64,000 nucleotides of DNA, taken from NCBI RefSeq assembly GCF_006439355.1, contig NZ_VFTG01000003.1:124001-188000 (forward strand), given 5' to 3'. This DNA comes from Mesorhizobium sp. B4-1-3. GTDB taxonomy: Bacteria > Pseudomonadota > Alphaproteobacteria > Rhizobiales > Rhizobiaceae. Under the pieces are notes generated by a model. It was given only the letters and a program-made list of their open reading frames with translations. It was not told where the DNA came from and ran no database searches. Below are positions 1-64,000 of the stretch, in pieces (the stretch's first letter is position 1; every line of letters starts with the position of its first letter). Position numbers and translations under genes: made by a program.

Positions 1-114
1 CTGTCGGGACCGGGCCGCATGATGTCTATCCGCCTGCTGGCGCCCGTACAAATCTCCGTGAGCGATGGCCGCAAGCAATATCCCACTATATAACAGCGTC
101 GCTGAGGTATTGAG

Positions 115-801
115 ATGTCAGGCGCCTACGATCTCGGAACCAACCTGGTCCGCCGTATCTATGAAAAGCGCATAGATACACCGGCCATTCTTGATGCCGG
201 CACGCATTTTCCGAATGCCGCGAAGTTCACCGCCGCCTGGCAAGACATCCGCGACGAGGCCTTGGCGGCGAAGCTGAACAACGCGCCGCGCTTCCACGAC
301 ATCATGCCGGAGCAGGCCGATATCTCGGCCAATGACGGTCTCGACTGGCGCATGTTGGTGCTCAAGGCCTACGACATGACGGTCCCGGAGAACCTGGCAA
401 GGATGCCGGTGCTGACCCGGCTGCTTTCGGAGTGCCCGGAGGTCAAATCGGCGGCCGTCTCGTTCCTCGCCCCGCGCAAGCACATCCCGCCGCACCGGGG
501 ACCTTTTCGCGGCATCATGCGGTTCCATCTCGGCCTGGTCATCCCAAAACAGGCGGATGGCCGCCCGGCAACGATCATGATGATCAATCACGAGGAAAGG
601 CGCATCGCCGACGGCGAGTGCATGCTCTGGGACGACACGTTCGAACATGAAGTCATGAACAACTCGGATCAGCCTCGCGTCGCTCTCCTGCTCGACGTAT
701 GGCGCCCGCAAATGCCGCTCGACATGGAAATCCTGTCGCGTGTGATCGTGCGCGGCGTGCAGGTGGGGATGCGCTATCGCGGCGTGTCGTTCGGTGGCTG
801 A
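115..801 (+). CDS. Aspartyl/asparaginyl beta-hydroxylase family protein
   Basis: This 228-residue protein belongs to the AspH/LpxO-like Fe(II)/2-oxoglutarate dioxygenases, which hydroxylate Asp/Asn side chains or lipid A acyl chains. The family core is visible as PPHRGPFRG (His127) and DDTFEHEV (His178), the two iron-ligand histidines, followed by an Arg in QPRVALLLDVWRP (about 188) that would bind 2-oxoglutarate. It is a single catalytic domain with no membrane anchor or TPR extension. The ATG at 115 is preceded by GAGGTATTGAG. The downstream gene is on the opposite strand, so it appears monocistronic. Family assignment is firm. The substrate cannot be told from sequence. Confidence 0.85.
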   Translation: MSGAYDLGTNLVRRIYEKRIDTPAILDAGTHFPNAAKFTAAWQDIRDEALAAKLNNAPRFHDIMPEQADISANDGLDWRMLVLKAYDMTVPENLARMPVLTRLLSECPEVKSAAVSFLAPRKHIPPHRGPFRGIMRFHLGLVIPKQADGRPATIMMINHEERRIADGECMLWDDTFEHEVMNNSDQPRVALLLDVWRPQMPLDMEILSRVIVRGVQVGMRYRGVSFGG

Positions 802-817
802 AAGCTGCGTTGTGGGC

Positions 818-1123
818 CTAAGCCCGCGCGTCGCGATATGCTCCTGCCCTGCTGCCAAGCTTGCCGGGGAACATCGCATCCTTCGCCAGCAATCCGCTGA
901 CACGACAGAAGGCCGCGAAGGCGCGGCAGGCTTCCTCGGCGCTGGCCACATCGACCGTCGCGCCGAAGCAGGCGTTGAACGCGGCTTCGTAGACCTTGCC
1001 CTGGCGGCGCTTCGGCCAGTCCTGCAGGAAATCGAGCGCCTGCTCGACGCTGTAGATTTCCTCGACCGGCAGGCCGGGCGCGGGCGTGATGCGCACCGGC
1101 ACCTCGAATTGCAGTCTGTCCAT
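818..1123 (-). CDS. DUF982 domain protein
   Basis: A small protein of 101 residues starting MDRLQFEVPVRI. The ATG at 1123 has a GGGAGACAGGGA ribosome site just upstream, so I prefer it to in-frame starts further out. The body (a basic segment EQALDFLQDWPKRRQG, then ACRAFAAFCRVSGLL) matches DUF982, a family common in rhizobia with no settled function. It converges with the hydroxylase gene at 801 and diverges from the ABC ATPase at 1340. Confidence 0.7.
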   Translation of the reverse strand: MDRLQFEVPVRITPAPGLPVEEIYSVEQALDFLQDWPKRRQGKVYEAAFNACFGATVDVASAEEACRAFAAFCRVSGLLAKDAMFPGKLGSRAGAYRDARA

Positions 1124-1339
1124 TCCCTGTCTCCCGAACTGGCGTAGCTCCAGCAACGCCGCTCGTTTTGAAAAGTTGCTTTTGGCGGCCTTCTGACTCG
1201 CAAATGTGACCTCAGTGCGATGAAACAATGGGTTCGCGGGCGCGGCGGATCGGCGTCGGTCTGCATCGATGCCGGCCGCATTGCCAATGCCGGATTTCCA
1301 CCGTATTGCCGGCCATCACAGCTGCCATGGACGAAAAAT

Positions 1340-2383
1340 ATGAGCGAGATCCGGGTCGAGTCCCTTGTCAAGCGCTATGGCGACACCACCGCACTGGACG
1401 GAGTTTCGCTGGCTTTTCCGGAGGGATCGTTCACGGCGCTGCTCGGCCCTTCCGGCTGCGGCAAGACGACGATGCTGCGGTTGATCGCGGGCTTCGAGGC
1501 GCCGAGCGAAGGCTTCGTGTTCCTCGGCGACGCGCTTATCGCCGACCCGAAGCGGCAGGTGCCGCCGGAGGCGCGCAATATCGGCGTCGTTTTCCAATCC
1601 TATGCGCTCTGGCCACATATGGATGTCGCGGAAAACGTCGCTTATCCGCTGAAAGCGAGGCACGTGCCTTCCGCCGGCATCCCCGCTCGCGTCGCGCAGG
1701 TGCTCGATATCGTCGGGCTCGGCGGCTACGCCAGGCGTCGCATCGACGAATTGTCGGGCGGCCAGAGGCAGCGCGTGGCGCTAGCCCGCTGTCTCGTTGC
1801 CGAAACCGGCATCATCCTGTTCGACGAGCCGCTCGCCAATCTCGACATGCATCTGCGCGCCTCGATGGTCGACGCCTTCCGCGATGTCCATCGCCGCACC
1901 GGCGCGACCATCGTCTATGTCACGCATGATCAGGCCGAGGCGCTGGCGCTGGCGGATCGCGTCGCCGTGATGAGCAAAGGCAGAGTGCTGCAGGCCGCAC
2001 CCCCGCAAGAGATCTATCGTTCTCCCGCCGACGTCGCTGTTGCTGGTTTCGTCGGGCGCGGCAGCCTCATCTCGGGCAACGCCGTCGGCCATTCGGATCG
2101 GACCTCGATCATCGATGTCGCCGGCCACCGGCTTGCGGCGCGCAGCCACGACAAGCCGGCCGGTCCGGTCAAGATCCTGCTGCGGCCTGAAGCCCTGCGC
2201 ATCGCGGCCGAGGGCCTGCCGGCCACTGTCCTGGACAGCGTCTATCGCGGCCCCGTGCACGAAGTGCGGCTGGCGCTCGCCGGGCCCGGACAACAACTGC
2301 TGGTCGACAGCACCGAGGCGCTGGCGGCGGGGCAGCACGTGCATGTCGCGGTGTCCGATGCCTGGGTGGTGCCGGGCGCCTAA
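1340..2383 (+). CDS. ABC transporter ATP-binding protein, ferric/polyamine importer type
   Basis: The nucleotide-binding subunit (347 residues) of an FbpABC/PotABCD-type importer. It has Walker A GPSGCGKTT (36-44), Q-loop Gln86, signature LSGGQ (138-142), Walker B ILFDEP (159-164) and H-loop His196. A TOBE-like regulatory tail follows from about residue 240. The start is the ATG at 1340 (MSEIRVESLVKRYG), which places the fold correctly. In-frame sequence upstream is low-complexity and unlikely to be coding. The partner permease and binding protein lie on the opposite strand immediately downstream and converge on this gene, so the ATPase must be transcribed separately from them. The substrate could be Fe(III), a polyamine or 2-aminoethylphosphonate. 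Confidence 0.88.
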   Translation: MSEIRVESLVKRYGDTTALDGVSLAFPEGSFTALLGPSGCGKTTMLRLIAGFEAPSEGFVFLGDALIADPKRQVPPEARNIGVVFQSYALWPHMDVAENVAYPLKARHVPSAGIPARVAQVLDIVGLGGYARRRIDELSGGQRQRVALARCLVAETGIILFDEPLANLDMHLRASMVDAFRDVHRRTGATIVYVTHDQAEALALADRVAVMSKGRVLQAAPPQEIYRSPADVAVAGFVGRGSLISGNAVGHSDRTSIIDVAGHRLAARSHDKPAGPVKILLRPEALRIAAEGLPATVLDSVYRGPVHEVRLALAGPGQQLLVDSTEALAAGQHVHVAVSDAWVVPGA

Positions 2384-2432
2384 GAGCATTCCAGCAAAAG
2401 TGCGTAGCGGTTTTCCGTCCGGAATTGCGGAA
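2384..2432. repeat. Rhizobial interspersed palindromic repeat, degenerate copy
   Basis: Between the convergent ATPase and permease genes lies AGAGCATTCC, then AAAAGTGCGTAGCGGTTTTCC, then GGAATTGC. The outer arms pair imperfectly. The AAAAGTG-N4-GCGGTTTT core is shared with copies at 8699, 17655 and 29839. It resembles the mosaic palindromic elements of rhizobia and may act as a bidirectional transcript-end hairpin here. Confidence 0.6.
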
Positions 2433-2440
2433 AACAAAGG

Positions 2441-4183
2441 TCATCGCCAGGGCAGCACCCCTGCCGGCAAGCGGCGCCCGAGCCGATCGAGTACCAGAAG
2501 CAGCAGGATCACGACGGCGATCGTCGATACCGCGATTGCCGCCGCCTGCGTGCCGAGCCCCGCCTCTTCCAGGCTGAACAGCACGACGCCGAGCGTCTCC
2601 TTGCCGCTCGACCACAGCAGCGCCGAGACGGTCAACTCGTTGAAGGCGCTCATGAACACCAGCAGCCCGCCCGCCACGGCGGCGGGGGCCGCAAGCGGCG
2701 CGGTGATCGTCACGAGCCGCCGGAACGGACCGGCGCCGGACACCGCCGCGGCCTCGTCCAGATCGCGTGGAATCTGCCCGACGGCCGTCGCCACCGGCTT
2801 CATCGCCAGCGTCAGGAAGCGCATCGCGTAGGCGATCAGGATGATCGAGGCTGTCGCATAGAGGCTGCCGATCAGCGGCAGCGGCCGCAGGAAAAGCAGA
2901 ATGCAGGCGATGGCCAGCACCACGCCGGGGATCGTGTAAGGCAGGTCGACGATGCCGCCGAGCACGCGCCGCCAGCTTTTGTCGAAGCGCTCGAGCGTTG
3001 CTGCCATCGGGATGACGCCCAGGGCAAGCATCAGCGCCGCGCCCCCGGCAAAGAGCAGTGAATTGCGGAAGGCGCGCACGGTGGACGCTTGCCGGACCAG
3101 CACTTCCGCGTAATTGGCAATCGTAGCCGTGCGAGGACCGAGCGGCACACCGAAGGACGGCACCAGCGACGTCGCCAGCAGCGCGCAGGCCGGAAGGATC
3201 AGGATCAGGCCGACGACCAGCCAACCGGCGCAAGCGAGGGGCAGCCGGAAGCGCCCGAGTTCGAACCGTGCCGGCGTGCCGGCAACGATGCGATGCCCGG
3301 CGCCGCGCAACGCCAGCGATTGGAACACCATGCCGACCAGCGCCAGGGCGCCGACCAGCACCGACAGCGCCGCAATCTGCGGCAAGACGCTCGGCCCGAA
3401 GCTCGACAGGTCCTGGTAGATCAAGGTCGGCAGGGTGAGATAATTGACCGGCATGCCGAGCAGCGCGGGTATGCCGAAATTCCCGACCCCTGAGACGAAG
3501 GCAAGCGCGGTGGCAGCCACCACATAGGGCCGCACGACCGGCAACACGATGGTCCGCAGCACGCCGAGCGGCCGCGCGCCGCAGGATCGCGCCGCCTCGA
3601 CCACATCGCGCGGCACGCGCGACAGCCCAGCCCGCATGGTGATGAAGACGATCGGCGCATGCTGGACGCCATAGAGAAGGATGATGCCGCCACGGCCAAG
3701 CATCGGATTGCCGCTGCCAGGCGCAGGCGCCAGCCCGAGCATGCCGAGCAGCGTGCTCGACGGGCCGAAGAGATGCAGCCAGGCGAGTGCCGTCACCTGG
3801 GGCGCGATCATCAACGGCAGAAGCAGGAGGAAACCGAGGATCTTTCGTCCCGGCAGATCGGTCATCGTCACCGCGACGGCGAACGGAATGCCGAGGCAAA
3901 GCGCCAGCAGCGCGCCGAAGAAAGCCGTGTCCAGCGTGTGCCACGTCGCTCTGAGCGCGGCAGGGCTGGCAAGCCGCCCGGCGAAGGCGGCGAAATCGAC
4001 TTCTCCCCCTGGCGCGATCGCCGCCAGCACGAGGCGCGCCATTGGCAGCAGGCTGAGCACCGCGATGACCGAGAGCACGGCCAGCGCCGACAGACGCTGA
4101 CCGGATATCGGGGTCGACGGGGCGAAGCCACCTGACGGTAACGCCGGGCTCGCCCCGTCGACGCGATGTTCCGCGGAGGCCAA
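2441..4183 (-). CDS. Fused ABC transporter permease, FbpB type
   Basis: A 580-residue inner-membrane protein made of two fused permease halves, as in FbpB/SfuB. Each half carries an EAA-type coupling loop: EAARSCGARPLGVLRT near residues 195-210 and DEAAAVSGAGPFRRL near 474-488. About twelve hydrophobic segments are distributed across the protein. The reading frame opens with TTG at 4183, preceded by GGAAGG. No ATG exists before the first membrane segment, so TTG is the likely start. It lies 18 bases downstream of the solute-binding protein gene, which indicates one operon. It pairs with the convergent ATPase at 1340. Confidence 0.85.
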   Translation of the reverse strand: MASAEHRVDGASPALPSGGFAPSTPISGQRLSALAVLSVIAVLSLLPMARLVLAAIAPGGEVDFAAFAGRLASPAALRATWHTLDTAFFGALLALCLGIPFAVAVTMTDLPGRKILGFLLLLPLMIAPQVTALAWLHLFGPSSTLLGMLGLAPAPGSGNPMLGRGGIILLYGVQHAPIVFITMRAGLSRVPRDVVEAARSCGARPLGVLRTIVLPVVRPYVVAATALAFVSGVGNFGIPALLGMPVNYLTLPTLIYQDLSSFGPSVLPQIAALSVLVGALALVGMVFQSLALRGAGHRIVAGTPARFELGRFRLPLACAGWLVVGLILILPACALLATSLVPSFGVPLGPRTATIANYAEVLVRQASTVRAFRNSLLFAGGAALMLALGVIPMAATLERFDKSWRRVLGGIVDLPYTIPGVVLAIACILLFLRPLPLIGSLYATASIILIAYAMRFLTLAMKPVATAVGQIPRDLDEAAAVSGAGPFRRLVTITAPLAAPAAVAGGLLVFMSAFNELTVSALLWSSGKETLGVVLFSLEEAGLGTQAAAIAVSTIAVVILLLLVLDRLGRRLPAGVLPWR

Positions 4184-4201
4184 ACTTGCCTTCCGGGCCG
4201 C

Positions 4202-5176
4202 TTACTGGCTCATCACCGCGCTGAACTTTTCCTTGTTCTGCGCATCGTTGGCGAGCGCGGCCGCCGCATCATAGTCCAGCACCTTGATCGAGGCGCGGTC
4301 CGGATAACCGGCCGGCAGCGCGACATCGGCGCGCGCCGGGATGTAGCCCATCTTGGCCGCCACTTCCTGCCCATCCTTCGACAAGAGGAAATCGACGAAG
4401 GCCTTGGCGGCGTCCTTGTTCTTGGCGGTGGAGAGGATGGCGACCGGCTCGGTGACGGCTGACACGCCTTCCTTCGGGAACACGAACTCGACAGGCGCGC
4501 CCTTGGCCTTCTCGCGGATCGGCATGTAGTCGACGATCATGCCGAACAGCTTGTCGCCGCCGCTGACGGCCTTGAGCACGTCGCCGTTGCCGCCGCTGGC
4601 CTGGGCGCCGTTCTTGGCGAGCGCGCCGTAGTAGTCCCAGCCCTCCGGCAGGTTGCCGGTCAGCGTCACCGTATGGATCATCGCCGCGCCCGAGGTCAGC
4701 GGGCTCGGCATCGCGATCAGGCCCTTGGCCTCGGGTTTCTTCAGGTCTTCCCAACTCGTCGGCACGAAAGGTGCCTTGGTGTTGTAGACGATGCCTGTGG
4801 TGATCAGCTTGGTCGAGAAATAGGTCTTGTCCTTGTCGTAGAGCGCGGCGTCGAGGCCGTTGACCTTGGCTTCCGGATAGGCGAGCAGCCGGCCTTCCTT
4901 CTTCAGGCCTTCCATGGTCACGACATCGGCGATCAGAAGCACGTCGGCCTGCGGCTGGCCTGCCTCGATCTCGGCACGCAGCTTCGCCAGGATCTTCGGC
5001 GTGCCGTCGCGCACCCAGTCGACCTTGATGCCCGGGTTCTTGGCCATGAAGGCGTCGACCGTCTGCTGGGCGTCGGTGTTCGGCTGGCTGGTATAGAGCA
5101 CCAGCGTGCCGTCGGCGGCGGTGGCACCGGCCACGGTGGATGCCAGCAAGAGGGCGGCGAGAACGATCTGGCGCAT
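4202..5176 (-). CDS. ABC transporter substrate-binding protein, FbpA/AfuA-like
   Basis: A 324-residue periplasmic binding protein. An N-terminal signal peptide (residues 1 to about 20, ending ATA) is followed by the class II fold, with LVLYTSQPNTDAQ at the N-lobe and GIVYNTKAPFVPTSWEDL and MPSPLTSG in the hinge region. This pattern is typical of the ferric-ion/aminoethylphosphonate cluster of extracellular solute-binding proteins. I see no certain dityrosine iron site, so the ligand is open. The ATG at 5176 is chosen because it begins the signal peptide. It is the first gene of the operon with the fused permease. The 145-base gap upstream holds no recognisable riboswitch. Confidence 0.85.
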   Translation of the reverse strand: MRQIVLAALLLASTVAGATAADGTLVLYTSQPNTDAQQTVDAFMAKNPGIKVDWVRDGTPKILAKLRAEIEAGQPQADVLLIADVVTMEGLKKEGRLLAYPEAKVNGLDAALYDKDKTYFSTKLITTGIVYNTKAPFVPTSWEDLKKPEAKGLIAMPSPLTSGAAMIHTVTLTGNLPEGWDYYGALAKNGAQASGGNGDVLKAVSGGDKLFGMIVDYMPIREKAKGAPVEFVFPKEGVSAVTEPVAILSTAKNKDAAKAFVDFLLSKDGQEVAAKMGYIPARADVALPAGYPDRASIKVLDYDAAAALANDAQNKEKFSAVMSQ

Positions 5177-5321
5177 GAAAATACCTGTCTTGATCACAGC
5201 TGAGGAAACTCCGGCGAGCGCCGGGGCTGGAAATCTGAGTAAGGCCGCAGGATAACCATTATGTGACAGGGCGACGCAACCCACGCCGTCCTGCCCTTGC
5301 TCCTGTTCCATATCGCCGACG

Positions 5322-5558
5322 CTACTGGTTGGCCGGGTCAGTCTCGGCGTCATAGGCCGTGCGGATAACCACCATCAGCAGATAGGCGGACGGCAGCGCG
5401 AAGATGGCGGCGAGCACGATCGCCGCCATTCCCTCCATGCGAAGGGCGGCGGCAACGGCCCAGTAGACGGTGCCGATGCAGATTACCGCCTGTACCGCCA
5501 GGAAGGAGGCCGCGGCAGCCGCGCGGGTGAGTGTCTTGAACGTCTTGATGCGTTGCAT
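5322..5558 (-). CDS. Small two-helix membrane protein, unknown function
   Basis: A predicted 78-residue protein with two hydrophobic segments (about AAAASFLAVQAVICIGTVYW and IVLAAIFALPSAYLLMVV) and a short acidic tail ending DAETDPANQ. A GTG at 5582 would add eight residues. Neither start has a strong ribosome site, so the N-terminus is uncertain. I do not recognise a family. It sits alone between the importer operon and the next minus-strand unknown gene. Confidence 0.55.
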   Translation of the reverse strand: MQRIKTFKTLTRAAAAASFLAVQAVICIGTVYWAVAAALRMEGMAAIVLAAIFALPSAYLLMVVIRTAYDAETDPANQ

Positions 5559-5666
5559 TGAATGGAATCCGAATTGACGCACGCGACCGGCGGACGGCCA
5601 GCGGCCGTCGCCGGATCGCGACGCGAGGAAATGTCTTGATCTTAATGCCGCGTTGGCGGCCGAGCC

Positions 5667-6035
5667 TTATGCGGCGGGCGGCGCGCGGGGCTGGTTGGTG
5701 CGCGAAGGCGTCGCGGTTCCCGCCTCGGACGTAACGTCCATCTCGGCTGGCAACGCCTGTGCGATAACCAGAAGATCGCCGGCGGGCACAACCACGCCGG
5801 GAATGCCGCTGTGAAGCTTTATCGGCAACGGTCGCCCGACGCGGACTTCGACTGCCTGTGCCTTGCCGTTCGTCCTGAGCAGCGCGATCGTGTCGCCCTG
5901 GCGGGCGGCGCTGATGCTGGAACCGCCCTGGAGCATGGCCGCTGACGCTGAGAGTCCAGCTTGAGCAAAGCTCAGCAGCGCGAGCACCAGCAGCGCCATC
6001 AGGCCCGCGAAAGCGGTCCTGACCGGCAGCAGCAT
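5667..6035 (-). CDS. Hypothetical exported or membrane-anchored protein
   Basis: A 122-residue protein beginning MLLPVRTAFAGLMALLVLAL, a signal peptide or N-terminal anchor. A compact region follows (residues 35-100: GDTIALLRTNG, VRVGRPLPIKLHSG, GVVVPAGDLLVIAQALP), and the C-terminus is Pro/Ala/Thr-rich. I do not recognise the family. The ATG at 6035 is chosen because it starts the signal sequence. Upstream in-frame starts lack a ribosome site. It is transcribed divergently from map with a 198-base gap that must hold both promoters. Confidence 0.55.
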   Translation of the reverse strand: MLLPVRTAFAGLMALLVLALLSFAQAGLSASAAMLQGGSSISAARQGDTIALLRTNGKAQAVEVRVGRPLPIKLHSGIPGVVVPAGDLLVIAQALPAEMDVTSEAGTATPSRTNQPRAPPAA

Positions 6036-6233
6036 CGATCTTTCGCGTTCAGGCGCCGTCAAGGCTATCTCCGGATACCACAACCCGCCGTAACCCATGG
6101 ACTGGCCGAAGGAAAGCCGCAATGGAGGCCGCAATCGCACTTCGTCCTTGAACCTTGCGGCTTCCGGTGCCAAATCTGGAGCAGATTTCTCGCATTCGGC
6201 TCCGTTGGAGCCCACGCCGGCAAACGGACAATA

Positions 6234-7061
6234 ATGGTTACCTATCTCGACGCCTCCACCGCGCCCCTTCGAAACACCGGCCAGATCCGCCTGTACGGCG
6301 AGGAGGGCTTTGCCGGCATGCGCAAGGCCTGCGACCTCACCGCGCGCTGCCTCGACGAGCTCGTGCCGATGGTGAAACCCGGCGTGACGACGGAAGCGAT
6401 CGACCGCTTCGTCTTCGAGTTCGGCATGGACCATGGCGCGCTGCCGGCGACGCTCAATTATCGCGGCTACACAAAGTCCTCCTGCACTTCGATCAACCAC
6501 GTCGTCTGCCACGGTGTTCCCGACAACAAGCCGCTGAAGGAAGGCGACATCGTCAACATCGACGTCACCTATATCCTCGACGGCTGGCATGGTGATTCCT
6601 CCCGCATGTATCCGGTCGGCACGATCAAGCGCGCCGCCGAGCGACTGCTTGAGGTGACTTACGAGTGCCTGATGCGCGGCATCGCCGCGATCAAGCCCGG
6701 TGCCCGCACCGGTGCCATCGGCGCCGCGATCCAGACCTATGCCGAGGCCGAGCGCTGCTCGGTGGTGCGCGATTTTTGCGGCCACGGTGTCGGCCAGCTT
6801 TTTCACGACGCGCCGAACATCCTGCATTACGGCACCGTCAATGAAGGCGTCGAGATGCGGCCCGGCATGATCTTCACCGTCGAGCCGATGATCAATCTCG
6901 GCCGTCCGCATGTGAAGGTTCTGTCGGACGGCTGGACGGCGGTGACCCGCGACCGCTCGCTGTCGGCGCAGTACGAGCACACGATCGGCGTCACCGACAG
7001 CGGCTGCGAGATCTTCACGCTGTCGCCGAAAAAGCTCGACCGCCCTGGCCTGCCGTCCTAG
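6234..7061 (+). CDS. map: Type I methionine aminopeptidase
   Basis: Removes the initiator methionine from nascent proteins in the cytoplasm. The protein is 275 residues, normal for type I MetAP. The five metal ligands can be read directly: Asp110 and Asp121 (NIDVTYILDGWHGDSS), His184 (FCGHGVGQLFH), Glu217 (FTVEPMINLG) and Glu248 (QYEHT), with the conserved His93 in VCHGVP. The ATG at 6234 gives the family's usual N-terminus. The in-frame extension upstream is antisense to another gene and unlikely to be translated. radC follows after 33 bases, probably in the same operon. Confidence 0.95.
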   Translation: MVTYLDASTAPLRNTGQIRLYGEEGFAGMRKACDLTARCLDELVPMVKPGVTTEAIDRFVFEFGMDHGALPATLNYRGYTKSSCTSINHVVCHGVPDNKPLKEGDIVNIDVTYILDGWHGDSSRMYPVGTIKRAAERLLEVTYECLMRGIAAIKPGARTGAIGAAIQTYAEAERCSVVRDFCGHGVGQLFHDAPNILHYGTVNEGVEMRPGMIFTVEPMINLGRPHVKVLSDGWTAVTRDRSLSAQYEHTIGVTDSGCEIFTLSPKKLDRPGLPS

Positions 7062-7094
7062 AACTTCGACTAAGCCTGAGGGGAGCGGGCGAAT

Positions 7095-7856
7095 ATGGGC
7101 AAAGTCGAGGACGAGCGGGCGTTCTTTTCCGAAGGCTGGATCGAACCGCCCGAGACGGCGCTGAAAAAGGCCGCGGCAGCGGTAAAGCCCCACTATTACG
7201 GCCATCGCGACCGCCTGCGCGAACGTTTCGTCGCCGGCGGCCCGGACGCCCTGCCCGACTATGAGCTGCTCGAGCTGCTTCTGTTCCGGCTGATCCCGCG
7301 CGTCGACACCAAGCCGATCGCCAAGGCGCTGATAGCCCGGTTCGGCTCGCTGGCCGAGGTGCTCGGCGCGCCGGCATCCCTGCTCGAGGAAATCAAAGGC
7401 ATCGGTCCGACGGTCGCGACCGATCTCAAGGTCATCGCTGCGACGGCCCAGCGGATGGCGCGCGGCGAGGTGCGCGGCCGCGAAGTCCTGTCCAACTGGA
7501 CGCAACTGCTCGACTATTGCCGTTCGGCCATGGCTTTCGAGAACCGCGAGCAATTTCGCGTGTTGTTCCTCGACAAGAAAAACGGGCTGATCGCCGACGA
7601 GGTGCAGCAGACCGGCACGGTCGACCACACGCCGGTCTATCCGCGCGAGGTGGTGAAGCGCGCGCTCGAACTCTCCGCCAGCGCCGTCATCCTAGTGCAC
7701 AACCACCCTTCGGGCGATCCGACGCCATCGCGTGCGGACATCGAGATGACCAAGCAGATCATCGATACGGCCAAGCCGCTCGGCATTGCCGTGCACGACC
7801 ACATCATCATCGGCCGCAAGGGCAATGTCTCGATGAAGGGCCTGCTGCTGATCTGA
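7095..7856 (+). CDS. radC: RadC family JAMM-domain protein
   Basis: A 253-residue RadC (DUF2466) protein. It has an N-terminal helix-hairpin-helix-like segment ([13 protein letters not shown], about 100-112) and a C-terminal JAB1/MPN+ metalloprotease-like domain with the complete JAMM signature H202-x-H204-x7-S212-x2-D215 in [15 protein letters not shown]. The true biochemical role of RadC is unsettled despite the DNA-repair name. The ATG at 7095 has GGGGAGCGGGCG upstream. It is probably co-transcribed with map. Confidence 0.93.
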
Positions 7857-7858
7857 AA

Positions 7859-8052
7859 ATGGCAAGAACCGACATGCGACAACACGGCAAGGAACCGTAG
7901 CCATTCGACAGGGCGCGCGCCGCCCTGCTGGTCATCGACGTGCAAAGCGACTTCGTCGACTAAGGCGCGGTGATGGAAGTGGCGATGGCCCGGCATCGCA
8001 TCCCGGCCATGCGGCAGGTGATCGACCTGTGCCGCGCAGATGGCGTCAGGGC
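7859..8052 (+). pseudogene. Isochorismatase-family hydrolase remnant
   Basis: Reading in one frame from the ATG at 7859, residues AALLVIDVQSDFVD, then a TAA stop at about 7961, then GAVMEVAMARHRIPAMRQVIDLCRADG. This reads clearly as the N-terminal strand and first helices of the isochorismatase/cysteine hydrolase fold, including the Asp of the VIDVQ motif. A second in-frame TAG lies at 7898. The rest of the gene, including the catalytic Lys and Cys, is absent. The similarity ends where the minus-strand gene at 8046 begins, suggesting that a deletion or insertion removed the 3' part. It is a small decayed fragment unlikely to make protein. Confidence 0.7.
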
Positions 8053-8558
8053 GGATCGGTTTTGCAGCTCGCAGCGATCTGGCCGATCGCCTCGGAGAGA
8101 CCGGCGAGCTCGAAATCGGCCTCGCCACGCCCAGAGAGCAGGCCAAAGCGCCACGACAGTGTCAGCCGGTTCGCCGAAGCCAGACGCCTGATGCCGTCGT
8201 CTCCTTCCCTGAACAGTCTTCTGCCGCGCGGGCCGACTGACCAGCTTTCATCGGTTTTGCCGCCGCCATCGACGATGATGGAGATGGTGATCTTGCGGCT
8301 GGCGGAGACGGCATCGTTGAGCTGAAGCCATTCGCTCCACCGCGGTTCGCCGTCGGGCCGGCAAGCCAAGGTGAGCACCGGGCTGTAGCCCAGCGCCCCG
8401 CCGCCGGTGATCAGCTTGTTGCTGGCATGCAGCGATGCCGTAATCTGGCCGTCGTCGCCGGCGCCGACGCTCCAATTGCCGAGGCCCGGCTCGGCCAGCG
8501 CGACGCCGGTAGCTGCGGCAAACAAGAGCGCCGCGGCGGCGACCACGTCTCTCATCAT
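8046..8558 (-). CDS. Hypothetical exported protein
   Basis: A 170-residue protein with a signal peptide (MMRDVVAAAALLFAAATGVALA, cleavage after about residue 22). The mature region is beta-rich (LGNWSVGAGDDGQITASL, SPVLTLACRPDGEPRWSEWL, ITISIIVDGGGKTDESWSV) and contains two Cys. I do not recognise a named family. Two adjacent ATGs (8558, 8555) lie just after GAGGCTGGGG, and I take the first. A TTG further upstream would disturb the signal peptide. Its 3' end touches the isochorismatase remnant. Confidence 0.6.
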   Translation of the reverse strand: MMRDVVAAAALLFAAATGVALAEPGLGNWSVGAGDDGQITASLHASNKLITGGGALGYSPVLTLACRPDGEPRWSEWLQLNDAVSASRKITISIIVDGGGKTDESWSVGPRGRRLFREGDDGIRRLASANRLTLSWRFGLLSGRGEADFELAGLSEAIGQIAASCKTDPP

Positions 8559-8698
8559 CAACCCCAGCCTCACCAATGTCTCCAAATACCCGCGAATGCG
8601 ATGAGACGCAGATAATGTTCAACGGTTGGTATCGCCAGCGGCGGGCCATCAAGACAAGTTGCCTGTGTTGCCGGGCCGCCACAATGAAGCAACTCCTA

Positions 8699-8802
8699 AT
8701 GCAATGTCGCCCCAAAGTGTGCAGCGGTTCTGGGACAACGACATGCATCAAAACAAAGACCTAAAGCGGTCGCCCGAATCCGGTTCAGTGTGACGCGCCT
8801 TA
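8699..8802. repeat. Rhizobial mosaic palindromic repeat, two-unit copy
   Basis: Unit one spans 8699-8748: ATGCAATGTCG pairs with CGACATGCAT around the core CCAAAGTGTGCAGCGGTTCTGG. A linker CAAAACAAAGACC follows, then unit two (about 8762-8802), AAAGCGGTCG...CGCGCCTTA, a weaker palindrome. The same core recurs at 2384, 17655 and 29839. This composite structure is typical of repeats scattered through Mesorhizobium-type intergenic regions. Confidence 0.7.
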
Positions 8803-8805
8803 ATG

Positions 8806-8831
8806 AAAAAGGCCGCCCGGGGCGGCCTTTT
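8806..8831 (-). terminator. Rho-independent terminator of tig
   Basis: AAAAGGCCGCC and GGCGGCCTTTT form a perfect 11-bp stem with a CGG loop. Read on the minus strand it ends in a run of T, 24 bases after the tig stop codon. Confidence 0.85.
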
Positions 8832-8854
8832 CTTAATCGCGGTATTGAAGCCTG

Positions 8855-10351
8855 TTACTCGGCTTCCTTGGCAGCCTTCTTCTTCGGCGCAGCCTTCTTC
8901 TTCGGCTCCTCGGTCTCGGCGGCGGCTTCGTCTGCCTCTGCCTTGGCTTCGGTCTTCTTGGAGGAAGCCTTCTTGGCCGGCTTCGCCTTGGTCTTGGTCG
9001 CGGTTTCGGCCTCTTCGTCGTCGGCCATCAGCTCGTCCTTGCTGACCTTGACGTCATTGACCGTAATCTGGCCGAGCAGATAGTCGACGACCTTCTCCTC
9101 GAACATCGGCGCCCGCAGCGCGTTGATGGCTTCCGGATTGCTGCGATAGAACTCGAAGGCTTCCTGCTGCTGATTGGCCGGGAAACGGCGCACCTGCTCG
9201 AACAGGCCGCGCTGCAGTTCCTCATCCGACACGGTGACGCCGGCCTTCTCGCCGATCTCGGCGAGCACCAGGCCAAGCCGCACACGGCGCTCGGCAAGGC
9301 GCATATATTCTGCACGCGCCTCTTCTTCCGTCGTCTCTTCGTCGGCGAAAGTGCGGCCGGCGGCTTCGAGATCGCGGTTGACCTGAGCCCAGATGTTGTT
9401 GAACTCGGCCTCGACGAGCTTCGACGGCGCCTCGAAGGAGTAGGATGCATCGAGCTGGTCAAGCAGTTGGCGCTTCACCTTCTGACGGGTCATCGAGCCG
9501 AACTGGTTCTCGAGCTGGCCGCGCACGATCTCGCGCAGCCGCTCGAGCGATTCCAGACCGAGATTCTTGGCCGTCTCGTCATTGACTTCGAGTGCGCCAG
9601 GCGCCGAAATCTCCTTGACGGTGACGTCGAACGTGGCTTCCTTGCCGGCCAGATGCGCCGCCTGGTAGTTTTCGGGGAAGGTGACGGTGATTTGCTTCTG
9701 GTCGCCGGCCTTCGTGCCGATCAGTTGGTCCTCGAAGCCGGGAATGAACTCCTTGGAGCCGAGCACCAGCGGCTGGTCGGTGCCGGCCCCGCCGGCGAAA
9801 GCCTCGCCGCCGATTTTCCCGACATAGTCGATGGTCACACGGTCGCCCTCGGCGGCCTTGCCGGTCTTCGGCTCGTAGCTGCGCGCCGATTCGGCAACGC
9901 GCTTGACCTGATCGTCGACTTCCTGCTCCGGCACGTCATAGACCTGACGCGTCACCTTGATGTCAGAGAAATCCTTGACCTCGATCGCCGGGATGACCTC
10001 GTAGTTGAGGCTGAATTCGAAGTCGGCGCCGCCGGCCAGGATCTTCTCGGCTTCCTTCTCGTCCTCGGTCATGATCACTTCAGGCTGCATGGCGGCCTTT
10101 TCGCCGCGCCCCGATATGATCGACCGGGTCGAGTCGTTGAGGATCTCGTTGACGACCTCGGCCATGAACGACTTGCCGTAAATCTTGCGCAGATGCTGCA
10201 CCGGCACCTTGCCGGGGCGGAAGCCGTTGATGCGCACCTTGTCGCGGGCATCGTTCAGCCGCGCCATCAGCTTGGCTTCCATGTCACCGGCCGGCACGGT
10301 GATCTTGATCTCGCGCTTGAGACCGGAGTTGAGTGTTTCGGTGACCTGCAT
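8855..10351 (-). CDS. tig: Trigger factor
   Basis: Ribosome-bound chaperone and peptidyl-prolyl isomerase that meets nascent chains at the exit tunnel. The 498 residues contain the ribosome-binding signature [12 protein letters not shown] (44-55), a central FKBP-like PPIase domain (about 160-250, with [19 protein letters not shown]) and the C-terminal chaperone arms. An unusually charged Lys/Ala/Glu tail follows (about 450-498, repeated KKA and EAE units), as seen in many alphaproteobacterial trigger factors. Its promoter should lie in the 342-base gap up to tRNA-Leu. A strong terminator follows. Confidence 0.96.
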
Positions 10352-10693
10352 CCTAAAACCTTTGTCTTCACCAATGAGGCTGCCAAACGGTTTTAGCCGT
10401 TCACAGCCTGCCGGTATAATCTTGCCGGAAATGGCTTTCTGTACGGAACCCGGTGATTTGACCGCTCAGCGGCTCAAACTCTCCTGAACTGCACTTCCCA
10501 AAATGTGAAGAAGTCTTTGTTTTTCCTACTTCTTCTTACATTCTGCAGAAGCGGATAGTCGCGTCCCGTCACATTCGACACGCCTTTTGTCACAGGCTCG
10601 GCTAATTTTCAACCATCTTCGCGATCAGGCGAATAATGGCCATTTGAGCCCCGACATTGACAGAATGATGGCTACATGGGATTGCCGGGGAAA
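10352..10693. other. Intergenic region between tig and tRNA-Leu
   Basis: A 342-base gap with no convincing ORF. It must hold the divergent promoters for tig and the tRNA. TTGACA at 10657-10662 is a plausible -35 element for the tRNA, about 35 bases before its 5' end, although the matching -10 is poor. A short inverted repeat, AAACGGTTTTAGCCGTT, sits near 10385, just upstream of tig. Confidence 0.5.
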
Positions 10694-10778
10694 GCGGATG
10701 TGGCGGAATTGGTAGACGCCCTGGATTTAGGTTCCAGTGCCGAAAGGCGTGGGGGTTCGAGTCCCTTCATCCGCACCA
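10694..10778 (+). tRNA. tRNA-Leu (UAG)
   Basis: Acceptor stem GCGGATG pairs with CATCCGC, followed by discriminator A and an encoded CCA. The anticodon arm is CTGGA-TTTAGGT-TCCAG, giving anticodon TAG at 10728-10730. The long variable arm (GTGCCGAAAGGCGT) is class II, and the T-loop GTTCGAGTC is canonical. The gene is 85 bases with CCA. Confidence 0.97.
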
Positions 10779-10821
10779 CCCTCCGAAGCCGTTGGCGAAA
10801 GAGGACGGCGCCTGATGGTCC

Positions 10822-11403
10822 CTAATAAAGCGGCTCCTCGAACAGCGTCTTGTCGCCGTCCATCAGCGCCTTGATCTGTGCCGTGCCGTCGGACGCGAGC
10901 GCGAGCTTGATGCCGAACGGCCGTACCCGCATGTCGTCCTGGATCGCCACGCCTTGGCCTTCCGGCAGATAGAAGCGGTCGATCCCGTAGTCCGGAGCAA
11001 TCGTCGCATCCACGTCACGCAGACCCCAACCGTCGGCGATTCGTCCGGCTATGTCGGCCTCGTCTGGGCCGGCCGGCGCCGGCGCCTGGCCGAACCAGGC
11101 GGTCGTCGGCTGCCAGTAGCCGTCGGGGCCTTTCTTCAACCGGACCACGATCGACGTGTCGCCGCTGGTGGACTTGCCTTGCGGAACATTGGCGATCAGC
11201 TTCACTGGAATGCGCGAAATGTTGTTGTTGAGCGAGATGTAGTCGCCACGCAGGAGATCGCGCGGATCGACGGGCTCGACTTTCAAGAGCACTTCCTTGC
11301 CGTTGCGCAGGATCGCAGCCCGGCCGGCAATGATCCAACTGAGGAAGCCGATCTGGACGAGTGCCAGCACCAGCGCCGAGATGATGAGTTTCTTGCCGGT
11401 CAT
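10822..11403 (-). CDS. GDYXXLXY domain membrane-anchored protein
   Basis: A 193-residue protein with one N-terminal transmembrane helix (LIISALVLALVQIGFLSWII). The family signature follows as RGDYISLNNNIS (about 53-64) after VEPVDPRDLL, the hallmark of the GDYXXLXY family of unknown function. The rest is predicted periplasmic. Its ATG overlaps the stop of the upstream DUF2157 gene by four bases, so the two are translationally coupled. The pairing with DUF2157 recurs in bacteria and suggests one membrane complex. The role is unknown. Confidence 0.85.
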   Translation of the reverse strand: MTGKKLIISALVLALVQIGFLSWIIAGRAAILRNGKEVLLKVEPVDPRDLLRGDYISLNNNISRIPVKLIANVPQGKSTSGDTSIVVRLKKGPDGYWQPTTAWFGQAPAPAGPDEADIAGRIADGWGLRDVDATIAPDYGIDRFYLPEGQGVAIQDDMRVRPFGIKLALASDGTAQIKALMDGDKTLFEEPLY

Positions 11404-12518
11404 GCCGCGGCTCCTGTCTCGGCGGGCGCTCTCATGCGCTTCTCGATGCGGATGATGACCAGCGCCAGCATGCCGAGCAGCACGGCCGCGGCGAGGAAGA
11501 AGCCGGCCGTATCCAGCATCGACTGCAGGGTGACGCCATAGATGATGGCGAGTTCGAAGGCGAAGCCGGCATAGGCCAGCCAGCGCAGCCCTCTGCTCTC
11601 GCGGCCTGCCAGCATGATCGCCGCGACGATGCCGGCAAGGGTCACGACCGAGGCGACGGCGAAGCCGCTGTTGTAGGTGCTTTCATCCGCCAGTTCGAAC
11701 TGGATGATCGCCATGCCGGTGAGGAAGCCGAGCAAGGCGTGCAAGGGCAGCCGGCCACCCAGCTCAAGGATCCTGTCGACCGGGTCGCCGGCAAAGACCG
11801 AAACAGCAAAGAGCAGCGCCGAGGCGACAGCCAGCGACACCGCCACCGGCAGCGTGTCGTGATCCGTCGCCAACAGAACCAGATAGAGGATGACCGACAG
11901 AATGATAAGGTGGCGCGCGGCCCGGCTGCGCGTCCAGAACGAGATGGCGAACAGGATTATCGCCATGACGATGAAGAGATGCGGAATTTCCGCGCGCCAG
12001 TAGAAGCCGAACCCCTTGAGGGCCAGCCAGGCGTCCGCGATGCCGACCGCCGCCACCGTCAGCGGGTTGGAACGCAGCGCCGCCGCCGCCAGCGCCGTGC
12101 CGGCGCACCAGGCGAGCAGCGCCGAGGCTTCGTCGCCCGAGAGGTGATACATCTGGCCGATCAGTGCGATCGAGCCGCCGAAAGCGGCGGCGGCAACGAT
12201 CCACAGCGCCTCGCCGATCGCGGCATGATCGCGCATCTTCAGCACCGCGCCGCCGACATAGCCGGCAAGGATGACCGCAAACAGCGCCGCCACGCGAACG
12301 AGACGCGGGATGGTCTCCCAATTCGCCGCGACGAAGATCAGGATCGCAGCGCCGAACAGAAGCGCTGCCATCATCGCCAGGATGGAGCCGAAACTCAGCG
12401 ATGCGCGTTCGTTGGCCGCGACGTCACGCGTCAATGCCTCCGCCGTGGCTGGATCGATCAGCCCAGCCTCCCGCCAGCGCGCGATATCCACCCTTACCCG
12501 TGCCGAATAGCTCGCCAT
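11400..12518 (-). CDS. DUF2157 multi-pass membrane protein
   Basis: 372 residues. A soluble N-terminal segment (RWREAGLIDPATAEALTRDV, about 12-31) is the conserved DUF2157 start, and about ten closely packed transmembrane helices follow. The function of the family is unknown. The gene overlaps the downstream GDYXXLXY gene by four bases. The ATG at 12518 is well placed before the conserved helix. Confidence 0.85.
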   Translation of the reverse strand: MASYSARVRVDIARWREAGLIDPATAEALTRDVAANERASLSFGSILAMMAALLFGAAILIFVAANWETIPRLVRVAALFAVILAGYVGGAVLKMRDHAAIGEALWIVAAAAFGGSIALIGQMYHLSGDEASALLAWCAGTALAAAALRSNPLTVAAVGIADAWLALKGFGFYWRAEIPHLFIVMAIILFAISFWTRSRAARHLIILSVILYLVLLATDHDTLPVAVSLAVASALLFAVSVFAGDPVDRILELGGRLPLHALLGFLTGMAIIQFELADESTYNSGFAVASVVTLAGIVAAIMLAGRESRGLRWLAYAGFAFELAIIYGVTLQSMLDTAGFFLAAAVLLGMLALVIIRIEKRMRAPAETGAAA

Positions 12519-12699
12519 GCTTTCCCCCGGAGCCCGGTCATGCCCTTAGCCGGAACAGCCAAACCGTTGACGCAGCGGCAGTTTTCCGATTCGGCCTTCT
12601 TTGTGACGCAGGCGTGAATGGCCGTTAATGTTGCATTGCACAATTTGCATTGCTGCCATGCGCCAACGGCACTTTTAAACCGATACGATCCCACCTATT

Positions 12700-12721
12700 T
12701 TCCGTTCGTACACAAACGGAA
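12700..12721. promoter_or_regulatory. Inverted repeat upstream of DUF1127 genes
   Basis: TTCCGTT and AACGGAA (7-bp perfect arms, 8-base spacer CGTACACA) lie 33 bases before the first DUF1127 start codon. It could be an operator or a 5' UTR hairpin. In Rhodobacter the equivalent transcript is stress-sigma (RpoH) dependent, but I cannot assign -35/-10 elements here with confidence. Confidence 0.4.
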
Positions 12722-12753
12722 TGATCCGAACTAAAGACGAAACGAGAACTACC

Positions 12754-12894
12754 ATGAACCTGATCCGCAACTACCGCAACTGGCGCCGCTACCGGGAGAC
12801 CGTTTCCGAGCTGAGCCGCCTGTCGAACCGTGAACTGACCGATCTTGGCATCAGCCGCAGCGACATCCACTACGTCGCCCGCAAGGCGGTCTAA
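12754..12894 (+). CDS. DUF1127 small Arg-rich protein, copy 1
   Basis: A 46-residue basic protein (MNLIRNYRNWRRYRETVSEL, then SRLSNRELTDLGISRSDIHYVARKAV). The pattern L-S-x-R-x-L-x-D-L-G-I-x-R-x-D-I is the DUF1127 (YjiS-like) signature. Members in alphaproteobacteria are small RNA-associated regulators. In Rhodobacter sphaeroides the gene ccaF1 encodes one and carries sRNAs in its 3' UTR. Here too, anti-SD hairpins follow downstream. A paralogue lies 49 bases on. The start is fixed by the ATG at 12754 after GAACTACC. Confidence 0.88.
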   Translation: MNLIRNYRNWRRYRETVSELSRLSNRELTDLGISRSDIHYVARKAV

Positions 12895-12899
12895 TCCGC

Positions 12900-12921
12900 T
12901 TCGGACCGCAATTGGTCCGAA
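12900..12921 (+). other. Hairpin between the two DUF1127 genes
   Basis: TTCGGACC-GCAATT-GGTCCGAA forms a perfect 8-bp stem with a 6-base loop, six bases after the first DUF1127 stop. No T-run follows, so it is more likely an RNA-processing or stability element within a dicistronic transcript than a terminator. Confidence 0.5.
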
Positions 12922-12943
12922 CCAGTTTTGAAAGAGCAAGACA

Positions 12944-13084
12944 ATGAACCTGATCCGCAGCTATTGTAACTGGCGCGTCTACCGCGACACCGTTGCTGAG
13001 CTGGGTCGGCTTTCGAACCGCCAGCTCCATGATCTCGGCATCGTTCGCGACGAGATCAAGATGGTCGCCCGCAAGGCGATCTAA
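12944..13084 (+). CDS. DUF1127 small Arg-rich protein, copy 2
   Basis: A 46-residue paralogue of the preceding gene with the same start MNLIR and the conserved LSNRQLHDLGIVRDEI core. It ends VARKAI. Length, start and end match copy 1, so this is a tandem duplication with divergence. GAGCAAG lies shortly before the ATG at 12944. Directly downstream is the array of six anti-SD hairpins, so this gene is probably the mRNA from which they are processed. Confidence 0.88.
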   Translation: MNLIRSYCNWRVYRDTVAELGRLSNRQLHDLGIVRDEIKMVARKAI

Positions 13085-13098
13085 GCAAGGAATTTCGC

Positions 13099-13204
13099 CA
13101 GGGTCGACCTCCTCCCCGACCCTGACGGATACGGCCAACCCTTACCTCCTCCCAAGGGTTGACCACCGAAACGGCGCCCGCCGGACCTCCTCCCCCGGCG
13201 GGCG
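13099..13204 (+). ncRNA. CcsR/cuckoo-type sRNA cluster, first triplet of anti-SD hairpins
   Basis: Three hairpins expose the identical 10-base loop ACCTCCTCCC. Hairpin 1 is 13099-13124 (stem CAGGGTCG/CGACCCTG). Hairpin 2 is 13136-13161 (CAACCCTT/AAGGGTTG). Hairpin 3 is 13175-13204 (CGCCCGCCGG/CCGGCGGGCG). All stems are perfect. The loop is complementary to the Shine-Dalgarno motif. This is the defining feature of the CcsR (conserved CCUCCUCCC motif stress-induced RNA) or cuckoo RNA family, which lies downstream of DUF1127 genes in alphaproteobacteria. Hairpin 3 is GC-rich and followed by TTGTT, so it may also terminate transcription. That these are processed from the DUF1127 mRNA is inferred. 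Confidence 0.85.
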
Positions 13205-13281
13205 TTGTTCAGAAGCGAACCTAGGTTGTTCAGAAGCGAACCTAGTTCGTCTTCCAAGGGAACCTAGTTCGTCTTCGAAGG
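13205..13281 (+). repeat. Tandem direct repeats between the hairpin triplets
   Basis: Two overlapping tandem duplications. A 21-base unit containing TTGTTCAGAAGCGAACCTAG occurs at 13204-13224 and 13225-13245. A 22-base unit, GAACCTAGTTCGTCTTC followed by C/GAAGG, occurs at 13238-13259 and 13260-13281. Units share the AGAAGCGAACCTAG/GAACCTAG segment. Two small hairpins follow: TTTCGCC/GGCGAAA (13282-13304) and TCGCC/GGCGA (13312-13328). Confidence 0.75.
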
Positions 13282-13337
13282 TTTCGCCCTTCTCAAAGGC
13301 GAAAAGAATTCTCGCCCTCAAATGGCGAAAGAGATTT

Positions 13338-13457
13338 CGTCAAAGCCGACCTCCTCCCCGGCGATGACGAATACGGTCGATCTTCACCTCCTCCCGAGGA
13401 TCGACCCCCAAAACGACACCCGCCGGACCTCTTCCCCCGGCGGGTGTTGTTGTTTTT
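13338..13457 (+). ncRNA. CcsR/cuckoo-type sRNA cluster, second triplet of anti-SD hairpins
   Basis: Hairpin 4 (13338-13369) has stem CGTCA-AA-GCCG / CGGC-GA-TGACG with loop ACCTCCTCCC. Hairpin 5 (13375-13406) has stem GGTCGATCTTC/GAGGATCGACC with the same loop. Hairpin 6 (13416-13447) has stem ACACCCGCCGG/CCGGCGGGTGT with loop ACCTCTTCCC, one base different. Spacers resemble those of the first triplet (GACGAATACGG versus GACGGATACGG; CCGCCGG stems in both third members). The triplet therefore appears to be a duplication of the first. TGTTGTTTTT follows hairpin 6, a Rho-independent terminator for the whole unit. Confidence 0.85.
13416..13457 (+). terminator. Terminator at the end of the anti-SD RNA array
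   Basis: An 11-bp GC-rich stem (ACACCCGCCGG/CCGGCGGGTGT) is followed immediately by TGTTGTTTTT. It doubles as the sixth anti-SD hairpin. Confidence 0.75.
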
Positions 13458-13528
13458 AGGGCTCGTCGCCCGGCCGGTCATTTGGCCGGCAATTGCAAAC
13501 GCGTCCCCAAGCGATTATTCCGACGCTT

Positions 13529-14938
13529 ATGAGCAAAAATCCCGTACACGTCATCGGCGGCGGCCTCGCCGGCTCCGAAGCCGCATGGCAGATCGCGCAA
13601 GCCGGCGTTCCGGTCGTGCTGCATGAAATGCGCCCTGTGCGCGGCACCGACGCGCATAAGACCGACGGCTTGGCCGAGTTGGTCTGCTCCAACTCCTTCC
13701 GTTCCGACGATGCCGAGAACAACGCCGTCGGCTTGCTGCATGCCGAAATGCGGCTTGCCGGCTCGCTGATCATGAGCGCCGGCGACGCCAACCAGGTGCC
13801 AGCCGGCGGCGCGCTGGCGGTCGACCGCGACGGCTTTTCCGACGCGGTCACCGCAAAGATCGAAGCGCATCCGCTGATCACCATCCAGCGAGAGGAAGTG
13901 GCCGGACTGCCGCCCGAGGAGTGGGACCAGGCGATCATCGCCACCGGCCCGCTGACCGCGCCTTCACTGGCGCAGTCGATCGCGGAAGCCACCGGCGCCG
14001 ATGCGCTTGCCTTTTTCGACGCCATCGCGCCGATCGTGCATTTCGACACGATCGACATGAACACGGCCTGGTTCCAGTCGCGCTACGACAAGGTCGGTCC
14101 CGGCGGCACTGGCAAGGACTACATCAACTGCCCGATGGACAAGGAGCAGTATCTCGCCTTCGTGGCAGCGCTGCTGGAGGGACAGAAAACCGAGTTCAAA
14201 GAGTGGGAAGGCACGCCCTATTTCGACGGCTGCCTACCGATCGAGGTGATGGCCGAGCGCGGCGTCGAGACGCTGCGCTACGGCCCGATGAAGCCGATGG
14301 GCCTGACCAACGCTCACAATCCCTCGGTCAAGGCCTATGCGGTGGTGCAGCTTCGCCAGGACAATGCGCTCGGCACGCTTTACAACATGGTCGGTTTCCA
14401 GACCAAGCTGAAGCATGCCGAGCAGGTGCGCATCTTCCGCACCATTCCGGGTCTCGAAAACGCGGACTTCGCGCGGCTCGGCGGCCTGCACCGAAACACC
14501 TATATCAACTCGCCGACGCTGCTCGATCCTTCGCTGCAGCTGAAGTGGCGCCCCGGCCTGCGCTTTGCCGGCCAGATCACCGGTTGCGAAGGCTATGTCG
14601 AAAGCGCCGCCATCGGCCTGCTTGCCGGCCGCTTCGCCGCCGCAGAACGGCTTGGACAGGCGCCGGCGCTGCCGCCTTCGACCACGGCCTTCGGAGCGCT
14701 GCTCAACCACATCACCGGCGGCCATATTGTCTGCGACGACGAGCCGGGCAAACGCTCCTTCCAGCCGATGAACGTCAATTTCGGCCTGTTCCCGCCCGTG
14801 GAAGCACCCAAGACCGAGGGCAAGCGCCTGCGCGGCAAGGACAAGACCCTCGCCAAACGCCATGCGATCACATCGCGCGCGCTGGCCGATTGCCGGCAAT
14901 GGCTGGGGCTGCCGGCGCGGGCGGAAGCGGCGGAGTAG
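13529..14938 (+). CDS. trmFO: tRNA (uracil-5-)-methyltransferase, folate/FAD-dependent (TrmFO)
   Basis: Methylates U54 in the T-loop of tRNAs using methylenetetrahydrofolate and FAD. The 469 residues start with the FAD-binding motif [18 protein letters not shown] (6-23) and contain the family signatures [18 protein letters not shown] and [19 protein letters not shown] (here [19 protein letters not shown]), with Cys. [13 protein letters not shown] provides another conserved segment. The ATG at 13529 is preferred. A TTG at 13493 would add an implausible leader. The gene starts 72 bases after the anti-SD array terminator. Its stop lies inside a palindrome shared with the convergent neighbour. 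Confidence 0.94.
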
Positions 14939-14949
14939 CTACTCCGCCG
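14928..14949. terminator. Palindrome spanning two convergent stop codons
   Basis: A perfect 22-bp inverted repeat, CGGCGGAGTAG followed by CTACTCCGCCG. The trmFO TAG (14936-14938) and the hydroxylase TAG (14939-14941 on the other strand) are adjacent at its centre. No T-run accompanies it. It could act as a very short bidirectional transcript end or simply reflect both proteins ending in Ala-Glu. Confidence 0.45.
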
Positions 14950-15889
14950 GCTCGGCAGCCGCGCTTGGCAATCCCGGCTTGCCCGCCTCCGACGGATTTC
15001 GCCTGACATAAGCCGCCTTCAACGTCTCGGACGTATCGCGCGAGCCGTCATGGCTCCAGCCTGGCGGCTGGATGAGATAGTTTAGCCGCTGACCAAACGT
15101 CAGTCCCGGCGCCAGCGCGTCCTTGAACATGCCGATCCACTCGTGGAATGCCACCTTCAACGGGTTGAAGGTGCCGATGTTCTTGACGATGCCGTAGCGC
15201 GGCCGGTCCTCCTCCAACTCCTCGACGAAGGTACCGAACATGCGGTCCCAGACGATCAGCGTGCCGGCATAGTTGGCGTCAAGATAGCGCGGATTGGTAG
15301 CGTGGTGGACGCGATGGTGCGAGGGCGTGTTGAAGATGAACTCGAACCAGCCCCACATCTTGCCGAGCGTCTCGGTGTGGATCCAGAACTGCCAGACTAG
15401 GTTGAAGCCGAAGACGAAGGCGATCACCGCCGGATGGAAGCCGAGCAGCACCAGCGGCGCCTGCAAGACAAAGGTGAAGGTAAAGAGACCAGTCCAGCTC
15501 TGTCTCAGCGCCGTCGAGAGATTGTAATGCTGGCTGGAATGATGGTTGACGTGCTCGGCCCACACCCAGCGCACCCGGTGCGCGACGCGGTGATAGACAT
15601 AGTAGCGCAGATCATCGAGCAGGAAGGCGGCGACAAACACCCAGATCGACAGGCCGAGATTGAAGAGGCGGAACTGCCAGAGCCAGAGCAGCGCCCAGTA
15701 GGACACGACGCCGAGCAGCAGGCCTGCAACGACATTGCCCGTTCCCATCATCAGACTGGTCAGCGTGTCATGCGTTTCGAACGATCCCTTGGCGCGGCCG
15801 GTGCGCACCAACCAAAGCTCGATCAGGATCGCCGCGACGAAGAAGGGGATCGCAAGCTGCGTCACCTGGGGGAAGTTATACTGGTCCAT
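14939..15889 (-). CDS. Sterol desaturase/fatty acid hydroxylase superfamily protein
   Basis: A 316-residue integral membrane di-iron enzyme. All histidine boxes are present: HRVAH (100-104), HVNHHSSQHYN (113-123) and HHRVHH (191-196). Hydrophobic helices are at about 12-29, 50-70, 82-98 and 137-170. Members hydroxylate or desaturate sterols, hopanoids, carotenoids or fatty acids. The exact substrate is not readable. The ATG at 15889 overlaps the upstream gene's TGA (TGATG), with GAGAGGCGG as ribosome site, so the two are coupled. A GTG one codon upstream is possible. Confidence 0.88.
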   Translation of the reverse strand: MDQYNFPQVTQLAIPFFVAAILIELWLVRTGRAKGSFETHDTLTSLMMGTGNVVAGLLLGVVSYWALLWLWQFRLFNLGLSIWVFVAAFLLDDLRYYVYHRVAHRVRWVWAEHVNHHSSQHYNLSTALRQSWTGLFTFTFVLQAPLVLLGFHPAVIAFVFGFNLVWQFWIHTETLGKMWGWFEFIFNTPSHHRVHHATNPRYLDANYAGTLIVWDRMFGTFVEELEEDRPRYGIVKNIGTFNPLKVAFHEWIGMFKDALAPGLTFGQRLNYLIQPPGWSHDGSRDTSETLKAAYVRRNPSEAGKPGLPSAAAEPAE

Positions 15890-16314
15890 CACGCCGCCTC
15901 TCGCATCCGCTCACGGCCTTGCAATGCCGCCGCGACGGCCAGCGCGCCGGCTTCTTCGGCAAAAGCAAACCGGCCACCTTTCCAGGTGAAATCATTGAGC
16001 CGCAGCGAAACCACATTGCCTTCCCTGGCCAGCGCCAGAATGTCGTGCGGCGTGACGATGCGAGTCAAAAAACAGTCGCCTATGCTTTGGACGATGCCGC
16101 AGCGCTGCGGGCCGAGATCGAGAAAGGCGGCATGGTTGTCGGCTGTCAGCCGCACGGCGCCCGGCCTTTCGTCAGGAAAATCCTCGGCAAAGCGTGCGAG
16201 CGCCTGATCCGCGCCGGCAAGCGCCGCGGTTGTCGTGCCGCCGGTGAAATGCACGGCCGCGACCGACAACGCGATACCGAACACGACAAGACCGACCAGG
16301 ACTGGCAGGCTCAT
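15889..16314 (-). CDS. Hypothetical membrane-anchored protein
   Basis: 141 residues with one N-terminal transmembrane helix (SLPVLVGLVVFGIALSVAAV) and a soluble domain containing two Cys (QRCGIVQSIGDCFLTRIV). I do not recognise a family. It is translationally coupled to the downstream hydroxylase and may assist it. The ATG at 16314 places the helix at the very N-terminus. GAGGAG lies a little far upstream. A longer start (16362) would add an Arg-rich segment and is less likely. Confidence 0.6.
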   Translation of the reverse strand: MSLPVLVGLVVFGIALSVAAVHFTGGTTTAALAGADQALARFAEDFPDERPGAVRLTADNHAAFLDLGPQRCGIVQSIGDCFLTRIVTPHDILALAREGNVVSLRLNDFTWKGGRFAFAEEAGALAVAAALQGRERMREAA

Positions 16315-16383
16315 GGAAAGGCGGCTCCTCCGGCGGCCAGCATTTCTTCGACGCGAGTCCACGCAACGGAATCCCTAGCATGA

Positions 16384-16399
16384 TTGACGTTTACGTCAA
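16384..16399. promoter_or_regulatory. Short palindrome TTGACG-TTTA-CGTCAA
   Basis: A perfect 6-bp inverted repeat with a 4-base centre lies 70 bases upstream of the gene starting at 16314 and overlaps the stop codon of the gene upstream. It looks like an operator. The TTTACGTCAA half resembles sites bound by MerR-family regulators such as LiuR. That resemblance is only suggestive. Confidence 0.35.
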
Positions 16400-17259
16400 A
16401 GGGGCGCCCAGCCCCGCATTGCGTGACGCAGGAGCAACCAGTGCCGGCGCAAGGTGGAGAGCGCCACCGTCCTGCCGAGCGCCGAACTGCCCGCCTTTTC
16501 CATCTTGTCGAGATAGGCGCGCGTCAGCGCCAGCGGCAGGAATGCAGGGCGCAGCGAAACCGGAAGCGCCGGCGCACCCTTCTCGAAGGCGTTGAGATGC
16601 TCCCGCGCCAGCGCGATCATCGCCGCCACTGCGCGCTCCGCGACTGCCCCGTCCTCTCCGTTGACGAACGCTTCCGACGTCGTGCCGGCCGCCGCCAGGA
16701 TATCGGACGGAACAAAGCACTGCCCGCGCCGACGATGCAACGGCAACAGAAGCAGCAGGCCGGTGATGGCCTGGGCACAGCCGGCCCGGCCCGCCAGCTC
16801 GGCAAAGGCGGGCGCCGCGACCGGATCGAGCACCATGGCCGCAAGCTGGATCAGCGCCGAGGCCGTTTCGCCGCAATAGCCTTCGAGGTCGGTCCGCGAT
16901 GGCATCGGATCGTCATAGAGATCGAAGATGCGCGCCTCGAGCATGTTCTCGAAAGCCGTTTTCGGCAGATGGTTGGCGGCAATCGTCGCGCGCAGCGCAT
17001 CGGCGCTCGGATGGCCTGTTTCGGCATCGCCCTCGGCCGAAATGACGTCGCGCCACCATTGCAGCCTGACCTCGCCCGGCAGCGGCTCGTGGATGCGATC
17101 GCGCACGCTCGCGACTTCGGCGTTGAAGGCGTAGAGCGCGAGCAGCGCGTCGCGCTTGTCGGCCGGCGCGTAGAGCGCCGACAAATAGCGGTCATGGTCG
17201 GCGGCCCGCACGGCATCCATGACGATGTCGCCCGTCACGATGTTGGAAGCGGCGGCCAT
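16396..17259 (-). CDS. Squalene/phytoene synthase-fold protein, NDUFAF6-like
   Basis: A 287-residue protein of the isoprenoid synthase head-to-head fold. The N-terminus (HDRYLSALYAPADKRDALLALYAFNAEVASVRD) aligns in pattern with human NDUFAF6/C8orf38, a complex I assembly factor, more than with CrtB or HpnC/D. The aspartate-rich substrate motif is degenerate: NAEVASVRD replaces the usual DxxxD. The second motif reads YCGETAS without the expected Asp. A catalytic prenyl-transferase role is therefore doubtful. It abuts the Mth938-domain gene (an NDUFAF3 homologue) without a gap, and secDF is upstream. This context supports a complex I assembly role, an inference from homology and synteny. Confidence 0.8.
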   Translation of the reverse strand: MAAASNIVTGDIVMDAVRAADHDRYLSALYAPADKRDALLALYAFNAEVASVRDRIHEPLPGEVRLQWWRDVISAEGDAETGHPSADALRATIAANHLPKTAFENMLEARIFDLYDDPMPSRTDLEGYCGETASALIQLAAMVLDPVAAPAFAELAGRAGCAQAITGLLLLLPLHRRRGQCFVPSDILAAAGTTSEAFVNGEDGAVAERAVAAMIALAREHLNAFEKGAPALPVSLRPAFLPLALTRAYLDKMEKAGSSALGRTVALSTLRRHWLLLRHAMRGWAPL

Positions 17260-17649
17260 TCAATCGACGGCGATCAGCGCGGCGGCGACGGCGCGGTCTT
17301 CGGCGAGCAACACATTGTAGGTCCGCACCGCCGCTCCCGTCGACATCGGGTCGGCGGAGATGCCGGCCTCCTTGAACGCGGCGCGCAGCGCCGCCGGCAG
17401 CGGTCGCAAGTCCTTGCCCATGCCGATCAGCAGGATCTCGACGTTGCCGGCCTCTGCGAACAGCTTGTCGAAATCGGCAGCTCTCAGCGCCAGCGGATCG
17501 GCGGGTTCCCAGCCATGAATGCCCGACGGCAGGACGAGCAGCGATCCGCGATGCGACATGTCGGCAAAGCGGAAGCCGCCATTGCCATAGGCTTCGATCG
17601 GCGCCTTGCCTGGGAAATGCGCCTCGCGGATGATGATGCCTTTGGCCAT
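17260..17649 (-). CDS. Mth938-like domain protein, NDUFAF3 homologue
   Basis: A 129-residue single-domain protein with the Mth938/NDUFAF3 fold pattern (IEAYGNGGFRFADMSHRGSLLVLPSGIHGW, then VEILLIGMGKDLRPLP and GISADPMSTGAAVRTYNVLLAEDR). The human homologue NDUFAF3 (C3orf60) is a mitochondrial complex I assembly factor whose bacterial relatives are known to sit beside secDF-yajC, as here. Its stop is directly adjacent to the start of the NDUFAF6-like gene. A pair of palindromic elements lies between this gene and secDF. Confidence 0.85.
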   Translation of the reverse strand: MAKGIIIREAHFPGKAPIEAYGNGGFRFADMSHRGSLLVLPSGIHGWEPADPLALRAADFDKLFAEAGNVEILLIGMGKDLRPLPAALRAAFKEAGISADPMSTGAAVRTYNVLLAEDRAVAAALIAVD

Positions 17650-17654
17650 GGGTC

Positions 17655-17707
17655 TAGAGCATGATGCCGAAAAATGTGGAGCGGTTTTCGGACGACATCA
17701 TGCTCTA
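17655..17707. repeat. Rhizobial interspersed palindromic repeat, well preserved copy
   Basis: Nested perfect arms: AGAGCATGATG (17656-17666) pairs with CATCATGCTCT (17696-17706), and inside it CCGAAAA (17667-17673) pairs with TTTTCGG (17685-17691). The loop contains the GTGGAGCGG core. It is the best preserved of four copies in the window (others at 2384, 8699, 29839). Confidence 0.8.
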
Positions 17708-17723
17708 TCTCTTTGATTTAGGG

Positions 17724-17763
17724 CCGGATGATTCCAGGTCGACTCGACCTGGAATCATACCGG
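17724..17763. repeat. Long perfect palindrome next to the repeat, second mosaic unit
   Basis: ATGATTCCAGGTCGA and TCGACCTGGAATCAT form a 15-bp perfect stem around a single C. After a one-base bulge (A17759) the pairing continues with CCGG/CCGG. With the repeat at 17655 it fills the 125-base gap between secDF and the Mth938 gene. It could stop or stabilise the secDF transcript. Confidence 0.75.
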
Positions 17764-17774
17764 CGTTGATGGCG

Positions 17775-20324
17775 TCAGGTCGTCACGGCCTTGCCGTTCA
17801 CCGGCTTCTTTTCCTCTTCGGTCGCGGACTGCGGCCGCAAGCGGAACAGGATCAGCAGCGGCGCCGCGATGAAGATCGAAGAATAGGTGCCGAACACCAC
17901 GCCGAACAGCATCGCCAGCGTAAAGGAACGGATCACCTCACCGCCAAACAGCACCAGTGCCAACAGCGCCAGAGAGGTGGTGACAGAAGTCAGCGTAGTT
18001 CTGGACAGCGTCTCGTTGATGGCGTTGTTTAAGAGCTGCGGCAGCGGCATCTTCTTGTATCTTCGAAGATCCTCGCGGACGCGGTCATAGACCACGATGG
18101 TATCATTCAGCGAGTAGCCGATGATAGTCAGGATGGCCGCCAGCGACGACTGGTTGAACTCCAGCCCCGTCAGGACGAAGAAGCCGATCGTCATCACCAC
18201 ATCGTGCACCGTGGCCACGATGGCGCCGACGGCGAACTGCCATTCGAAGCGGAACCAGACATAGAGCAGGATGCCCGCCAGCGCGATCAGCATGGCGATC
18301 GTGCCCTGCTTGGCCAGCTCGCCTGAGACCGTCGGTCCCACCACTTCGACGCGGCGGAAATCATATTGGTCCTGCAGCTCGCCCCGCACCTTGTCGATGA
18401 CGGTCTGCTCGGCATTCTCGCCGGCCTCCTGCGTGCCGACACGGATCAGCACGTCGTTCGGCGCGCCGAACTGCTGCACCTGGATCTCGCCGATATTGAG
18501 CTCCGACAGCCTGTTGCGGATGTCGCCGAGATCGGCATCGCCCTTCTTGGACTGCACCTCGATTATTGAGCCGCCTTTGAAGTCGATGCCGTAGTTGATG
18601 CCAAGTGTCAGGAACCCGACGACCGATAGGATCGACAACGTGCTGGAGAGAGCGAAGGTCCAGCGGCGGATGCCCATGAACGGGATCTTCGTGCCTGGCG
18701 GAACGAAGGTGACCGGCGCGCGCGGCAATTCCTTCGGCCGGGCGCGGCGCAGCCAAATGGACACCAGCATGCGGGTGAAGGTGAAGGCGGTGAAGACGGT
18801 GGTCAGAATACCGATCGCGTAGGTGATGGCAAAGCCCTTGACCGGGCCGGTGCCCAGCCAGAACAGCACCACGGTGGCGATCAGCGAGGTGACGTTGGAG
18901 TCGACGATCGTCGCCAGCGCCTTCGAGAAGCCGGTGTCGATCGCCTGGATCACCGAGCGGCCGGCTCGCCGCTCCTCGCGGATGCGCTCGTAGATCAGAA
19001 CGTTGGAGTCCACCGCCATGCCGATGGTGAGCACGATACCGGCGATGCCGGGCAGGGTCAGCGTTGCGCCCAGCAGCGACAGCGCACCGACGATCATCGC
19101 AACGTGGACCGCCAAAGCGATGTTGGCGAGGAACCCGAGAAAGCCATAGGCGACGAACATAAAGGCAACGACGAGGATTGAGCCGATCACGCCAGCCACC
19201 TTGCCGGCGTGGATGGAGTCCTGACCAAGGCCCGGGCCGACGGTACGCTCTTCGATGATGGTCAATTTAGCCGGCAGGGCGCCGGCGCGCAGCAAGACGG
19301 CGAGGTCGTTGGCACTTTCGGCCGTGAAATTGCCGGAGATCTGACCGCTGCCGCCAAGGATAGGCTCGCGGATCACCGGCGCCGAAATCACCTGATTGTC
19401 GAGCACGATGGCGAACGGCTTGCCGACATTCTGTTGGGTCGCCTGGCCGAACCTAGTCGCTCCGCGGGAATTGAAGGTGAACGAAACCACCGGCTCATTG
19501 GTCTGCGAATTATAAGTCGGCGTCGCATTCGACAGGTCTTCGCCCGACACGATGACGCGGTTTTCGACCAGATAAGGAACGGGAGGATCGTCCTGCGAAT
19601 CGAGGACTGAATCGCCAGGCGGCGGGCGATTCTTGATCGCGTCCTGGACCGGCACCGACGTATCGACCATCTGGAACGTCAGCTTGGCGGTTTGGCCGAT
19701 GATGTCCTTGAGCCTTTGCGGATTTTGCAGTCCGGGCACCTGAACCAGAATGCGATCGTCACCCTGCCGCTGCACGATAGGTTCCGTCGTGCCGAGCGCA
19801 TTGACGCGTCGCTCCACCACCTCGATCGCCTGCGACAACGCCGTCGAGGTGCGGTACTTGATGCCTGCATCCGTGACGGTGAACTTCAACAATCCGGGTT
19901 CGGAATCGTCCAGCGCCATCGACTGGACGGAACCGCCGGCAAAGAGGCCGGCCGCGACCGGATTGGTTATCGGCTTCAACGCCGTCTTTGCGGCTTCGAC
20001 CTGGCTCGGATCGTTGATACGCACCTGCACGGTGCGGCCCGTTCCACCAAGTCCCGTATATTGGATCTTGGCATCGCGCAGCAGCGTCCTGATCTCGTCG
20101 CGTGTCGTCTCCAGTTGATCTTTGATCAGATCGTTCTGGTCCATCTGGAGCAGGATGTGCGAGCCGCCCTGAAGATCGAGGCCGAGCGTCATCTGCCGCT
20201 TCGGCACCCAGCTCGGCAATTGCGCCAGCATGCTTGCGGGGAAGAGATTGGGCGCGGCGAGGATCACTGTGATGGCCACGGCGAGCCAGATCAGGATCAT
20301 CTTCAGGCGCGAGAAATAGAGCAT
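17775..20324 (-). CDS. secDF: Fused protein translocase subunit SecDF
   Basis: 849 residues. SecD (about 1-530) has a first transmembrane helix, the large periplasmic P1 domain and the conserved QLGLDLQGGSH-type motif (here MTLGLDLQGGSHILLQMD, 45-62). SecF (about 545-849) restarts with IRRWTFALSSTLSILSVVGF and the motif GINYGIDFKGGSIIEV. Together they provide twelve helices and use the proton gradient to pull preproteins through SecYEG. Fusion of the two chains is common in this order. yajC is 54 bases upstream on the same strand, so they form one operon. Confidence 0.96.
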   Translation of the reverse strand: MLYFSRLKMILIWLAVAITVILAAPNLFPASMLAQLPSWVPKRQMTLGLDLQGGSHILLQMDQNDLIKDQLETTRDEIRTLLRDAKIQYTGLGGTGRTVQVRINDPSQVEAAKTALKPITNPVAAGLFAGGSVQSMALDDSEPGLLKFTVTDAGIKYRTSTALSQAIEVVERRVNALGTTEPIVQRQGDDRILVQVPGLQNPQRLKDIIGQTAKLTFQMVDTSVPVQDAIKNRPPPGDSVLDSQDDPPVPYLVENRVIVSGEDLSNATPTYNSQTNEPVVSFTFNSRGATRFGQATQQNVGKPFAIVLDNQVISAPVIREPILGGSGQISGNFTAESANDLAVLLRAGALPAKLTIIEERTVGPGLGQDSIHAGKVAGVIGSILVVAFMFVAYGFLGFLANIALAVHVAMIVGALSLLGATLTLPGIAGIVLTIGMAVDSNVLIYERIREERRAGRSVIQAIDTGFSKALATIVDSNVTSLIATVVLFWLGTGPVKGFAITYAIGILTTVFTAFTFTRMLVSIWLRRARPKELPRAPVTFVPPGTKIPFMGIRRWTFALSSTLSILSVVGFLTLGINYGIDFKGGSIIEVQSKKGDADLGDIRNRLSELNIGEIQVQQFGAPNDVLIRVGTQEAGENAEQTVIDKVRGELQDQYDFRRVEVVGPTVSGELAKQGTIAMLIALAGILLYVWFRFEWQFAVGAIVATVHDVVMTIGFFVLTGLEFNQSSLAAILTIIGYSLNDTIVVYDRVREDLRRYKKMPLPQLLNNAINETLSRTTLTSVTTSLALLALVLFGGEVIRSFTLAMLFGVVFGTYSSIFIAAPLLILFRLRPQSATEEEKKPVNGKAVTT

Positions 20325-20378
20325 TCGTTTTATCCGTTCAGGCGTACAAGCGGCTGCGTTCCGCCATCGAGGTTGGGA

Positions 20379-20717
20379 TTACTTCTTGGCGTTCTGGTTT
20401 GTCACCGGCTCGCCCTTGACGCGCACCTCCGAGATCGTCGAGCGCAGCGCCGTCACCTTGGTTCCGCCGCCAAGGTCGATCTCCAGTTCATTGTCGTCGA
20501 TCACCTTGGTCACCTTGCCGACGAAGCCGCCGCCAGTCACCACCGTATCGCCACGGCGCACCGCCGAGAGCATCTCCTGGCGCTTCTTCAGCTGCGCGCG
20601 CTGCGGCCGGATGATCAGAAAATACATGATCACGAAAATCAGGACAAACGGCAAAATCGAGATGAACATGTCTGGCGAAGCGCCGACGCCCTGGGCGTAT
20701 GCCGGTGTAACGAACAT
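20379..20717 (-). CDS. yajC: Preprotein translocase subunit YajC
   Basis: 112 residues with one transmembrane helix (MFISILPFVLIFVIMYFLII, about 17-36) followed by the hallmark RPQRAQLKKRQEML and a beta-rich YajC domain (GDTVVTGGGFVGKVTKVIDDNELEIDL). The ATG at 20717 has AGGAG upstream. It is an accessory of the SecDF complex and first gene of the yajC-secDF operon. Confidence 0.94.
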   Translation of the reverse strand: MFVTPAYAQGVGASPDMFISILPFVLIFVIMYFLIIRPQRAQLKKRQEMLSAVRRGDTVVTGGGFVGKVTKVIDDNELEIDLGGGTKVTALRSTISEVRVKGEPVTNQNAKK

Positions 20718-20983
20718 CAAGAAACTCCTGGATGGTGAAATTCCGCCGCGGCCGCCCCGCGAAAATTTGGCCGGAATATAGTCGGTAAACTTGCCAATGC
20801 AACTGCGCTGCCGGCCCAATCCGTTGCTTTTCCAGCCGTTTGCGGCGTGCTAGAGCGTCGCAGCGGAAGCCGCTTCGAGGCCACCGAAAGATCATGCTCC
20901 AACAAAAGCTTGGACCTGGTTCTTGCAGCGATGCCATGGAAGCTGCTCCCGCGCGCTGAAAGACCACAACAAAAAGACCCAAC

Positions 20984-21856
20984 ATGACCGACAGCCTGGA
21001 CGCCTTGAACAAGAAACTCGACCTCCTGATCGAGGCAGTTTCCCGCCTAGCCCCGCCGCGTGTACCGCAGACAGATCTCGGCGTCGCCGACTGTTTCGTG
21101 TGGCAGGCGGACCCAGGCTTTCTGGAACCGGTGCGCAAGGTCAACCGCGTCGACATCGGCCTGATCCGCGGCGTCGACCGCGTGCGCGACATCCTGCTCG
21201 ACAACACAGAGCGCTTCGCATCCGGCTACGCGGCCAACAACGTGCTCTTGTGGGGCGCGCGCGGCATGGGCAAGTCGTCGCTGGTCAAGGCCGTGCATGC
21301 CACCGTCAACGCCTCTGACAAGCTCGACCGGCCGCTGAAGCTGATCGAGATCCACCGCGAGGACATCGACACGCTGCCCAAGCTGATGGGTCTCCTGAAG
21401 GCGGCGCCCTATCGGTTCATCCTGTTTTGCGACGACCTCTCCTTCGACCATGACGACACCTCCTACAAGTCGCTGAAGGCGGCGCTCGAAGGCGGCGTCG
21501 AGGGCCGGCCCGCCAATGTCATCTTCTACGCCACCTCCAACCGGCGGCATCTTTTGCCGCGCGACATGATCGACAATGAGCGCTCGACCGCGATCAATCC
21601 GTCGGAAGCGGTCGAGGAAAAAGTCTCGCTATCCGACCGTTTCGGTCTCTGGCTCGGCTTTCACAAATGCTCGCAGGACGAATATCTCGACATGATCGAC
21701 GGCTATGTCCGCTACCACGGCCTGACGATCGACCCCGAGCAATTGCGCGCCGAAGCGCTGGAATGGGCAACGACGCGCGGCAGCCGTTCCGGCCGCGTCG
21801 CCTGGCAGTTCACGCAGGACCTCGCCGGCCGGCTCGGCAAGCCGCTGAAGGATTGA
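20984..21856 (+). CDS. DUF815 family AAA+-like ATPase
   Basis: 290 residues. Walker A is LLWGARGMGKSSL (88-100) and Walker B FILFCDDLSF (145-154). An Arg-finger-like segment, NVIFYATSNRRHLLPRD, follows. The family is widespread in proteobacteria and of uncertain role, and is often a neighbour of yajC-secDF and nlpD genes, as here. It diverges from yajC across a 266-base gap. The ATG at 20984 gives the family's usual N-terminus. Confidence 0.88.
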   Translation: MTDSLDALNKKLDLLIEAVSRLAPPRVPQTDLGVADCFVWQADPGFLEPVRKVNRVDIGLIRGVDRVRDILLDNTERFASGYAANNVLLWGARGMGKSSLVKAVHATVNASDKLDRPLKLIEIHREDIDTLPKLMGLLKAAPYRFILFCDDLSFDHDDTSYKSLKAALEGGVEGRPANVIFYATSNRRHLLPRDMIDNERSTAINPSEAVEEKVSLSDRFGLWLGFHKCSQDEYLDMIDGYVRYHGLTIDPEQLRAEALEWATTRGSRSGRVAWQFTQDLAGRLGKPLKD

Positions 21857-21859
21857 ATG

Positions 21860-22690
21860 TCACTTGCGCGGCTGCGCCCGTCGCAAGTCGCGCGGCGTCT
21901 GGCCGATCTCGCGGCGCATCCAATGCGCCAGATGTGACTGGTGCGCGAAGCCCGTCAAGGCTGCAACCTCGCTCGTGCTGAGACCGCCTTGCTTGAGCAG
22001 AACGCGCGCCCTTTCCACACGGCGTCGCAGCACGTAGCGATGCAGGGTGACGCCCGTCGCCACCTTGAACCATGTCCGTAAGTGCGAGCTGCTCGCGCCG
22101 GCAACCCGGCTCAGCCGGTCAATCGAAAGCGGCTCGTGGAGAGCGGTCTCTATGTGTTCCAGAACCCGCTTGAGCTGCGCATCCGACAACCGGTTCGTTT
22201 GAACAATGTCCGGCCCATCGAGACCGAGCAGCCTTACCGCAAGGGCCGCACCGATGCTGTCGTCAAACAAAGGGCCGCTCGGCGCGCCGGCATTGAGATC
22301 GCTCTGCAGCGCTCGGGCGAGATGTTCGATGCGCTGGTCACGAAGCAAATGGCGCGTGTCGAGCCGCGACGCTCGCGCCCTGCCGCCAAGTTCCGCGGCG
22401 ACCCTTTCCATCAAGGCGGGCTGCAAGACGATCTCAATCGTCTCGAACGGGGTTTCGGCGTCGAAGCCGCCCTCCTCCCCAGCCGGCACCAGGTCGATAT
22501 CGCCGGCGCGCCTGACGAAATATCGCCCGACCTGGTTGCAGTAGGAGCGCGTCGCCGCGCTTGCATGCATCATAATGCGATGATGTGGCGCGCGGGGCAG
22601 CCGATGCACGCCTGCCTCGACATGCCGGCTAACCATCATGACGTCGGACGGGACCGGAGCGAATTGCGAAAGCATGCTCTCTCGATTCAT
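21860..22690 (-). CDS. AraC family transcriptional regulator
   Basis: 276 residues. A C-terminal double helix-turn-helix domain (about 175-272; LSIDRLSRVAGASSSHLRTWFK, then STSEVAALTGFAHQSHLAHWMRREIGQTPRDLRR) follows an N-terminal effector-type domain (AGDIDLVPAGEEGGFDAE). The ATG at 22690 has GGCGGGAGTCC upstream. It is transcribed divergently from the epimerase-like gene with only 40 bases between the start codons, so it very probably controls that gene and itself. It converges tightly with the DUF815 gene (3 bases). Confidence 0.88.
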   Translation of the reverse strand: MNRESMLSQFAPVPSDVMMVSRHVEAGVHRLPRAPHHRIMMHASAATRSYCNQVGRYFVRRAGDIDLVPAGEEGGFDAETPFETIEIVLQPALMERVAAELGGRARASRLDTRHLLRDQRIEHLARALQSDLNAGAPSGPLFDDSIGAALAVRLLGLDGPDIVQTNRLSDAQLKRVLEHIETALHEPLSIDRLSRVAGASSSHLRTWFKVATGVTLHRYVLRRRVERARVLLKQGGLSTSEVAALTGFAHQSHLAHWMRREIGQTPRDLRRAQPRK

Positions 22691-22730
22691 GGACTCCCGC
22701 CTCTCCTTCAAACATGGAAGAGAGGTTGCC

Positions 22731-23621
22731 ATGAGTTCGTATGTTGTTGTCGGCGCTGGCCCGGTTGGACTTGAGACCGCCCGGCTTCTTGGCGAAGAAG
22801 GCCATGATGTCATCCTGACCAGCCGAAGCGTCGGTTCGAAATCGTTGCGGAATGTGCGGTCGATACAGGCTGATGCCACGGACGCCTCGGCGCTGTCGCG
22901 TGTCTGCCGCGGCGCCGATGCCGTTTTCATGTGTGCCATGGCCACATATCATCGCTGGGCAACCGACTTTTTCCCCATAATCGACGGCACCGTGCGCGCC
23001 GCGGAAGCAGTGGGCGCCAAGCTCATCGTGCTTGGAAACCTCTATGGTTACGGCAAGAATGGCGACAACCCGCTGCGCTCCGACATGCCACTGGACCCGA
23101 ATTCGAAGAAGGGAACCGCCAGGACCATCATGTGGCAGCGGGCGGCCCGCGCCTGCGTGCCGGCGATCGAAATACGGTCCAGCGACTATCTCGGGCACGG
23201 CGCGATCAGCTACTTCTCGCTGATCGCCCTGCCCTCCATTATCGAGGACAAGCCCGTCGCCTTCATTGGCGACCTCGACGCCACCCATGCCTGGAGCTTC
23301 ACCAAGGACGTCGCCAAGACGCTCGTCGCGGCCTCCCGCTACGCCGGCGAATGGGGACGGGCGTTTCATGTCCCCTCGCAACACGCTTCGCCTAACGAGC
23401 TTATCCGCAAAACCGCAGCGATGCTCGGCCGGGATATTGCGGAGACGCACTCCTACTCCGTCCCCGAGATGGAGGCGCTGGGCATGCATGAACTGATCGA
23501 GATGAGATATCTCTTCGAGACCCCCTTGCTCGTTGAATCGTCCGACGCGGAGACGCTTCTGGGCGTTAAGGCCAGCAGCCTCGAGGAGATGATCGCCGAC
23601 ACGCTCCAGGATCATCTTTAA
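22731..23621 (+). CDS. NAD(P)-dependent epimerase/reductase-like protein
   Basis: 296 residues with a Rossmann N-terminus, SYVVVGAGPVGLETARLLGEEGHDV (3-27), and an NmrA/extended SDR-like layout. Active-site features such as YGKNGDNP (about 103-110) are present, but a canonical YxxxK is not clear, so it may be an atypical SDR. The ATG at 22731 follows GAGAGGTTGCC. The substrate is unknown. It is the likely target of the divergent AraC regulator. Confidence 0.75.
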   Translation: MSSYVVVGAGPVGLETARLLGEEGHDVILTSRSVGSKSLRNVRSIQADATDASALSRVCRGADAVFMCAMATYHRWATDFFPIIDGTVRAAEAVGAKLIVLGNLYGYGKNGDNPLRSDMPLDPNSKKGTARTIMWQRAARACVPAIEIRSSDYLGHGAISYFSLIALPSIIEDKPVAFIGDLDATHAWSFTKDVAKTLVAASRYAGEWGRAFHVPSQHASPNELIRKTAAMLGRDIAETHSYSVPEMEALGMHELIEMRYLFETPLLVESSDAETLLGVKASSLEEMIADTLQDHL

Positions 23622-23659
23622 GCCTTTAAGGCCCGAGCTTCGGCAATCTTCCGCAACTG

Positions 23660-23687
23660 AAAAAGCCCGCCCCTTACAGGGCGGGCT
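23660..23687 (-). terminator. Rho-independent terminator of nlpD
   Basis: AGCCCGCCC pairs perfectly with GGGCGGGCT across a 6-base loop. On the minus strand it is followed by TTTTC, 52 bases beyond the nlpD-type gene. It can also serve the plus-strand epimerase gene. Confidence 0.8.
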
Positions 23688-23738
23688 GAGGACGGCGGGG
23701 CCGGACTGGAGGTCAGGCGGCCCGCGATTGTTCTTGTT

Positions 23739-25262
23739 CTATTCGAGATAGCCTGACGGATCGACCGGGGCCGAGTTCTTGCGCACTTCGAAGTGCAGCT
23801 TGGGCGAGTCGGTGGTGCCGCTCATGCCGGAGAGCGCGATCTCCTGGCCGCGCTTGACTTTCTGGCCGCGCTGCACCTCGATCGAGCTCGCATGGCCGTA
23901 AACGGTGACCAGGCCGTTCTCGTGCCGCACCAGCACGGTGTTGCCGAATTCCTTGAGACCGTCACCGGCATAGATGACCACGCCGTTCTCGGCCGCCTTG
24001 ATCGGCGTTCCTTCCGGCACCGCGATGTCGACGCCGTCCTTACCGGAGCCGAAGCTGGAGATCACGCGGCCGCGTACCGGCCAGCGCATCTTACCGATGC
24101 CGGTCGCGTCGGGCGCCACCGCATCGTCGTCCTCGGCCTGCTGGATGACCTTGGCGTCCTTCTTCGGCGGCGTGTAGGAGGCAAGCGTCTGCGACGGCGT
24201 GGTCTTGACCGGCGGCGGCGTCGTCGCCGTCGTAACCGGATCGACGGCGGGCTTGGCGGCAGCAGCGGCGGGCTTGACGGCCGCCACGACCGTACCGCCG
24301 GCTGGGACCTTGAGCGTCTGGCCGATCTTGAGCAAGCCGTCCTGCATGCCGTTGGCCTGCTTCAGCGCCGTGACGCTGACATGAGTCTTTCTGGCGATCG
24401 AGGACAGCGAGTCGCCCTGTTGCACGGTGTAGGAACCGCCGGCGCCGGCCGGCTTGGCCTCAGCCATCTGCTGGGCGGGCTTCGGGATCTTGGAACCAGC
24501 GGCCGCGGCCGACGCATCGACCTGGGCGGCCGATTTGCCGTCCTTGACCTTCGGCTGCTGCGGCAGCACCGCGACCTTCTCCGGAGCGGGCTGCTTCGGC
24601 GTGTTCGTCGGCTTGCCTTCGGCGACCTTCGGCTCAGCCTTGCTCGAATAGGCATAAGCGGGGATGACGATCTTCTGGCCCGTCCTGATACCCTTCTTCG
24701 GGTCGATCCCGTTGACCTTGGCGATGGCATCGGCCGGCACATGGTAGTGCGCCGCCAGGCCCGAAAGCGTCTCGCCGTCCCGCACCACGATTTCGGTCGC
24801 GTGCGGCGCAGCGCTTGCATTGCGAACGGCATCGGGCTCAGCGGTCTTGAACGGCTTGGCCTGGGCGACCGTGCCGGTGGCCGTCCTGTCGAGATGCGGT
24901 GCAGGAGCAAGCGCGGGAGCCGGCGCAAGGGCAGGAGCGGAAGCCGTACGCATCGGCTTTGCCGGCGCCGACGGAGGCGGCAGCTGCTGCGCCGTGACCG
25001 GCTCGAGGCTCGAACGGCTCACCGACTGGGTGTGCGTGCCGTCGACCGGCGCCGGCGTCACCGTGTCGCCCGGATAGGGCTGGTCGACATTCTGCTTGTT
25101 GATGATGGCGCGCTGATTGTTGGTGGATGATGTGAAGACATCATCGACACCGTTGAAGCGCATCGACTGGGAACTGCACCCGGCCGCCGCGCCGGCAATC
25201 ATCAGGACAGCGCAACCGCGCGCCAGATTGCGTCTGTTTGCCTTCAAGTGATTGAATTGCAT
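23739..25262 (-). CDS. nlpD: NlpD/LppB-type lipoprotein with LysM and degenerate M23 domain
   Basis: 507 residues. A lipoprotein signal ends at the lipobox AGAAAGC (Cys about 29). Two LysM domains follow (EIVVRDGETLSGLAAHYHVP and YTVQQGDSLSSIARKTHVS) with Pro/Ala-rich linkers, then a C-terminal LytM/M23 domain (about 405-507). The first zinc ligand His is missing (KDGVDIAVPEGT instead of HxGxD), as in other NlpD proteins that activate amidases rather than cut peptidoglycan. The ATG at 25262 is chosen. A GTG five codons earlier is weaker. It closes the surE-pcm-nlpD group. Confidence 0.9.
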   Translation of the reverse strand: MQFNHLKANRRNLARGCAVLMIAGAAAGCSSQSMRFNGVDDVFTSSTNNQRAIINKQNVDQPYPGDTVTPAPVDGTHTQSVSRSSLEPVTAQQLPPPSAPAKPMRTASAPALAPAPALAPAPHLDRTATGTVAQAKPFKTAEPDAVRNASAAPHATEIVVRDGETLSGLAAHYHVPADAIAKVNGIDPKKGIRTGQKIVIPAYAYSSKAEPKVAEGKPTNTPKQPAPEKVAVLPQQPKVKDGKSAAQVDASAAAAGSKIPKPAQQMAEAKPAGAGGSYTVQQGDSLSSIARKTHVSVTALKQANGMQDGLLKIGQTLKVPAGGTVVAAVKPAAAAAKPAVDPVTTATTPPPVKTTPSQTLASYTPPKKDAKVIQQAEDDDAVAPDATGIGKMRWPVRGRVISSFGSGKDGVDIAVPEGTPIKAAENGVVIYAGDGLKEFGNTVLVRHENGLVTVYGHASSIEVQRGQKVKRGQEIALSGMSGTTDSPKLHFEVRKNSAPVDPSGYLE

Positions 25263-25400
25263 CGCACTAACCCGCACAGACCCGGTACAAACTGCGCATG
25301 ATTAAAGCGCGTTAATGTTACTGGCCGGTTAACCCGTTAGAATCCGGCGAAAATTTTCTTAAAACATTGGCGGAAATTTTGGCGAAGGCGCCAAAGCCCG

Positions 25401-26054
25401 CTAGATCACCGCGGCGACGCTGCGCAGGATCGGCTGCAGCCTGACCATGCCGATGTCCTCGCGCTCGAAGCGGCTGCCGACCTTGGTGAGCTTGGCCAGC
25501 ACCTGCTCGCCCTCCTCCGGGCCGATCGGCGCGATGACCACGCCGCCGCTCGACAGCTGGTCGAGCAGGAAGCGCGGCAGGCTGTCAAAGGCCGCCCAGG
25601 CGACGATGCGGTCGAACGGCCCTTCATTGGGCAGGCCATTCGAGCCATCGGCTTGGCGGACGATGACATTGCTGATGCCCAGCGCCTCGAAGCGCTGCTT
25701 TGCCTGCTCGGTCAGGGTCTTGTAGCGGTCGATGGTGATGACGCGCGCCGCCAGCCTCGACATGACCGCGGCCGTGTACCCCGAGCCGGTGCCGATCTCG
25801 AGCACGCGGTTGCCCGGCTCGATATGAAGGGCCGCGATCACGGCGGCCTGCAGATCGGCGCCCTCGATCGCCTCGCCGCATTCGATCGGCAGCATGCCGT
25901 CCGACCAGGCGAGCGCGTGGAACTGGGCCGACAGGAAACCGCGCCGCGGCGTCGCCTCGAAGGCGGCGACGAGCGCCTTCGGCGCGGTGCCCCTGCCCCG
26001 CAGCCTGAGCAGGAAAGCGGCGAAACCTTCGCGGTCGTCGATGCCCGTGTTCAT
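25401..26054 (-). CDS. pcm: Protein-L-isoaspartate O-methyltransferase
   Basis: 217 residues. Repairs isoaspartyl residues in aged proteins using S-adenosylmethionine. SAM motif I reads VLEIGTGSGYTAA (84-96), preceded by the family's RxxF and ML/IxCGxAI region (DGMLPIECGEAIE, 52-64). Motif II follows as DRIVAWAAF. It starts 12 bases downstream of surE, in the classical surE-pcm-nlpD order. A second Pcm-like gene lies at 51635. Confidence 0.93.
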   Translation of the reverse strand: MNTGIDDREGFAAFLLRLRGRGTAPKALVAAFEATPRRGFLSAQFHALAWSDGMLPIECGEAIEGADLQAAVIAALHIEPGNRVLEIGTGSGYTAAVMSRLAARVITIDRYKTLTEQAKQRFEALGISNVIVRQADGSNGLPNEGPFDRIVAWAAFDSLPRFLLDQLSSGGVVIAPIGPEEGEQVLAKLTKVGSRFEREDIGMVRLQPILRSVAAVI

Positions 26055-26066
26055 GCCAAACCTTAT

Positions 26067-26825
26067 TTATGACAGCGCCTTGGTCAGTTGATCGCGCAGT
26101 TCATGGGCGGTGAGGTCGAGCTGCAGCGGCGTCACCGACACCAGCCGGTTGCGCATCGCGTAAAGGTCCGTGCCCTTCTTGCCCTCGACCGGCTCGCGGC
26201 CGAAGCGCAGCCAGTAATAAGGCAGGCCGCGCCCGTCGCGCCGCTCGTCGACCCAGAGGCTATGCACCAGCTTGCCTTGCGAGGTGACGACGGTGCCCTC
26301 CACCTCGTCGGGCGCGCAGTTCGGAAAATTGACGTTGAGCAGCACGCCGTCCGGCAGCGGCGTTTCCACCAGCCGCTTCAGCAGCGCCGGCGCCAGCGCC
26401 TCGGTCGTCTCGTAGGGGACGACGCGGTCCTCGCCGACATAGGAATAGGCCTGGCTGACCGCGATCGAGCGCACGCCCAGCAGCGCGCCTTCCATGGCGC
26501 CCGCCACGGTGCCGGAATAGGTCACATCGTCGGCGATGTTGGCGCCGGAATTGACGCCGGACAGGATCAGGTCCGGCGGTCCGGGCAGGATCTTCTTCGT
26601 GCCCATGATGACGCAGTCGGTCGGCGTGCCGCGCACGGCATAATGCCTCTCGCCGATCTTGCGTAACCTGAGCGGCTCCGAGATCGAAAGCGAATGCGCG
26701 TAACCGGACTGGTCCTGCTCCGGCGCCACCACCCAGACATCGTCCGACAGTGTGCGGGCGATGCGTTCGAGCGACGCCAGCCCCTCGGCGTGGATGCCGT
26801 CGTCGTTGGTCAGAAGAATACGCAT
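26067..26825 (-). CDS. surE: 5'/3'-nucleotidase SurE
   Basis: 252 residues. Dephosphorylates nucleoside 5'- and 3'-monophosphates and short polyphosphates. It begins with the metal-binding [16 protein letters not shown] (Asp8, Asp9) and contains [23 protein letters not shown], the Asn/Ser metal and phosphate site. The ATG at 26825 is the family start and lies four bases from the serS stop, so the genes are co-transcribed. Confidence 0.95.
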
Positions 26826-26829
26826 CAAG

Positions 26830-28134
26830 TCACTTCGCTTCGATCTTGGCGAGACCACCCATATAAGGCCGCAGCACTTCAGGAATGGTTACGCTGCCAT
26901 CCTCATTCTGGTAGTTTTCGATGACGGCAATAAGAGCGCGGCCGACCGCCGTGCCCGAGCCGTTCAGCGTGTGAACGAAGCGGTTGCCCTTGCCGTCCTT
27001 GTCCTTGTAGCGGGCATCCATGCGCCTGGCCTGGAAATCGCCGCAGACCGAGCAGGACGAGATTTCGCGATAGGCGTTCTGTCCCGGCAGCCAGACCTCG
27101 ATGTCGTAGGTCTTGCGCGCGCCGAAACCCATGTCGCCGGTGCAGAGCGTCACCGTGCGGAACGGCAGGCCGAGCCGCTTCAGCACTTCCTCGGCGCATT
27201 CCGTCATGCGCTCATGCTCGGCGATCGAGCTCTCCTGGTCGGTGATCGAGACCAGCTCGACCTTGTAGAACTGGTGCTGGCGCAGCATGCCGCGCGTATC
27301 GCGGCCGGCCGAGCCCGCTTCCGAACGGAAGCACGGCGTCAGCGCCGTGTAGCGCAACGGCAATTTTTCATGAGGCGTGATTTCCTCGCGCACGAGATTG
27401 GTTAGCGGCACCTCGGCAGTCGGGATCAGGCCGAGGCGGCCATCGCCATGCGGCGTGAAGAACAGGTCGTCCTCGAATTTCGGCAGCTGGTTGGTGCCGA
27501 ACAGCACCTCGTCGCGCACCATCAGCGGCGGGATGACCTCTTCATAGCCGTGCTCGGTGGTGTGCAGGTCGAGCATGAACTGGCCGAGCGCCCGCTCCAT
27601 GCGCGCCAGCTGGCTCTTCAGCACCGTGAAGCGCGAGCCGGACAGCTTCGCCGCCCGCTCGAAATCCATCATGCCGAGTGCTTCGCCAATCTCGAAATGC
27701 TCCTTCACCCAGTTCGGGCGCGTCGGCACCTCGCCGACGATGCGCTTGACGACATTGTCGTGCTCGTCCTTGCCGACGGGCACGTCCGCCAGCGGCACGT
27801 TGGGCAGCACCGCCAGCGCGTCGTTCAGCGCCTTGTCGAGCTCACGCTCGCGCGCCTCGCCATTCTGGATGAACGCCTTGATGTCGCTGACTTCGCCCTT
27901 GAGCTTCTCCGCAAGCGCTGCATCACCCGAACGCATGGCATTGCCGATCTCCTTCGAGGCGGCATTGCGGCGCTCCTGCTTGATCTGCAACTCGCTCAGA
28001 TGCGAACGCCGCGCCTCGTCCTTGGCGATCAGATCGTCGACCGTGGACTGCGCCTCGCCAGCGGACCACGAGCGCTTCACCAGCGCCTCGACAAGGGCCT
28101 TTGGGTTGTCGCGAATCCATTTGATGTCAAGCAT
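26830..28134 (-). CDS. serS: Seryl-tRNA synthetase
   Basis: 434 residues. An N-terminal coiled-coil arm for tRNA (about 30-105) precedes a class II catalytic core with motif 2 ([21 protein letters not shown]) and motif 3 ([18 protein letters not shown]). It charges tRNA-Ser in the cytoplasm. It sits between tatC and surE in the conserved alphaproteobacterial order. Confidence 0.97.
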
Positions 28135-28238
28135 GGTCGATCCTCAAAAGTAAGGATCGAGGGCGTAAACCGCATCTGCCATCGATGCAAGACGGCGGAT
28201 AAGCGCGCCGCTGCTATTTCCCGACCGGGAAGCCCCGT

Positions 28239-29099
28239 TTAGGTGGACGAGGCGTCCGGGTCGCTCGCGACCGAGTTCCCCGCCTCCGCCTGCTCGCGCG
28301 CCAGGCGGTCGCGCGCCTGGGCGCGCTCGATCATGCGCGAGGACCAGATGGCGACCTCGTAGAGGATGATCGTCGGGATGGCGAGGCCGCACTGGCTCAT
28401 CGGATCGGGCGGCGTCAGCACGGCGGCAACGACGAAGGAAAGCACGATCGCCCATTTGCGCTTCTCGGCCAGCGCCTGCGACGACAGAAGCCCGACGCGC
28501 GTCAAAAGGCTGGTCACCACCGGCAGCTGGAACACCAGGCCGAAGGAGAAGATCAGCGTCATGATCAGGCTGAGATATTCCGAAACCTTCGGCAGCAGCG
28601 AAATCTGCACCTGGTCGTTGGTGCCGACCTGCTGCATGGCCAGGAAGAACCACATCACCATCGGGGTGAAGAAGAAATAGACCAGCGAGGCGCCCATCAG
28701 GAACAGGATGGGCGACGCGATCAGGAACGGCAGGAATGCGCTGCGCTCGTTCTTGTAGAGGCCCGGCGCGATGAACTTGTAGATCTGCGTGGCGATCAGC
28801 GGGAAGGCGATCACCATGCCGCCGAACATGGCGAGCTTCACCTGGGTGAAGAAGAACTCCTGTGGCGCTGTATAGATCAGCTCGACCTTGTGCGGGTCGA
28901 GGCCCGCCCATTGGGTCGCCCATTTGAACGGGACGACCAGAAGGTTGAACAGCCGCTTGGCAAAGAAGAAGCAGACGAGAAAGGCGACGAAAAATCCGCC
29001 CAGCGACCAGATCAGGCGGCGACGCAGCTCGATGAGATGCTCGATCAGCGGCGCGGACGATTTCTCGATTTCTTCCTTTTCCTTGTCCGAAACGCTCAC
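28239..29099 (-). CDS. tatC: Sec-independent translocase subunit TatC
   Basis: 286 residues with six transmembrane helices. It carries the TatC N-terminal signature (PLIEHLIELRRRLIWSLGGF, 16-35), which binds twin-arginine signals. The start is GTG at 29099, overlapping the tatB stop by four bases (GTGA), so the pair is translationally coupled. The C-terminal tail after the last helix is acidic and Ala-rich. It acts with TatA and TatB to export folded proteins. Confidence 0.96.
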   Translation of the reverse strand: MSVSDKEKEEIEKSSAPLIEHLIELRRRLIWSLGGFFVAFLVCFFFAKRLFNLLVVPFKWATQWAGLDPHKVELIYTAPQEFFFTQVKLAMFGGMVIAFPLIATQIYKFIAPGLYKNERSAFLPFLIASPILFLMGASLVYFFFTPMVMWFFLAMQQVGTNDQVQISLLPKVSEYLSLIMTLIFSFGLVFQLPVVTSLLTRVGLLSSQALAEKRKWAIVLSFVVAAVLTPPDPMSQCGLAIPTIILYEVAIWSSRMIERAQARDRLAREQAEAGNSVASDPDASST

Positions 29100-29818
29100 T
29101 TGGTGCCGCCCGTCATCTTCTTGCCGTCGGTTGCCTTCTTCGCGGCCGGCTTCTTCGCCGAGGCAGGCTCCGCCTCAGCCTTGGGCGCGGCTTTCCTGGC
29201 GGGCGCGGCGGCCTTAACCGCAGCCGGCGCGGCCTTGGCCGGCGCCTTCGCGGCGGATGCCTTCGATGTCGTCTTGACCGCCGTGCCGGCGGCCCTTGCC
29301 TTGGCGGCCGCCGCCTTTTTCGCCGGCTTGGCCGGAACGGCGGTCTCCGAAACCGGTACGGTGACGGACGCGTCCGTCATGGTTGGAAAGATCGGGGCGG
29401 CCGAGGCAGCCTCGGCTCCGTTGACGACGGGCATGTCCGTCACGCCGTTCTTGAGCGGTTCGGCGGCCTGCGGCGTCTCTGCTGCCGGCGCCGCCGGATC
29501 GGCGGCCGGTTTGGGCTTCATCATCGTATCGACGCCGGCCCGCACATCGGCCGCGGCCTGCTCGAACGGATTGAGCTGCTTGCGCACCTCGTTCATCGGG
29601 TTGAGGCCGCGCAAGCTATCGATCGAGCTCTTCACGTCGTCGAGCTCGGCTTCCTTCAGCGCCTCGTTGAACTGCTTCTGGAAGTCGCCGGCCATGGCGC
29701 GCAATTTCGCCGCGGTGCGGCCGAAGGTGCGAAGCATGTTGGGCAAATCCTTAGGCCCGACGACCACGATCATGACGACCGCAATCACCAGCAGTTCGCT
29801 CCAACCGACTTCGAACAT
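29096..29818 (-). CDS. tatB: Sec-independent translocase subunit TatB
   Basis: 240 residues. It has a single N-terminal helix (MFEVGWSELLVIAVVMIVVVGPKDLP) with the FEVGWSEL and VGPKDLP signatures, an amphipathic helix (about 28-70), and a long Ala/Lys/Pro-rich tail (from about 110) that resembles a disordered linker. It is longer than the Escherichia coli protein (171). It receives Tat substrates together with TatC. Confidence 0.95.
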   Translation of the reverse strand: MFEVGWSELLVIAVVMIVVVGPKDLPNMLRTFGRTAAKLRAMAGDFQKQFNEALKEAELDDVKSSIDSLRGLNPMNEVRKQLNPFEQAAADVRAGVDTMMKPKPAADPAAPAAETPQAAEPLKNGVTDMPVVNGAEAASAAPIFPTMTDASVTVPVSETAVPAKPAKKAAAAKARAAGTAVKTTSKASAAKAPAKAAPAAVKAAAPARKAAPKAEAEPASAKKPAAKKATDGKKMTGGTK

Positions 29819-29838
29819 GACAATCTATTCCGACGTGT

Positions 29839-29883
29839 GCATGCCGCCCGCATTTACGATGCGGTTTTGGGACAACGGCATGC
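29839..29883. repeat. Interspersed palindromic repeat inside the tat operon
   Basis: GCATGCCG (29839-29846) pairs with CGGCATGC (29876-29883). Within lies CGCATTTACGATGCG and the GCGGTTTTGGGACAA core shared with the copies at 8699 and 17655. It occupies the 83-base gap between tatA and tatB, so the mRNA would carry a hairpin between these two cistrons. Confidence 0.7.
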
Positions 29884-29901
29884 TCAAAGCAACAACCGAG
29901 A

Positions 29902-30120
29902 TCAGCTCTTGCTGACCTTTTCCTTGGCCGGCGAAACAGTCTCGTCAGCGCGATGCTCGACGGTACGCTTGTCGTCAACGTCGTCGTCGGCCATGCCCTT
30001 CTTGAAACTCTTGATGCCCTTGGCCATGTCGCCCATCAGCTCGGGGATCTTGCCGCGGCCGAACACCAGAAGCACGATGACCAGCACGATCATCCAGTGC
30101 CAAATCGAAAACGAACCCAT
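29902..30120 (-). CDS. tatA: Sec-independent translocase subunit TatA
   Basis: 72 residues. A short N-terminal helix ([17 protein letters not shown]) ends in the [13 protein letters not shown] hinge and starts an amphipathic helix. The acidic-basic tail ends [12 protein letters not shown]. TatA forms the protein-conducting assembly of the Tat system. It is the first tat gene. Confidence 0.95.
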
Positions 30121-30299
30121 TGCTACTCTCTCTCGAATGTTTTCCCTGGCGATGATCTATGCGTTTTCGCTCGGGGATTCAAACATAACCGCTTCGAAGT
30201 TGATAAAATGGCTAGCGGATGTCACGCACTTTCGGCGTGAGCGGCTTGCTACGAATCCGCGCAGCCTCTGCTAATAGACCATTCGCGGCGATTTGATGG

Positions 30300-31055
30300 T
30301 CACTCGTCGGTGACGCGCGGCGTCAGCAGCCCGAGCTCCTCGAGGTCGATATCGGTCAGCGCGTCCTCGTCCTCGGCGAGCGCGTCCGGGTCGGCCGGCG
30401 GCACCGGCATCGAGAAGTTGGCCGGCATGCGCGTCGAAAGCAGGCCGGCGCCCTTCAGCTCTTCCATGCCGGGCAGATCGCGGATCTCTTCCAGCGCAAA
30501 ATGATCGAGGAAAGCGTCGGTGGTGCCATAGGTCACCGGCCGTCCGGGCGTGCGGCGGCGGCCGCGCATCCTGACCCATTCCGTTTCGAGCAGCGTGTCG
30601 AGCGTGCCTTTCGACGTTTCGACGCCTCTGATGTCTTCGATTTCGGCCCGCGTGACCGGCTGATGGTAGGCGATGATCGCCAGTACTTCGAGCGCCGCAC
30701 GCGAAAGCTTCCTCTGCTGGACGGAGTCCCGGCTCATCAGGAAAGCCAGATCGCCCGCGGTGCGGAACGCCCAGGCGTCGCCGACCCGCACCAGGTTGAC
30801 GCCGCGCTTGGCATAGATTTCCTGCAGGTCCGCCATTGCAGCGGCGATGTTCACGCCTTCCGGCAGGCGCGCGGCAAGCTGCTTTTCGCTGACGGGCTCG
30901 GCGCTGGCGAAAACGATCGCCTCGGCCATGCGCACGGCTTCCGACAATTGCAGCCGCTCAGCGGGGTTTTCGATGGAACCCTGCTCGGCCATCTCGTCTT
31001 CCGGCTCGTCCTCGACCTTGAACGGGATGACCGAAGCGTTGGCGCGTTCGCTCAT
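30300..31055 (-). CDS. scpB: Segregation and condensation protein B
   Basis: 251 residues with two winged-helix domains (about 40-200). The core LSRAALEVLAIIAYHQPVTRAEIEDIRGV is diagnostic. The C-terminal tail is acidic (ALAEDEDALTDIDLEELGLL). ScpB forms the SMC condensin with ScpA. Its ATG overlaps the scpA stop by four bases, so they are coupled. Confidence 0.94.
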   Translation of the reverse strand: MSERANASVIPFKVEDEPEDEMAEQGSIENPAERLQLSEAVRMAEAIVFASAEPVSEKQLAARLPEGVNIAAAMADLQEIYAKRGVNLVRVGDAWAFRTAGDLAFLMSRDSVQQRKLSRAALEVLAIIAYHQPVTRAEIEDIRGVETSKGTLDTLLETEWVRMRGRRRTPGRPVTYGTTDAFLDHFALEEIRDLPGMEELKGAGLLSTRMPANFSMPVPPADPDALAEDEDALTDIDLEELGLLTPRVTDE

Positions 31056-31894
31056 GATACCACCTCGACTGCCCTAACCCCTTGCGCGCGGCCGCGCAGA
31101 TAGATCGGCGCGAACACCTGGTCCTGCCGCACTTCCAATTTGCCTTCGCGCACCATCTCCAGCGTCGCGGCGAACGAGCTCGCCATCGCCGTGCGCTTCT
31201 CTTCCGGCGCCGCCAGATATTCGATCAGGAAGCTGTCGAGCGTCGTCCAGTCGCCGACCGAGCCGATCAGCCGCCCCAGCACCTCGCGCGCGTCCTTCAG
31301 CGACCACACGGCGCGCCTGGCGATCGTCACATTGTTGATCGCCTGCCGCTGGCGCTGCTGCGCGTAGGCGGTGAGCAGATCAAAGAGCGAAGCCGAAAAG
31401 CTGTTGCGCTTCTCGATGATGACCATTTCCGGCATGCCGCGCGCAAATACGTCGCGGCCAAGCCGGTTGCGGTTGACCAGCCGCGCCGCGGCGTCGCGCA
31501 TGGCTTCCAGCCGCTTCAGCCGGAATTGCAGCACCGCCGCCAGTTCCTCGCCGCTTTCGCCCTCCTCGCCCGGCTGTTTCGGGATCAAGAGCTTCGACTT
31601 CAGGAAGGCGAGCCACGCCGCCATCACCAGATAGTCGGCGGCCAGCTCCAGCCTCAGGGCCCGCACCTTCTCGATGAAGGCGAGATATTGCTCGGCCAAA
31701 GCCAGGATCGAAATACGCGCCAGATCGACCTTCTGGTTGCGGGCAAGATGCAGCAGAAGATCGAGCGGGCCTTCGAAACCGGCCACGTCGACGACCAGCG
31801 ACGGATCGCCCGTCAGACGTGAATCGTCGTTCTCGGCCCACAGACGGTCCATCGGTGCGGCCTTCGCGGCCTTGCCTTCCAATGTCTCCGCCAC
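31052..31894 (-). CDS. scpA: Segregation and condensation protein A (kleisin)
   Basis: 280 residues. It has the ScpA N-terminal motif DVAGFEGPLDLLLHLARNQKVDLARI and the core YLVMAAWLAFLKSKLLIPK. The start is GTG at 31894 with AAAGGCAA upstream. An ATG at 31852 is a possible alternative that would drop 14 residues. It is 21 bases downstream of nagZ and coupled to scpB. Confidence 0.93.
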   Translation of the reverse strand: MAETLEGKAAKAAPMDRLWAENDDSRLTGDPSLVVDVAGFEGPLDLLLHLARNQKVDLARISILALAEQYLAFIEKVRALRLELAADYLVMAAWLAFLKSKLLIPKQPGEEGESGEELAAVLQFRLKRLEAMRDAAARLVNRNRLGRDVFARGMPEMVIIEKRNSFSASLFDLLTAYAQQRQRQAINNVTIARRAVWSLKDAREVLGRLIGSVGDWTTLDSFLIEYLAAPEEKRTAMASSFAATLEMVREGKLEVRQDQVFAPIYLRGRAQGVRAVEVVS

Positions 31895-31915
31895 TTGCCT
31901 TTCGTCCCTTCCGGT

Positions 31916-32935
31916 TCAGGCCACCGCTTCGAAATAGGTAGCAAATTCCGCGCGTATCGCCGTTTCGTCGGCGACATCGCGCTCCTTTATATAGGTCAGC
32001 GCCCGCCCCGCGCGTTGCAAGGACTTGCCCGACAGCGCCGTCGTGCGCGAGGCGATCCCCGACATCTCCTCGAAAACGCCATTGCAGTGAAGGACGAGAT
32101 CGCAGCCGGCCGCAAGGATCGAGGCCGCCTTTGTCGGGAAATCCCCAGAAAGTGCCTTCATCGAGGTGTCGTCGCTCATCAGCAGCCCGTCGAAGCCGAT
32201 CTCGCCGCGGATCACTTGGTTGACGACCTTCGCGGACGTGGTCGCCGGATTATCGGGATCGACGGCGCTGTAGACGACATGCGCGGTCATCGCCATCGGC
32301 AGCCCGTTCAACGCCTTGAACGGGGCGAAATCGTGCCGGCTGAGCTCCTCGAGCGGCGTATCGACGGTCGGCAGCGCGAAATGCGTGTCGGCAGAGGCGC
32401 GGCCGTGGCCGGGAATATGCTTCATCACCGGCAGCACGCCGCCCGACATCAGACCCTCGGCCGAAGCCCGGCCAAGCTCGATCACCGCATTGGGCTCCTT
32501 GCCATAGGCGCGCGCGCCGATGACGTCGCTCGCACCCTCGACTGGAACGTCGAGCACCGGCAGGCAGTCCGCCGTTATACCCAGGCGGGAGAGATCGAAG
32601 GCATGCAGCCGCGCCATCAGCCAGGCAGCGCGGCGGCCAGCCTCGCGATCATCGCGCCACAGCGCGCCGAGCGCGCCGCCGGCCGGATAGTTCGGCGCCA
32701 GCGGCGGCCGCAGGCGCTGCACCCTGCCGCCTTCCTGATCGATGAAGACCGGAGCGTGCGGGCGGCCGACGCAGTCGCGCATCGAGGCGACGAGGTCGCG
32801 GATCTGCCCGGCTTCGCCGATGTTGCGTGCAAACAGGATGAAGCCCCAGGGACGTTCGTCCCGATAGAAACGGACTTCGTCTTCAGTGAGGGATTTGCCG
32901 GCGCAGCCAAGGATCATGGATTTTGATTCGCTCAT
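31916..32935 (-). CDS. nagZ: Beta-N-acetylhexosaminidase, peptidoglycan recycling
   Basis: 339 residues, glycoside hydrolase family 3. The signature KHIPGHG (172-178) provides the His acid/base, and the SDDTSM region (254-259) carries the Asp nucleophile. It removes N-acetylglucosamine from anhydro-muropeptides in the cytoplasm. The ATG at 32935 gives a normal N-terminus. An ATG at 32917 is possible, as ribosome sites are weak for both. It lies between the SPOR-protein gene and scpA, a frequent alphaproteobacterial arrangement. Confidence 0.93.
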   Translation of the reverse strand: MSESKSMILGCAGKSLTEDEVRFYRDERPWGFILFARNIGEAGQIRDLVASMRDCVGRPHAPVFIDQEGGRVQRLRPPLAPNYPAGGALGALWRDDREAGRRAAWLMARLHAFDLSRLGITADCLPVLDVPVEGASDVIGARAYGKEPNAVIELGRASAEGLMSGGVLPVMKHIPGHGRASADTHFALPTVDTPLEELSRHDFAPFKALNGLPMAMTAHVVYSAVDPDNPATTSAKVVNQVIRGEIGFDGLLMSDDTSMKALSGDFPTKAASILAAGCDLVLHCNGVFEEMSGIASRTTALSGKSLQRAGRALTYIKERDVADETAIRAEFATYFEAVA

Positions 32936-33020
32936 AGACGGAAGCTTAAGGCTTTGAGCGGGCAAAGGGAATCACCCCTGCCCTTCGGCCGGCCAAAGCC
33001 CACAACCGTCCACAACGAAA

Positions 33021-33050
33021 AGCCGGCGCGGCCTCACGGCGGCGCCGGCT
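33021..33050 (-). terminator. Stem-loop after the SPOR gene
   Basis: AGCCGGCGC and GCGCCGGCT form a 9-bp stem. On the minus strand it is followed by TTTCGTT. A weak Rho-independent terminator about 20 bases after the stop codon, so transcription of nagZ may partly depend on readthrough or its own promoter. Confidence 0.5.
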
Positions 33051-33070
33051 CTGAGAGATCAATATTCCCG

Positions 33071-36000
33071 TTAGCGCGATACGAAGCAGTTGCCGCCCGC
33101 CGCCTTGTAGCTGGTGCAAAGGTTGATCGCATCGTTGCGCGACTGCGCCGGGACGCGGACGCGGTAGAAGGTGCCCTTGCCTGCGACCTCGGCCTTGACG
33201 ATGTTGGCGGTGCGGCCGGAGAGCACGCTGCCATAACGGCGCTGCAGGTCCTGATAGGTCGACTGCGCGCTCTCGACCGTCGGCTGCGAGGCGATCTGCA
33301 TCGACCACGAGCCGCCGCCGGCGGCCGCCGCCGGATCGACGGAGGCGACCTGGTCCGGCTTGACCTCGCCGACGATATCGACCGGCTGGTCGGACGGGCG
33401 GGCCGGCGCCACCGGCACCGTCGCCGGCGTATTGCTCGACTGCGCCTTGGCTTCAGCCTTCTTCGCGGGCTTCACCGGCTTGACGGCAGGCGCACCCGCC
33501 TGGTCCGCCTCGGAGGCCACGGTTCCCGTCTGCTGGCCGTCGGAAGCCGGCGCGACATGCTGCGGCGCCGGATCGCTCGGCTCGGCCGCCGCGACCTTCG
33601 GCGGGGCCGGATCCTCGCGCGGCACCAGCGAGCCGTCAGGCTTGACCATCATGGTCTTCACCTTGCGCGGTGCTACGGCCACGACATCGTTGTTGTTGGC
33701 AGTGTTTTCGACATCCTGCTGCAGCACCTGGGCGATACGATCTTCCGACTTCGGCGCCGGCGCGGCCAGCTGCGCGCTTGCCGGTGCGGCAGGTTGCGTG
33801 CTTTCGGGCACAGCGGCTTGTGCGACGCCGGGCAACGCCGAGCTTGAATTTTCGGCGGTATCAGCGCCGGCCGCGTCGCCGTTGGGCGAAAGATCGACCA
33901 CGCGGCTCTGCGGCGGCTCCTTCGAGGCCAGGTCCACGGGCTGCTCGGTGGTGTTCACCAGCTTCTGCTGCACCGGCTCGGCGGGCTTGGCCGCGCCGCC
34001 GCCCTTGGTCACCGCGTCATAAACCTTGTTATCCTGGTTCGGCACCACCATGCCGCCCGGATTTTCCGGCTTCACCTTGATCGGCGAATTGTCGGCCTTG
34101 ACGATCACCGGAGCCTCGCTGCCGCCCTTGCCGCCGAAGGAGAAGGCCAGAGCGCCAAGGCCGCCGAAGACCACGACCGCGCCGACGAGCGCCGCGACCA
34201 TCATGCCGCGCCGACGCGGCTGCGCCGCCTCGCGTTCGGCAAGCCCGGGGATTGCCATCGCTTCCTCGAGCTCAGGGTCGTAATCGAGATCTTCGCTGGC
34301 GAAGTCGTCCTGCTGCGAAACCGGCCGGCTGCCGGGCAGGTCGTCGGCGTCGTAATCGTTGGCGACGGCGAACGAAGCCTGGGCCGGCGGAGCCGCCGGA
34401 GTCTCGGCGCGCAAGTCGCGACGGTCATAGCCGTTGAAGCCGGCATTGTAGGATTCGTCGTCATAGCCGCGGTTCGGCACGGGCGCCGACGCGATCTCCG
34501 TCGCGTTCATATCGGTAAGTAGGCTGGCGAATTCCGCATCGAGATCGTCGTAAGCGGGGGCCGCTGGCTGGTCCTCCTCGAAGCTGAGCTCCGGAATGTC
34601 GAGGTCATCTGCGAGCGCGACCACGCGCTCCGGAACATCGACGGTCTCCACATCCGGCACGTCCTCATGCCGGCGAGCCTGCGGCGAAGGCGTCGGCTTG
34701 GCGTAGCCGGAATAGTCCGGTGCCGGTTCGCTGCGGTAGGCAGGCGCCGGCATCTGAACAGGCGCCGAAGGCGCTGCTTGCGCCAGCGCCGAGGGCGCCG
34801 GCTGCGCTGGCGTCGCCTGAGCGGCAAACGAAGCCTGCACCGGGGGAGCTGAGGTCGGGGTCGAACGGCTCCACGACCTGGCTGGTTCCGCAGGCGTCGA
34901 ATGCATCCGATCGGAAAAATCTGCCGGAGATCTCGTCGTAGCGGCGGCCTCCTGCTCGGCCTCGATGCTCCGGACGAAGGCAGCGCCAAAATCGTCGTCG
35001 AAATCGCCAGCCTCGGCCTTGGCCGGAGCGGCAAAATCCTGGCGATCGAGCTCGCTGGCCAGCAGGTCATCCAGGTCGCTCTCGACCGGCTGAGCGCCGT
35101 GCCCGTTCTGCGCCGGCCGGTGCTCGTCGATATCCCAGTCGAGATCGTCGGCTGCCGACTTCCCGCTCGCGTGGCTCTCGGGTTCCGCAACCAGGCGTGG
35201 GGCGGGAGCAGGCTCCTTGAGCGTAAGCATCGGCCGCGCGGTCATGGCGCCGAGCAACGCGTTGAGCTCGTCTTCCAGGCTGCGCTCGCTCGCGGCCGGC
35301 TTCGCCGGCTCGACGGCGGCGACCGGCGGTACCGCGGCAGCGATGACGGGAGCCGGCTCGACCGCAGCCGGCTGCACCGCGGCAACGGGCTCGACAGCCG
35401 GAGCTTGCGGCTCCTCGTTCAGCGCATCGCGGAAGCTGAGTTCGAAATCGTCCTCGAGGGTCAGCGCGGCGGTAGGTTCGGGTGCGGCGAACTCCGGCTC
35501 GGCGGCAAAGTTGGTCGTCTCGACTTGCGCCTCGACCATTGGCGCCGGCTCGTCGTCAAGCGACAGCTCCGGCTCCTGAATCTTCTGATCGTGGCCGGGG
35601 TCCATATCGGAATCGGTCATCGCCTGATCGAAATGACCGACAAAATCATCTTCGGAAATAAGCGGGGAGGCTGCATGAGCTTCGACCGGCTCGATGGCCT
35701 GCGCGGGCTGCTCCGGCTCACGGCTCTCAAACGACAGCTCGTCTTCGAGCGACATCTGGACCGCATTGTCGAAATCGGCCTCGAACGCCCCTTCGCTCGC
35801 CGCCTGAATGGTTTCGACGGCGTCGTGACGGGCGTCGGCCGGCTGGTGACGATCGAGGTCGGCCGGCCTGTGATCGTCGAGTTGGAAATCCTGGTCCAGC
35901 GAAGCCGCCATTTCCTGATCGATCGGAAGCTCGTCTTCGAGCGGCGAGACATCGAGCGAACTGGCGACCGCCTTGTCGAAATCATCGTCGAAAGCGACTT

Positions 36001-36508
36001 CCGGCTCGGCAGCTTCTTGCGGTTTCGTCGCGAAATTCGGCTCTGATGCGAAATGCGCCTCTGACGCGACTTCCGGCTCCGACACCAGATGCAGCTCCGG
36101 CGCAAAATCCGGCTCCGGCGCGCGAGCCACGGCGAAGTCGGCATGATCCGCCGCGTCGTCGAACACGAAATCCTGCTCGAAGGAAGCGGTGAGTTCGTCA
36201 TCATTCGCGGCTGCACTTGCAGCCTCGAAGGCCGGCTCATTGCCGATCCGATGCACTGCGGCCTGCTGGGTGACCGGCGCGCTTTCCTCGACGGAATCGA
36301 ACTCGCCCATCAACTCCTTCTCGAGGTCGATGTCGAAATCGTCAGCCTCCAAGGCCTGATTGGCCGGCATGGCCTTCTCGACCGCGGGGGCCGGCTGCCG
36401 CACTGGCTGGCGCGGGTCGAAACCCATGATCCGGGTCAGTTCCGCGAACGGATCATCGTCGGCGATGTCGTTGTGGTCGGCTACTTTCAGCGGGGTTCTG
36501 TCTGCCAT
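33071..36508 (-). CDS. SPOR-domain protein with a long acidic repetitive N-terminus
   Basis: 1,145 residues. The C-terminal SPOR domain (about 1065-1145, starting GGSWSMQIASQPTVESAQ) binds denuded septal peptidoglycan. A single transmembrane helix lies at about 769-792. The cytoplasmic part (1-768) is very acidic and Ala/Pro-rich, with repeated short motifs around an aromatic core (e.g. DDDFDKAVASSLD at 174-186, EADFDNAVQMSL at 243-254, EDDFVGHFDQAM at 286-297, LEDDFELSFRDAL at 351-363). The periplasmic linker (793-1064) is Pro/Ala/Lys-rich. It is much longer than usual SPOR proteins. It lies in the argS-nagZ interval where alphaproteobacteria encode SPOR proteins. A role in cell division or polar growth is inferred. 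Confidence 0.85.
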   Translation of the reverse strand: MADRTPLKVADHNDIADDDPFAELTRIMGFDPRQPVRQPAPAVEKAMPANQALEADDFDIDLEKELMGEFDSVEESAPVTQQAAVHRIGNEPAFEAASAAANDDELTASFEQDFVFDDAADHADFAVARAPEPDFAPELHLVSEPEVASEAHFASEPNFATKPQEAAEPEVAFDDDFDKAVASSLDVSPLEDELPIDQEMAASLDQDFQLDDHRPADLDRHQPADARHDAVETIQAASEGAFEADFDNAVQMSLEDELSFESREPEQPAQAIEPVEAHAASPLISEDDFVGHFDQAMTDSDMDPGHDQKIQEPELSLDDEPAPMVEAQVETTNFAAEPEFAAPEPTAALTLEDDFELSFRDALNEEPQAPAVEPVAAVQPAAVEPAPVIAAAVPPVAAVEPAKPAASERSLEDELNALLGAMTARPMLTLKEPAPAPRLVAEPESHASGKSAADDLDWDIDEHRPAQNGHGAQPVESDLDDLLASELDRQDFAAPAKAEAGDFDDDFGAAFVRSIEAEQEAAATTRSPADFSDRMHSTPAEPARSWSRSTPTSAPPVQASFAAQATPAQPAPSALAQAAPSAPVQMPAPAYRSEPAPDYSGYAKPTPSPQARRHEDVPDVETVDVPERVVALADDLDIPELSFEEDQPAAPAYDDLDAEFASLLTDMNATEIASAPVPNRGYDDESYNAGFNGYDRRDLRAETPAAPPAQASFAVANDYDADDLPGSRPVSQQDDFASEDLDYDPELEEAMAIPGLAEREAAQPRRRGMMVAALVGAVVVFGGLGALAFSFGGKGGSEAPVIVKADNSPIKVKPENPGGMVVPNQDNKVYDAVTKGGGAAKPAEPVQQKLVNTTEQPVDLASKEPPQSRVVDLSPNGDAAGADTAENSSSALPGVAQAAVPESTQPAAPASAQLAAPAPKSEDRIAQVLQQDVENTANNNDVVAVAPRKVKTMMVKPDGSLVPREDPAPPKVAAAEPSDPAPQHVAPASDGQQTGTVASEADQAGAPAVKPVKPAKKAEAKAQSSNTPATVPVAPARPSDQPVDIVGEVKPDQVASVDPAAAAGGGSWSMQIASQPTVESAQSTYQDLQRRYGSVLSGRTANIVKAEVAGKGTFYRVRVPAQSRNDAINLCTSYKAAGGNCFVSR

Positions 36509-36611
36509 TATTGTTCCCGAACTCGCACACAGTCGGACGCCATGGACGTCGCGCAGGGTTGGCCCTTACCAGCGCAATGTGGGCAAAAGGTGACAGGTTT
36601 TTTAGTTAAAC

Positions 36612-38369
36612 CTAACGCATTTCGATGGGCGCGTCTGCCCCGATAAGCGTCAGGCCGGAGGTCAAGACATCCGAAACAGCCTGCACCAGCCCTAGTCTGG
36701 CATAGGTTGATTCTCGGTCGTTAACCTTAACAAAACGTAAGTCCGGATTATCGTTGCCGCGATTCCACTGCGCATGGAACCCGGAAGCGAGATCATAGAG
36801 GTAGAATGCGAGCCGGTGCGGCTCCAGCGAAAGCGCCGCGGACTCAATCAGCCGCGGATATTCAGCCAGCTTCCGGATCAGCGCGATTTCGCCTTCGTCG
36901 GCCAGCGCAGCCACCGAGGCTGCGAGCCGGTTGCGATCGAAGTTCGCCTCGCCGAGCTGCTCGCTCGCCTGCCTGAAGACGGAATGGCAGCGCGCCGATG
37001 CATACTGCACATAGAACACCGGATTGTCCTTCGACTGCTCCGTGACCTTGGCGAAGTCGAAATCGAGCTGTGCGTCATTCTTGCGGTAAAGCATCATGAA
37101 GCGGATCGGGTCGCGACCGACCTCTTCCACGACCTCGCGCAGAGTGATGAAATCGCCGGACCGCTTCGACATCCGGACCGGCTCGCCGTCGCGGAACAGT
37201 TTTACGAGCTGGCAAAGCAGCACGGTGAGCTTGACCTTATCGCCGGCAACCGCCCGGGCCAGCGCCTCGAGCCGCTTCACATAGCCGCCATGGTCGGCGC
37301 CGAGCACATAGATAAGGTCGACGAAGTCGCGCTCGACCTTGTCCTTGAGATAGGCGACGTCGGCGGCGAAATAGGTGAACGAGCCGTCGGACTTGACCAG
37401 CGCCCGGTCCATGTCGTCGCCGACCGCGGTCGACCGGAACAGCGTCTGCTCGCGGTCTTCCCAGTCGTCCGGCTTCTCGCCTTTCGGCGGCGGCAGCTTG
37501 CCCTTGTAGATGTGCCCCTTGATCGTCAGGTCGGCGATCGCCGCGCGGATCCTCTTGGCATTGTCGGCATGCAGCGTGCGCTCGGAGAAGAACACATCGT
37601 GATGCACGTTGAGCAGCGCCAGATCCTCGCGGATCATCGCCATCATCGCGTCGACGGTGCGATCCTTGACGATCGCCAGCGCCTCGTCTTCCGGCATCTC
37701 CAGCAGGCCGAGGCCGAACTCCTCGGCCAGTGCCTTGCCGACGGGGACCAGATAGTCGCCCGGATAAAGCCCGGGCGGGATCTCGCCGATGGCTTCGCCA
37801 AGCGCCTCGCGATAGCGCAGGAACGCCGAGCGGCCGAGCACGTCGATCTGCGAGCCAGCGTCGTTGATGACATATTCCTTGGTCACGTCGTAGCCGGCGA
37901 AGGCCATCAGATTGGCAAGCGTGTCGCCGACCACGGCGCCGCGGCAATGGCCGACATGCATGGGGCCGGTCGGGTTGGCCGAGACATACTCGACATTGGC
38001 TTTGCGGCCGCCGCCGATGGTCGAGCGCCCGTAATTGCGCCCCTCGCCAAGCAGCGTCGCCAGATGCGCGTGCCAGAATGCGTCCTTGAGCCGGAGATTG
38101 ACGAAGCCAGGCCCGGCGATCTCGGCCGAGGCGATATCGGCATCGCTCCGCAGCGCTTCGGCGAGCTTCTCGGCAAGCGCGCGCGGGTTCTGGCCGGTGG
38201 GCTTGGCCAGCACCATCGCCGCGTTGGTGGCGAGGTCGCCATGGCTGGCGTCGCGCGGAGGCTCGACCGCGATACGCGACAGGTCCAGCGCGGCCCCCTC
38301 CTTGTCCTTGAGGTCAAGGGCTTCGACGGCCTTTACGATCCGCGCGTTGAAATCGGCGAAGATATTCAT
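36612..38369 (-). CDS. argS: Arginyl-tRNA synthetase
   Basis: 585 residues, class I. The N-terminal tRNA D-loop recognition domain is followed by the signature [19 protein letters not shown], where HVGH is the HIGH motif. [10 protein letters not shown] is the KMSK-like loop. The all-helical DALR anticodon domain ends the protein. The ATG at 38369 ([12 protein letters not shown]) is chosen. The sequence before it lacks family similarity. It is 61 bases downstream of dgt. Confidence 0.97.
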
Positions 38370-38430
38370 TGGAAGTGCTCTGGGCTTTAAGAGGCGACCG
38401 GCCCAACGGCCGGCAAAATCGAGGCTCGCC

Positions 38431-39660
38431 CTAGCCCAAATCGGGCGTATGGTCAAACAGACGCCGATGTTCCTTCAAGGCATAGGTGTCGGTCATGCCG
38501 GCCAGGAAGTCGGCGACGCTGCGTGCCTTGATGCGATCCTCGGCCCGGTCGAGCCCTTCGCGCCAGCCATCCGGCATGGCGCGCGGATCGGCGAAATAGA
38601 CGTCGAACAGCTCCCGCACGATGCGCTCGGCATCGGCCCGCACCCGCATCACTTCCGGGTGACGGTAAAGATGCTTGTAGAGGAAGGCCTTCAATTCCTT
38701 CTCGGCCGCGGCCATGCCTGCCGTAAACGTCACCAGCGTCTCGCCCGCCGCGCGCACCGCATCGGCGCTGTCCGGCTTGAGGCGCTCGATATTGGCGGTG
38801 GTCGACGCGATGACATCCTCGACCATCAAGGTGATCTGGCGGCGCATCAGCTCGTGGCCGGTGCGGACATCGTCGAGCTGAGGATATCTGGCGCGCACGC
38901 CCTTCAGGATCGAGCCCGGCAGGCCGATCTCTCCCAACATCTCCAGCGTCAGCAGGCCGGCGCGCAGACCGTCGTCTATGTCGTGGGTGTTGTAGGCGAT
39001 GTCGTCGGCGATCGCCGCGCATTGCGCCTCGATGCCGGCGAAGCAATCGAGCTCGAGGTCGTGCAGCTCGGAATAGTCGCGGATCGCTTGCGGCACCGGA
39101 CCCTTGAGCCCCTTCCCGCCCGCGTCGGTCAGGGGGCCGTTGTGCTTGACCAGCCCCTCCAGCGTTTCCCAGGTGAGGTTCAGCCCGTCGAATTCGGCAT
39201 AGCGCCGCTCAAGCCTTGTCACCACGCGCAGCGACTGAGCGTTGTGATCGAAACCGCCCCAGGCGGCCATCTTCTCGTTGAGCGCGTCCTCGCCTGTATG
39301 GCCGAAGGGCGTGTGGCCGAAATCGTGGACAAGAGCCACGGCCTCGGCGAGGTCCTCGTCGCCGCGCAATGCCCGCGCCAGCGCGCGGGCGATCTGTGCC
39401 ACCTCGATCGAATGCGTCAGCCGGGTGCGGTAGTGATCGCCCTCATGCGCGACGAAAACCTGGGTCTTGTGCTTCAGCCGGCGAAAGGCGGTGGAGTGGA
39501 TGATGCGGTCGCGGTCGCGCTGGAACGCCGTGCGGGTCGGGCTCTCGGCCTCCCGGAACAGGCGGCCGCGCGAGCGCGCCGGATCGCTCGCATAGGCCGC
39601 GCGCGGCCGATAGCCGAACCCGATCTCGCCGAGAGCATCCTTGCCCTGCCGCTCGTCCAT
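38431..39660 (-). CDS. dgt: dGTP triphosphohydrolase-like HD-domain protein
   Basis: 409 residues, a deoxyguanosinetriphosphate triphosphohydrolase-like protein. HD-domain ligands are present: [13 protein letters not shown] (His83) and [14 protein letters not shown] (His112, Asp113). The N-terminal [10 protein letters not shown] stretch is typical. These enzymes cleave dNTPs to deoxynucleosides and triphosphate. The start is the ATG at 39660. It diverges from the Fe-S carrier gene with a 70-base gap. Confidence 0.93.
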
Positions 39661-39730
39661 TGACCCACCAGTTGACTCAGGCCCGCCCGCTTCATACCTA
39701 TCATCTGAAACCGAAAGCAAGGTGACGCCA

Positions 39731-40078
39731 ATGGGCGCGGATGCCAAGACTGCCATGAAGGTCGAAATGACCGACGCCGCGGCAAAGCGGATCGCCAGGA
39801 TCGTCGCAGGAGATCCGGGCAAGACTGCTCTGCGCGTCTCCGTCGAAGGCGGCGGCTGTTCCGGCTTTTCCTACAAGTTCGACCTCGTCGGCGACCGCAA
39901 CGATGACGATGTCGCCATCGAGAAGGACGGCGCGACCATCCTGATTGACGACCTGTCCCTGGTCTATATGGGTGGCTCGGTGATCGACTTCGTTGACGAT
40001 TTGATGGGCCAGTCCTTCCAGATCAGGAACCCGAACGCGGTCGCCTCCTGCGGCTGCGGCACCAGCTTCTCCATCTGA
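39731..40078 (+). CDS. erpA: A-type iron-sulfur carrier protein
   Basis: 115 residues of the HesB/IscA family. The three invariant cysteines are present: Cys43 (GGGCSGF) and Cys107/Cys109 in CGCG near the C-terminus. It receives and hands over Fe-S clusters. AAGGTGACGCCA precedes the ATG at 39731. Whether it is an ErpA or an IscA orthologue cannot be settled from this context, so the symbol is provisional. Confidence 0.88.
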
Positions 40079-40238
40079 TCGACCGAACGTCGCAAGCCTG
40101 TGACCGATGCGAACGGGTAGCGCGTGGCTGTCCCCGGCCATTGGCAGGAATGCGAATGGACGGCCTTTCTAAAGGTCAGCGCAGGCAATACGATCCGCTT
40201 CGTCGAACGCCTTCCGTCCGAACCGCATCGAGGCCTGC

Positions 40239-41033
40239 ATGAAGATCGTCACCTGGAACATCAACGGCGTTCGCGCCCGCATCGGCAACCTCACCCACTG
40301 GCTGACCGAAAGCGCGCCGGACATCGTCTGCCTGCAGGAGATCAAGACTGTTGACGAGCAGTTCCCGCGCGCCGAGATCGAGGCGCTGGGCTATAATGTC
40401 GAGACCAACGGCCAGAAGAGCTTCAACGGCGTTGCGATCCTGTCGAAGCTTCCTTTCGACGAGATCAATCGCGGCCTGCCGGGCGACGATGCGGATGACC
40501 ATGCCCGCTTCATCGAAGGCGTGTTTTCCACCGACCAGGGCGCCCTGCGCGTCGCCTCGCTCTATCTGCCCAACGGCAATCCGGTCGACGACGAACGGAA
40601 GTTTTCCTACAAGCTCGCCTGGATGGAGCGGCTGGAGCGCTGGGCGGAAGAGCGCCTGCGTCTCGAGGAGGCGCTGGTGCTGGCCGGCGACTACAACGTC
40701 ATTCCCGAACCCGCCGATGCCCGCTTTCCCGAAAACTGGCTGCGCGACGCGCTGTTCCAGCCGCAGACGAGGCAGGCCTTCCGCCGGTTGAAGAATCTCG
40801 GCTTCACCGAGGCGGTGCGCTCCGTGACCGACTCGGCCGGCGTCTACACCTTTTGGGATTATCAAGCCGGCGCCTGGCAGAAGAACAACGGCATCCGCAT
40901 CGACCACCTGCTGCTGTCGCCGGAAGCCGCCAACCGCTTCTCGTCGGCCTCGGTGGAAAAGCACGTGCGCGCCTGGGAGAAGCCTTCCGACCACGTGCCG
41001 GTCGCCATCGAGCTCAGCCTGAAGCCGGCCTGA
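40239..41033 (+). CDS. xth: Exodeoxyribonuclease III
   Basis: 264 residues. An AP endonuclease/3'-5' exonuclease for base-excision repair. Catalytic residues are visible: Asn7 (TWNINGVRAR), Glu34 (LQEIK), Tyr109 (LYLPNG), Asp151/Asn153 (GDYNVIP) and Asp251-His252 (SDHVPV). The ATG at 40239 has GAGGCCTGC upstream. It follows the Fe-S carrier by 160 bases and may have its own promoter. Confidence 0.95.
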   Translation: MKIVTWNINGVRARIGNLTHWLTESAPDIVCLQEIKTVDEQFPRAEIEALGYNVETNGQKSFNGVAILSKLPFDEINRGLPGDDADDHARFIEGVFSTDQGALRVASLYLPNGNPVDDERKFSYKLAWMERLERWAEERLRLEEALVLAGDYNVIPEPADARFPENWLRDALFQPQTRQAFRRLKNLGFTEAVRSVTDSAGVYTFWDYQAGAWQKNNGIRIDHLLLSPEAANRFSSASVEKHVRAWEKPSDHVPVAIELSLKPA

Positions 41034-41096
41034 GACGGTTCTGGACCAGATATCGCCACAAATCCGGTTTTTGATACGGATTGCTGTGGGGGTTGA

Positions 41097-41378
41097 ATGG
41101 CGATCCGATTTCTTTTCCGGCCGGTCGGCCTTGCTTTGGCGCTTGCCGCGCCGACGCCGTCGCTGGCAGCGCCGGCCTGCTTGGCCAACGGCAAGTCCTT
41201 CAACGTCGGCCAGACGGCGTGCCTGACGCTGGATGGCGAAAGCCACCTCGCCCGCTGCGAGATGGTTCTCAACAACACGTCTTGGACGAAGATCAAGGAT
41301 GAATGTCCGGGAGACGCGCCAAAACCGCACCCGACATCGATCTCGACCCCGGCGCCGACGGAGCCGACCGACAACTGA
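41097..41378 (+). CDS. Small secreted Cys-containing protein
   Basis: 93 residues. A signal peptide (about 1-24, ending SLAA) is followed by a short domain with four Cys (PACLANG, TACLTL, RCEMVL, DECPGD) and a Pro/Thr-rich tail. The family is not recognised. The ATG at 41097 has GGGGGTTGA upstream. The Cys pattern suggests two disulfides in the periplasm. Confidence 0.65.
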   Translation: MAIRFLFRPVGLALALAAPTPSLAAPACLANGKSFNVGQTACLTLDGESHLARCEMVLNNTSWTKIKDECPGDAPKPHPTSISTPAPTEPTDN

Positions 41379-41521
41379 GGCGCCGTCGATCTCCCCCTTG
41401 CAGGGAGTTCGGACAACCCGGCATGTCTTGGCGTCGTCCTCGGCCTTGTGTTGGCCCTCGCCTATAAACCCATGTGGGATTGCCCTGCCCTCAAAGGGGG
41501 CGAGATTACACTGCGCGACGC

Positions 41522-42349
41522 TTACTGGTCGCCATTGTTGCCCTTGGTCAGGATATCGTCGGCGAGCGAGATCGCCGTCCGCCGGTCGGCCTCGCCGGCC
41601 GCTGCGAAAGCCTCTTCCTGCATGCTGCGGATCCAGGGCTGGTCGGCCGCCGGAGCCCGCTCGAGCGCGGCCGTCATCATCGCCAGGCCGCGTACGATCT
41701 TGCCGCTCTGGAACAGGAGATTGCCGAGCGTCGCCTGCGCGCCGGCATGGCCCTTCTCGGCCGCCAGTTGCAGCCAGCGGCCAGCCTGCTTGACGCTGGC
41801 CTTCACGCCGCCCTCGCCCTTGAGGAACATGCGACCGATCTCGAACTGGGCGTTCGGATTGCGGTAGTTGGCGGCGGCGCGCATGTAGTATTCCTGAGCC
41901 GCGACGTCGTTCTCCTCGACCGGCGTGCCGGGAATGCCCTTGCGCAGATAGTCGCCGAGCGCCACCAGCGCGTCCGACACATAGCTTTCTTCCGGCGAGC
42001 CGGGCTCGACATCCTGATCGACGATTTCCGAGAAGAACTTGAAGGCGGCATAGTCGTCGCGCGTCACGCCGTCGCCCTCGGCATACATGCGCGCAAGCTT
42101 CCAGGTGGCGCCGATCTGGCCGTTTTCGGCGGCATATTTATAGGCCTCGACCGCCTGGTCCTTGTGGCCGCTCTTGTAGGCGGAGAAGCCGAACTGGAAC
42201 ACCGCCCACGGGCTCGACTGCGGCTTCACGCCGGTCTTGTCGTCGAACACCTTGTCATCGAAGGCCATGGCCTGCCCGACGGCGCCCAAGGTCGCTAGCG
42301 CGACCAGTGCCGAAAAGACAGACGACCTCAACACCTCAGATGTCCGCAT
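41522..42349 (-). CDS. exoR: ExoR-like periplasmic Sel1-repeat regulator
   Basis: 275 residues. A signal peptide (cleavage after AMA, about 28) is followed by four or so Sel1-like repeats ([30 protein letters not shown], then [18 protein letters not shown] and [15 protein letters not shown]). The mature sequence matches the pattern of Sinorhizobium meliloti ExoR, which sits in the periplasm and inhibits the ExoS-ChvI two-component system that controls exopolysaccharide and motility. The ATG at 42349 overlaps the ilvD 3' end by 14 bases, so exoR is probably co-transcribed with or coupled to ilvD. A GTG at 42373 is an alternative. Other neighbours here do not obviously relate to exopolysaccharide. 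Confidence 0.82.
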
Positions 42350-44060
42350 AGCAGTGCGTTTCTTCTGCTGCACCCGGATGGGTCACCGCGCCGTCGCGGG
42401 CCGACCCTACCGTTTGCGCATATTTCCAGATCGCGCCGGACTGATAGTCGGTCTTACGCGCCTTCCATTTCTTTGCTCGGGCTGCCAGCTCCGCATCCGA
42501 CAGGGCCACTTCGATCGTGCCATTCACGGCGTCGATCGAGATCACGTCGCCGTCCTTGATCAGCCCGATCGGTCCGCCGACCGCCGCTTCCGGCCCGACA
42601 TGGCCGACGCAGAAGCCGCGCGTGGCGCCGGAGAAGCGCCCGTCGGTGATCAGCGCCACCTTGCCGCCCATGCCCTGGCCGTAGAGCGCCGCCGTCGTCG
42701 ACAGCATCTCGCGCATGCCTGGACCGCCGCGCGGCCCCTCATAGCGGATGACGAGAACCTCGCCTTCCCGGTAGTTGCGCTGCGTGACCGCTTCGAAGCA
42801 CTCCTCTTCCGAATCGAAGCAGCGCGCCGGACCTGAGAATTTCAGTTCCGACATGCCCGCGACCTTCACGATCGCGCCTTCCGGAGCAAGGTTGCCCTTC
42901 AAGCCCACAACGCCGCCTGTCTTGGTGATTGGCCGATTGGCGGGACGCACAACATCCTGGCTCTCATTCCAGGAAACGTGCTCCATATTTTCGGCCAAAG
43001 TGCGGCCGGTGACCGTCATGCAGTCGCCATGCAGATAGCCATGGTCAAGCAGCGTCTTCATCAGGAGCGGAATGCCGCCGGCCTCGAACATGTCCTTGGC
43101 GACATATTTGCCGCCGGGCTTGAGGTCGGCGATATAAGGCGTCTTCTCGAAGATCGCCGCCACGTCGAAAAGATCGAACTTGATGCCGGCCTCATGCGCG
43201 ATCGCCGGCAAATGCAGCGCCGCATTGGTCGAGCCGCCGGTGGCCGACACCACGGTCGCCGCGTTCTCCAGCGCCTTGCGCGTGATGATGTCGCGCGGCC
43301 GGATGTTCTTGGCGATCAGTTCCATGACCTTTTCGCCCGAGGCGAAATTGAAGCGGTCGCGCATTTCGTAGGGCGCCGGCGCGCCGCAGGAATAGGGCAG
43401 CGCCAGGCCGATCGCCTCGGCGACTGTGGCCATGGTGTTGGCGGTGAACTGGGCGCCGCAGGAACCGGCGGAAGGACAGGCCGCCTGCTCGATCTCGAGC
43501 AGCTCGGCATCGCTGATCGTGCCGACCGAGTGCTGGCCGACAGCCTCGAACACGTCCTGCACGGTGATCTGCCGGCCGCGGTAGCTGCCGGGCAGGATCG
43601 AGCCGCCATAGATGAAGATCGACGGCACGTTGAGGCGCACCATCGCCATCATCATGCCGGGCAGCGACTTGTCGCAGCCGGCGAGCCCGACAAGGGCATC
43701 GTAGCAATGGCCGCGCATGGTGAGCTCGACCGAATCGGCGATCACCTCGCGCGACACGAGCGACGACTTCATGCCCTGATGGCCCATGGCGATGCCGTCG
43801 GTCACGGTGATGGTGCAGAACTCGCGCGGCGTCCCGTTGGCGGCCGCCACGCCCTTCTTCACCACCTGCGCCTGGCGCATCAGCGAGATGTTGCACGGCG
43901 CCGCCTCGTTCCAGCAGCTGGCGACGCCGACCAAAGGCTGCGCGATCTCTGCCGCCGACAGGCCCATGGCATAGAGATACGAACGATGCGGCGCCCGCGC
44001 CGGACCTTCGGTCACGTAGCGGCTGGGCAGCTTGGCCTTGGAGATTGCCTTGGCGTCCAT
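42336..44060 (-). CDS. ilvD: Dihydroxy-acid dehydratase
   Basis: 574 residues. Converts 2,3-dihydroxyisovalerate to ketoisovalerate in valine/isoleucine synthesis. Fe-S ligand cysteines are at the expected places: Cys56 (NEAAPCN), Cys129 (LAGCDKS) and Cys201 (SAGSCGAQ). The ATG at 44060 has AAGGACG at good spacing. A second ATG directly before it is possible. The start codon of exoR lies within its last codons. Confidence 0.96.
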
Positions 44061-44299
44061 CATCGTCCTTGCCGCACACCCCGCGGCCGGTCCCATCGCC
44101 GGGCCAACCTGGCACGCATCCCGAGACCTATCTCGGGTGCTCCGGGTTTATGGCGGGAAATGGGCAGTTCCCTCTGTCCGACTTCTACAGCAGGGGTTGT
44201 TCAGAAAGTGTTGCCGAAACGTCACAATCGGATGGGACAACGGTTGCGCGGCGAATCTGCAACAGGCGGGGGGCGAACAAGTTCTGCAGCCAATCGGAC

Positions 44300-44334
44300 A
44301 ACAAAAAGGCCGGGCAATGCCCGGCCTTTTTGTT
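44300..44334 (-). terminator. Strong bidirectional terminator after the porin gene
   Basis: A perfect 16-bp stem with a 3-base loop: AACAAAAAGGCCGGGC pairs with GCCCGGCCTTTTTGTT. It lies 15 bases beyond the stop of the FadL-like gene and ends in T-runs in both directions. Confidence 0.9.
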
Positions 44335-44348
44335 GAATTTTTAGAAAC

Positions 44349-45593
44349 TTAGAACTTGATCTTGAGGCCGCCAGAAATCGCCGTGACCAGATCGTTGCCG
44401 AAGTCATAGCTGGCATCGGTGCCGGCCTGGAAGCCGTCCGGGCCATTCACTATCCCTGAATGGCCACTGGTCATCACGCCGATTGCCCCAGCAAGGCGAA
44501 CCTCGATATTCGGCTGCGGCGTGTAGGCAACCCCGCCGCCAAGGGTCCAGGTGTCAGTCTGTGCCCCGTAGCCATGCGAAGTGCCACGATCCCAGGTGAG
44601 CTGGGTGGCGGCGCTCCACTGGTCATTGAATTTATGTCCAATACCACCTGACACGGTCCAACCGTCTCGGTACATCAGGTCAAGCGAGGTCACCTGTTGC
44701 GAGCCAGAAAGCGGACCACCAGTAAAACAGTCCGAAGTAGCAGTTCCGACATAGCAGATCGGAACGCTCTGCAAGACACTCCAGTTGACCCATTTGATCG
44801 AACCGAAGGCCAGCCAACCAGGCGCAATGCCCGATTGCAATTTCAACTCGACCGAGTCCGGCATGTGCTGCGTAGCACCGTAGATCGGATTAGCACCTCC
44901 AAGTATGGCCGGCAGCGTGAGCGTGCCGGAGATGTTGTCGAGCTTAACCTGTGAATTGTAGACCAAGCTCGCGCGGAGGGCGATCTCAGGGATTTCGTAG
45001 GCAACGCCCGCGCGCCAACCCCAGCCACTAGCCTCCAGGTCGACACGGCCCGTCAAGGCCGGGAGGAGATTAACCAGGCTCTCCTTGAAGCCCGAGATAT
45101 CCTGATAGAACACGCCACCGATAAAGCGGAGCTGACCCTTGCCGGCATCAAACTTATAGGAGCAGGTAGCGGCATAGTTATCGCTCTTGATATCGGTTTC
45201 TATGTTGGAAAATGCTCCGCTCCACGTGCTACCCGGCGCGGTATGTGCGCCCCAAGGCTGAGAATAGTCGAACATGCAGTCGACGCCTTGGACAACCTGG
45301 GCCTTGACGCCGATGCGCGGCACCCAATAAGGCTCCGCGCCATCGGCCGAGGTGCTGAAGCCGAGAGGACTGAGGTCGGCGCCTCCCGGACCACGCGCAT
45401 TCTTATACTTGCGATCCGGCATCACATAGGTCGCTTCGGCTTCCGTCGCGACCGGCGCAGGGTCGAAAAGCAGATCGATGTCGTAGCCGCCGCGCTCCAG
45501 GCCGCCGGCATGCGCGGGATGCAGCGCGGCGCCGATCAGGATGATCGAAAAGCAGCCTGCCCCCGCCAGAGCTTTGAGCCGCAAAATGTTCAT
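44349..45593 (-). CDS. FadL/OmpP1-family outer membrane protein
   Basis: 414 residues with a signal peptide (about 1-28, ending AHA) and a beta-barrel pattern of alternating hydrophobic strands. It ends in Phe, the usual outer-membrane assembly signal (GLKIKF). The family transports long-chain fatty acids or other hydrophobic compounds. GGGAGGGATTTCC precedes the ATG. Codon use seems slightly less GC-rich than its neighbours. It is flanked by a strong terminator and by a 361-base promoter region. Confidence 0.85.
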   Translation of the reverse strand: MNILRLKALAGAGCFSIILIGAALHPAHAGGLERGGYDIDLLFDPAPVATEAEATYVMPDRKYKNARGPGGADLSPLGFSTSADGAEPYWVPRIGVKAQVVQGVDCMFDYSQPWGAHTAPGSTWSGAFSNIETDIKSDNYAATCSYKFDAGKGQLRFIGGVFYQDISGFKESLVNLLPALTGRVDLEASGWGWRAGVAYEIPEIALRASLVYNSQVKLDNISGTLTLPAILGGANPIYGATQHMPDSVELKLQSGIAPGWLAFGSIKWVNWSVLQSVPICYVGTATSDCFTGGPLSGSQQVTSLDLMYRDGWTVSGGIGHKFNDQWSAATQLTWDRGTSHGYGAQTDTWTLGGGVAYTPQPNIEVRLAGAIGVMTSGHSGIVNGPDGFQAGTDASYDFGNDLVTAISGGLKIKF

Positions 45594-45954
45594 GGAAATC
45601 CCTCCCCGAAATACAAGTGGCTCAAGCTAGAACCAATTCGGGTTAACGACGCAACAACGTTTTCAAGAGCTGTACACGTACGTCTTGACAGCACGTATTT
45701 TTGCCATGGTGACTGGCGCCGCAATCGGCGCTGAAATCGCGCCGACAGGCGCCTAAGGTTTCATAAATCCGCGAAACCGACCCAAAACAGGGCAAAAACA
45801 GCCAATTTCACGGCTTTCGATCCCCATTGTTACATTATGGCAACAATGGGGCGCAAACTTTCCGTTTACGTCAAAATTAACGTAGCGGAACGCCCATTTT
45901 CGAGGCAGCTAACGTGCCGGAGAGCACCTCCGGAGCGATGCCGAATCTAGGCTA
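45594..45954. other. Intergenic region between porin and valS
   Basis: A 361-base gap without a credible ORF, comparatively AT-rich. It holds the porin promoter (read on the minus strand) and the 3' end of valS. A perfect 10-bp inverted repeat, CCCCATTGTT (45822-45831) with AACAATGGGG (45842-45851), encloses ACATTATGGC. TTTCCGTTTACGTCAAAATT at about 45859 resembles the half-site seen at 16384. TTGACA at about 45686 is a possible -35 on the plus strand. Confidence 0.5.
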
Positions 45955-48738
45955 TCAACCGGCGTCGCGGACCCTCGCCAAAGCCACCGAAAGTTTCTCC
46001 TGCGCCTCGCGATATTCGGCGAGTTTCTCGCGCTCGGCCTCGACCACCTCTTCCGGGGCGTTGGCAACGAACTTCTCGTTCGAGAGCTTCTTGTGCAGGC
46101 GCGCGATCTCCTCGGTCACCTTGGCCAGTTCCTTCTGCAGCCGCGCGGCCTCGGCCCGGAGGTCAATCAGGCTGCCGAGCGGCAGGCTTACCGTCGCCTC
46201 GTTGAGCACGATCTGGGCCGAGCCTTTCGGCGGCGCGTCGGCGAGCGCGATATCGCCGACGCGCGCCAGCCGCTTGATCGCCTGGGCGTGGCGCTCTAGC
46301 CGCTCCTGCGTCAGCGTGTTGGCGCCGATCACCATCAGCGGCGCGATCGCCGCCGGCGGCACGTTCATTTCCGAACGCACCGACCTGATGCCCGAGACGA
46401 GATCGACCAGCCAGTTGATGTCGGCGGCGGCCTCCTCGTCCTCGAAGTCGGGCGACGGCCAGGCGGCGTGGCAAAGCAGCGAGGAGCGCTGCTTGCCCTC
46501 GCCCGCGGTCTGCGCCCACAGCTCCTCGGTCATGAACGGCATCATCGGATGGAGCAGCTTGTAGATCTCGTCCAGCACGAAGGCGACGCAGGCCCGGCTC
46601 TCGGCCGTGGCAGCTTCGTCCGTGCCCATGAACACCGGCTTCAACAGTTCCAGGTACCAATCGCAGAACAGGTTCCAGACGAAGCGATAGGCAGCAGTCG
46701 CCGCCTCATTGAACCGGTAGCTGGTGATGCCTTCGGTGACCGCGCGCGCCGCCCGCGTCAGCTCCGTCAGGATCCAGCGATTAACCGGCAGTTTGGCGTC
46801 GTTCAGCCAGAAATCGTCGGCGCGCGCGACTTCGTTCATCTCGGCGAAGCGCGTCGCGTTCCACAGCTTGGTGCCGAAATTGCGGTAGCCGGCGATGCGC
46901 GCCGGATCGAGCTTCACGTCGCGCCCTTGAGCCGCCATCACGGTCAGCGTGAAACGCAGCGCGTCGGCGCCGTACTCGTCGATCAGGTCGAGCGGATCGA
47001 TGACGTTGCCTTTCGACTTCGACATCTTGGCGCCGTTCTTGTCGCGCACCAGCGCATGCACATAGACGGTGTGGAACGGCTCCTCGTCCATGAAGTGCAG
47101 GCCCATCATCATCATGCGGGCGACCCAGAAGAAGATGATGTCGAAGCCGGTCACCAGCACGTCGGTCTGGTAATAGGTCTTGAGCTCCGGCGTCTGGTCA
47201 GGCCAACCAAGCGTCGAGAAGGGCCACAACGCAGACGAGAACCAGGTGTCGAGCACGTCCTCGTCGCGGGTCAGTATCTCGCCGGGCTGGAAGTTCTCGA
47301 GCTTGTCCTCGACCCAGGCCTTCCACGGCCCTTCCAGCGCAAGGTAGTATTCGACCGCCGCGGCTAGCGCCTCTTCCTCTGTTTTCTCGACGAAGACATG
47401 CCCGTCCGGCCCGTACCAGGCCGGGATCTGGTGACCCCACCACAGCTGGCGCGAGATGCACCAGGGCTGGATGTTCTCCATCCAGTCGAAATAGGTCTTT
47501 TCCCAGTTCTTTGGCACGAAGTTGGTGCGCCCCTCGCGCACCGAGGCGATCGCCGGCTTGGCGAGCTCGGCGGCGTTGACATACCACTGGTCGGTCAGGA
47601 ACGGCTCGATCGGCACGCCGCCGCGGTCGCCATGCGGCACGGTGTGGCGATGCGGATCGACCTTCTCCAGAAAGCCGCCTGCTTCCATCAACTCGACGAT
47701 CTTCTTGCGGGCAGCGAAGCGATCGAGCCCGTCGAGCTCGTCCCAGACGGCCTGGCGCTCCGGCGTGACATCAAGGCCGGCGAGGAAGTCCTCATTGTCC
47801 TTCAGCTTGATGGCCGCTTCGACGGTCAGGATGTTGATCGCCGGTAATTTATGGCGCTTGCCGACCTCGAAGTCGTTGAAGTCGTGCGCCGGCGTGATCT
47901 TGACCGCGCCGGAGCCCTTCTCCGGATCGGAATATTCATCCGCGACAATGGGGATTTTGCGGCCCACGATCGGCAGCACGACGTTGCGGCCGACCAGGTC
48001 GGCGAAGCGCTCGTCATCCGGGTGCACAGCCACCGCCGTGTCGCCGAGCATCGTCTCGGGACGCGTCGTGGCGACCGTGATGAAGGTCTTCGGGTTCTCC
48101 GGGTCGAACGCCTCGCCTTCGATCGGATAGCGGAAGTGCCAGAGATTGCCGTTCACCTCGTGCTGCTCGACCTCAAGGTCGGAAATGGCTGTGAGCAGCT
48201 TCGGGTCCCAGTTCACAAGGCGCTTGTCCTTGTAGATGAGGCCTTCCTTGTAGAGCGTGACGAAGACCTCCAGCACGGCCTCGGACAGGCCCTCGTCCAT
48301 CGTAAAGCGTTCGCGCGACCAGTCGGCCGAGGCGCCGAGGCGCCTCAATTGGTTGAAGATCGCGCCGCCGGATTCGGCCTTCCACTCCCAGACTTTCTCG
48401 ATGAACTCTTCACGCGTCAGATCGCGGCGGTGAATCTGCTTTTCCATGAGCTGGCGCTCGACCACCATCTGCGTGGCGATGCCGGCGTGATCCATGCCGG
48501 GCTGCCAAAGCACATTCTTGCCGCGCATGCGCTCGAAGCGCACGAGAATGTCCTGCAGCGTGTTGTTGAGCGCATGGCCCATATGCAGCGAGCCGGTGAC
48601 GTTCGGCGGCGGAATGACGATGGTGAAGGCTTCCGCCCCTTCCTCCGCGCCGGCGCCCGCCCGGAAGGCGTCGGCCTCTTCCCAGATTTTGGCGATCTTC
48701 GGCTCGACGGTTTTCGCGTCGTAGGTCTTTTCAAGCAT
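45955..48738 (-). CDS. valS: Valyl-tRNA synthetase
   Basis: 927 residues, class I. HMGH (52-55), KMSKSKGNVIDP (about 568-579), and an editing domain between them. The C-terminal coiled-coil (ARLQKELAKVTEEIARLHKKL) binds tRNA. The ATG at 48738 is the family start. It has no recognisable Shine-Dalgarno. The six bases before it read TTCCTCC, which is unusual. popZ lies upstream on the same strand with a 205-base gap. Confidence 0.96.
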   Translation of the reverse strand: MLEKTYDAKTVEPKIAKIWEEADAFRAGAGAEEGAEAFTIVIPPPNVTGSLHMGHALNNTLQDILVRFERMRGKNVLWQPGMDHAGIATQMVVERQLMEKQIHRRDLTREEFIEKVWEWKAESGGAIFNQLRRLGASADWSRERFTMDEGLSEAVLEVFVTLYKEGLIYKDKRLVNWDPKLLTAISDLEVEQHEVNGNLWHFRYPIEGEAFDPENPKTFITVATTRPETMLGDTAVAVHPDDERFADLVGRNVVLPIVGRKIPIVADEYSDPEKGSGAVKITPAHDFNDFEVGKRHKLPAINILTVEAAIKLKDNEDFLAGLDVTPERQAVWDELDGLDRFAARKKIVELMEAGGFLEKVDPHRHTVPHGDRGGVPIEPFLTDQWYVNAAELAKPAIASVREGRTNFVPKNWEKTYFDWMENIQPWCISRQLWWGHQIPAWYGPDGHVFVEKTEEEALAAAVEYYLALEGPWKAWVEDKLENFQPGEILTRDEDVLDTWFSSALWPFSTLGWPDQTPELKTYYQTDVLVTGFDIIFFWVARMMMMGLHFMDEEPFHTVYVHALVRDKNGAKMSKSKGNVIDPLDLIDEYGADALRFTLTVMAAQGRDVKLDPARIAGYRNFGTKLWNATRFAEMNEVARADDFWLNDAKLPVNRWILTELTRAARAVTEGITSYRFNEAATAAYRFVWNLFCDWYLELLKPVFMGTDEAATAESRACVAFVLDEIYKLLHPMMPFMTEELWAQTAGEGKQRSSLLCHAAWPSPDFEDEEAAADINWLVDLVSGIRSVRSEMNVPPAAIAPLMVIGANTLTQERLERHAQAIKRLARVGDIALADAPPKGSAQIVLNEATVSLPLGSLIDLRAEAARLQKELAKVTEEIARLHKKLSNEKFVANAPEEVVEAEREKLAEYREAQEKLSVALARVRDAG

Positions 48739-48943
48739 GGAGGAAGTCCGAACTGTCGGGAACAAGCGTCCGGTGTAAATCGGAAGGTCTTGGCCGAGTC
48801 AACCGCGAGAACTGCGATCGCTCTCTGAGATAGGCCTGCCGCGGCCAGCGGCAATACCGGAACAACGGCACATGCACGCGGGTAGCCTCAAACGAAAGCG
48901 CCGCCCCAAGGGGCGACGCTTCAAGCCTGCGTGTTCCGGCGAC

Positions 48944-49789
48944 TTACTGCGCCCCGCGCGCCACGCGCTCGATCTCCTCGCGCACCAGTCTTTCGACCAG
49001 CGTCGGCAGATTGTTGTCGAGCCAATCCTGCAGCATTGGCCGCAGCATCTCCTCGGCCATCTCGTCGAAGCTCTTCTTGCCGCGGCTGGCAAAAGCGTCG
49101 GAAAGCTCGCCGAAGGCCGCGGCGACCTGCCGGCCCGTATGCTCGGAAACGATCGCGGGCCGGGCCGGCTGCGCCTCCGGTTCGGATCCGCGGGGGCCGC
49201 CGGTTTGCGCGGAAGCTTCCGCCGCCGGCCGAACCTCTTCCTTTTCGGCCTCGACCTTCTCGATCTCGACCCGCGGCGCGGCTTCCGGCGCCCGGGCGGT
49301 CGGCTTCGCGGTGACCGTGCTGCCGCCCGCCGCCGCGATTTCCCGCCGCCAATCGGTGACAATGGTCTCCGCGGTCTGCGGCGCGTTTGCCGCGACGGGC
49401 TTGCTGGCGGCCGGCGACACGCTCGGCTGAGCAGCGCTGCGGGCCCCGACCTCCGACAAGGTCGTCGGCGTGGGCGTCGCCCTGACCGGCTCATGGCGAG
49501 TCTCGGCACGCGCCGGCGCGGGATCGGTCGCGGCAAGCTGGGCTTGGATCTCCGCCAGAGTCACCGGCTTGCGGGCATCGGCGTGCAATTCGGAGCGAAA
49601 GGCGTCAACCTCGACATTCGGCGCGGCCGCGGGGGGCACGGCAATGGCGGCCGGCTCCAGGTCCTGGCGCAGTTCGCCGGCCTCGGCCGGCTGCTTGCGC
49701 CCGGTGTCGCTGTCTTCGATTATCCTCCGGATGGAAGCCAATATCTCTTCCATGGAAGGTTCGCGCTGCGCGCTGCTTGCCGTTGCCAT
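48944..49789 (-). CDS. popZ: PopZ-like polar organizing protein (DUF2497)
   Basis: 281 residues. The conserved N-terminal helix REPSMEEILASIRRIIEDSD and the C-terminal region (LRPMLQDWLDNNLPTLVERLVREEIERVAR, about 247-276) flank a disordered Pro/Ala/Glu-rich middle. This is the PopZ layout. PopZ condenses at the cell pole and anchors ParB. In polar-growing Rhizobiales it marks the growing pole. The ATG at 49789 has GGCGGATGTGACG upstream. Its place before valS and after tolC is common in the order. Confidence 0.88.
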   Translation of the reverse strand: MATASSAQREPSMEEILASIRRIIEDSDTGRKQPAEAGELRQDLEPAAIAVPPAAAPNVEVDAFRSELHADARKPVTLAEIQAQLAATDPAPARAETRHEPVRATPTPTTLSEVGARSAAQPSVSPAASKPVAANAPQTAETIVTDWRREIAAAGGSTVTAKPTARAPEAAPRVEIEKVEAEKEEVRPAAEASAQTGGPRGSEPEAQPARPAIVSEHTGRQVAAAFGELSDAFASRGKKSFDEMAEEMLRPMLQDWLDNNLPTLVERLVREEIERVARGAQ

Positions 49790-49951
49790 CGTCACATCCG
49801 CCGCCCTAGTGACTTGTCCAAAGAACCAGGCCTGTCCGAGAACTTGACCCGTTCAAGGATTCCGTTCCTGCCCGGACCGGAATTCGAATCAATGGAGACA
49901 GCGTAACCGACCGATCGTCATCCGAGAATCCCCAATCTGGGGACTCTTTGG

Positions 49952-49985
49952 ATTTCAACAGATTAGGGAATTTCAACAGATTAGG
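49952..49985. repeat. Short tandem repeat
   Basis: ATTTCAACAGATTAGG occurs at 49952-49967 and again at 49970-49985, an 18-base period. It sits in the intergenic region between tolC and popZ. Confidence 0.7.
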
Positions 49986-50015
49986 CGATGCGCGATCCGA
50001 CCGGCCGTCCACAAT

Positions 50016-50054
50016 GACAAACGCCGCGCATCCATGGGACGCGCGGCGTTTGTC
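50016..50054 (-). terminator. Stem-loop following tolC
   Basis: GACAAACGCCGCGC pairs perfectly with GCGCGGCGTTTGTC (14 bp, 11-base loop), 17 bases beyond the tolC stop. There is no clear T-run on the minus strand. The strong stem supports a transcript end. Confidence 0.65.
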
Positions 50055-50070
50055 GAAGCTTGGGTCGGAA

Positions 50071-51450
50071 TCAGCGCCCGTCAGGCGTGCGCAATCCGTA
50101 CCACTTGTCCTTGACGGCGTTGTAATGCTCTTCCGGCCTGTATTTGGTGACCGCCAGACCAAGGCGATCGACCGACAGCCGGCCCATCGCCGACAGGATG
50201 GCGTAACTCGCCACGACCACGTCGCGCTCGGAGCTTGCCTGGTTGATCTTGGCGGTGATGACCGCGTTCTGCGCGTTCAACACGTCCAGCGTCGTGCGCT
50301 GGCCGACATTGCGCTCCTCGATGACGCCGTTGAGCGCCAGTTGTGCGGCATCGATCACCTGCCTGTTGGCATCCACGCTTTCGCGCGCGGCGACATATTG
50401 CGTCCACGCCGAAACCACGGCCTGGCGTACCTGGTCGCGACTGACATCGACCTGGATGCGCGCCTCGCTGAGCGATTCCTTGTTTTGCCGCACCAGCGCC
50501 GAGGTCCGCCCGCCCGAATAGATCGGAATGGTCAGCGTTGCGCCGATATTGGCCGATGTCGAGGTGCCGTTGGTTCCGGTGAGATCGGGAGCGGAGTGAC
50601 TGTAATTGTCAGAAATGCCCGCGGAAGCCGTCACCTGCGGCAGCAGCGCCCCCTCCGAGGATTTCACCGAGAACGCCGCCGCGTCGACGAGATGCTGGGT
50701 GGCAAGGATGGCCGGATGCTCGGCGGAAGCGACGGCCAAGGCCGAATCGAGGTTGCCCGGCAACAGCTTGCCCAGCGGCGAGGCCGCCTTGAGCTTGCCC
50801 GGCTCGTCGCCGACGATCTGATGGTAGGTGGCGGCGCTAGCCAGCGCCGTCGCGCGGGCGGCGCTGAGCTGTGCCACGGCCGTGGCGCGCGAGGCGTCGG
50901 CCTGGGCGACGTCGGTGCGAGTGCCCTCGCCGACCTCGAAGCGCGAGCGGGCGGCGCGCGCCTGCTCGGTCAGGAACTGCAGGTTCTGTTCGGTCAGCGC
51001 CGCGATCTGCCGATCGCGAATCACATCCATATAGGCGCTTGCCGCGTTGAACAGGATGTTCTCTTCGGTGTTGCGCAGGCTTTCGACCGAAGCCTTCACC
51101 TGCGATTCGGCGGCGGCCACATTGTTCTTGGTCTGAAACCCGTCGAACAGCGTCTGGTTGATCTGCACGCCGAAACTGCCAGTCGTTATGTTCCGGGTGA
51201 TGCCTTGCCCGTGGGTACTGGTATAGTCGATGCTGCTCGAACCGGTGACGGTTGGACGCCAGCCCGACTTGGCGATGGCAACGCCCTCATCGGTGACGCG
51301 CACGCCGGCGCGGGCGGCGTTGAGCTGCGAATTGTACTGGTAGGCTTTGGCGAGGGCGCCGGTAATCGTCTCGGCGGAGGCGGCCAGCGGCGAAAGCGCC
51401 GTGGCCGAAACAAGGATAGCTACTAAAACTCTCTTGCGTAGAGGCGGCAC
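50071..51450 (-). CDS. tolC: TolC-family outer membrane efflux protein
   Basis: 459 residues. Signal peptide (about 1-26, ending AASA), then two duplicated TolC halves of barrel strands and long coiled helices (e.g. QVKASVESLRNTEENILFNAASAYMDV; RQAVVSAWTQYVAARESVDAN). It forms the outer membrane tunnel of type I secretion and RND efflux systems. The start is GTG at 51450 with GAGGGAAATAAC upstream. No ATG fits. Confidence 0.92.
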   Translation of the reverse strand: MPPLRKRVLVAILVSATALSPLAASAETITGALAKAYQYNSQLNAARAGVRVTDEGVAIAKSGWRPTVTGSSSIDYTSTHGQGITRNITTGSFGVQINQTLFDGFQTKNNVAAAESQVKASVESLRNTEENILFNAASAYMDVIRDRQIAALTEQNLQFLTEQARAARSRFEVGEGTRTDVAQADASRATAVAQLSAARATALASAATYHQIVGDEPGKLKAASPLGKLLPGNLDSALAVASAEHPAILATQHLVDAAAFSVKSSEGALLPQVTASAGISDNYSHSAPDLTGTNGTSTSANIGATLTIPIYSGGRTSALVRQNKESLSEARIQVDVSRDQVRQAVVSAWTQYVAARESVDANRQVIDAAQLALNGVIEERNVGQRTTLDVLNAQNAVITAKINQASSERDVVVASYAILSAMGRLSVDRLGLAVTKYRPEEHYNAVKDKWYGLRTPDGR

Positions 51451-51634
51451 GTTATTTCCCTCATTCGTTTTGCATGGGAACCACGCCGCGTCGGCCCACC
51501 CTTGCGGATCGGCCAGCGCCGCGTCGTTTATCGTTCCCCCGCTGATGGCCTCCCGAAACGCCCGGTTAACCGATCAGCAACGATTGTTAGGCGCAAGCGA
51601 TCATGACAACGCCTTCGCTGCAAGGCAAAAACGC

Positions 51635-52309
51635 TCAGAATTCAAACGCGTGAGCACGTTCGAAGCCCGGTAGTGGCTTAATTGCCGCATTAAAGGCCCG
51701 CCTTCCGGTTACAACCCCTCCTGTTTTGAAAAACAGCCGGGCCACGCCAGAGTTGCCTTGTCCTTCCACCGCAACCAGGCGTCCATCTTCCGCAAGCTGG
51801 TCAAGCAGCGCCTGGGGCACTTCCTCGACGCTGCCACCGACGAAGATGACGTTGTAGGGCGCTTTAGCGGCATGCCCCTGCGGCAGCGGCCCGGTGACCA
51901 TCGTGACATTCTGGCAGCCGAGGCTTGAAAGCGTGGATTTGGCGGCCTCCGACAGCGCGGGATCGCTTTCCAGCGCCACGACGGACCGCGCCAGCCTGGA
52001 CAGCAACGCGGCGGAATAGCCGGTGCCGCAACCGACATCGAGCACCGAATCGCTCGCGTCGATCTCGGCCAACTGCAAAAGCTTGGCGAGCGGCGACGGC
52101 TCCATCAGGTAGCGCGCGCCGCCGCCATTGGCGCCATCGGAAATGCGGATGTCTTCGTCGATATAGGCCAGATCCTGCTGTCCGGCGCCGACGAAGGCCT
52201 CGCGCGGAACGGTCAGCATGGCCTCGATAAGCGGCGCGCTGGTCACGTCGGTGGTGCGGATCTGGCCGTCGACCATCTTCACGCGGCGTTCGGAGAAATC
52301 GACGCTCAT
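51635..52309 (-). CDS. Pcm-like protein-L-isoaspartate methyltransferase family protein
   Basis: 224 residues. SAM motif I reads SVLDVGCGTGYSAA (88-101) and the preceding region QIRTTDVTSAPLIEAMLTVPREAFV matches the family, but the catalytic region corresponding to MLPIECGEAI is changed to IRISDGANGGGARYLMEPSPLAK. It may be a divergent paralogue with another substrate. It sits directly upstream of tolC, a conserved rhizobial arrangement, with a 184-base gap. Compare the canonical pcm at 25401. Confidence 0.82.
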   Translation of the reverse strand: MSVDFSERRVKMVDGQIRTTDVTSAPLIEAMLTVPREAFVGAGQQDLAYIDEDIRISDGANGGGARYLMEPSPLAKLLQLAEIDASDSVLDVGCGTGYSAALLSRLARSVVALESDPALSEAAKSTLSSLGCQNVTMVTGPLPQGHAAKAPYNVIFVGGSVEEVPQALLDQLAEDGRLVAVEGQGNSGVARLFFKTGGVVTGRRAFNAAIKPLPGFERAHAFEF

Positions 52310-52402
52310 GTTTCCAACAATCCGCTCCCTGCGCCAAGCACGCGGCTAAAACTTCGACTGGAACCCCGCTCCGGCGCGATTGCGCTGGAGCCCGCAAGCA
52401 TC

Positions 52403-52476
52403 TGGAGGCCTCGCCCGGAATCGAACCGGGGTGCAAGGATTTGCAGTCCTCTGCGTAACCACTCCGCCACGAGGCC
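52403..52476 (-). tRNA. tRNA-Cys (GCA)
   Basis: Read on the minus strand: acceptor GGCCTCG/CGAGGCC, discriminator T, encoded CCA. The anticodon arm GAGGA-CTGCAAA-TCCTT gives anticodon GCA (52442-52444 on the plus strand as TGC). T-arm GGTTCGATTCC. 74 bases with CCA. Confidence 0.97.
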
Positions 52477-52640
52477 TCGCAATGCTCCCGGCGTTCCGAG
52501 CGAACTCATTATGTTGGCGCTCAAAGGTCGTCAAGCGCTCGCGCGTCATTCCCGACGCTTTCGCATGGAGCGGCCAAAGTGGTGATTGCCAATCGGTTGT
52601 CGCGGCTCCGGCATCGCGGTGGCGCAACCGTCCCTGCCTC

Positions 52641-52901
52641 TCAGTCGGGCCGGCGCCGGCGCTCCCACCAGACGATGAAACGCCGCCGTTGGCGCCGGAT
52701 CATGGCGAATTCATAGGACAGAACCAGGAGACCGAGCGGAATCATCCAGAAGCCGAGAATCGGCAGAAAGCCCAGAAGTCCGCCAATAGTAAGCAGCATG
52801 CCGATGGCGATTCGCCAGCCGCGCGAGCGCGGCATGGTGAACTCGCGGCCGAAGACCGAAATCTTCCGTGCCGGGGCAATGTCATCGTCCGCTGCGGTCA
52901 T
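52641..52901 (-). CDS. Small two-helix membrane protein, PGPGW-like
   Basis: 86 residues. Two adjacent membrane segments (GWRIAIGMLLTIGGLLGFLP and LGFWMIPLGLLVLSYEF) are joined by a short turn and followed by an Arg-rich tail (RRQRRRFIVWWERRRRPD). The helical-hairpin plan resembles small PGPGW-type proteins of unknown function. The ATG at 52901 is preferred. The in-frame extension upstream appears non-coding. Confidence 0.6.
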   Translation of the reverse strand: MTAADDDIAPARKISVFGREFTMPRSRGWRIAIGMLLTIGGLLGFLPILGFWMIPLGLLVLSYEFAMIRRQRRRFIVWWERRRRPD

Positions 52902-53052
52902 CCGAACCAAATCCCGTCCTGCTGCCTTACCAAACCCAAGGCGATAACCGGCCGCTTGTTCGTGCCGGTGTGAAGCCCTTGATATGTGGGCACGCCGACC
53001 AATGGCACAAATAGCCGCATCAAAAAGTGCAGAAAAATTGCGAATTGCTTCT

Positions 53053-53081
53053 TTGCAAAGGCGAAAGGTGTTTGCTATAGG
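53053..53081 (+). promoter_or_regulatory. Likely promoter of tRNA-Asn
   Basis: -35 TTGCAA (53053-53058), 17-base spacer, -10 TATAGG (53076-53081), then 27 bases to the tRNA 5' end. It looks like a typical rhizobial housekeeping promoter. Confidence 0.5.
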
Positions 53082-53108
53082 CTGCGCCACTCACGTCAGA
53101 GCCTCCGT

Positions 53109-53183
53109 TCCCCGGTAGCTCAGTGGTAGAGCAACCGGCTGTTAACCGGTTGGTCGCTGGTTCGAATCCGGCCCGGGGAGCCA
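53109..53183 (+). tRNA. tRNA-Asn (GUU)
   Basis: Acceptor TCCCCGG pairs with CCGGGGA, discriminator G, encoded CCA (53181-53183). Anticodon arm ACCGG-CTGTTAA-CCGGT gives GTT at 53141-53143. T-arm CTGGTTCGAATCCGG is canonical. Confidence 0.97.
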
Positions 53184-53415
53184 AGTTTTCCAAAGCTATA
53201 GATTTTCACGAACAGCCGTCGCGATTTATTGGCAAGACCGGTCTTGGCTCACGACCGACAGATCCGAGCGTCCTCCGTTGTATGGCGAGAACCCTTGATC
53301 AGGCTGATAGGGTCGATCTCAGCCGGAGCGTTGCGAGCCTTGCTGGTCAGGCCCGGCGTGACTGACAGCCTTACCGGGCCGCCTGCCTTCAAGATGACGC
53401 CCCTGTCGTCGCCGG

Positions 53416-53583
53416 CTAGGCCTCGTCCTTTTCAATCCCAACGCTGTCCCCGTCTCCATGAACCTTGTTCCGGTCCCAGTCGTTGGTCTTGTCGGGGGAT
53501 TTGGCAGCAGCGTTTTGGGTTTCGCGTTGCTTGTCCTTGCGGGGCTTGGGACCGGGCAGATCGCGCGATGATTTAGGTTCCAT
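53416..53583 (-). CDS. Small hydrophilic hypothetical protein
   Basis: 55 residues, strongly charged (MEPKSSRDLPGPKPRKDKQR, then SPDKTNDWDRNKVHGDGDS). No membrane segment and no known family. It looks intrinsically disordered. AGGGATAGCTCA precedes the ATG at 53583. It lies in an otherwise poorly coding stretch, so its reality is moderate. Confidence 0.45.
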   Translation of the reverse strand: MEPKSSRDLPGPKPRKDKQRETQNAAAKSPDKTNDWDRNKVHGDGDSVGIEKDEA

Positions 53584-54419
53584 TGAGCTATCCCTACGGC
53601 CAAACAGAACTTCCAACGATAACTAGGCCCGAATGTTCCAGTTGTGGAATGGCTCTGATCGCAAGCGTTCACCGCGGCTTGCCAGGTTTAACGGCTGGTG
53701 GCGCTGGCGCGAGGCTCGGTAGCGATGTGGCCGGGGAACGGCAGCTTCCACTGTTCCCCGCCACCTTCATTCGGCGATTCCAGCAACGCAGTACAATCGA
53801 TCACATCGTGAAATTGGGCGCTTGGGTCAAACCGAAGGCAGGAGCCGTAAGATCGCAGGCATCGCAGCCTTCTCATTTTTTGGAGCCTCGCCCGACGTTC
53901 CTCGCCCGCCAATGATCGAGTGGGGTTTTTGTTCTTTTCCATCAGAAACTGCATGAGCAGCCCCTCCGCGGGTTTTCAATCGTAACCCAACGACCCTATA
54001 GGCCGCCCTACGACGATCATCATCCATTTACAGGCCAATGCCGGGCAGCACTCACAGATACCCTACGAACCGGTAAGGAAGGCGTCCTGCATTCGGATGA
54101 CGGACTGCTTTAGCGCACATTGATATAAATCCAGTGTTGCCAGTGCGGGCATATGTTTTGAGTCCAACGCCCGCCGACCGGCCCGGCGGCCTCCTGAGCT
54201 GGCTTGCCGGGCCGCTCGCCTCATCGGCGCGGGGCCCATTCCACGCGCAGGGCCAAATTCCCATAAGCAATTCGCCAATCAGGCGACTGGCATTTCGCTT
54301 GCTCATGAGTTGAAGGCAACAATGAGAGAACGACGTTAGGCCCAACGGAATGGGCATTCAGTCCAAATTGCCGGTCTCCACGACGCCAAATAACCTCGCG
54401 AAGTGAAAGGCAGGGGCAT
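53584..54419. other. ORF-poor intergenic region after tRNA-Asn
   Basis: 836 bases with no gene I can support. Short ORFs here lack ribosome sites and overlap each other in different frames. On the plus strand from 53583 a fragment PTITRPECSSCGMALIAS looks like a small zinc-ribbon start but decays at once, possibly a gene remnant. A 15-base repeat, GGGCCAAATTCCCAT, occurs at 54250-54264 and again exactly 500 bases on at 54750-54764. The region may be a scar of past insertion beside the tRNA. Confidence 0.5.
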
Positions 54420-54608
54420 ATGGCGGGAAAACGGGCGATTGCTGTCAAAGACTGGTCGTGCGCCATGAGCGACGAGATTGGTCGCGTGGTCTTGGCCATA
54501 AACTCGACCGAAGGTGAAACGACCTACATTCTTATGACAATCTTCCAGGCGGCAAAGATGGCCCAGGAACTGCGGTCGCCGAAGCTAGTCCCCCGATACG
54601 ACATATAG
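54420..54608 (+). CDS. Small hypothetical protein
   Basis: 62 residues (MAGKRAIAVKDWSCAMSDEI, ending SPKLVPRYDI) with a plausible compact fold. GGCAGGGGCAT precedes the ATG at 54420. No family is recognised. It stands alone in a sparsely coding region between the two copies of a 15-base direct repeat. Confidence 0.45.
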   Translation: MAGKRAIAVKDWSCAMSDEIGRVVLAINSTEGETTYILMTIFQAAKMAQELRSPKLVPRYDI

Positions 54609-54865
54609 CGGTTTGCGGCCCGCTCCGCTTTCCTGTCCAGGGGCACATCACGGTGGCCGTTCCAGTCTGCACGATTATGGGCATTGTTCGAGCGTAGTCT
54701 TTGGCTCGGTGCGATGAACAAGGCGGTCCGGATATCTGCCCACCCACATGGGCCAAATTCCCATGGTCATTGCACCGGCGAATTTTGCTTTGCGGCCCGC
54801 CTGCCCTGCCTTAGCCTCGCTGCGGAAAACATCGCCGACAAGCCTATAGACGGACCCATTATGCC

Positions 54866-55942
54866 GTGCCTCTGAAAGCCGCCGCCCATATCGAGGCCAT
54901 GTCCGCTTTCGCGCTGGCGAATTTCGGTGGCTACGACCGGCCGACGCTGGCGCAGAACGAAAGCGCCTTCCCGCCCAGCCCCAAGGTAATCGAGGCCGGG
55001 CGCGATGCCGTAGCGCACAGCCATCTTTATCCGGACCCGGACTGGACCTTGCTGCGCGAGGCGATCGCCAGGACCTATGGAGTCGAGGGGGAGCTTATCC
55101 TGTGCGGCGCGGGGTCGATGGAGCTGATCGCCTGCACCATCGCGGCCTTTGCCGGTCCCGGCGCGGACGTGCTGGGCACGGACTATGCCTATAATTTTGC
55201 CGCCTCGGCGGCCGCGCGCGTCGGGGCGACCTATGTCAAGGCGCAGGAGCGCGGCTTTGAGGTCTCGATCGACGCCGTCCTGGCTGCGGTCACACCGGCG
55301 ACCCGTATCGTGTTCGTCTGCAATCCGGGCAACCCGACCGGCACCCGCATCAAGAACGCGGAGTTGCTGCGACTGCGGGCGGCGTTGCCCCGCGACGTTC
55401 TCCTGATGATCGATCAGGCCTATGGCGAATTCGACGACCAGGATCCGCAAACGGTCTTCGCGCTGGCCGGACGCGGCGACACCGTCGTCCTGCGCAGTCT
55501 GTCCAAGGCCTACGGGCTGGCCGGCGCGCGCATCGGCTGGGGCTTGTTCGCGCCCCAGATCGCCGCCGAAGTGCGAAAGATGCAGAATTCCAACCAGGTC
55601 TCGACGGTCAGCCTCGCCATGGCCGTCGCGGCCGTCGAGGACCAGGCCTATACGCGCGCGATCGTGACGCGCACCGCCGACATTCGCGACCGCTTCGCGC
55701 AAGGTTTGCGGGCGGCTGGATACGAGATTCCGGAAAGCCGGACGAATTTCGTCCTGGTCCGCTTTGCCGGCACGGCGGCAGCGGCGGCCGCCGACAGCGC
55801 CATGCGCGGCGCCGACATCATCGTGCGCGGCCTCTCCGGTTACGGCCTGACCGATTGCCTGCGCATCACGGTCGGGCCGCAGGATGTCATGGACCGCGCG
55901 CTGCGTATTCTGACCGCCCTGCGCGGCCGGCAATGCTGGTAA
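54866..55942 (+). CDS. HisC-like class I/II aminotransferase
   Basis: 358 residues, a PLP-dependent fold-type I enzyme. CNPGNPTGT and SLSKAYGLAGARIGW contain the PLP Lys (SLSK). IDQAYGEFDD provides the Asp/Tyr pair. It resembles histidinol-phosphate aminotransferases, but neighbours are catabolic rather than his genes, so another amino acid substrate is likely. The GTG at 54866 is used. The ATG at 54899 (MSAFALANF) is equally plausible, as neither has a good ribosome site. The deacetylase follows after 25 bases. Confidence 0.85.
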   Translation: MPLKAAAHIEAMSAFALANFGGYDRPTLAQNESAFPPSPKVIEAGRDAVAHSHLYPDPDWTLLREAIARTYGVEGELILCGAGSMELIACTIAAFAGPGADVLGTDYAYNFAASAAARVGATYVKAQERGFEVSIDAVLAAVTPATRIVFVCNPGNPTGTRIKNAELLRLRAALPRDVLLMIDQAYGEFDDQDPQTVFALAGRGDTVVLRSLSKAYGLAGARIGWGLFAPQIAAEVRKMQNSNQVSTVSLAMAVAAVEDQAYTRAIVTRTADIRDRFAQGLRAAGYEIPESRTNFVLVRFAGTAAAAAADSAMRGADIIVRGLSGYGLTDCLRITVGPQDVMDRALRILTALRGRQCW

Positions 55943-55967
55943 GGCTTCATCCATCCGAGGGGATTTC

Positions 55968-56885
55968 ATGACGTCAGACGCACCGTATCTGCCCGCCCGC
56001 GATTTCATCGGCTATGGCGAGCGGCCGCCGGCGGCTGAGTGGCCCGGCGGCGCCAAGCTGGCGCTCAACGTCGTCGTCAACTACGAGGAAGGTGCCGAAT
56101 ACTCGATCGGCGAAGGCGACGGCGTTTCCGAAACGATCCTGTCCGACCTTGCCGTGGCGCCAGCCGTGCCGGGCCTGCGCAACCGCAACATGGAATCGCT
56201 TTACGAATACGGCTCGCGCGTCGGCGTCTGGCGGCTGCTCTCGCTGTTCCGGGACAAGGGCGTGATCCCGACGTTCTACGTCGTCGGGCGCGCGCTGGAG
56301 CTCAACCCGGCCGCCGGCAAGGCGATCGCGGCACTTGGCAGCGATATCGTCTGCCACGGCTGGCGCTGGATTGACTACGCGCCGCTCAACGAGGAGGAAG
56401 AGCGCCAGCACATCGCCATGACGGTGGACACGGTGCGGAGCATCACCGGCATCGATCCCCTCGGGTGGTACACCGGCCGGCCAAGCCTCAACACGAGGAG
56501 GCTGGTGGTCGAGCATGGCGGCTTCCTGTTCGACTGCGACGACTACAATGACGACCTGCCCTATTTCGTCGATGTCGGCGCCAAGCGGCACCTCGTCGTG
56601 CCGCACAGCTTCGACAACAACGACAGCCGCTTTTCGCGCGGTTCGGGCTTGGAGACAGGCGGTCAGTTCTTCGACTATGTCAGCGACGGTGTCGACTGGC
56701 TGCTGACGGAAGGCCGGAAGACCCCGCGCATGATGACGGTGTCGCTGCATTGCCGGCTGGCGGCCCGGCCGGGGCGGATGATCGGGCTGGAGCGATTCCT
56801 CGACAAGGTGACGTCCCATCCCGGCATCTGGGTCTGCCGCCGCTCCGACATCGCCCGCCATTGGCTGGACCGGTTCGGCGGCTGA
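55968..56885 (+). CDS. Polysaccharide deacetylase family protein, PuuE type
   Basis: 305 residues of the NodB-like deacetylase fold in its PuuE/allantoinase-like branch. The pattern WPGGAKLALNVVVNYEEGAE, GVWRLLSLFRDKGVIPTFYVVG, DIVCHGWRWIDY and GWYTGRPSLNTR fits that branch, whose members hydrolyse allantoin or N-acyl bonds. Metal-binding residues include the His in VCHGW. CCGAGGGGATTTC precedes the ATG. It is probably co-transcribed with the aminotransferase. Confidence 0.83.
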   Translation: MTSDAPYLPARDFIGYGERPPAAEWPGGAKLALNVVVNYEEGAEYSIGEGDGVSETILSDLAVAPAVPGLRNRNMESLYEYGSRVGVWRLLSLFRDKGVIPTFYVVGRALELNPAAGKAIAALGSDIVCHGWRWIDYAPLNEEEERQHIAMTVDTVRSITGIDPLGWYTGRPSLNTRRLVVEHGGFLFDCDDYNDDLPYFVDVGAKRHLVVPHSFDNNDSRFSRGSGLETGGQFFDYVSDGVDWLLTEGRKTPRMMTVSLHCRLAARPGRMIGLERFLDKVTSHPGIWVCRRSDIARHWLDRFGG

Positions 56886-56943
56886 GCCAGCCATCGGCGG
56901 TTGGTTAGCAGGCGAGCAGCCTCCGCCGCCCGCCGGCCGAATC

Positions 56944-57846
56944 CTACTTGTTCGGCACCTCATAGACCTTGCCGTGCCAAGGTGCTGCATCGATCTGGTC
57001 GAGCGCCATCACGTAGAGCATCTTCTCGTCCGGCCCGAAGGCGAAGTTCGGCATGGACGGCGACGGCACCGAGAGCGTGCGCAAGAGCTTGGCGTCTTTG
57101 TCGACGACGATGATCTTGCCCGGCGCATCGAGCGAGCGCGGGCTCTGGCCGATATACATCTCGCCTTCCTTGTCCATCTTGATGCCGTCGGGCCAGATAT
57201 GCGGCTGGTTCGGGAAGAGATCGTCGAGCCGCAGGAACACGCGGCGATTGCTCAGGCTGTGGTCGGACGAAACGTCGAATTCGATGATCCTGTTGTCCTC
57301 TGTCTCGACCAGATAGAGGATCTTGCCGTCATTCGACAGGACGAGGCCGTTGGCGTTGTGCAGGTCGCCGGCCACCTTCTTCACGCTGCCGTTCTCGCCG
57401 ATGTAATAGGCCGAGGCGTCGATCAGCGGGCCGCCCTTGCCCGAGCCGGTGAAATAGACGCCGCCGTCCTTGTCGGGCGCGAAATCGTTCGGTCCGCTGA
57501 ACGGCCTGCCGTCCGTATCCTTGTCATAGGCCGGCAGTGTCTTGCCGTCGACCGAGATGCGGCCGATCGTGTTGTTGTCGTAGCAGGTTACGAGGAACTC
57601 ACCACGCGTCGTCGGCAGAACGGCCGAGGGACCGCAGCCGTCCATCTTCCAGAAAATGTCGTTCTTCTTGCCGTCCCAGACGGTCACCGTGCCGCGGCCA
57701 TATTCGACGTAGAAGAGCTTGTCCTGATACCAGATCGGACCTTCGGCGAACCACGCGTCGTCATTGACCACCTTGACGTCGGCCGCCTGCGCGGCGGACG
57801 TCAGAACCAGGGCAAGCATCGTGCCCAGCAAATGCCGTTTGATCAT
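56944..57846 (-). CDS. SMP-30/gluconolactonase-like exported protein
   Basis: 300 residues. A signal peptide (about 1-21, ending AQA) is followed by a six-bladed propeller pattern (AEGPIWYQDKLFYVE, GPNDFAPDKDGGVYFTGSG, NGLVLSNDGKILYLVET, PDGIKMDKEGEMYIG). Lactonase-family metal ligands Glu (AEGP), Asn (GPND) and Asp (PDGI) are visible. AGGGGAATCGC precedes the ATG at 57846. It is the last gene of a minus-strand operon with the oxidoreductase upstream. Confidence 0.83.
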   Translation of the reverse strand: MIKRHLLGTMLALVLTSAAQAADVKVVNDDAWFAEGPIWYQDKLFYVEYGRGTVTVWDGKKNDIFWKMDGCGPSAVLPTTRGEFLVTCYDNNTIGRISVDGKTLPAYDKDTDGRPFSGPNDFAPDKDGGVYFTGSGKGGPLIDASAYYIGENGSVKKVAGDLHNANGLVLSNDGKILYLVETEDNRIIEFDVSSDHSLSNRRVFLRLDDLFPNQPHIWPDGIKMDKEGEMYIGQSPRSLDAPGKIIVVDKDAKLLRTLSVPSPSMPNFAFGPDEKMLYVMALDQIDAAPWHGKVYEVPNK

Positions 57847-57922
57847 GCGATTCCCCTTTTTGTTTTGGTTGGTTGAGGCCCTTCTTTGAATCCGAATGTC
57901 CGCCGCTGGATGGCCAATGCGG

Positions 57923-60340
57923 CTACGACCGCAGCCGCTTGCCTTCCGGATCGAAGGGCGGCTGCGCGAGCAGCACCGCCTCATGCGGCCTGCCCAGAAT
58001 GGCGACGGTCACCTTGTCGCCGGCCTTGGCGGTTCCCGCCTTGACGTAGCCCATCGCCAGCGACTGCTCGACGAAATAGCCGTAGGCGCCCGACGACACC
58101 TGGCCGATCGGCGTGCCGTCCGGCAGGAAGATCGGCTCGCCGCCGGTGGCGTCCGCATCCTGGGCCGACACGGAAAGCATGATCAGTTCATCCCGCGCCG
58201 GCTTCTCGGCTACGGCGAGATAAGCGTCGCGGTTGAGGAAGTCCTTGTCCGTCTTGATCAGCCTGTCGAGCTTGACCTCCTGCGGCCAGTACTCCGGCGA
58301 GTATTCGCGGCTCCAGCTGCCGTAGCCCTTCTCGACGCGCAGCGACATAAGCGCCCGCGAGCCGACCGGCCCGGCGCCGACTTCCGCGCCGGCCTTGAGC
58401 AGCGCGCGGTAGAGCTCGACCTGGTCGGCTGCCTTGCAGTGCAACTCCCAACCGAGATCGCCGGTGAACGAAACCCTGAGCGCAACCACGTCGACGCCGG
58501 CGACGGTGATCTGGCGCGAGCGCATGAACGGGAAGGCCTCGTTCGACAGATCGTCATTGGTGAGCCGCTGCAGGAGCTCGCGCGATTTCGGTCCGGCGAC
58601 ATTGAAGCCCCCAAGCTCCTCCGTGCGCGAGCGGAAGGTCGTGCCTGCCGGCAGCGGCACGGATTTGAAGAAGCGCTGGTGGAAGCGTTCGGCCATGCCC
58701 GAGCCGATCACCATGAACTCGTCCTCCGCCAGCCTGGTCACGGTGAAGTCGCCGGCAATGCCGCCGCGCTTGCCGATCAGCGGCGTGAGACAAGAATTGC
58801 CGACCTTGGTCGGCATGCGGTTTGCGAAGACCGCGTTCAGCCAGGCTTCCGCATCCGGACCCTTTACTTCGTATTTGGCGAAATTGGAGATGTCGATGAT
58901 GCCGGCATGTTCGCGCAACATGCGCGCTTCCCGGCCGACCGGCCTCCACCAGTTCTGCCGGGTGAAGCCGACCGTCTCCTCGCGCGGCTCGCCCTCGGCG
59001 GCGAACCACAGCGGGTGCTCCCAGCCGAAATTGAGCCCGAACACGGCGCCCATTTCCTTCTGCATTTCATAGACTGGCCGGGTCCGCACCGGGCGACCGG
59101 CGGCGCGCTCCTCGTTCGGGAAGTGGATCTTGAAACGGTGGCTGTATTGGTCCTGCACGCGCGCCTTGGTGAAGGCCTTGCCGGCCCAATGGCCGAAGCG
59201 CGCCATGTCCCAGCCGAACATGTCGAGGGTAGGCTCGCCCTCGATCATCCATTCAGCCGCGAGCTTGCCCATGCCGCCCGACTGCGAGAAGCCGGGAATG
59301 ATGCCGTTGCAGCAGAAATAATTCCTGAGTTCAGGCACCGGGCCGAACAGCACAGCGCTGTCCGGCGACCAGATCATCGGCCCGTTGATGACGCGCTTCA
59401 CGCCCGCCGCCCCAACCGCCGGAACACGCGCAATGGCGCGCATCATGTTCTCCTCGATGCGGTCGAGGTCGTCCGGGAACAGCTCATGGCCGAAATCCAT
59501 CGGCGTGCCGTCCTCGGCCCAGAATTTCATGTTGCGCTCATAAGCGCCGATGAGCAGGCCGAGGCCTTCCTGGCGCAGATAGTATTCCCCGTCGCGATCC
59601 GCGACAGACGGTAGGCGCCGGCCCATGGAAGCGATTTCCGGGATGGTCTCGGTGACGAAATACTGATGCTCGGTCGGGATCAGCGGCAGTTGCAGGCCGG
59701 CCATGGCGGCGACCTCCCTGCCCCACAGGCCGGCGGCGTTGACCACCCATTGCGTGCGGATGTCGCCCTTCGGCGTACGCACGATCCAGCTGCCGTCCGC
59801 TTGCGCCTCCGTCGCCGTGACCGGGGTGAAGCGGTGGATCTCGGCGCCGCGCTGGCGCGCGCCCGCGGCATAGGCGGCTGTCACGCCCGACGGATCGACA
59901 TTGCCGCCCTCCGGCTCATACATGATGCAGCGAATGCCGTCGAAATCGACCAGCGGATGCAGCCGCTCGGCTTCGTCCCGGCCGACCTCGTAGAAATTCA
60001 TCTTGTAGCGCCGCGCCTTGGCTTCCTGGAGCCTGAGCTGATGCTCGCGTGCCTCCGTCTGGGCAAGATAGAGCGAGCCCGGCTGGAAGATGCCGCAGCC
60101 CTGGCCGGTCTCGGCCTCCAATTCCTTGTAGAGCGCCATCGTATAGTGCTGCAGCCGGCTGATATTGGTGGAATCATGCAGGCCGTGGATGTTGGCGGCC
60201 GCGTGCCATGTCGAACCGGAGGTCAGTTCGTTGCGTTCCAGAAGCACGACGTCCGTCCAGCCGAACTTGGCGAGATGATAGAGGATCGAGCAGCCGATCA
60301 GACCACCGCCAATGACAACGGCTTGTGCATGAGTACGCAT
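57923..60340 (-). CDS. FAD-dependent oxidoreductase fused to GcvT, dimethylglycine/sarcosine dehydrogenase-like
   Basis: 805 residues. N-terminal DAO-type FAD domain (VVIGGGLIGCSILYHLAKFG, 8-27) to about 365, an FAD-middle domain, then a GcvT aminomethyltransferase domain (about 430-690; NFAKYEVKGPDAEAWLNAVF) and a C-terminal barrel (715-800). This is the architecture of dimethylglycine dehydrogenase, which demethylates an N-methyl amine and passes the carbon to tetrahydrofolate. The HAAANIHGLHD segment holds the His for covalent FAD in this class. The ATG at 60340 is used. Confidence 0.88.
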   Translation of the reverse strand: MRTHAQAVVIGGGLIGCSILYHLAKFGWTDVVLLERNELTSGSTWHAAANIHGLHDSTNISRLQHYTMALYKELEAETGQGCGIFQPGSLYLAQTEAREHQLRLQEAKARRYKMNFYEVGRDEAERLHPLVDFDGIRCIMYEPEGGNVDPSGVTAAYAAGARQRGAEIHRFTPVTATEAQADGSWIVRTPKGDIRTQWVVNAAGLWGREVAAMAGLQLPLIPTEHQYFVTETIPEIASMGRRLPSVADRDGEYYLRQEGLGLLIGAYERNMKFWAEDGTPMDFGHELFPDDLDRIEENMMRAIARVPAVGAAGVKRVINGPMIWSPDSAVLFGPVPELRNYFCCNGIIPGFSQSGGMGKLAAEWMIEGEPTLDMFGWDMARFGHWAGKAFTKARVQDQYSHRFKIHFPNEERAAGRPVRTRPVYEMQKEMGAVFGLNFGWEHPLWFAAEGEPREETVGFTRQNWWRPVGREARMLREHAGIIDISNFAKYEVKGPDAEAWLNAVFANRMPTKVGNSCLTPLIGKRGGIAGDFTVTRLAEDEFMVIGSGMAERFHQRFFKSVPLPAGTTFRSRTEELGGFNVAGPKSRELLQRLTNDDLSNEAFPFMRSRQITVAGVDVVALRVSFTGDLGWELHCKAADQVELYRALLKAGAEVGAGPVGSRALMSLRVEKGYGSWSREYSPEYWPQEVKLDRLIKTDKDFLNRDAYLAVAEKPARDELIMLSVSAQDADATGGEPIFLPDGTPIGQVSSGAYGYFVEQSLAMGYVKAGTAKAGDKVTVAILGRPHEAVLLAQPPFDPEGKRLRS

Positions 60341-60485
60341 ATTTGAGCTTTCTTCCCTTGTTCGGCGACTGTTTCGCGCTCTTCGGCAGCGCTTTGGGAT
60401 TTCATTTAGCTGACTGACCGATCGCAATCGCCGGCGAATTCATGGGCGCAAACCGCGCCCCTGAATTGATGTTTGATTTACCGGT

Positions 60486-62141
60486 CTAGGCCTTGTCCAG
60501 CCAGACCTTGTCGAGCTGCAGTTCGAACGTCTGGTGCATGCCGAGGTTCTTCACATAGGCGGCATGGTGGCGGTAGAGCGAGCGCCAGAATGCCTGGACG
60601 AGAATGCCGGAGTCTTGCAGGATGAACTCCACGTCCTTCATCAGCTCCTTGCGCTTGGCCGGGTCGGCGATGGCCATCGCCTCGTTGAGCTTCTTGTCGA
60701 ACTCCGGGTTGGCATAGCCGGACTCGTTCCACGCCTCGCCGCTGCGATAGGCGATCGCCAGCACCTGCACGCCCAGCGGCCGCATGCCCCAGTCGGTGGT
60801 CGACCACGGATACTTCGTCCAGTCGTTCCAGAACGACGAGCCCGGGATGATGGTGCGCTTGACCTTGAATCCGGCGTCGCGCATCTGCGCCGCAACGACA
60901 TCGGCCGGGTCCTTCACATAATCGGCATCGTAGGAAATCAGCTCGAACTCGTGGTCCGTCTGGCCAGCCTCGGCCATCAGCGCCTTGGCCTTGGCGAGAT
61001 CGCGCGGAACCTTGGGCAGCTCGTAATATTCCGGATGGATCGGGCAGACATGGTGGTTCTCGGCGACCTGGCCCAAGCCGCTGTAGCCGAGCTTCAGCAC
61101 CGTCTCGTTGTCGACCGCGAGCTGGATGGCATTGCGCACCCGCTTGTCGTCATAGGGCTTGTTGGTCACGTTGGTGCGCAGCACGATCGTGCCGGCGGTG
61201 ACCACCTGCTCCTTGACCAGGCCCATGCTGTCATAGAGATCGACCGTGCCGCCGACCGTCTGGTAGTTGCAGTCGATCTCGCCGGCCTCGAAGGCGCTGC
61301 CGATGGCCGGGTTCGAGGCGTCCGATCCGTAGTCGACCCAGTCGACGCCGTCGAGATAAGGCTCGCCGCCGAACCAGGTGAAGTCCTTGCGCCGCCGCAC
61401 CGAGGCGGACTCGCCGACCTTGTAGGAGATCAGCTCATACGGCCCGGTGCCGGGCGTCTTCAGCATATGGGCGCCGTTCTTGTCGAAGTCGCGATGGACG
61501 ATGACCGCCGGATAATCGGAGAAGCCGGGGATGATGGTCACGTCCGACTGGCTGCATTTCAGCTTCACCGTATGGTCGTCGACCTTGGCGATGGCGCCCT
61601 TGGCTGCCTTCTTGGTGGCGGGATCGATCAGCGAGCCCATGCGGCCAGCCATCGAATTGCCCTCGGCCGCCTTATCGCACCAGCGCGCGATATTGTAGAC
61701 GATGTCGTCGGCGTTGAAGTCGTCGCCGTTCGACCACTTCACGCCCTTGCGCAGATGCAGCGTGTATTCGGTGGCGTCGTCGCTTACCTCCCAGCTCTCG
61801 ACCAGATGGCCCTCGAAGGTGAAGTCGGTAGTATAGCGGATCATGTAGTCGTTGCACTGGCGCATGACATTGGCGATTTCCGACCAGTCCCAGGCGCGCG
61901 GATCCTTCATGTCCTTGATGATCATCTGCATCTTCAGGATGCCGCCCTTCTTGCCGGGCAAGGGCGCGGCGGCCTTGGCCGGCTCCATCCCTGCCATCGA
62001 ATAGGCGAGCGCCGTGGAAGCGCCCATCACGCTCGCCATGGCCAGGAATTCGCGGCGGTCCATCCGGCCGCCTTTGACTTCGGCTGCGTAGCTTTCGATG
62101 ACCGCCGGGACGCGATCACCGTTGCTCTTGAACATTGTCAT
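60486..62141 (-). CDS. ABC transporter substrate-binding protein, family 5
   Basis: 551 residues of the DppA/OppA cluster. A twin-arginine-like signal lies at 26-55 ([12 protein letters not shown] followed by a hydrophobic stretch), so it may be exported folded by Tat. The mature part shows the family core ([38 protein letters not shown]). No permease or ATPase genes are in the window. They may lie elsewhere or beyond the right edge. GGAGAACAACG precedes the ATG. The ligand could be a peptide or an N-methylated or quaternary amine, given the neighbouring oxidoreductase. Confidence 0.88.
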
Positions 62142-62318
62142 CGTTGTTCTCCGGTTCAGGGCTTTCCGCCCGTTACATTCCCCTTGCGGCTCAGCATGTT
62201 AGGGGCGATGCAAAAATCCCGGAAGGGCTCGAACGGTTACAAACCGCAGAAACGCGGCCTTTGAGACCTAAAAAAACGATGCCATTGGCCCGTCAATTTT
62301 TGAAGGGGCGTGATGGCG

Positions 62319-63212
62319 CTACGGTCGCGCGGCGTCTTCCCTGGCCCTGGAAAGGATCCATTCCCTGACCGTGCGGGCGATGTTTCCTTTCGAAAGCTGG
62401 CTCTCGGTCAGATAGTAATTCCAGGGACTTGGCGGCCGTACCGGAAACGGCTCGACGAGCAGCCCGCGTCGCATATAGGCATGCGCGAGTGAGCGCTGCG
62501 TGGCGACGAGGCCCGCCCCCATCGCGGCAAGCTCGAGCGCGATGTTGGAGGCATTGGTCGACAGACCCTTGTCATGGTCCTCCAAGTCGACGCCAAGCGC
62601 CTCGGTCACCACCTGCCAGTATTCCTGGCGGCCATGCACGAAGATCCAGTCCACCTTGAGCATGTCCTGCGGCGTCTTCAGCGCATGCTCGCCTTCGAGC
62701 ATGCAGGGGGCGCAAAGCAGCACCAGTTCTTCGTTCCAGAGCGGGGTCGCCGCAGGCGGCCGGTCGTCGAAACGCCGCGTCGAGATGGTGATGTCGGCGA
62801 TCTGCTCGCTCAAGTCCTCCCAGATCGTGCCGTGCAGCACGATCTCGATCTCGGGATGCTTCTTGCGGAACGCTGCCATGCAGCCAGCCAGCCAGTTCTC
62901 AGCGAGGCTCATCGGACACGAGACCACCACCGTGCGATTGCGCGAGGATGCGACAATCGCCTCGGTCGCCTGGTCGATCTGGTCCAGCGCCTGGCGCAGC
63001 GTCGGCAGGAACGCCTCGCCCATCTCGGTCAGCTTCAGGCTGCGCGGATAACGGATGAACAATTGCCGGCCGATATAATGTTCGAGCGCGCGCACATGCG
63101 TGCTGACCGCGGCCTGCGTGTAGCCGAGCTCCTTGGCCGCCGTGGTGAAGCTCAAATGGCGGGCCGAGCTCTCGAACGAGCGGATATAGTTCAAGGGGGG
63201 CGGCGGCTTCAT
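62319..63212 (-). CDS. LysR family transcriptional regulator
   Basis: 297 residues. The N-terminal winged helix (about 4-63; YIRSFESSARHLSFTTAAKELGYTQAAVSTHVRALE) and a LysR substrate-binding domain. It resembles GcvA-type regulators (STRRFDDRPPAATPLWNEELVLLC). AGGAGACCGGG precedes the ATG at 63212. It is divergent from the MmgE/PrpD gene and upstream of the transporter operon, so it probably controls both. Confidence 0.9.
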   Translation of the reverse strand: MKPPPPLNYIRSFESSARHLSFTTAAKELGYTQAAVSTHVRALEHYIGRQLFIRYPRSLKLTEMGEAFLPTLRQALDQIDQATEAIVASSRNRTVVVSCPMSLAENWLAGCMAAFRKKHPEIEIVLHGTIWEDLSEQIADITISTRRFDDRPPAATPLWNEELVLLCAPCMLEGEHALKTPQDMLKVDWIFVHGRQEYWQVVTEALGVDLEDHDKGLSTNASNIALELAAMGAGLVATQRSLAHAYMRRGLLVEPFPVRPPSPWNYYLTESQLSKGNIARTVREWILSRAREDAARP

Positions 63213-63382
63213 CCCGGTCTCCTGTTCCACAGTCGCCACAGCTATCGCATGGGCAATTGGCCAATCAATCGCAGACCAGCGACATGGCATCAATATTTTT
63301 GGCCAAAGCCGCCAAACTAATCGCGTGCCTGCGCGATGAACCCAATTTATTGATGTTGTGAAGAGACAGGGGAGAGAAGCGC
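63213..63382. promoter_or_regulatory. Divergent LysR-prpD promoter region
   Basis: A 170-base gap between divergent start codons. ATTGGCCAAT (63256-63265) is a perfect palindrome, and TTTTTGGCCAAAG follows at about 63297, a second related site. These are candidates for LysR binding (T-N11-A type contacts). Confidence 0.45.
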
Positions 63383-64000
63383 GTGGCTGTGCCGTCGTAC
63401 CGGCGTGAGGGGCCTGTCGTCAGTTCCGACACATTCACGCGCCTTGCCGATTTCGTGCTGCGGCGCCCCGCTTCCGTCTTCCCTCAACCGGTGCTCGAAC
63501 AGGCGCGCTATCTTCTGCTCGACACGCTGGGCATCGCCGTCGCGGCCGGACCGATGGAAGCAGGCCGCATCGCCCGCGACGCCGCCGTGCTGCTCTATAG
63601 TTCGAGCGATCCGCACTATTCGGCCCGCATGCTGTTCGACGGACGCCGCGCCAGCATCGCCGGCGCGGCCTATGCCGTTGCCACGCAGACAGACAATCTC
63701 GATGGCCATGACGGCTACAGCCCCACCAAGGGCCATATCGGCGTGGCGGTGGTGCCGGCGCTGGCAGCGCTCGCCGAAGCGAGGCCCGATCTCACCGGGC
63801 CCGAAGCGCTGGCGTCCCTGGTCGTCGGCTACGAAGTCGCCGGCCGGGCCGGCATCGCCCTGCATGCGACGGTCAGCGATTATCATACCTCCGGCGCCTG
63901 GAACGCCCTGGGCGTGGCGGCTGTGGCGGCACGCTTGCGACGGCTCGACGAAGCACAATTGCGCGAGGCGTTGGGCGTTGCCGAGTATCACGGCCCGCGC
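63383..64000 (+). CDS. MmgE/PrpD family protein, N-terminal part
   Basis: 206 residues up to the window edge, with no stop reached. The start VAVPSYRREGPVVSSDTFTR, then LLLDTLGIAVAAGPMEA and the signature SIAGAAYAVATQTDNLDGHDGY is typical of the MmgE/PrpD (2-methylcitrate dehydratase-like) fold. GKGHIGV-type residues (TKGHIGVAVVPALAALAE) are present. The start is GTG at 63383 with GGGGAGAG upstream. The family also includes iminodisuccinate epimerase and cis-aconitate decarboxylase, so the substrate is open. Confidence 0.85.
   Translation, partial: MAVPSYRREGPVVSSDTFTRLADFVLRRPASVFPQPVLEQARYLLLDTLGIAVAAGPMEAGRIARDAAVLLYSSSDPHYSARMLFDGRRASIAGAAYAVATQTDNLDGHDGYSPTKGHIGVAVVPALAALAEARPDLTGPEALASLVVGYEVAGRAGIALHATVSDYHTSGAWNALGVAAVAARLRRLDEAQLREALGVAEYHGPR

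Follow-up and report, generated by a model that had tools for sequence, protein, structure and literature searches.

A Mesorhizobium operon that joins two DUF1127 genes to tandem alpha-r14 RNAs behind a predicted LsrB/VtlR-type promoter

Introduction

Published systems are cited here from excerpts of the respective papers. In Sinorhizobium meliloti, the small RNA NfeR1 silences SMc03121, SMb20442, and ntrB (ABC-transporter mRNAs and ntrB) redundantly through the same loops; a loop mutant was inactive in reporter assays, and it was left open which chaperone, if any, helps (PMC10746234). The RNA is described as Hfq-independent (PMC10746234, PMC7143759). Its promoter is activated by LsrB, the site of which reads TGCA-N6-GCAT and is located at about −72 to −57 (PMC10746234). 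For VtlR, the box GCAT-N3-TG-N3-T has been proposed (PMC7486931, PMC8844928), and a 15-nt Brucella motif is quoted in PMC12595884. AbcR2 and three DUF1127 proteins are positively regulated by VtlR in Brucella melitensis (PMC12595884), and the neighbourhood of vtlR/lsrB has been described as a LysR gene behind trxB, near an AbcR-type RNA (PMC12595884, PMC8844928). Activation of DUF1127 genes and of small RNAs by VtlR/LsrB has been reported from separate units (PMC10746234, PMC7486931, PMC12595884).

A linkage of DUF1127 genes with cuckoo RNAs fits the CIN1 locus (Reinkensmeier and Giegerich, cited in PMC10253847). RNA binding by DUF1127 proteins is disputed: CcaF1, one of these proteins, binds RNA and takes part in the maturation of CcsR (PMC10253847), whereas no evidence of RNA binding was obtained for YjiS, and the DUF1127 proteins of Agrobacterium act on PhoR (PMC12501420).

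The locus compared with these systems is located in a 64-kb stretch of Mesorhizobium DNA, which was analysed as a whole and is referred to as the window; coordinates are those of the window. An earlier reading of the letters alone (the original prediction) had proposed six anti-Shine–Dalgarno (anti-SD) hairpins after tandem DUF1127 genes.

Results and Discussion

Operon features and hairpin array

Downstream of two 46-aa DUF1127 genes the sequence forms six hairpins, all with the loop ACCTCCTCCC except the last, which has ACCTCTTCCC. The features of the predicted operon are as follows:

12637..12661, plus strand: predicted LsrB/VtlR-type (LysR-family) operator, TGCA-N6-GCAT overlapping GCAT-N3-TG-N3-T
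12672..12700, plus strand: predicted promoter, −35 CTTTTAA (12672–12678) and −10 CTATTT (12695–12700)
near 12707, plus strand: inferred transcription start
12754..12894, plus strand: first DUF1127 small protein, 46 aa (PF06568, 62.4 bits, cut-off 23.3)
12944..13084, plus strand: second DUF1127 small protein, 46 aa (PF06568, 56.7 bits, cut-off 23.3)
13090..13210, plus strand: alpha-r14 copy 1, three anti-SD hairpins (RF02344, 89.4 bits)
13211..13330, plus strand: spacer between the copies, 120 nt; carries direct repeats and also weak hairpins that lack the anti-SD loop; possible site of processing
13331..13452, plus strand: alpha-r14 copy 2, three anti-SD hairpins (RF02344, 87.0 bits)
13412..13457, plus strand: last hairpin and T-tract, predicted intrinsic terminator (15-bp stem, TTTTT at 13453–13457)
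downstream of the T-tract, plus strand: trmFO (own reading; GidA family)

When positions 13085–13465 were folded as RNA, exactly six hairpins were obtained, with all six loops unpaired (MFE −173.5 kcal mol−1, z −8.8; none of 100 shuffles was equally stable), and all six recurred when the presumed transcript of 764 nt was folded to its MFE structure. The 10-nt loops are located at 13107–13116, 13144–13153, and 13185–13194 in the first triplet and at 13349–13358, 13386–13395, and 13427–13436 in the second. The core CCTCCTCCC occurs six times in the 64-kb window, five of these at the DUF1127/hairpin locus (shuffles: mean 0.57, largest 3); it is exact in five of the six hairpins, the third loop of copy 2 carrying one substitution. 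Among the 111 last copies of the genus, the window's own is the only one with this variant last loop (ACCTCTTCCC). Fold, loop counts, and PF06568 matches thus confirmed the hairpins after tandem DUF1127 genes, and the loops had been correctly described as anti-SD. Of the hairpin positions given earlier, the number of six stood and some stems proved slightly longer, the starts being 13170 for hairpin 3, 13336 for hairpin 4, and 13412 for hairpin 6. The loop sequence ACCUCCUCCC resembles the anti-SD tail of 16S rRNA, and it would pair with GGGAGGAGGU.

Copy 1 starts 5 nt past the second DUF1127 stop (13084 to 13090), an interval that has no space for a promoter. The 5′ leader (12701–12753) is strongly conserved (GTACACAAACGGAAT..AAAGACGAAACGAG) and lacks a Shine–Dalgarno core; a short CGGA-ATGA-TCCG hairpin is possible at its beginning.

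Family membership and distribution

Both triplets matched the Rfam model RF02344 (ar14) at model positions 1–123 of 123, with scores of 89.4 and 87.0 bits (gathering score 58.8). They belong to the alpha-r14/cuckoo family, founded by NfeR1 of S. meliloti. The earlier assignment to the cuckoo family was correct, cuckoo being alpha-r14 and both copies scoring above gathering, and so was the proposal of a duplicated three-hairpin unit, each triplet being a full-length match. A categorically new RNA was considered as well and discarded, the family being already in Rfam.

With the covariance model, ar14 matches were obtained in 119 of 119 genus-sample genomes (118 above cut-off), in 146 of 151 family-sample genomes (137 above cut-off), and in 63 of 199 order-sample genomes (29 above cut-off). 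Named records of a near-identical first DUF1127 protein were mostly from Mesorhizobium, with two from Aminobacter and a few lacking a genus name (80 of 419 loci were retained).

Two further alpha-r14 copies are present in the same genome. One (C12:137083–137200) is located downstream of a gene read, without a domain search, as a LacI-type regulator; the other (C24:57119–57234, L041) follows a phasin gene (PF09361, 50.5 bits) by approximately 75 nt and has no convincing LsrB/VtlR box (best 11 of 15 positions of the Brucella motif), so that it may be derived from the 3′ UTR of the phasin mRNA. Not every alpha-r14 copy is linked to DUF1127.

Operon layout and copy number in the genus

Of the 119 genus genomes, 118 contributed a best-match alpha-r14 locus. 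In 112 of these loci two DUF1127 genes stand ahead of the alpha-r14 copies, which bears out the DUF1127 linkage of the original prediction; the remaining 6 were alpha-r14 loci without DUF1127. Downstream, trmFO was present within the stretch examined in 104 of the 112 operon loci. Seven of the 119 genomes (G013, G024, G051, G068, G074, G087, and G088) are outside the 112-genome counts: the best match of the first six was an alpha-r14 copy without DUF1127 (L100, L124–L128), and G088, with its match at a contig edge, was left out. An operon elsewhere in the genome was seen for only G051 of these seven (L136, with a DUF1127 pair, trmFO, and an ar14 match that lacks exact loops).

Copies were located with up to two mismatches allowed per loop and up to three overall, so strongly changed copies are missed. 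The 112 arrays held two copies in 77 cases, three in 33, four in one, and one in one; these are lower bounds, since the array of L016 is interrupted by a stretch of N and N letters also occur in L073 and L089. In the locus counted with a single copy (L117, G006) a second was recognised by the covariance model (66.5 bits). Tandem copies, in the two-triplet form or with a third unit, are thus conserved in Mesorhizobium. The locus had also been described as a large member of the family; an unusual size was not upheld, since alpha-r14 units normally comprise three hairpins and 110 of the 112 loci hold two or three such units. For the same reason the two-triplet form was dropped as a special feature, two or three copies being usual in the genus loci examined.

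Conservation, covariation, and history of the array

An alignment was prepared from 54 of 258 copies, composed of the window's two and a random draw within quotas (22 first, 10 middle, 22 last). Standard pairs accounted for 98.1 % of the pair cells. Changes on both sides were found in 12 of 34 pairs, a number reached by none of 500 shuffles, and the covariation score was 0.274; shuffled alignments gave 0.166, none of 500 reaching the observed score, and slid partners gave no more than 0.092. The weakest of the five covariation measures, further pair types, was reached by 16 of 500 shuffles, and because the aligned sequences are related, all shuffles are only a rough guide. Mean column entropy was 0.079 bits in loops, 0.37 in stems, and 0.775 in linkers. 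None of the 111 first copies showed a change of the core CCTCCTCCC in any of its three loops; among the 111 last copies the core was intact in the first loop of 106, the second of 111, and the third of 99. This conservation is partly built in by the mismatch-limited collection of copies. Loops and stems are hence conserved among relatives, the former as nearly invariant sequence and the latter through covariation, the pattern to be expected if the loop sequence is functional and the stem serves as its scaffold.

First copies had a mean identity of 0.903 to the first copies of other genomes versus 0.795 to the last copy of their own. Among 217 distinct sequences, the nearest relative in another genome was of the same type for 97 of 97 first, 86 of 89 last, and 27 of 30 middle copies. 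As copies resemble same-type copies of other genomes, the duplication appears to be older than the split of the sampled genomes. Hairpin 1 of the middle copies was closer to the last type (0.927 vs. 0.703) and hairpin 3 to the first (0.933 vs. 0.782); judged from these identities, the middle copies of longer arrays look like chimeras of a first and a last copy formed by unequal crossing-over.

The spacers between copies measured −3 to 166 nt (median 57; 146 genus spacers). A CGC..GCGAA motif, which can form a hairpin without an anti-SD loop, was found in 116 of 145 N-free spacers and is a possible processing site. In the window, direct repeats of 21–22 nt (GAAGCGAACCTAG..) occupy 13205–13277 in the spacer between the triplets; the repeat sequence GAACCTAG is rare in the genus (3 of 146 spacers).

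Upstream box and promoter

When the 260 bp upstream were aligned for 112 loci, the block at 12634–12661 was, by eye, the strongest conserved element besides the leader beside the start codon. It contains a 25-nt box, TGCACAATTTGCATTGCTGCCATGC (12637–12661), which was identical in 101 of 112 genus loci and in which TGCA-N6-GCAT and GCAT-N3-TG-N3-T are both exact (12637–12659). The combined overlapping pattern occurred once in the 64-kb window (0.04 expected; present in 4 of 100 shuffles). Taken alone, GCAT-N3-TG-N3-T was found 11 times in the window (7.95 expected) and TGCA-N6-GCAT 3 times (2.82 expected), neither number being significant; because each half is at chance frequency, the operator argument is based on overlap and conservation. 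Of the 15 positions of the Brucella VtlR motif, 12–14 were matched by the genus loci and 12 by the window, at least 12 of 15 also being reached in 23 of 2550 random overlapping 250-bp windows (both strands). The distance from the box to the inferred start (12707) is approximately 57–70 nt.

The −35 element was identical in 111 of 112 loci and the spacer length was constant in all 112. The −10 element was variable (TATTTT in 41, TATTTA in 31, TATCTT in 20, and others in 20), and a generic E. coli-type sigma-70 scan of 12500–13600 found no promoter. A genome-wide search for the box with up to three mismatches gave 433 sites versus 122 for the reversed pattern and is too loose for defining a regulon.

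Boxes similar to that of the operon precede the C12 alpha-r14 copy in the window's genome and in several relatives; in the window's genome the related box reads CACAGCAGCTATGCA and matches 12 of 15 positions of the Brucella motif. An AbcR-type ar15 copy on contig C13 has GCATGCGTGTGTT 62 nt ahead of the start of the model match. Against the Brucella motif, the best value at this C13 locus was 11 of 15, and the ar15 locus on C12 also gave 11 of 15, far from the RNA. On C13, less than 1 kb from the AbcR-type RNA, a LysR gene (PF00126, PF03466) is located directly behind trxB; from this neighbourhood we infer it to be the vtlR/lsrB ortholog.

Outside the genus, a match of at least 12 of 15, no more than 250 nt from the DUF1127 start, was found in 8 of 19 scanned DUF1127-linked loci, several of the eight being close relatives, and in 1.6 % of 1806 overlapping control windows. 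The other four of the 23 linked loci, L191, L193, L194, and L196, were outside that scan and gave best values of 10–11 of 15. The upstream box suggests control of the operon by LsrB/VtlR, and two known outputs of this regulator, DUF1127 proteins and an alpha-r14 RNA, may share one transcript.

Proposed mechanism and targets

The reading that we favour is an LsrB/VtlR-driven DUF1127 mRNA, the 3′-UTR alpha-r14 RNAs of which silence mRNAs at their Shine–Dalgarno sites; we assign it a probability of roughly 0.65. A LysR regulator of the LsrB/VtlR type would activate the promoter, with transcription starting near 12707, and the product would be one mRNA of approximately 750 nt, coding for both DUF1127 micro-proteins and terminated at the T-tract (13453–13457). 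A single transcript is favoured by the 5-nt gap between the second DUF1127 stop and copy 1 and by T-runs that are present behind last copies only. The 3′ UTR of this mRNA would carry two alpha-r14 RNAs of approximately 120 nt; an RNase, probably the RNase E that also acts on CcsR in Rhodobacter, would free them singly or together. Each RNA would then present three redundant ACCUCCUCCC loops for pairing with GGGAGGAGGU-like Shine–Dalgarno sites of target mRNAs, and translation initiation would be blocked, as reported for NfeR1 in S. meliloti.

Perfect GGGAGGAGG-N3–10-ATG sites numbered 8 in the genome, versus 1 for the reversed pattern. By eye, the frames behind them include an ABC-transporter ATPase-like one (L240) and a cytochrome-oxidase-subunit-III-like one, and two or three look like chance. 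With only eight perfect sites, and only some of them before convincing genes, broad targeting must therefore rest on weaker pairing. Another point against the favoured reading is that the excerpted text of a small-RNA survey of M. huakuii 7653R (PMC5596092) gave no match to "r14" or "RF023".

The idea that DUF1127 leaders lack a Shine–Dalgarno sequence in order to escape their own RNA was rejected. GGAG, GAGG, or AGGA was found within 20 nt of either start in 0 of 112 loci, but by a lenient test a Shine–Dalgarno sequence is missing from 24 of the window's 39 long ORFs as well, so the absence is no evidence.

Alternative readings

The same RNA biology could be driven by a stress sigma factor of the RpoH1/RpoH2 type, as for CcsR in Rhodobacter, and not by LsrB; stress sigma factors had also been named in the original prediction, for the CcsR and cuckoo RNAs. 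If the conserved −35/−10 region is taken as CTTTTA-N16-CCTATTT, it shares its register with the RpoH1 consensus of S. meliloti, CTTGAA-N16-CCTATAT (PMC8844928). The register fits RpoD too, however, and gives stress-sigma control no specific support; the −35 is weak and lacks the GA of CTTGAA, and upstream conservation, by eye, is highest in the LysR-type box, which best matches LsrB/VtlR boxes. Activated RpoD promoters also tolerate weak −35 elements, which counts in the same direction, and a stress sigma factor is in our estimate a rather unlikely driver of the operon.

Two other readings concern the hairpins themselves. The array might be mainly protein-directed, binding DUF1127 or another RNA-binding protein for decoy or autoregulation, with mRNA pairing secondary. 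The recurrent neighbourhood speaks for this: besides the DUF1127 pair in 112 of 118 genus loci, a DUF1127 ORF was found on the same strand within the stretch examined (up to approximately 3.1 kb) in 40 of 54 non-genus loci, and no more than 700 nt upstream of the first exact loop in 23 of 54, these loci being the best alpha-r14 matches of their genomes and some of them related. RNA binding by CcaF1 in Rhodobacter, with its part in CcsR maturation, is a precedent (PMC10253847). Against it, NfeR1 works through its anti-SD loops and is inactive as a loop mutant (PMC10746234), no evidence of RNA binding was obtained for YjiS, and the DUF1127 proteins of Agrobacterium act on PhoR (PMC12501420); we consider a mainly protein-directed array doubtful. 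That the hairpins are mere 3′ end structures of the DUF1127 mRNA (terminators or stabilisers) without a role in trans appears highly improbable. GC-rich 3′ hairpins do stabilise mRNAs, and 85 of 111 last copies have at least four T in a row behind hairpin 3, where transcription could terminate. Such runs are absent behind 111 of 111 first and 35 of 35 middle copies, so the first triplet is not terminator-like; of the original suggestion that each triplet could end in a terminator, only the part on the last triplet stood. (A generic terminator scan, limited to loops of 3–8 nt, did not list the hairpin at 13412–13457.) Moreover, stabilisers need no common 9-nt loop core in three hairpins while the stems drift, and solo alpha-r14 copies occur away from DUF1127.

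Other arrangements were seen outside the genus. In L192, L194, and L196, from another family of the order, a unit of DUF1127 plus alpha-r14 hairpins is present three times head to tail, whereas genes and RNAs are grouped separately in Mesorhizobium. In L148, L149, L151, L154, L156, L158, L159, L162, L165, L168, and L170, from the same taxonomic family as Mesorhizobium, alpha-r14 copies, single or in tandem, are located upstream of two other DUF1127 genes within the stretch examined, an order that is the reverse of that of the Mesorhizobium locus.

A bolder extension of the silencing model, which we regard as speculative and probably incorrect in this form, is that the Hfq-independent alpha-r14 RNAs have the two DUF1127 micro-proteins from their shared transcript as dedicated partners, in the role of maturation factor or chaperone, that LsrB/VtlR switches on this RNA and protein module in one step, and that seed number is changed by unequal crossing-over. 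The arrays seen would provide 6, 9, or 12 anti-SD seeds per transcript.

Comparison with known systems

A DUF1127/alpha-r14 operon under LsrB/VtlR was not found described in the literature searched, which consisted of excerpts and had subscription journals mostly outside it. The RNA family is known and so is the kind of locus, but the regulatory layout is new and testable.

NfeR1 (Smr14C2/SmelC397) of S. meliloti resembles each unit of the array in its length of approximately 120 nt and in its three hairpins, each with the loop CCUCCUCCC and with variable stems, and it has an LsrB box upstream of a sigma-70 core (PMC10746234, PMC7143759). It is described as a separate transcript with its own promoter, however, whereas here two tandem copies form the 3′ part of a DUF1127 operon and would share its promoter. 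The CcsR1–4/ccaF1 locus (CIN1) of Rhodobacter sphaeroides likewise combines a DUF1127 gene with several cuckoo-type RNAs in the 3′ UTR and a terminator (PMC10253847, PMC8625941); CcaF1 has 71 aa, in contrast to the two 46-aa proteins here, and the promoter there is of the RpoHI/RpoHII type, in contrast to the LsrB/VtlR-type box. The CcsR-related RNA RS0680a has two stem loops as against three per unit (PMC3927594).

As in the Brucella VtlR regulon and Agrobacterium VtlR/abcR1/atu1667, where VtlR activates DUF1127 genes and small RNAs, a similar box is present here (PMC12595884, PMC7486931), but in those systems AbcR (alpha-r15) is in a unit separate from DUF1127, whereas alpha-r14 belongs here to the same predicted operon. 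AbcR1/AbcR2 (alpha-r15) and SisA–D (alpha-r8, Caulobacter) are also anti-SD small RNAs that repress mRNAs; according to the excerpts they are of other families and structures, and AbcR1/2 bind Hfq, unlike NfeR1 as described.

The RNA is thus of a known kind, and what is informative is the conserved operon design with its likely switch. With DUF1127 genes and alpha-r14 behind one conserved promoter of the predicted LsrB/VtlR type, Mesorhizobium offers a single operon in which it can be asked whether DUF1127 serves the RNAs, and its arrays of two to four copies with apparently chimeric middle copies are a natural series for relating seed number to silencing strength.
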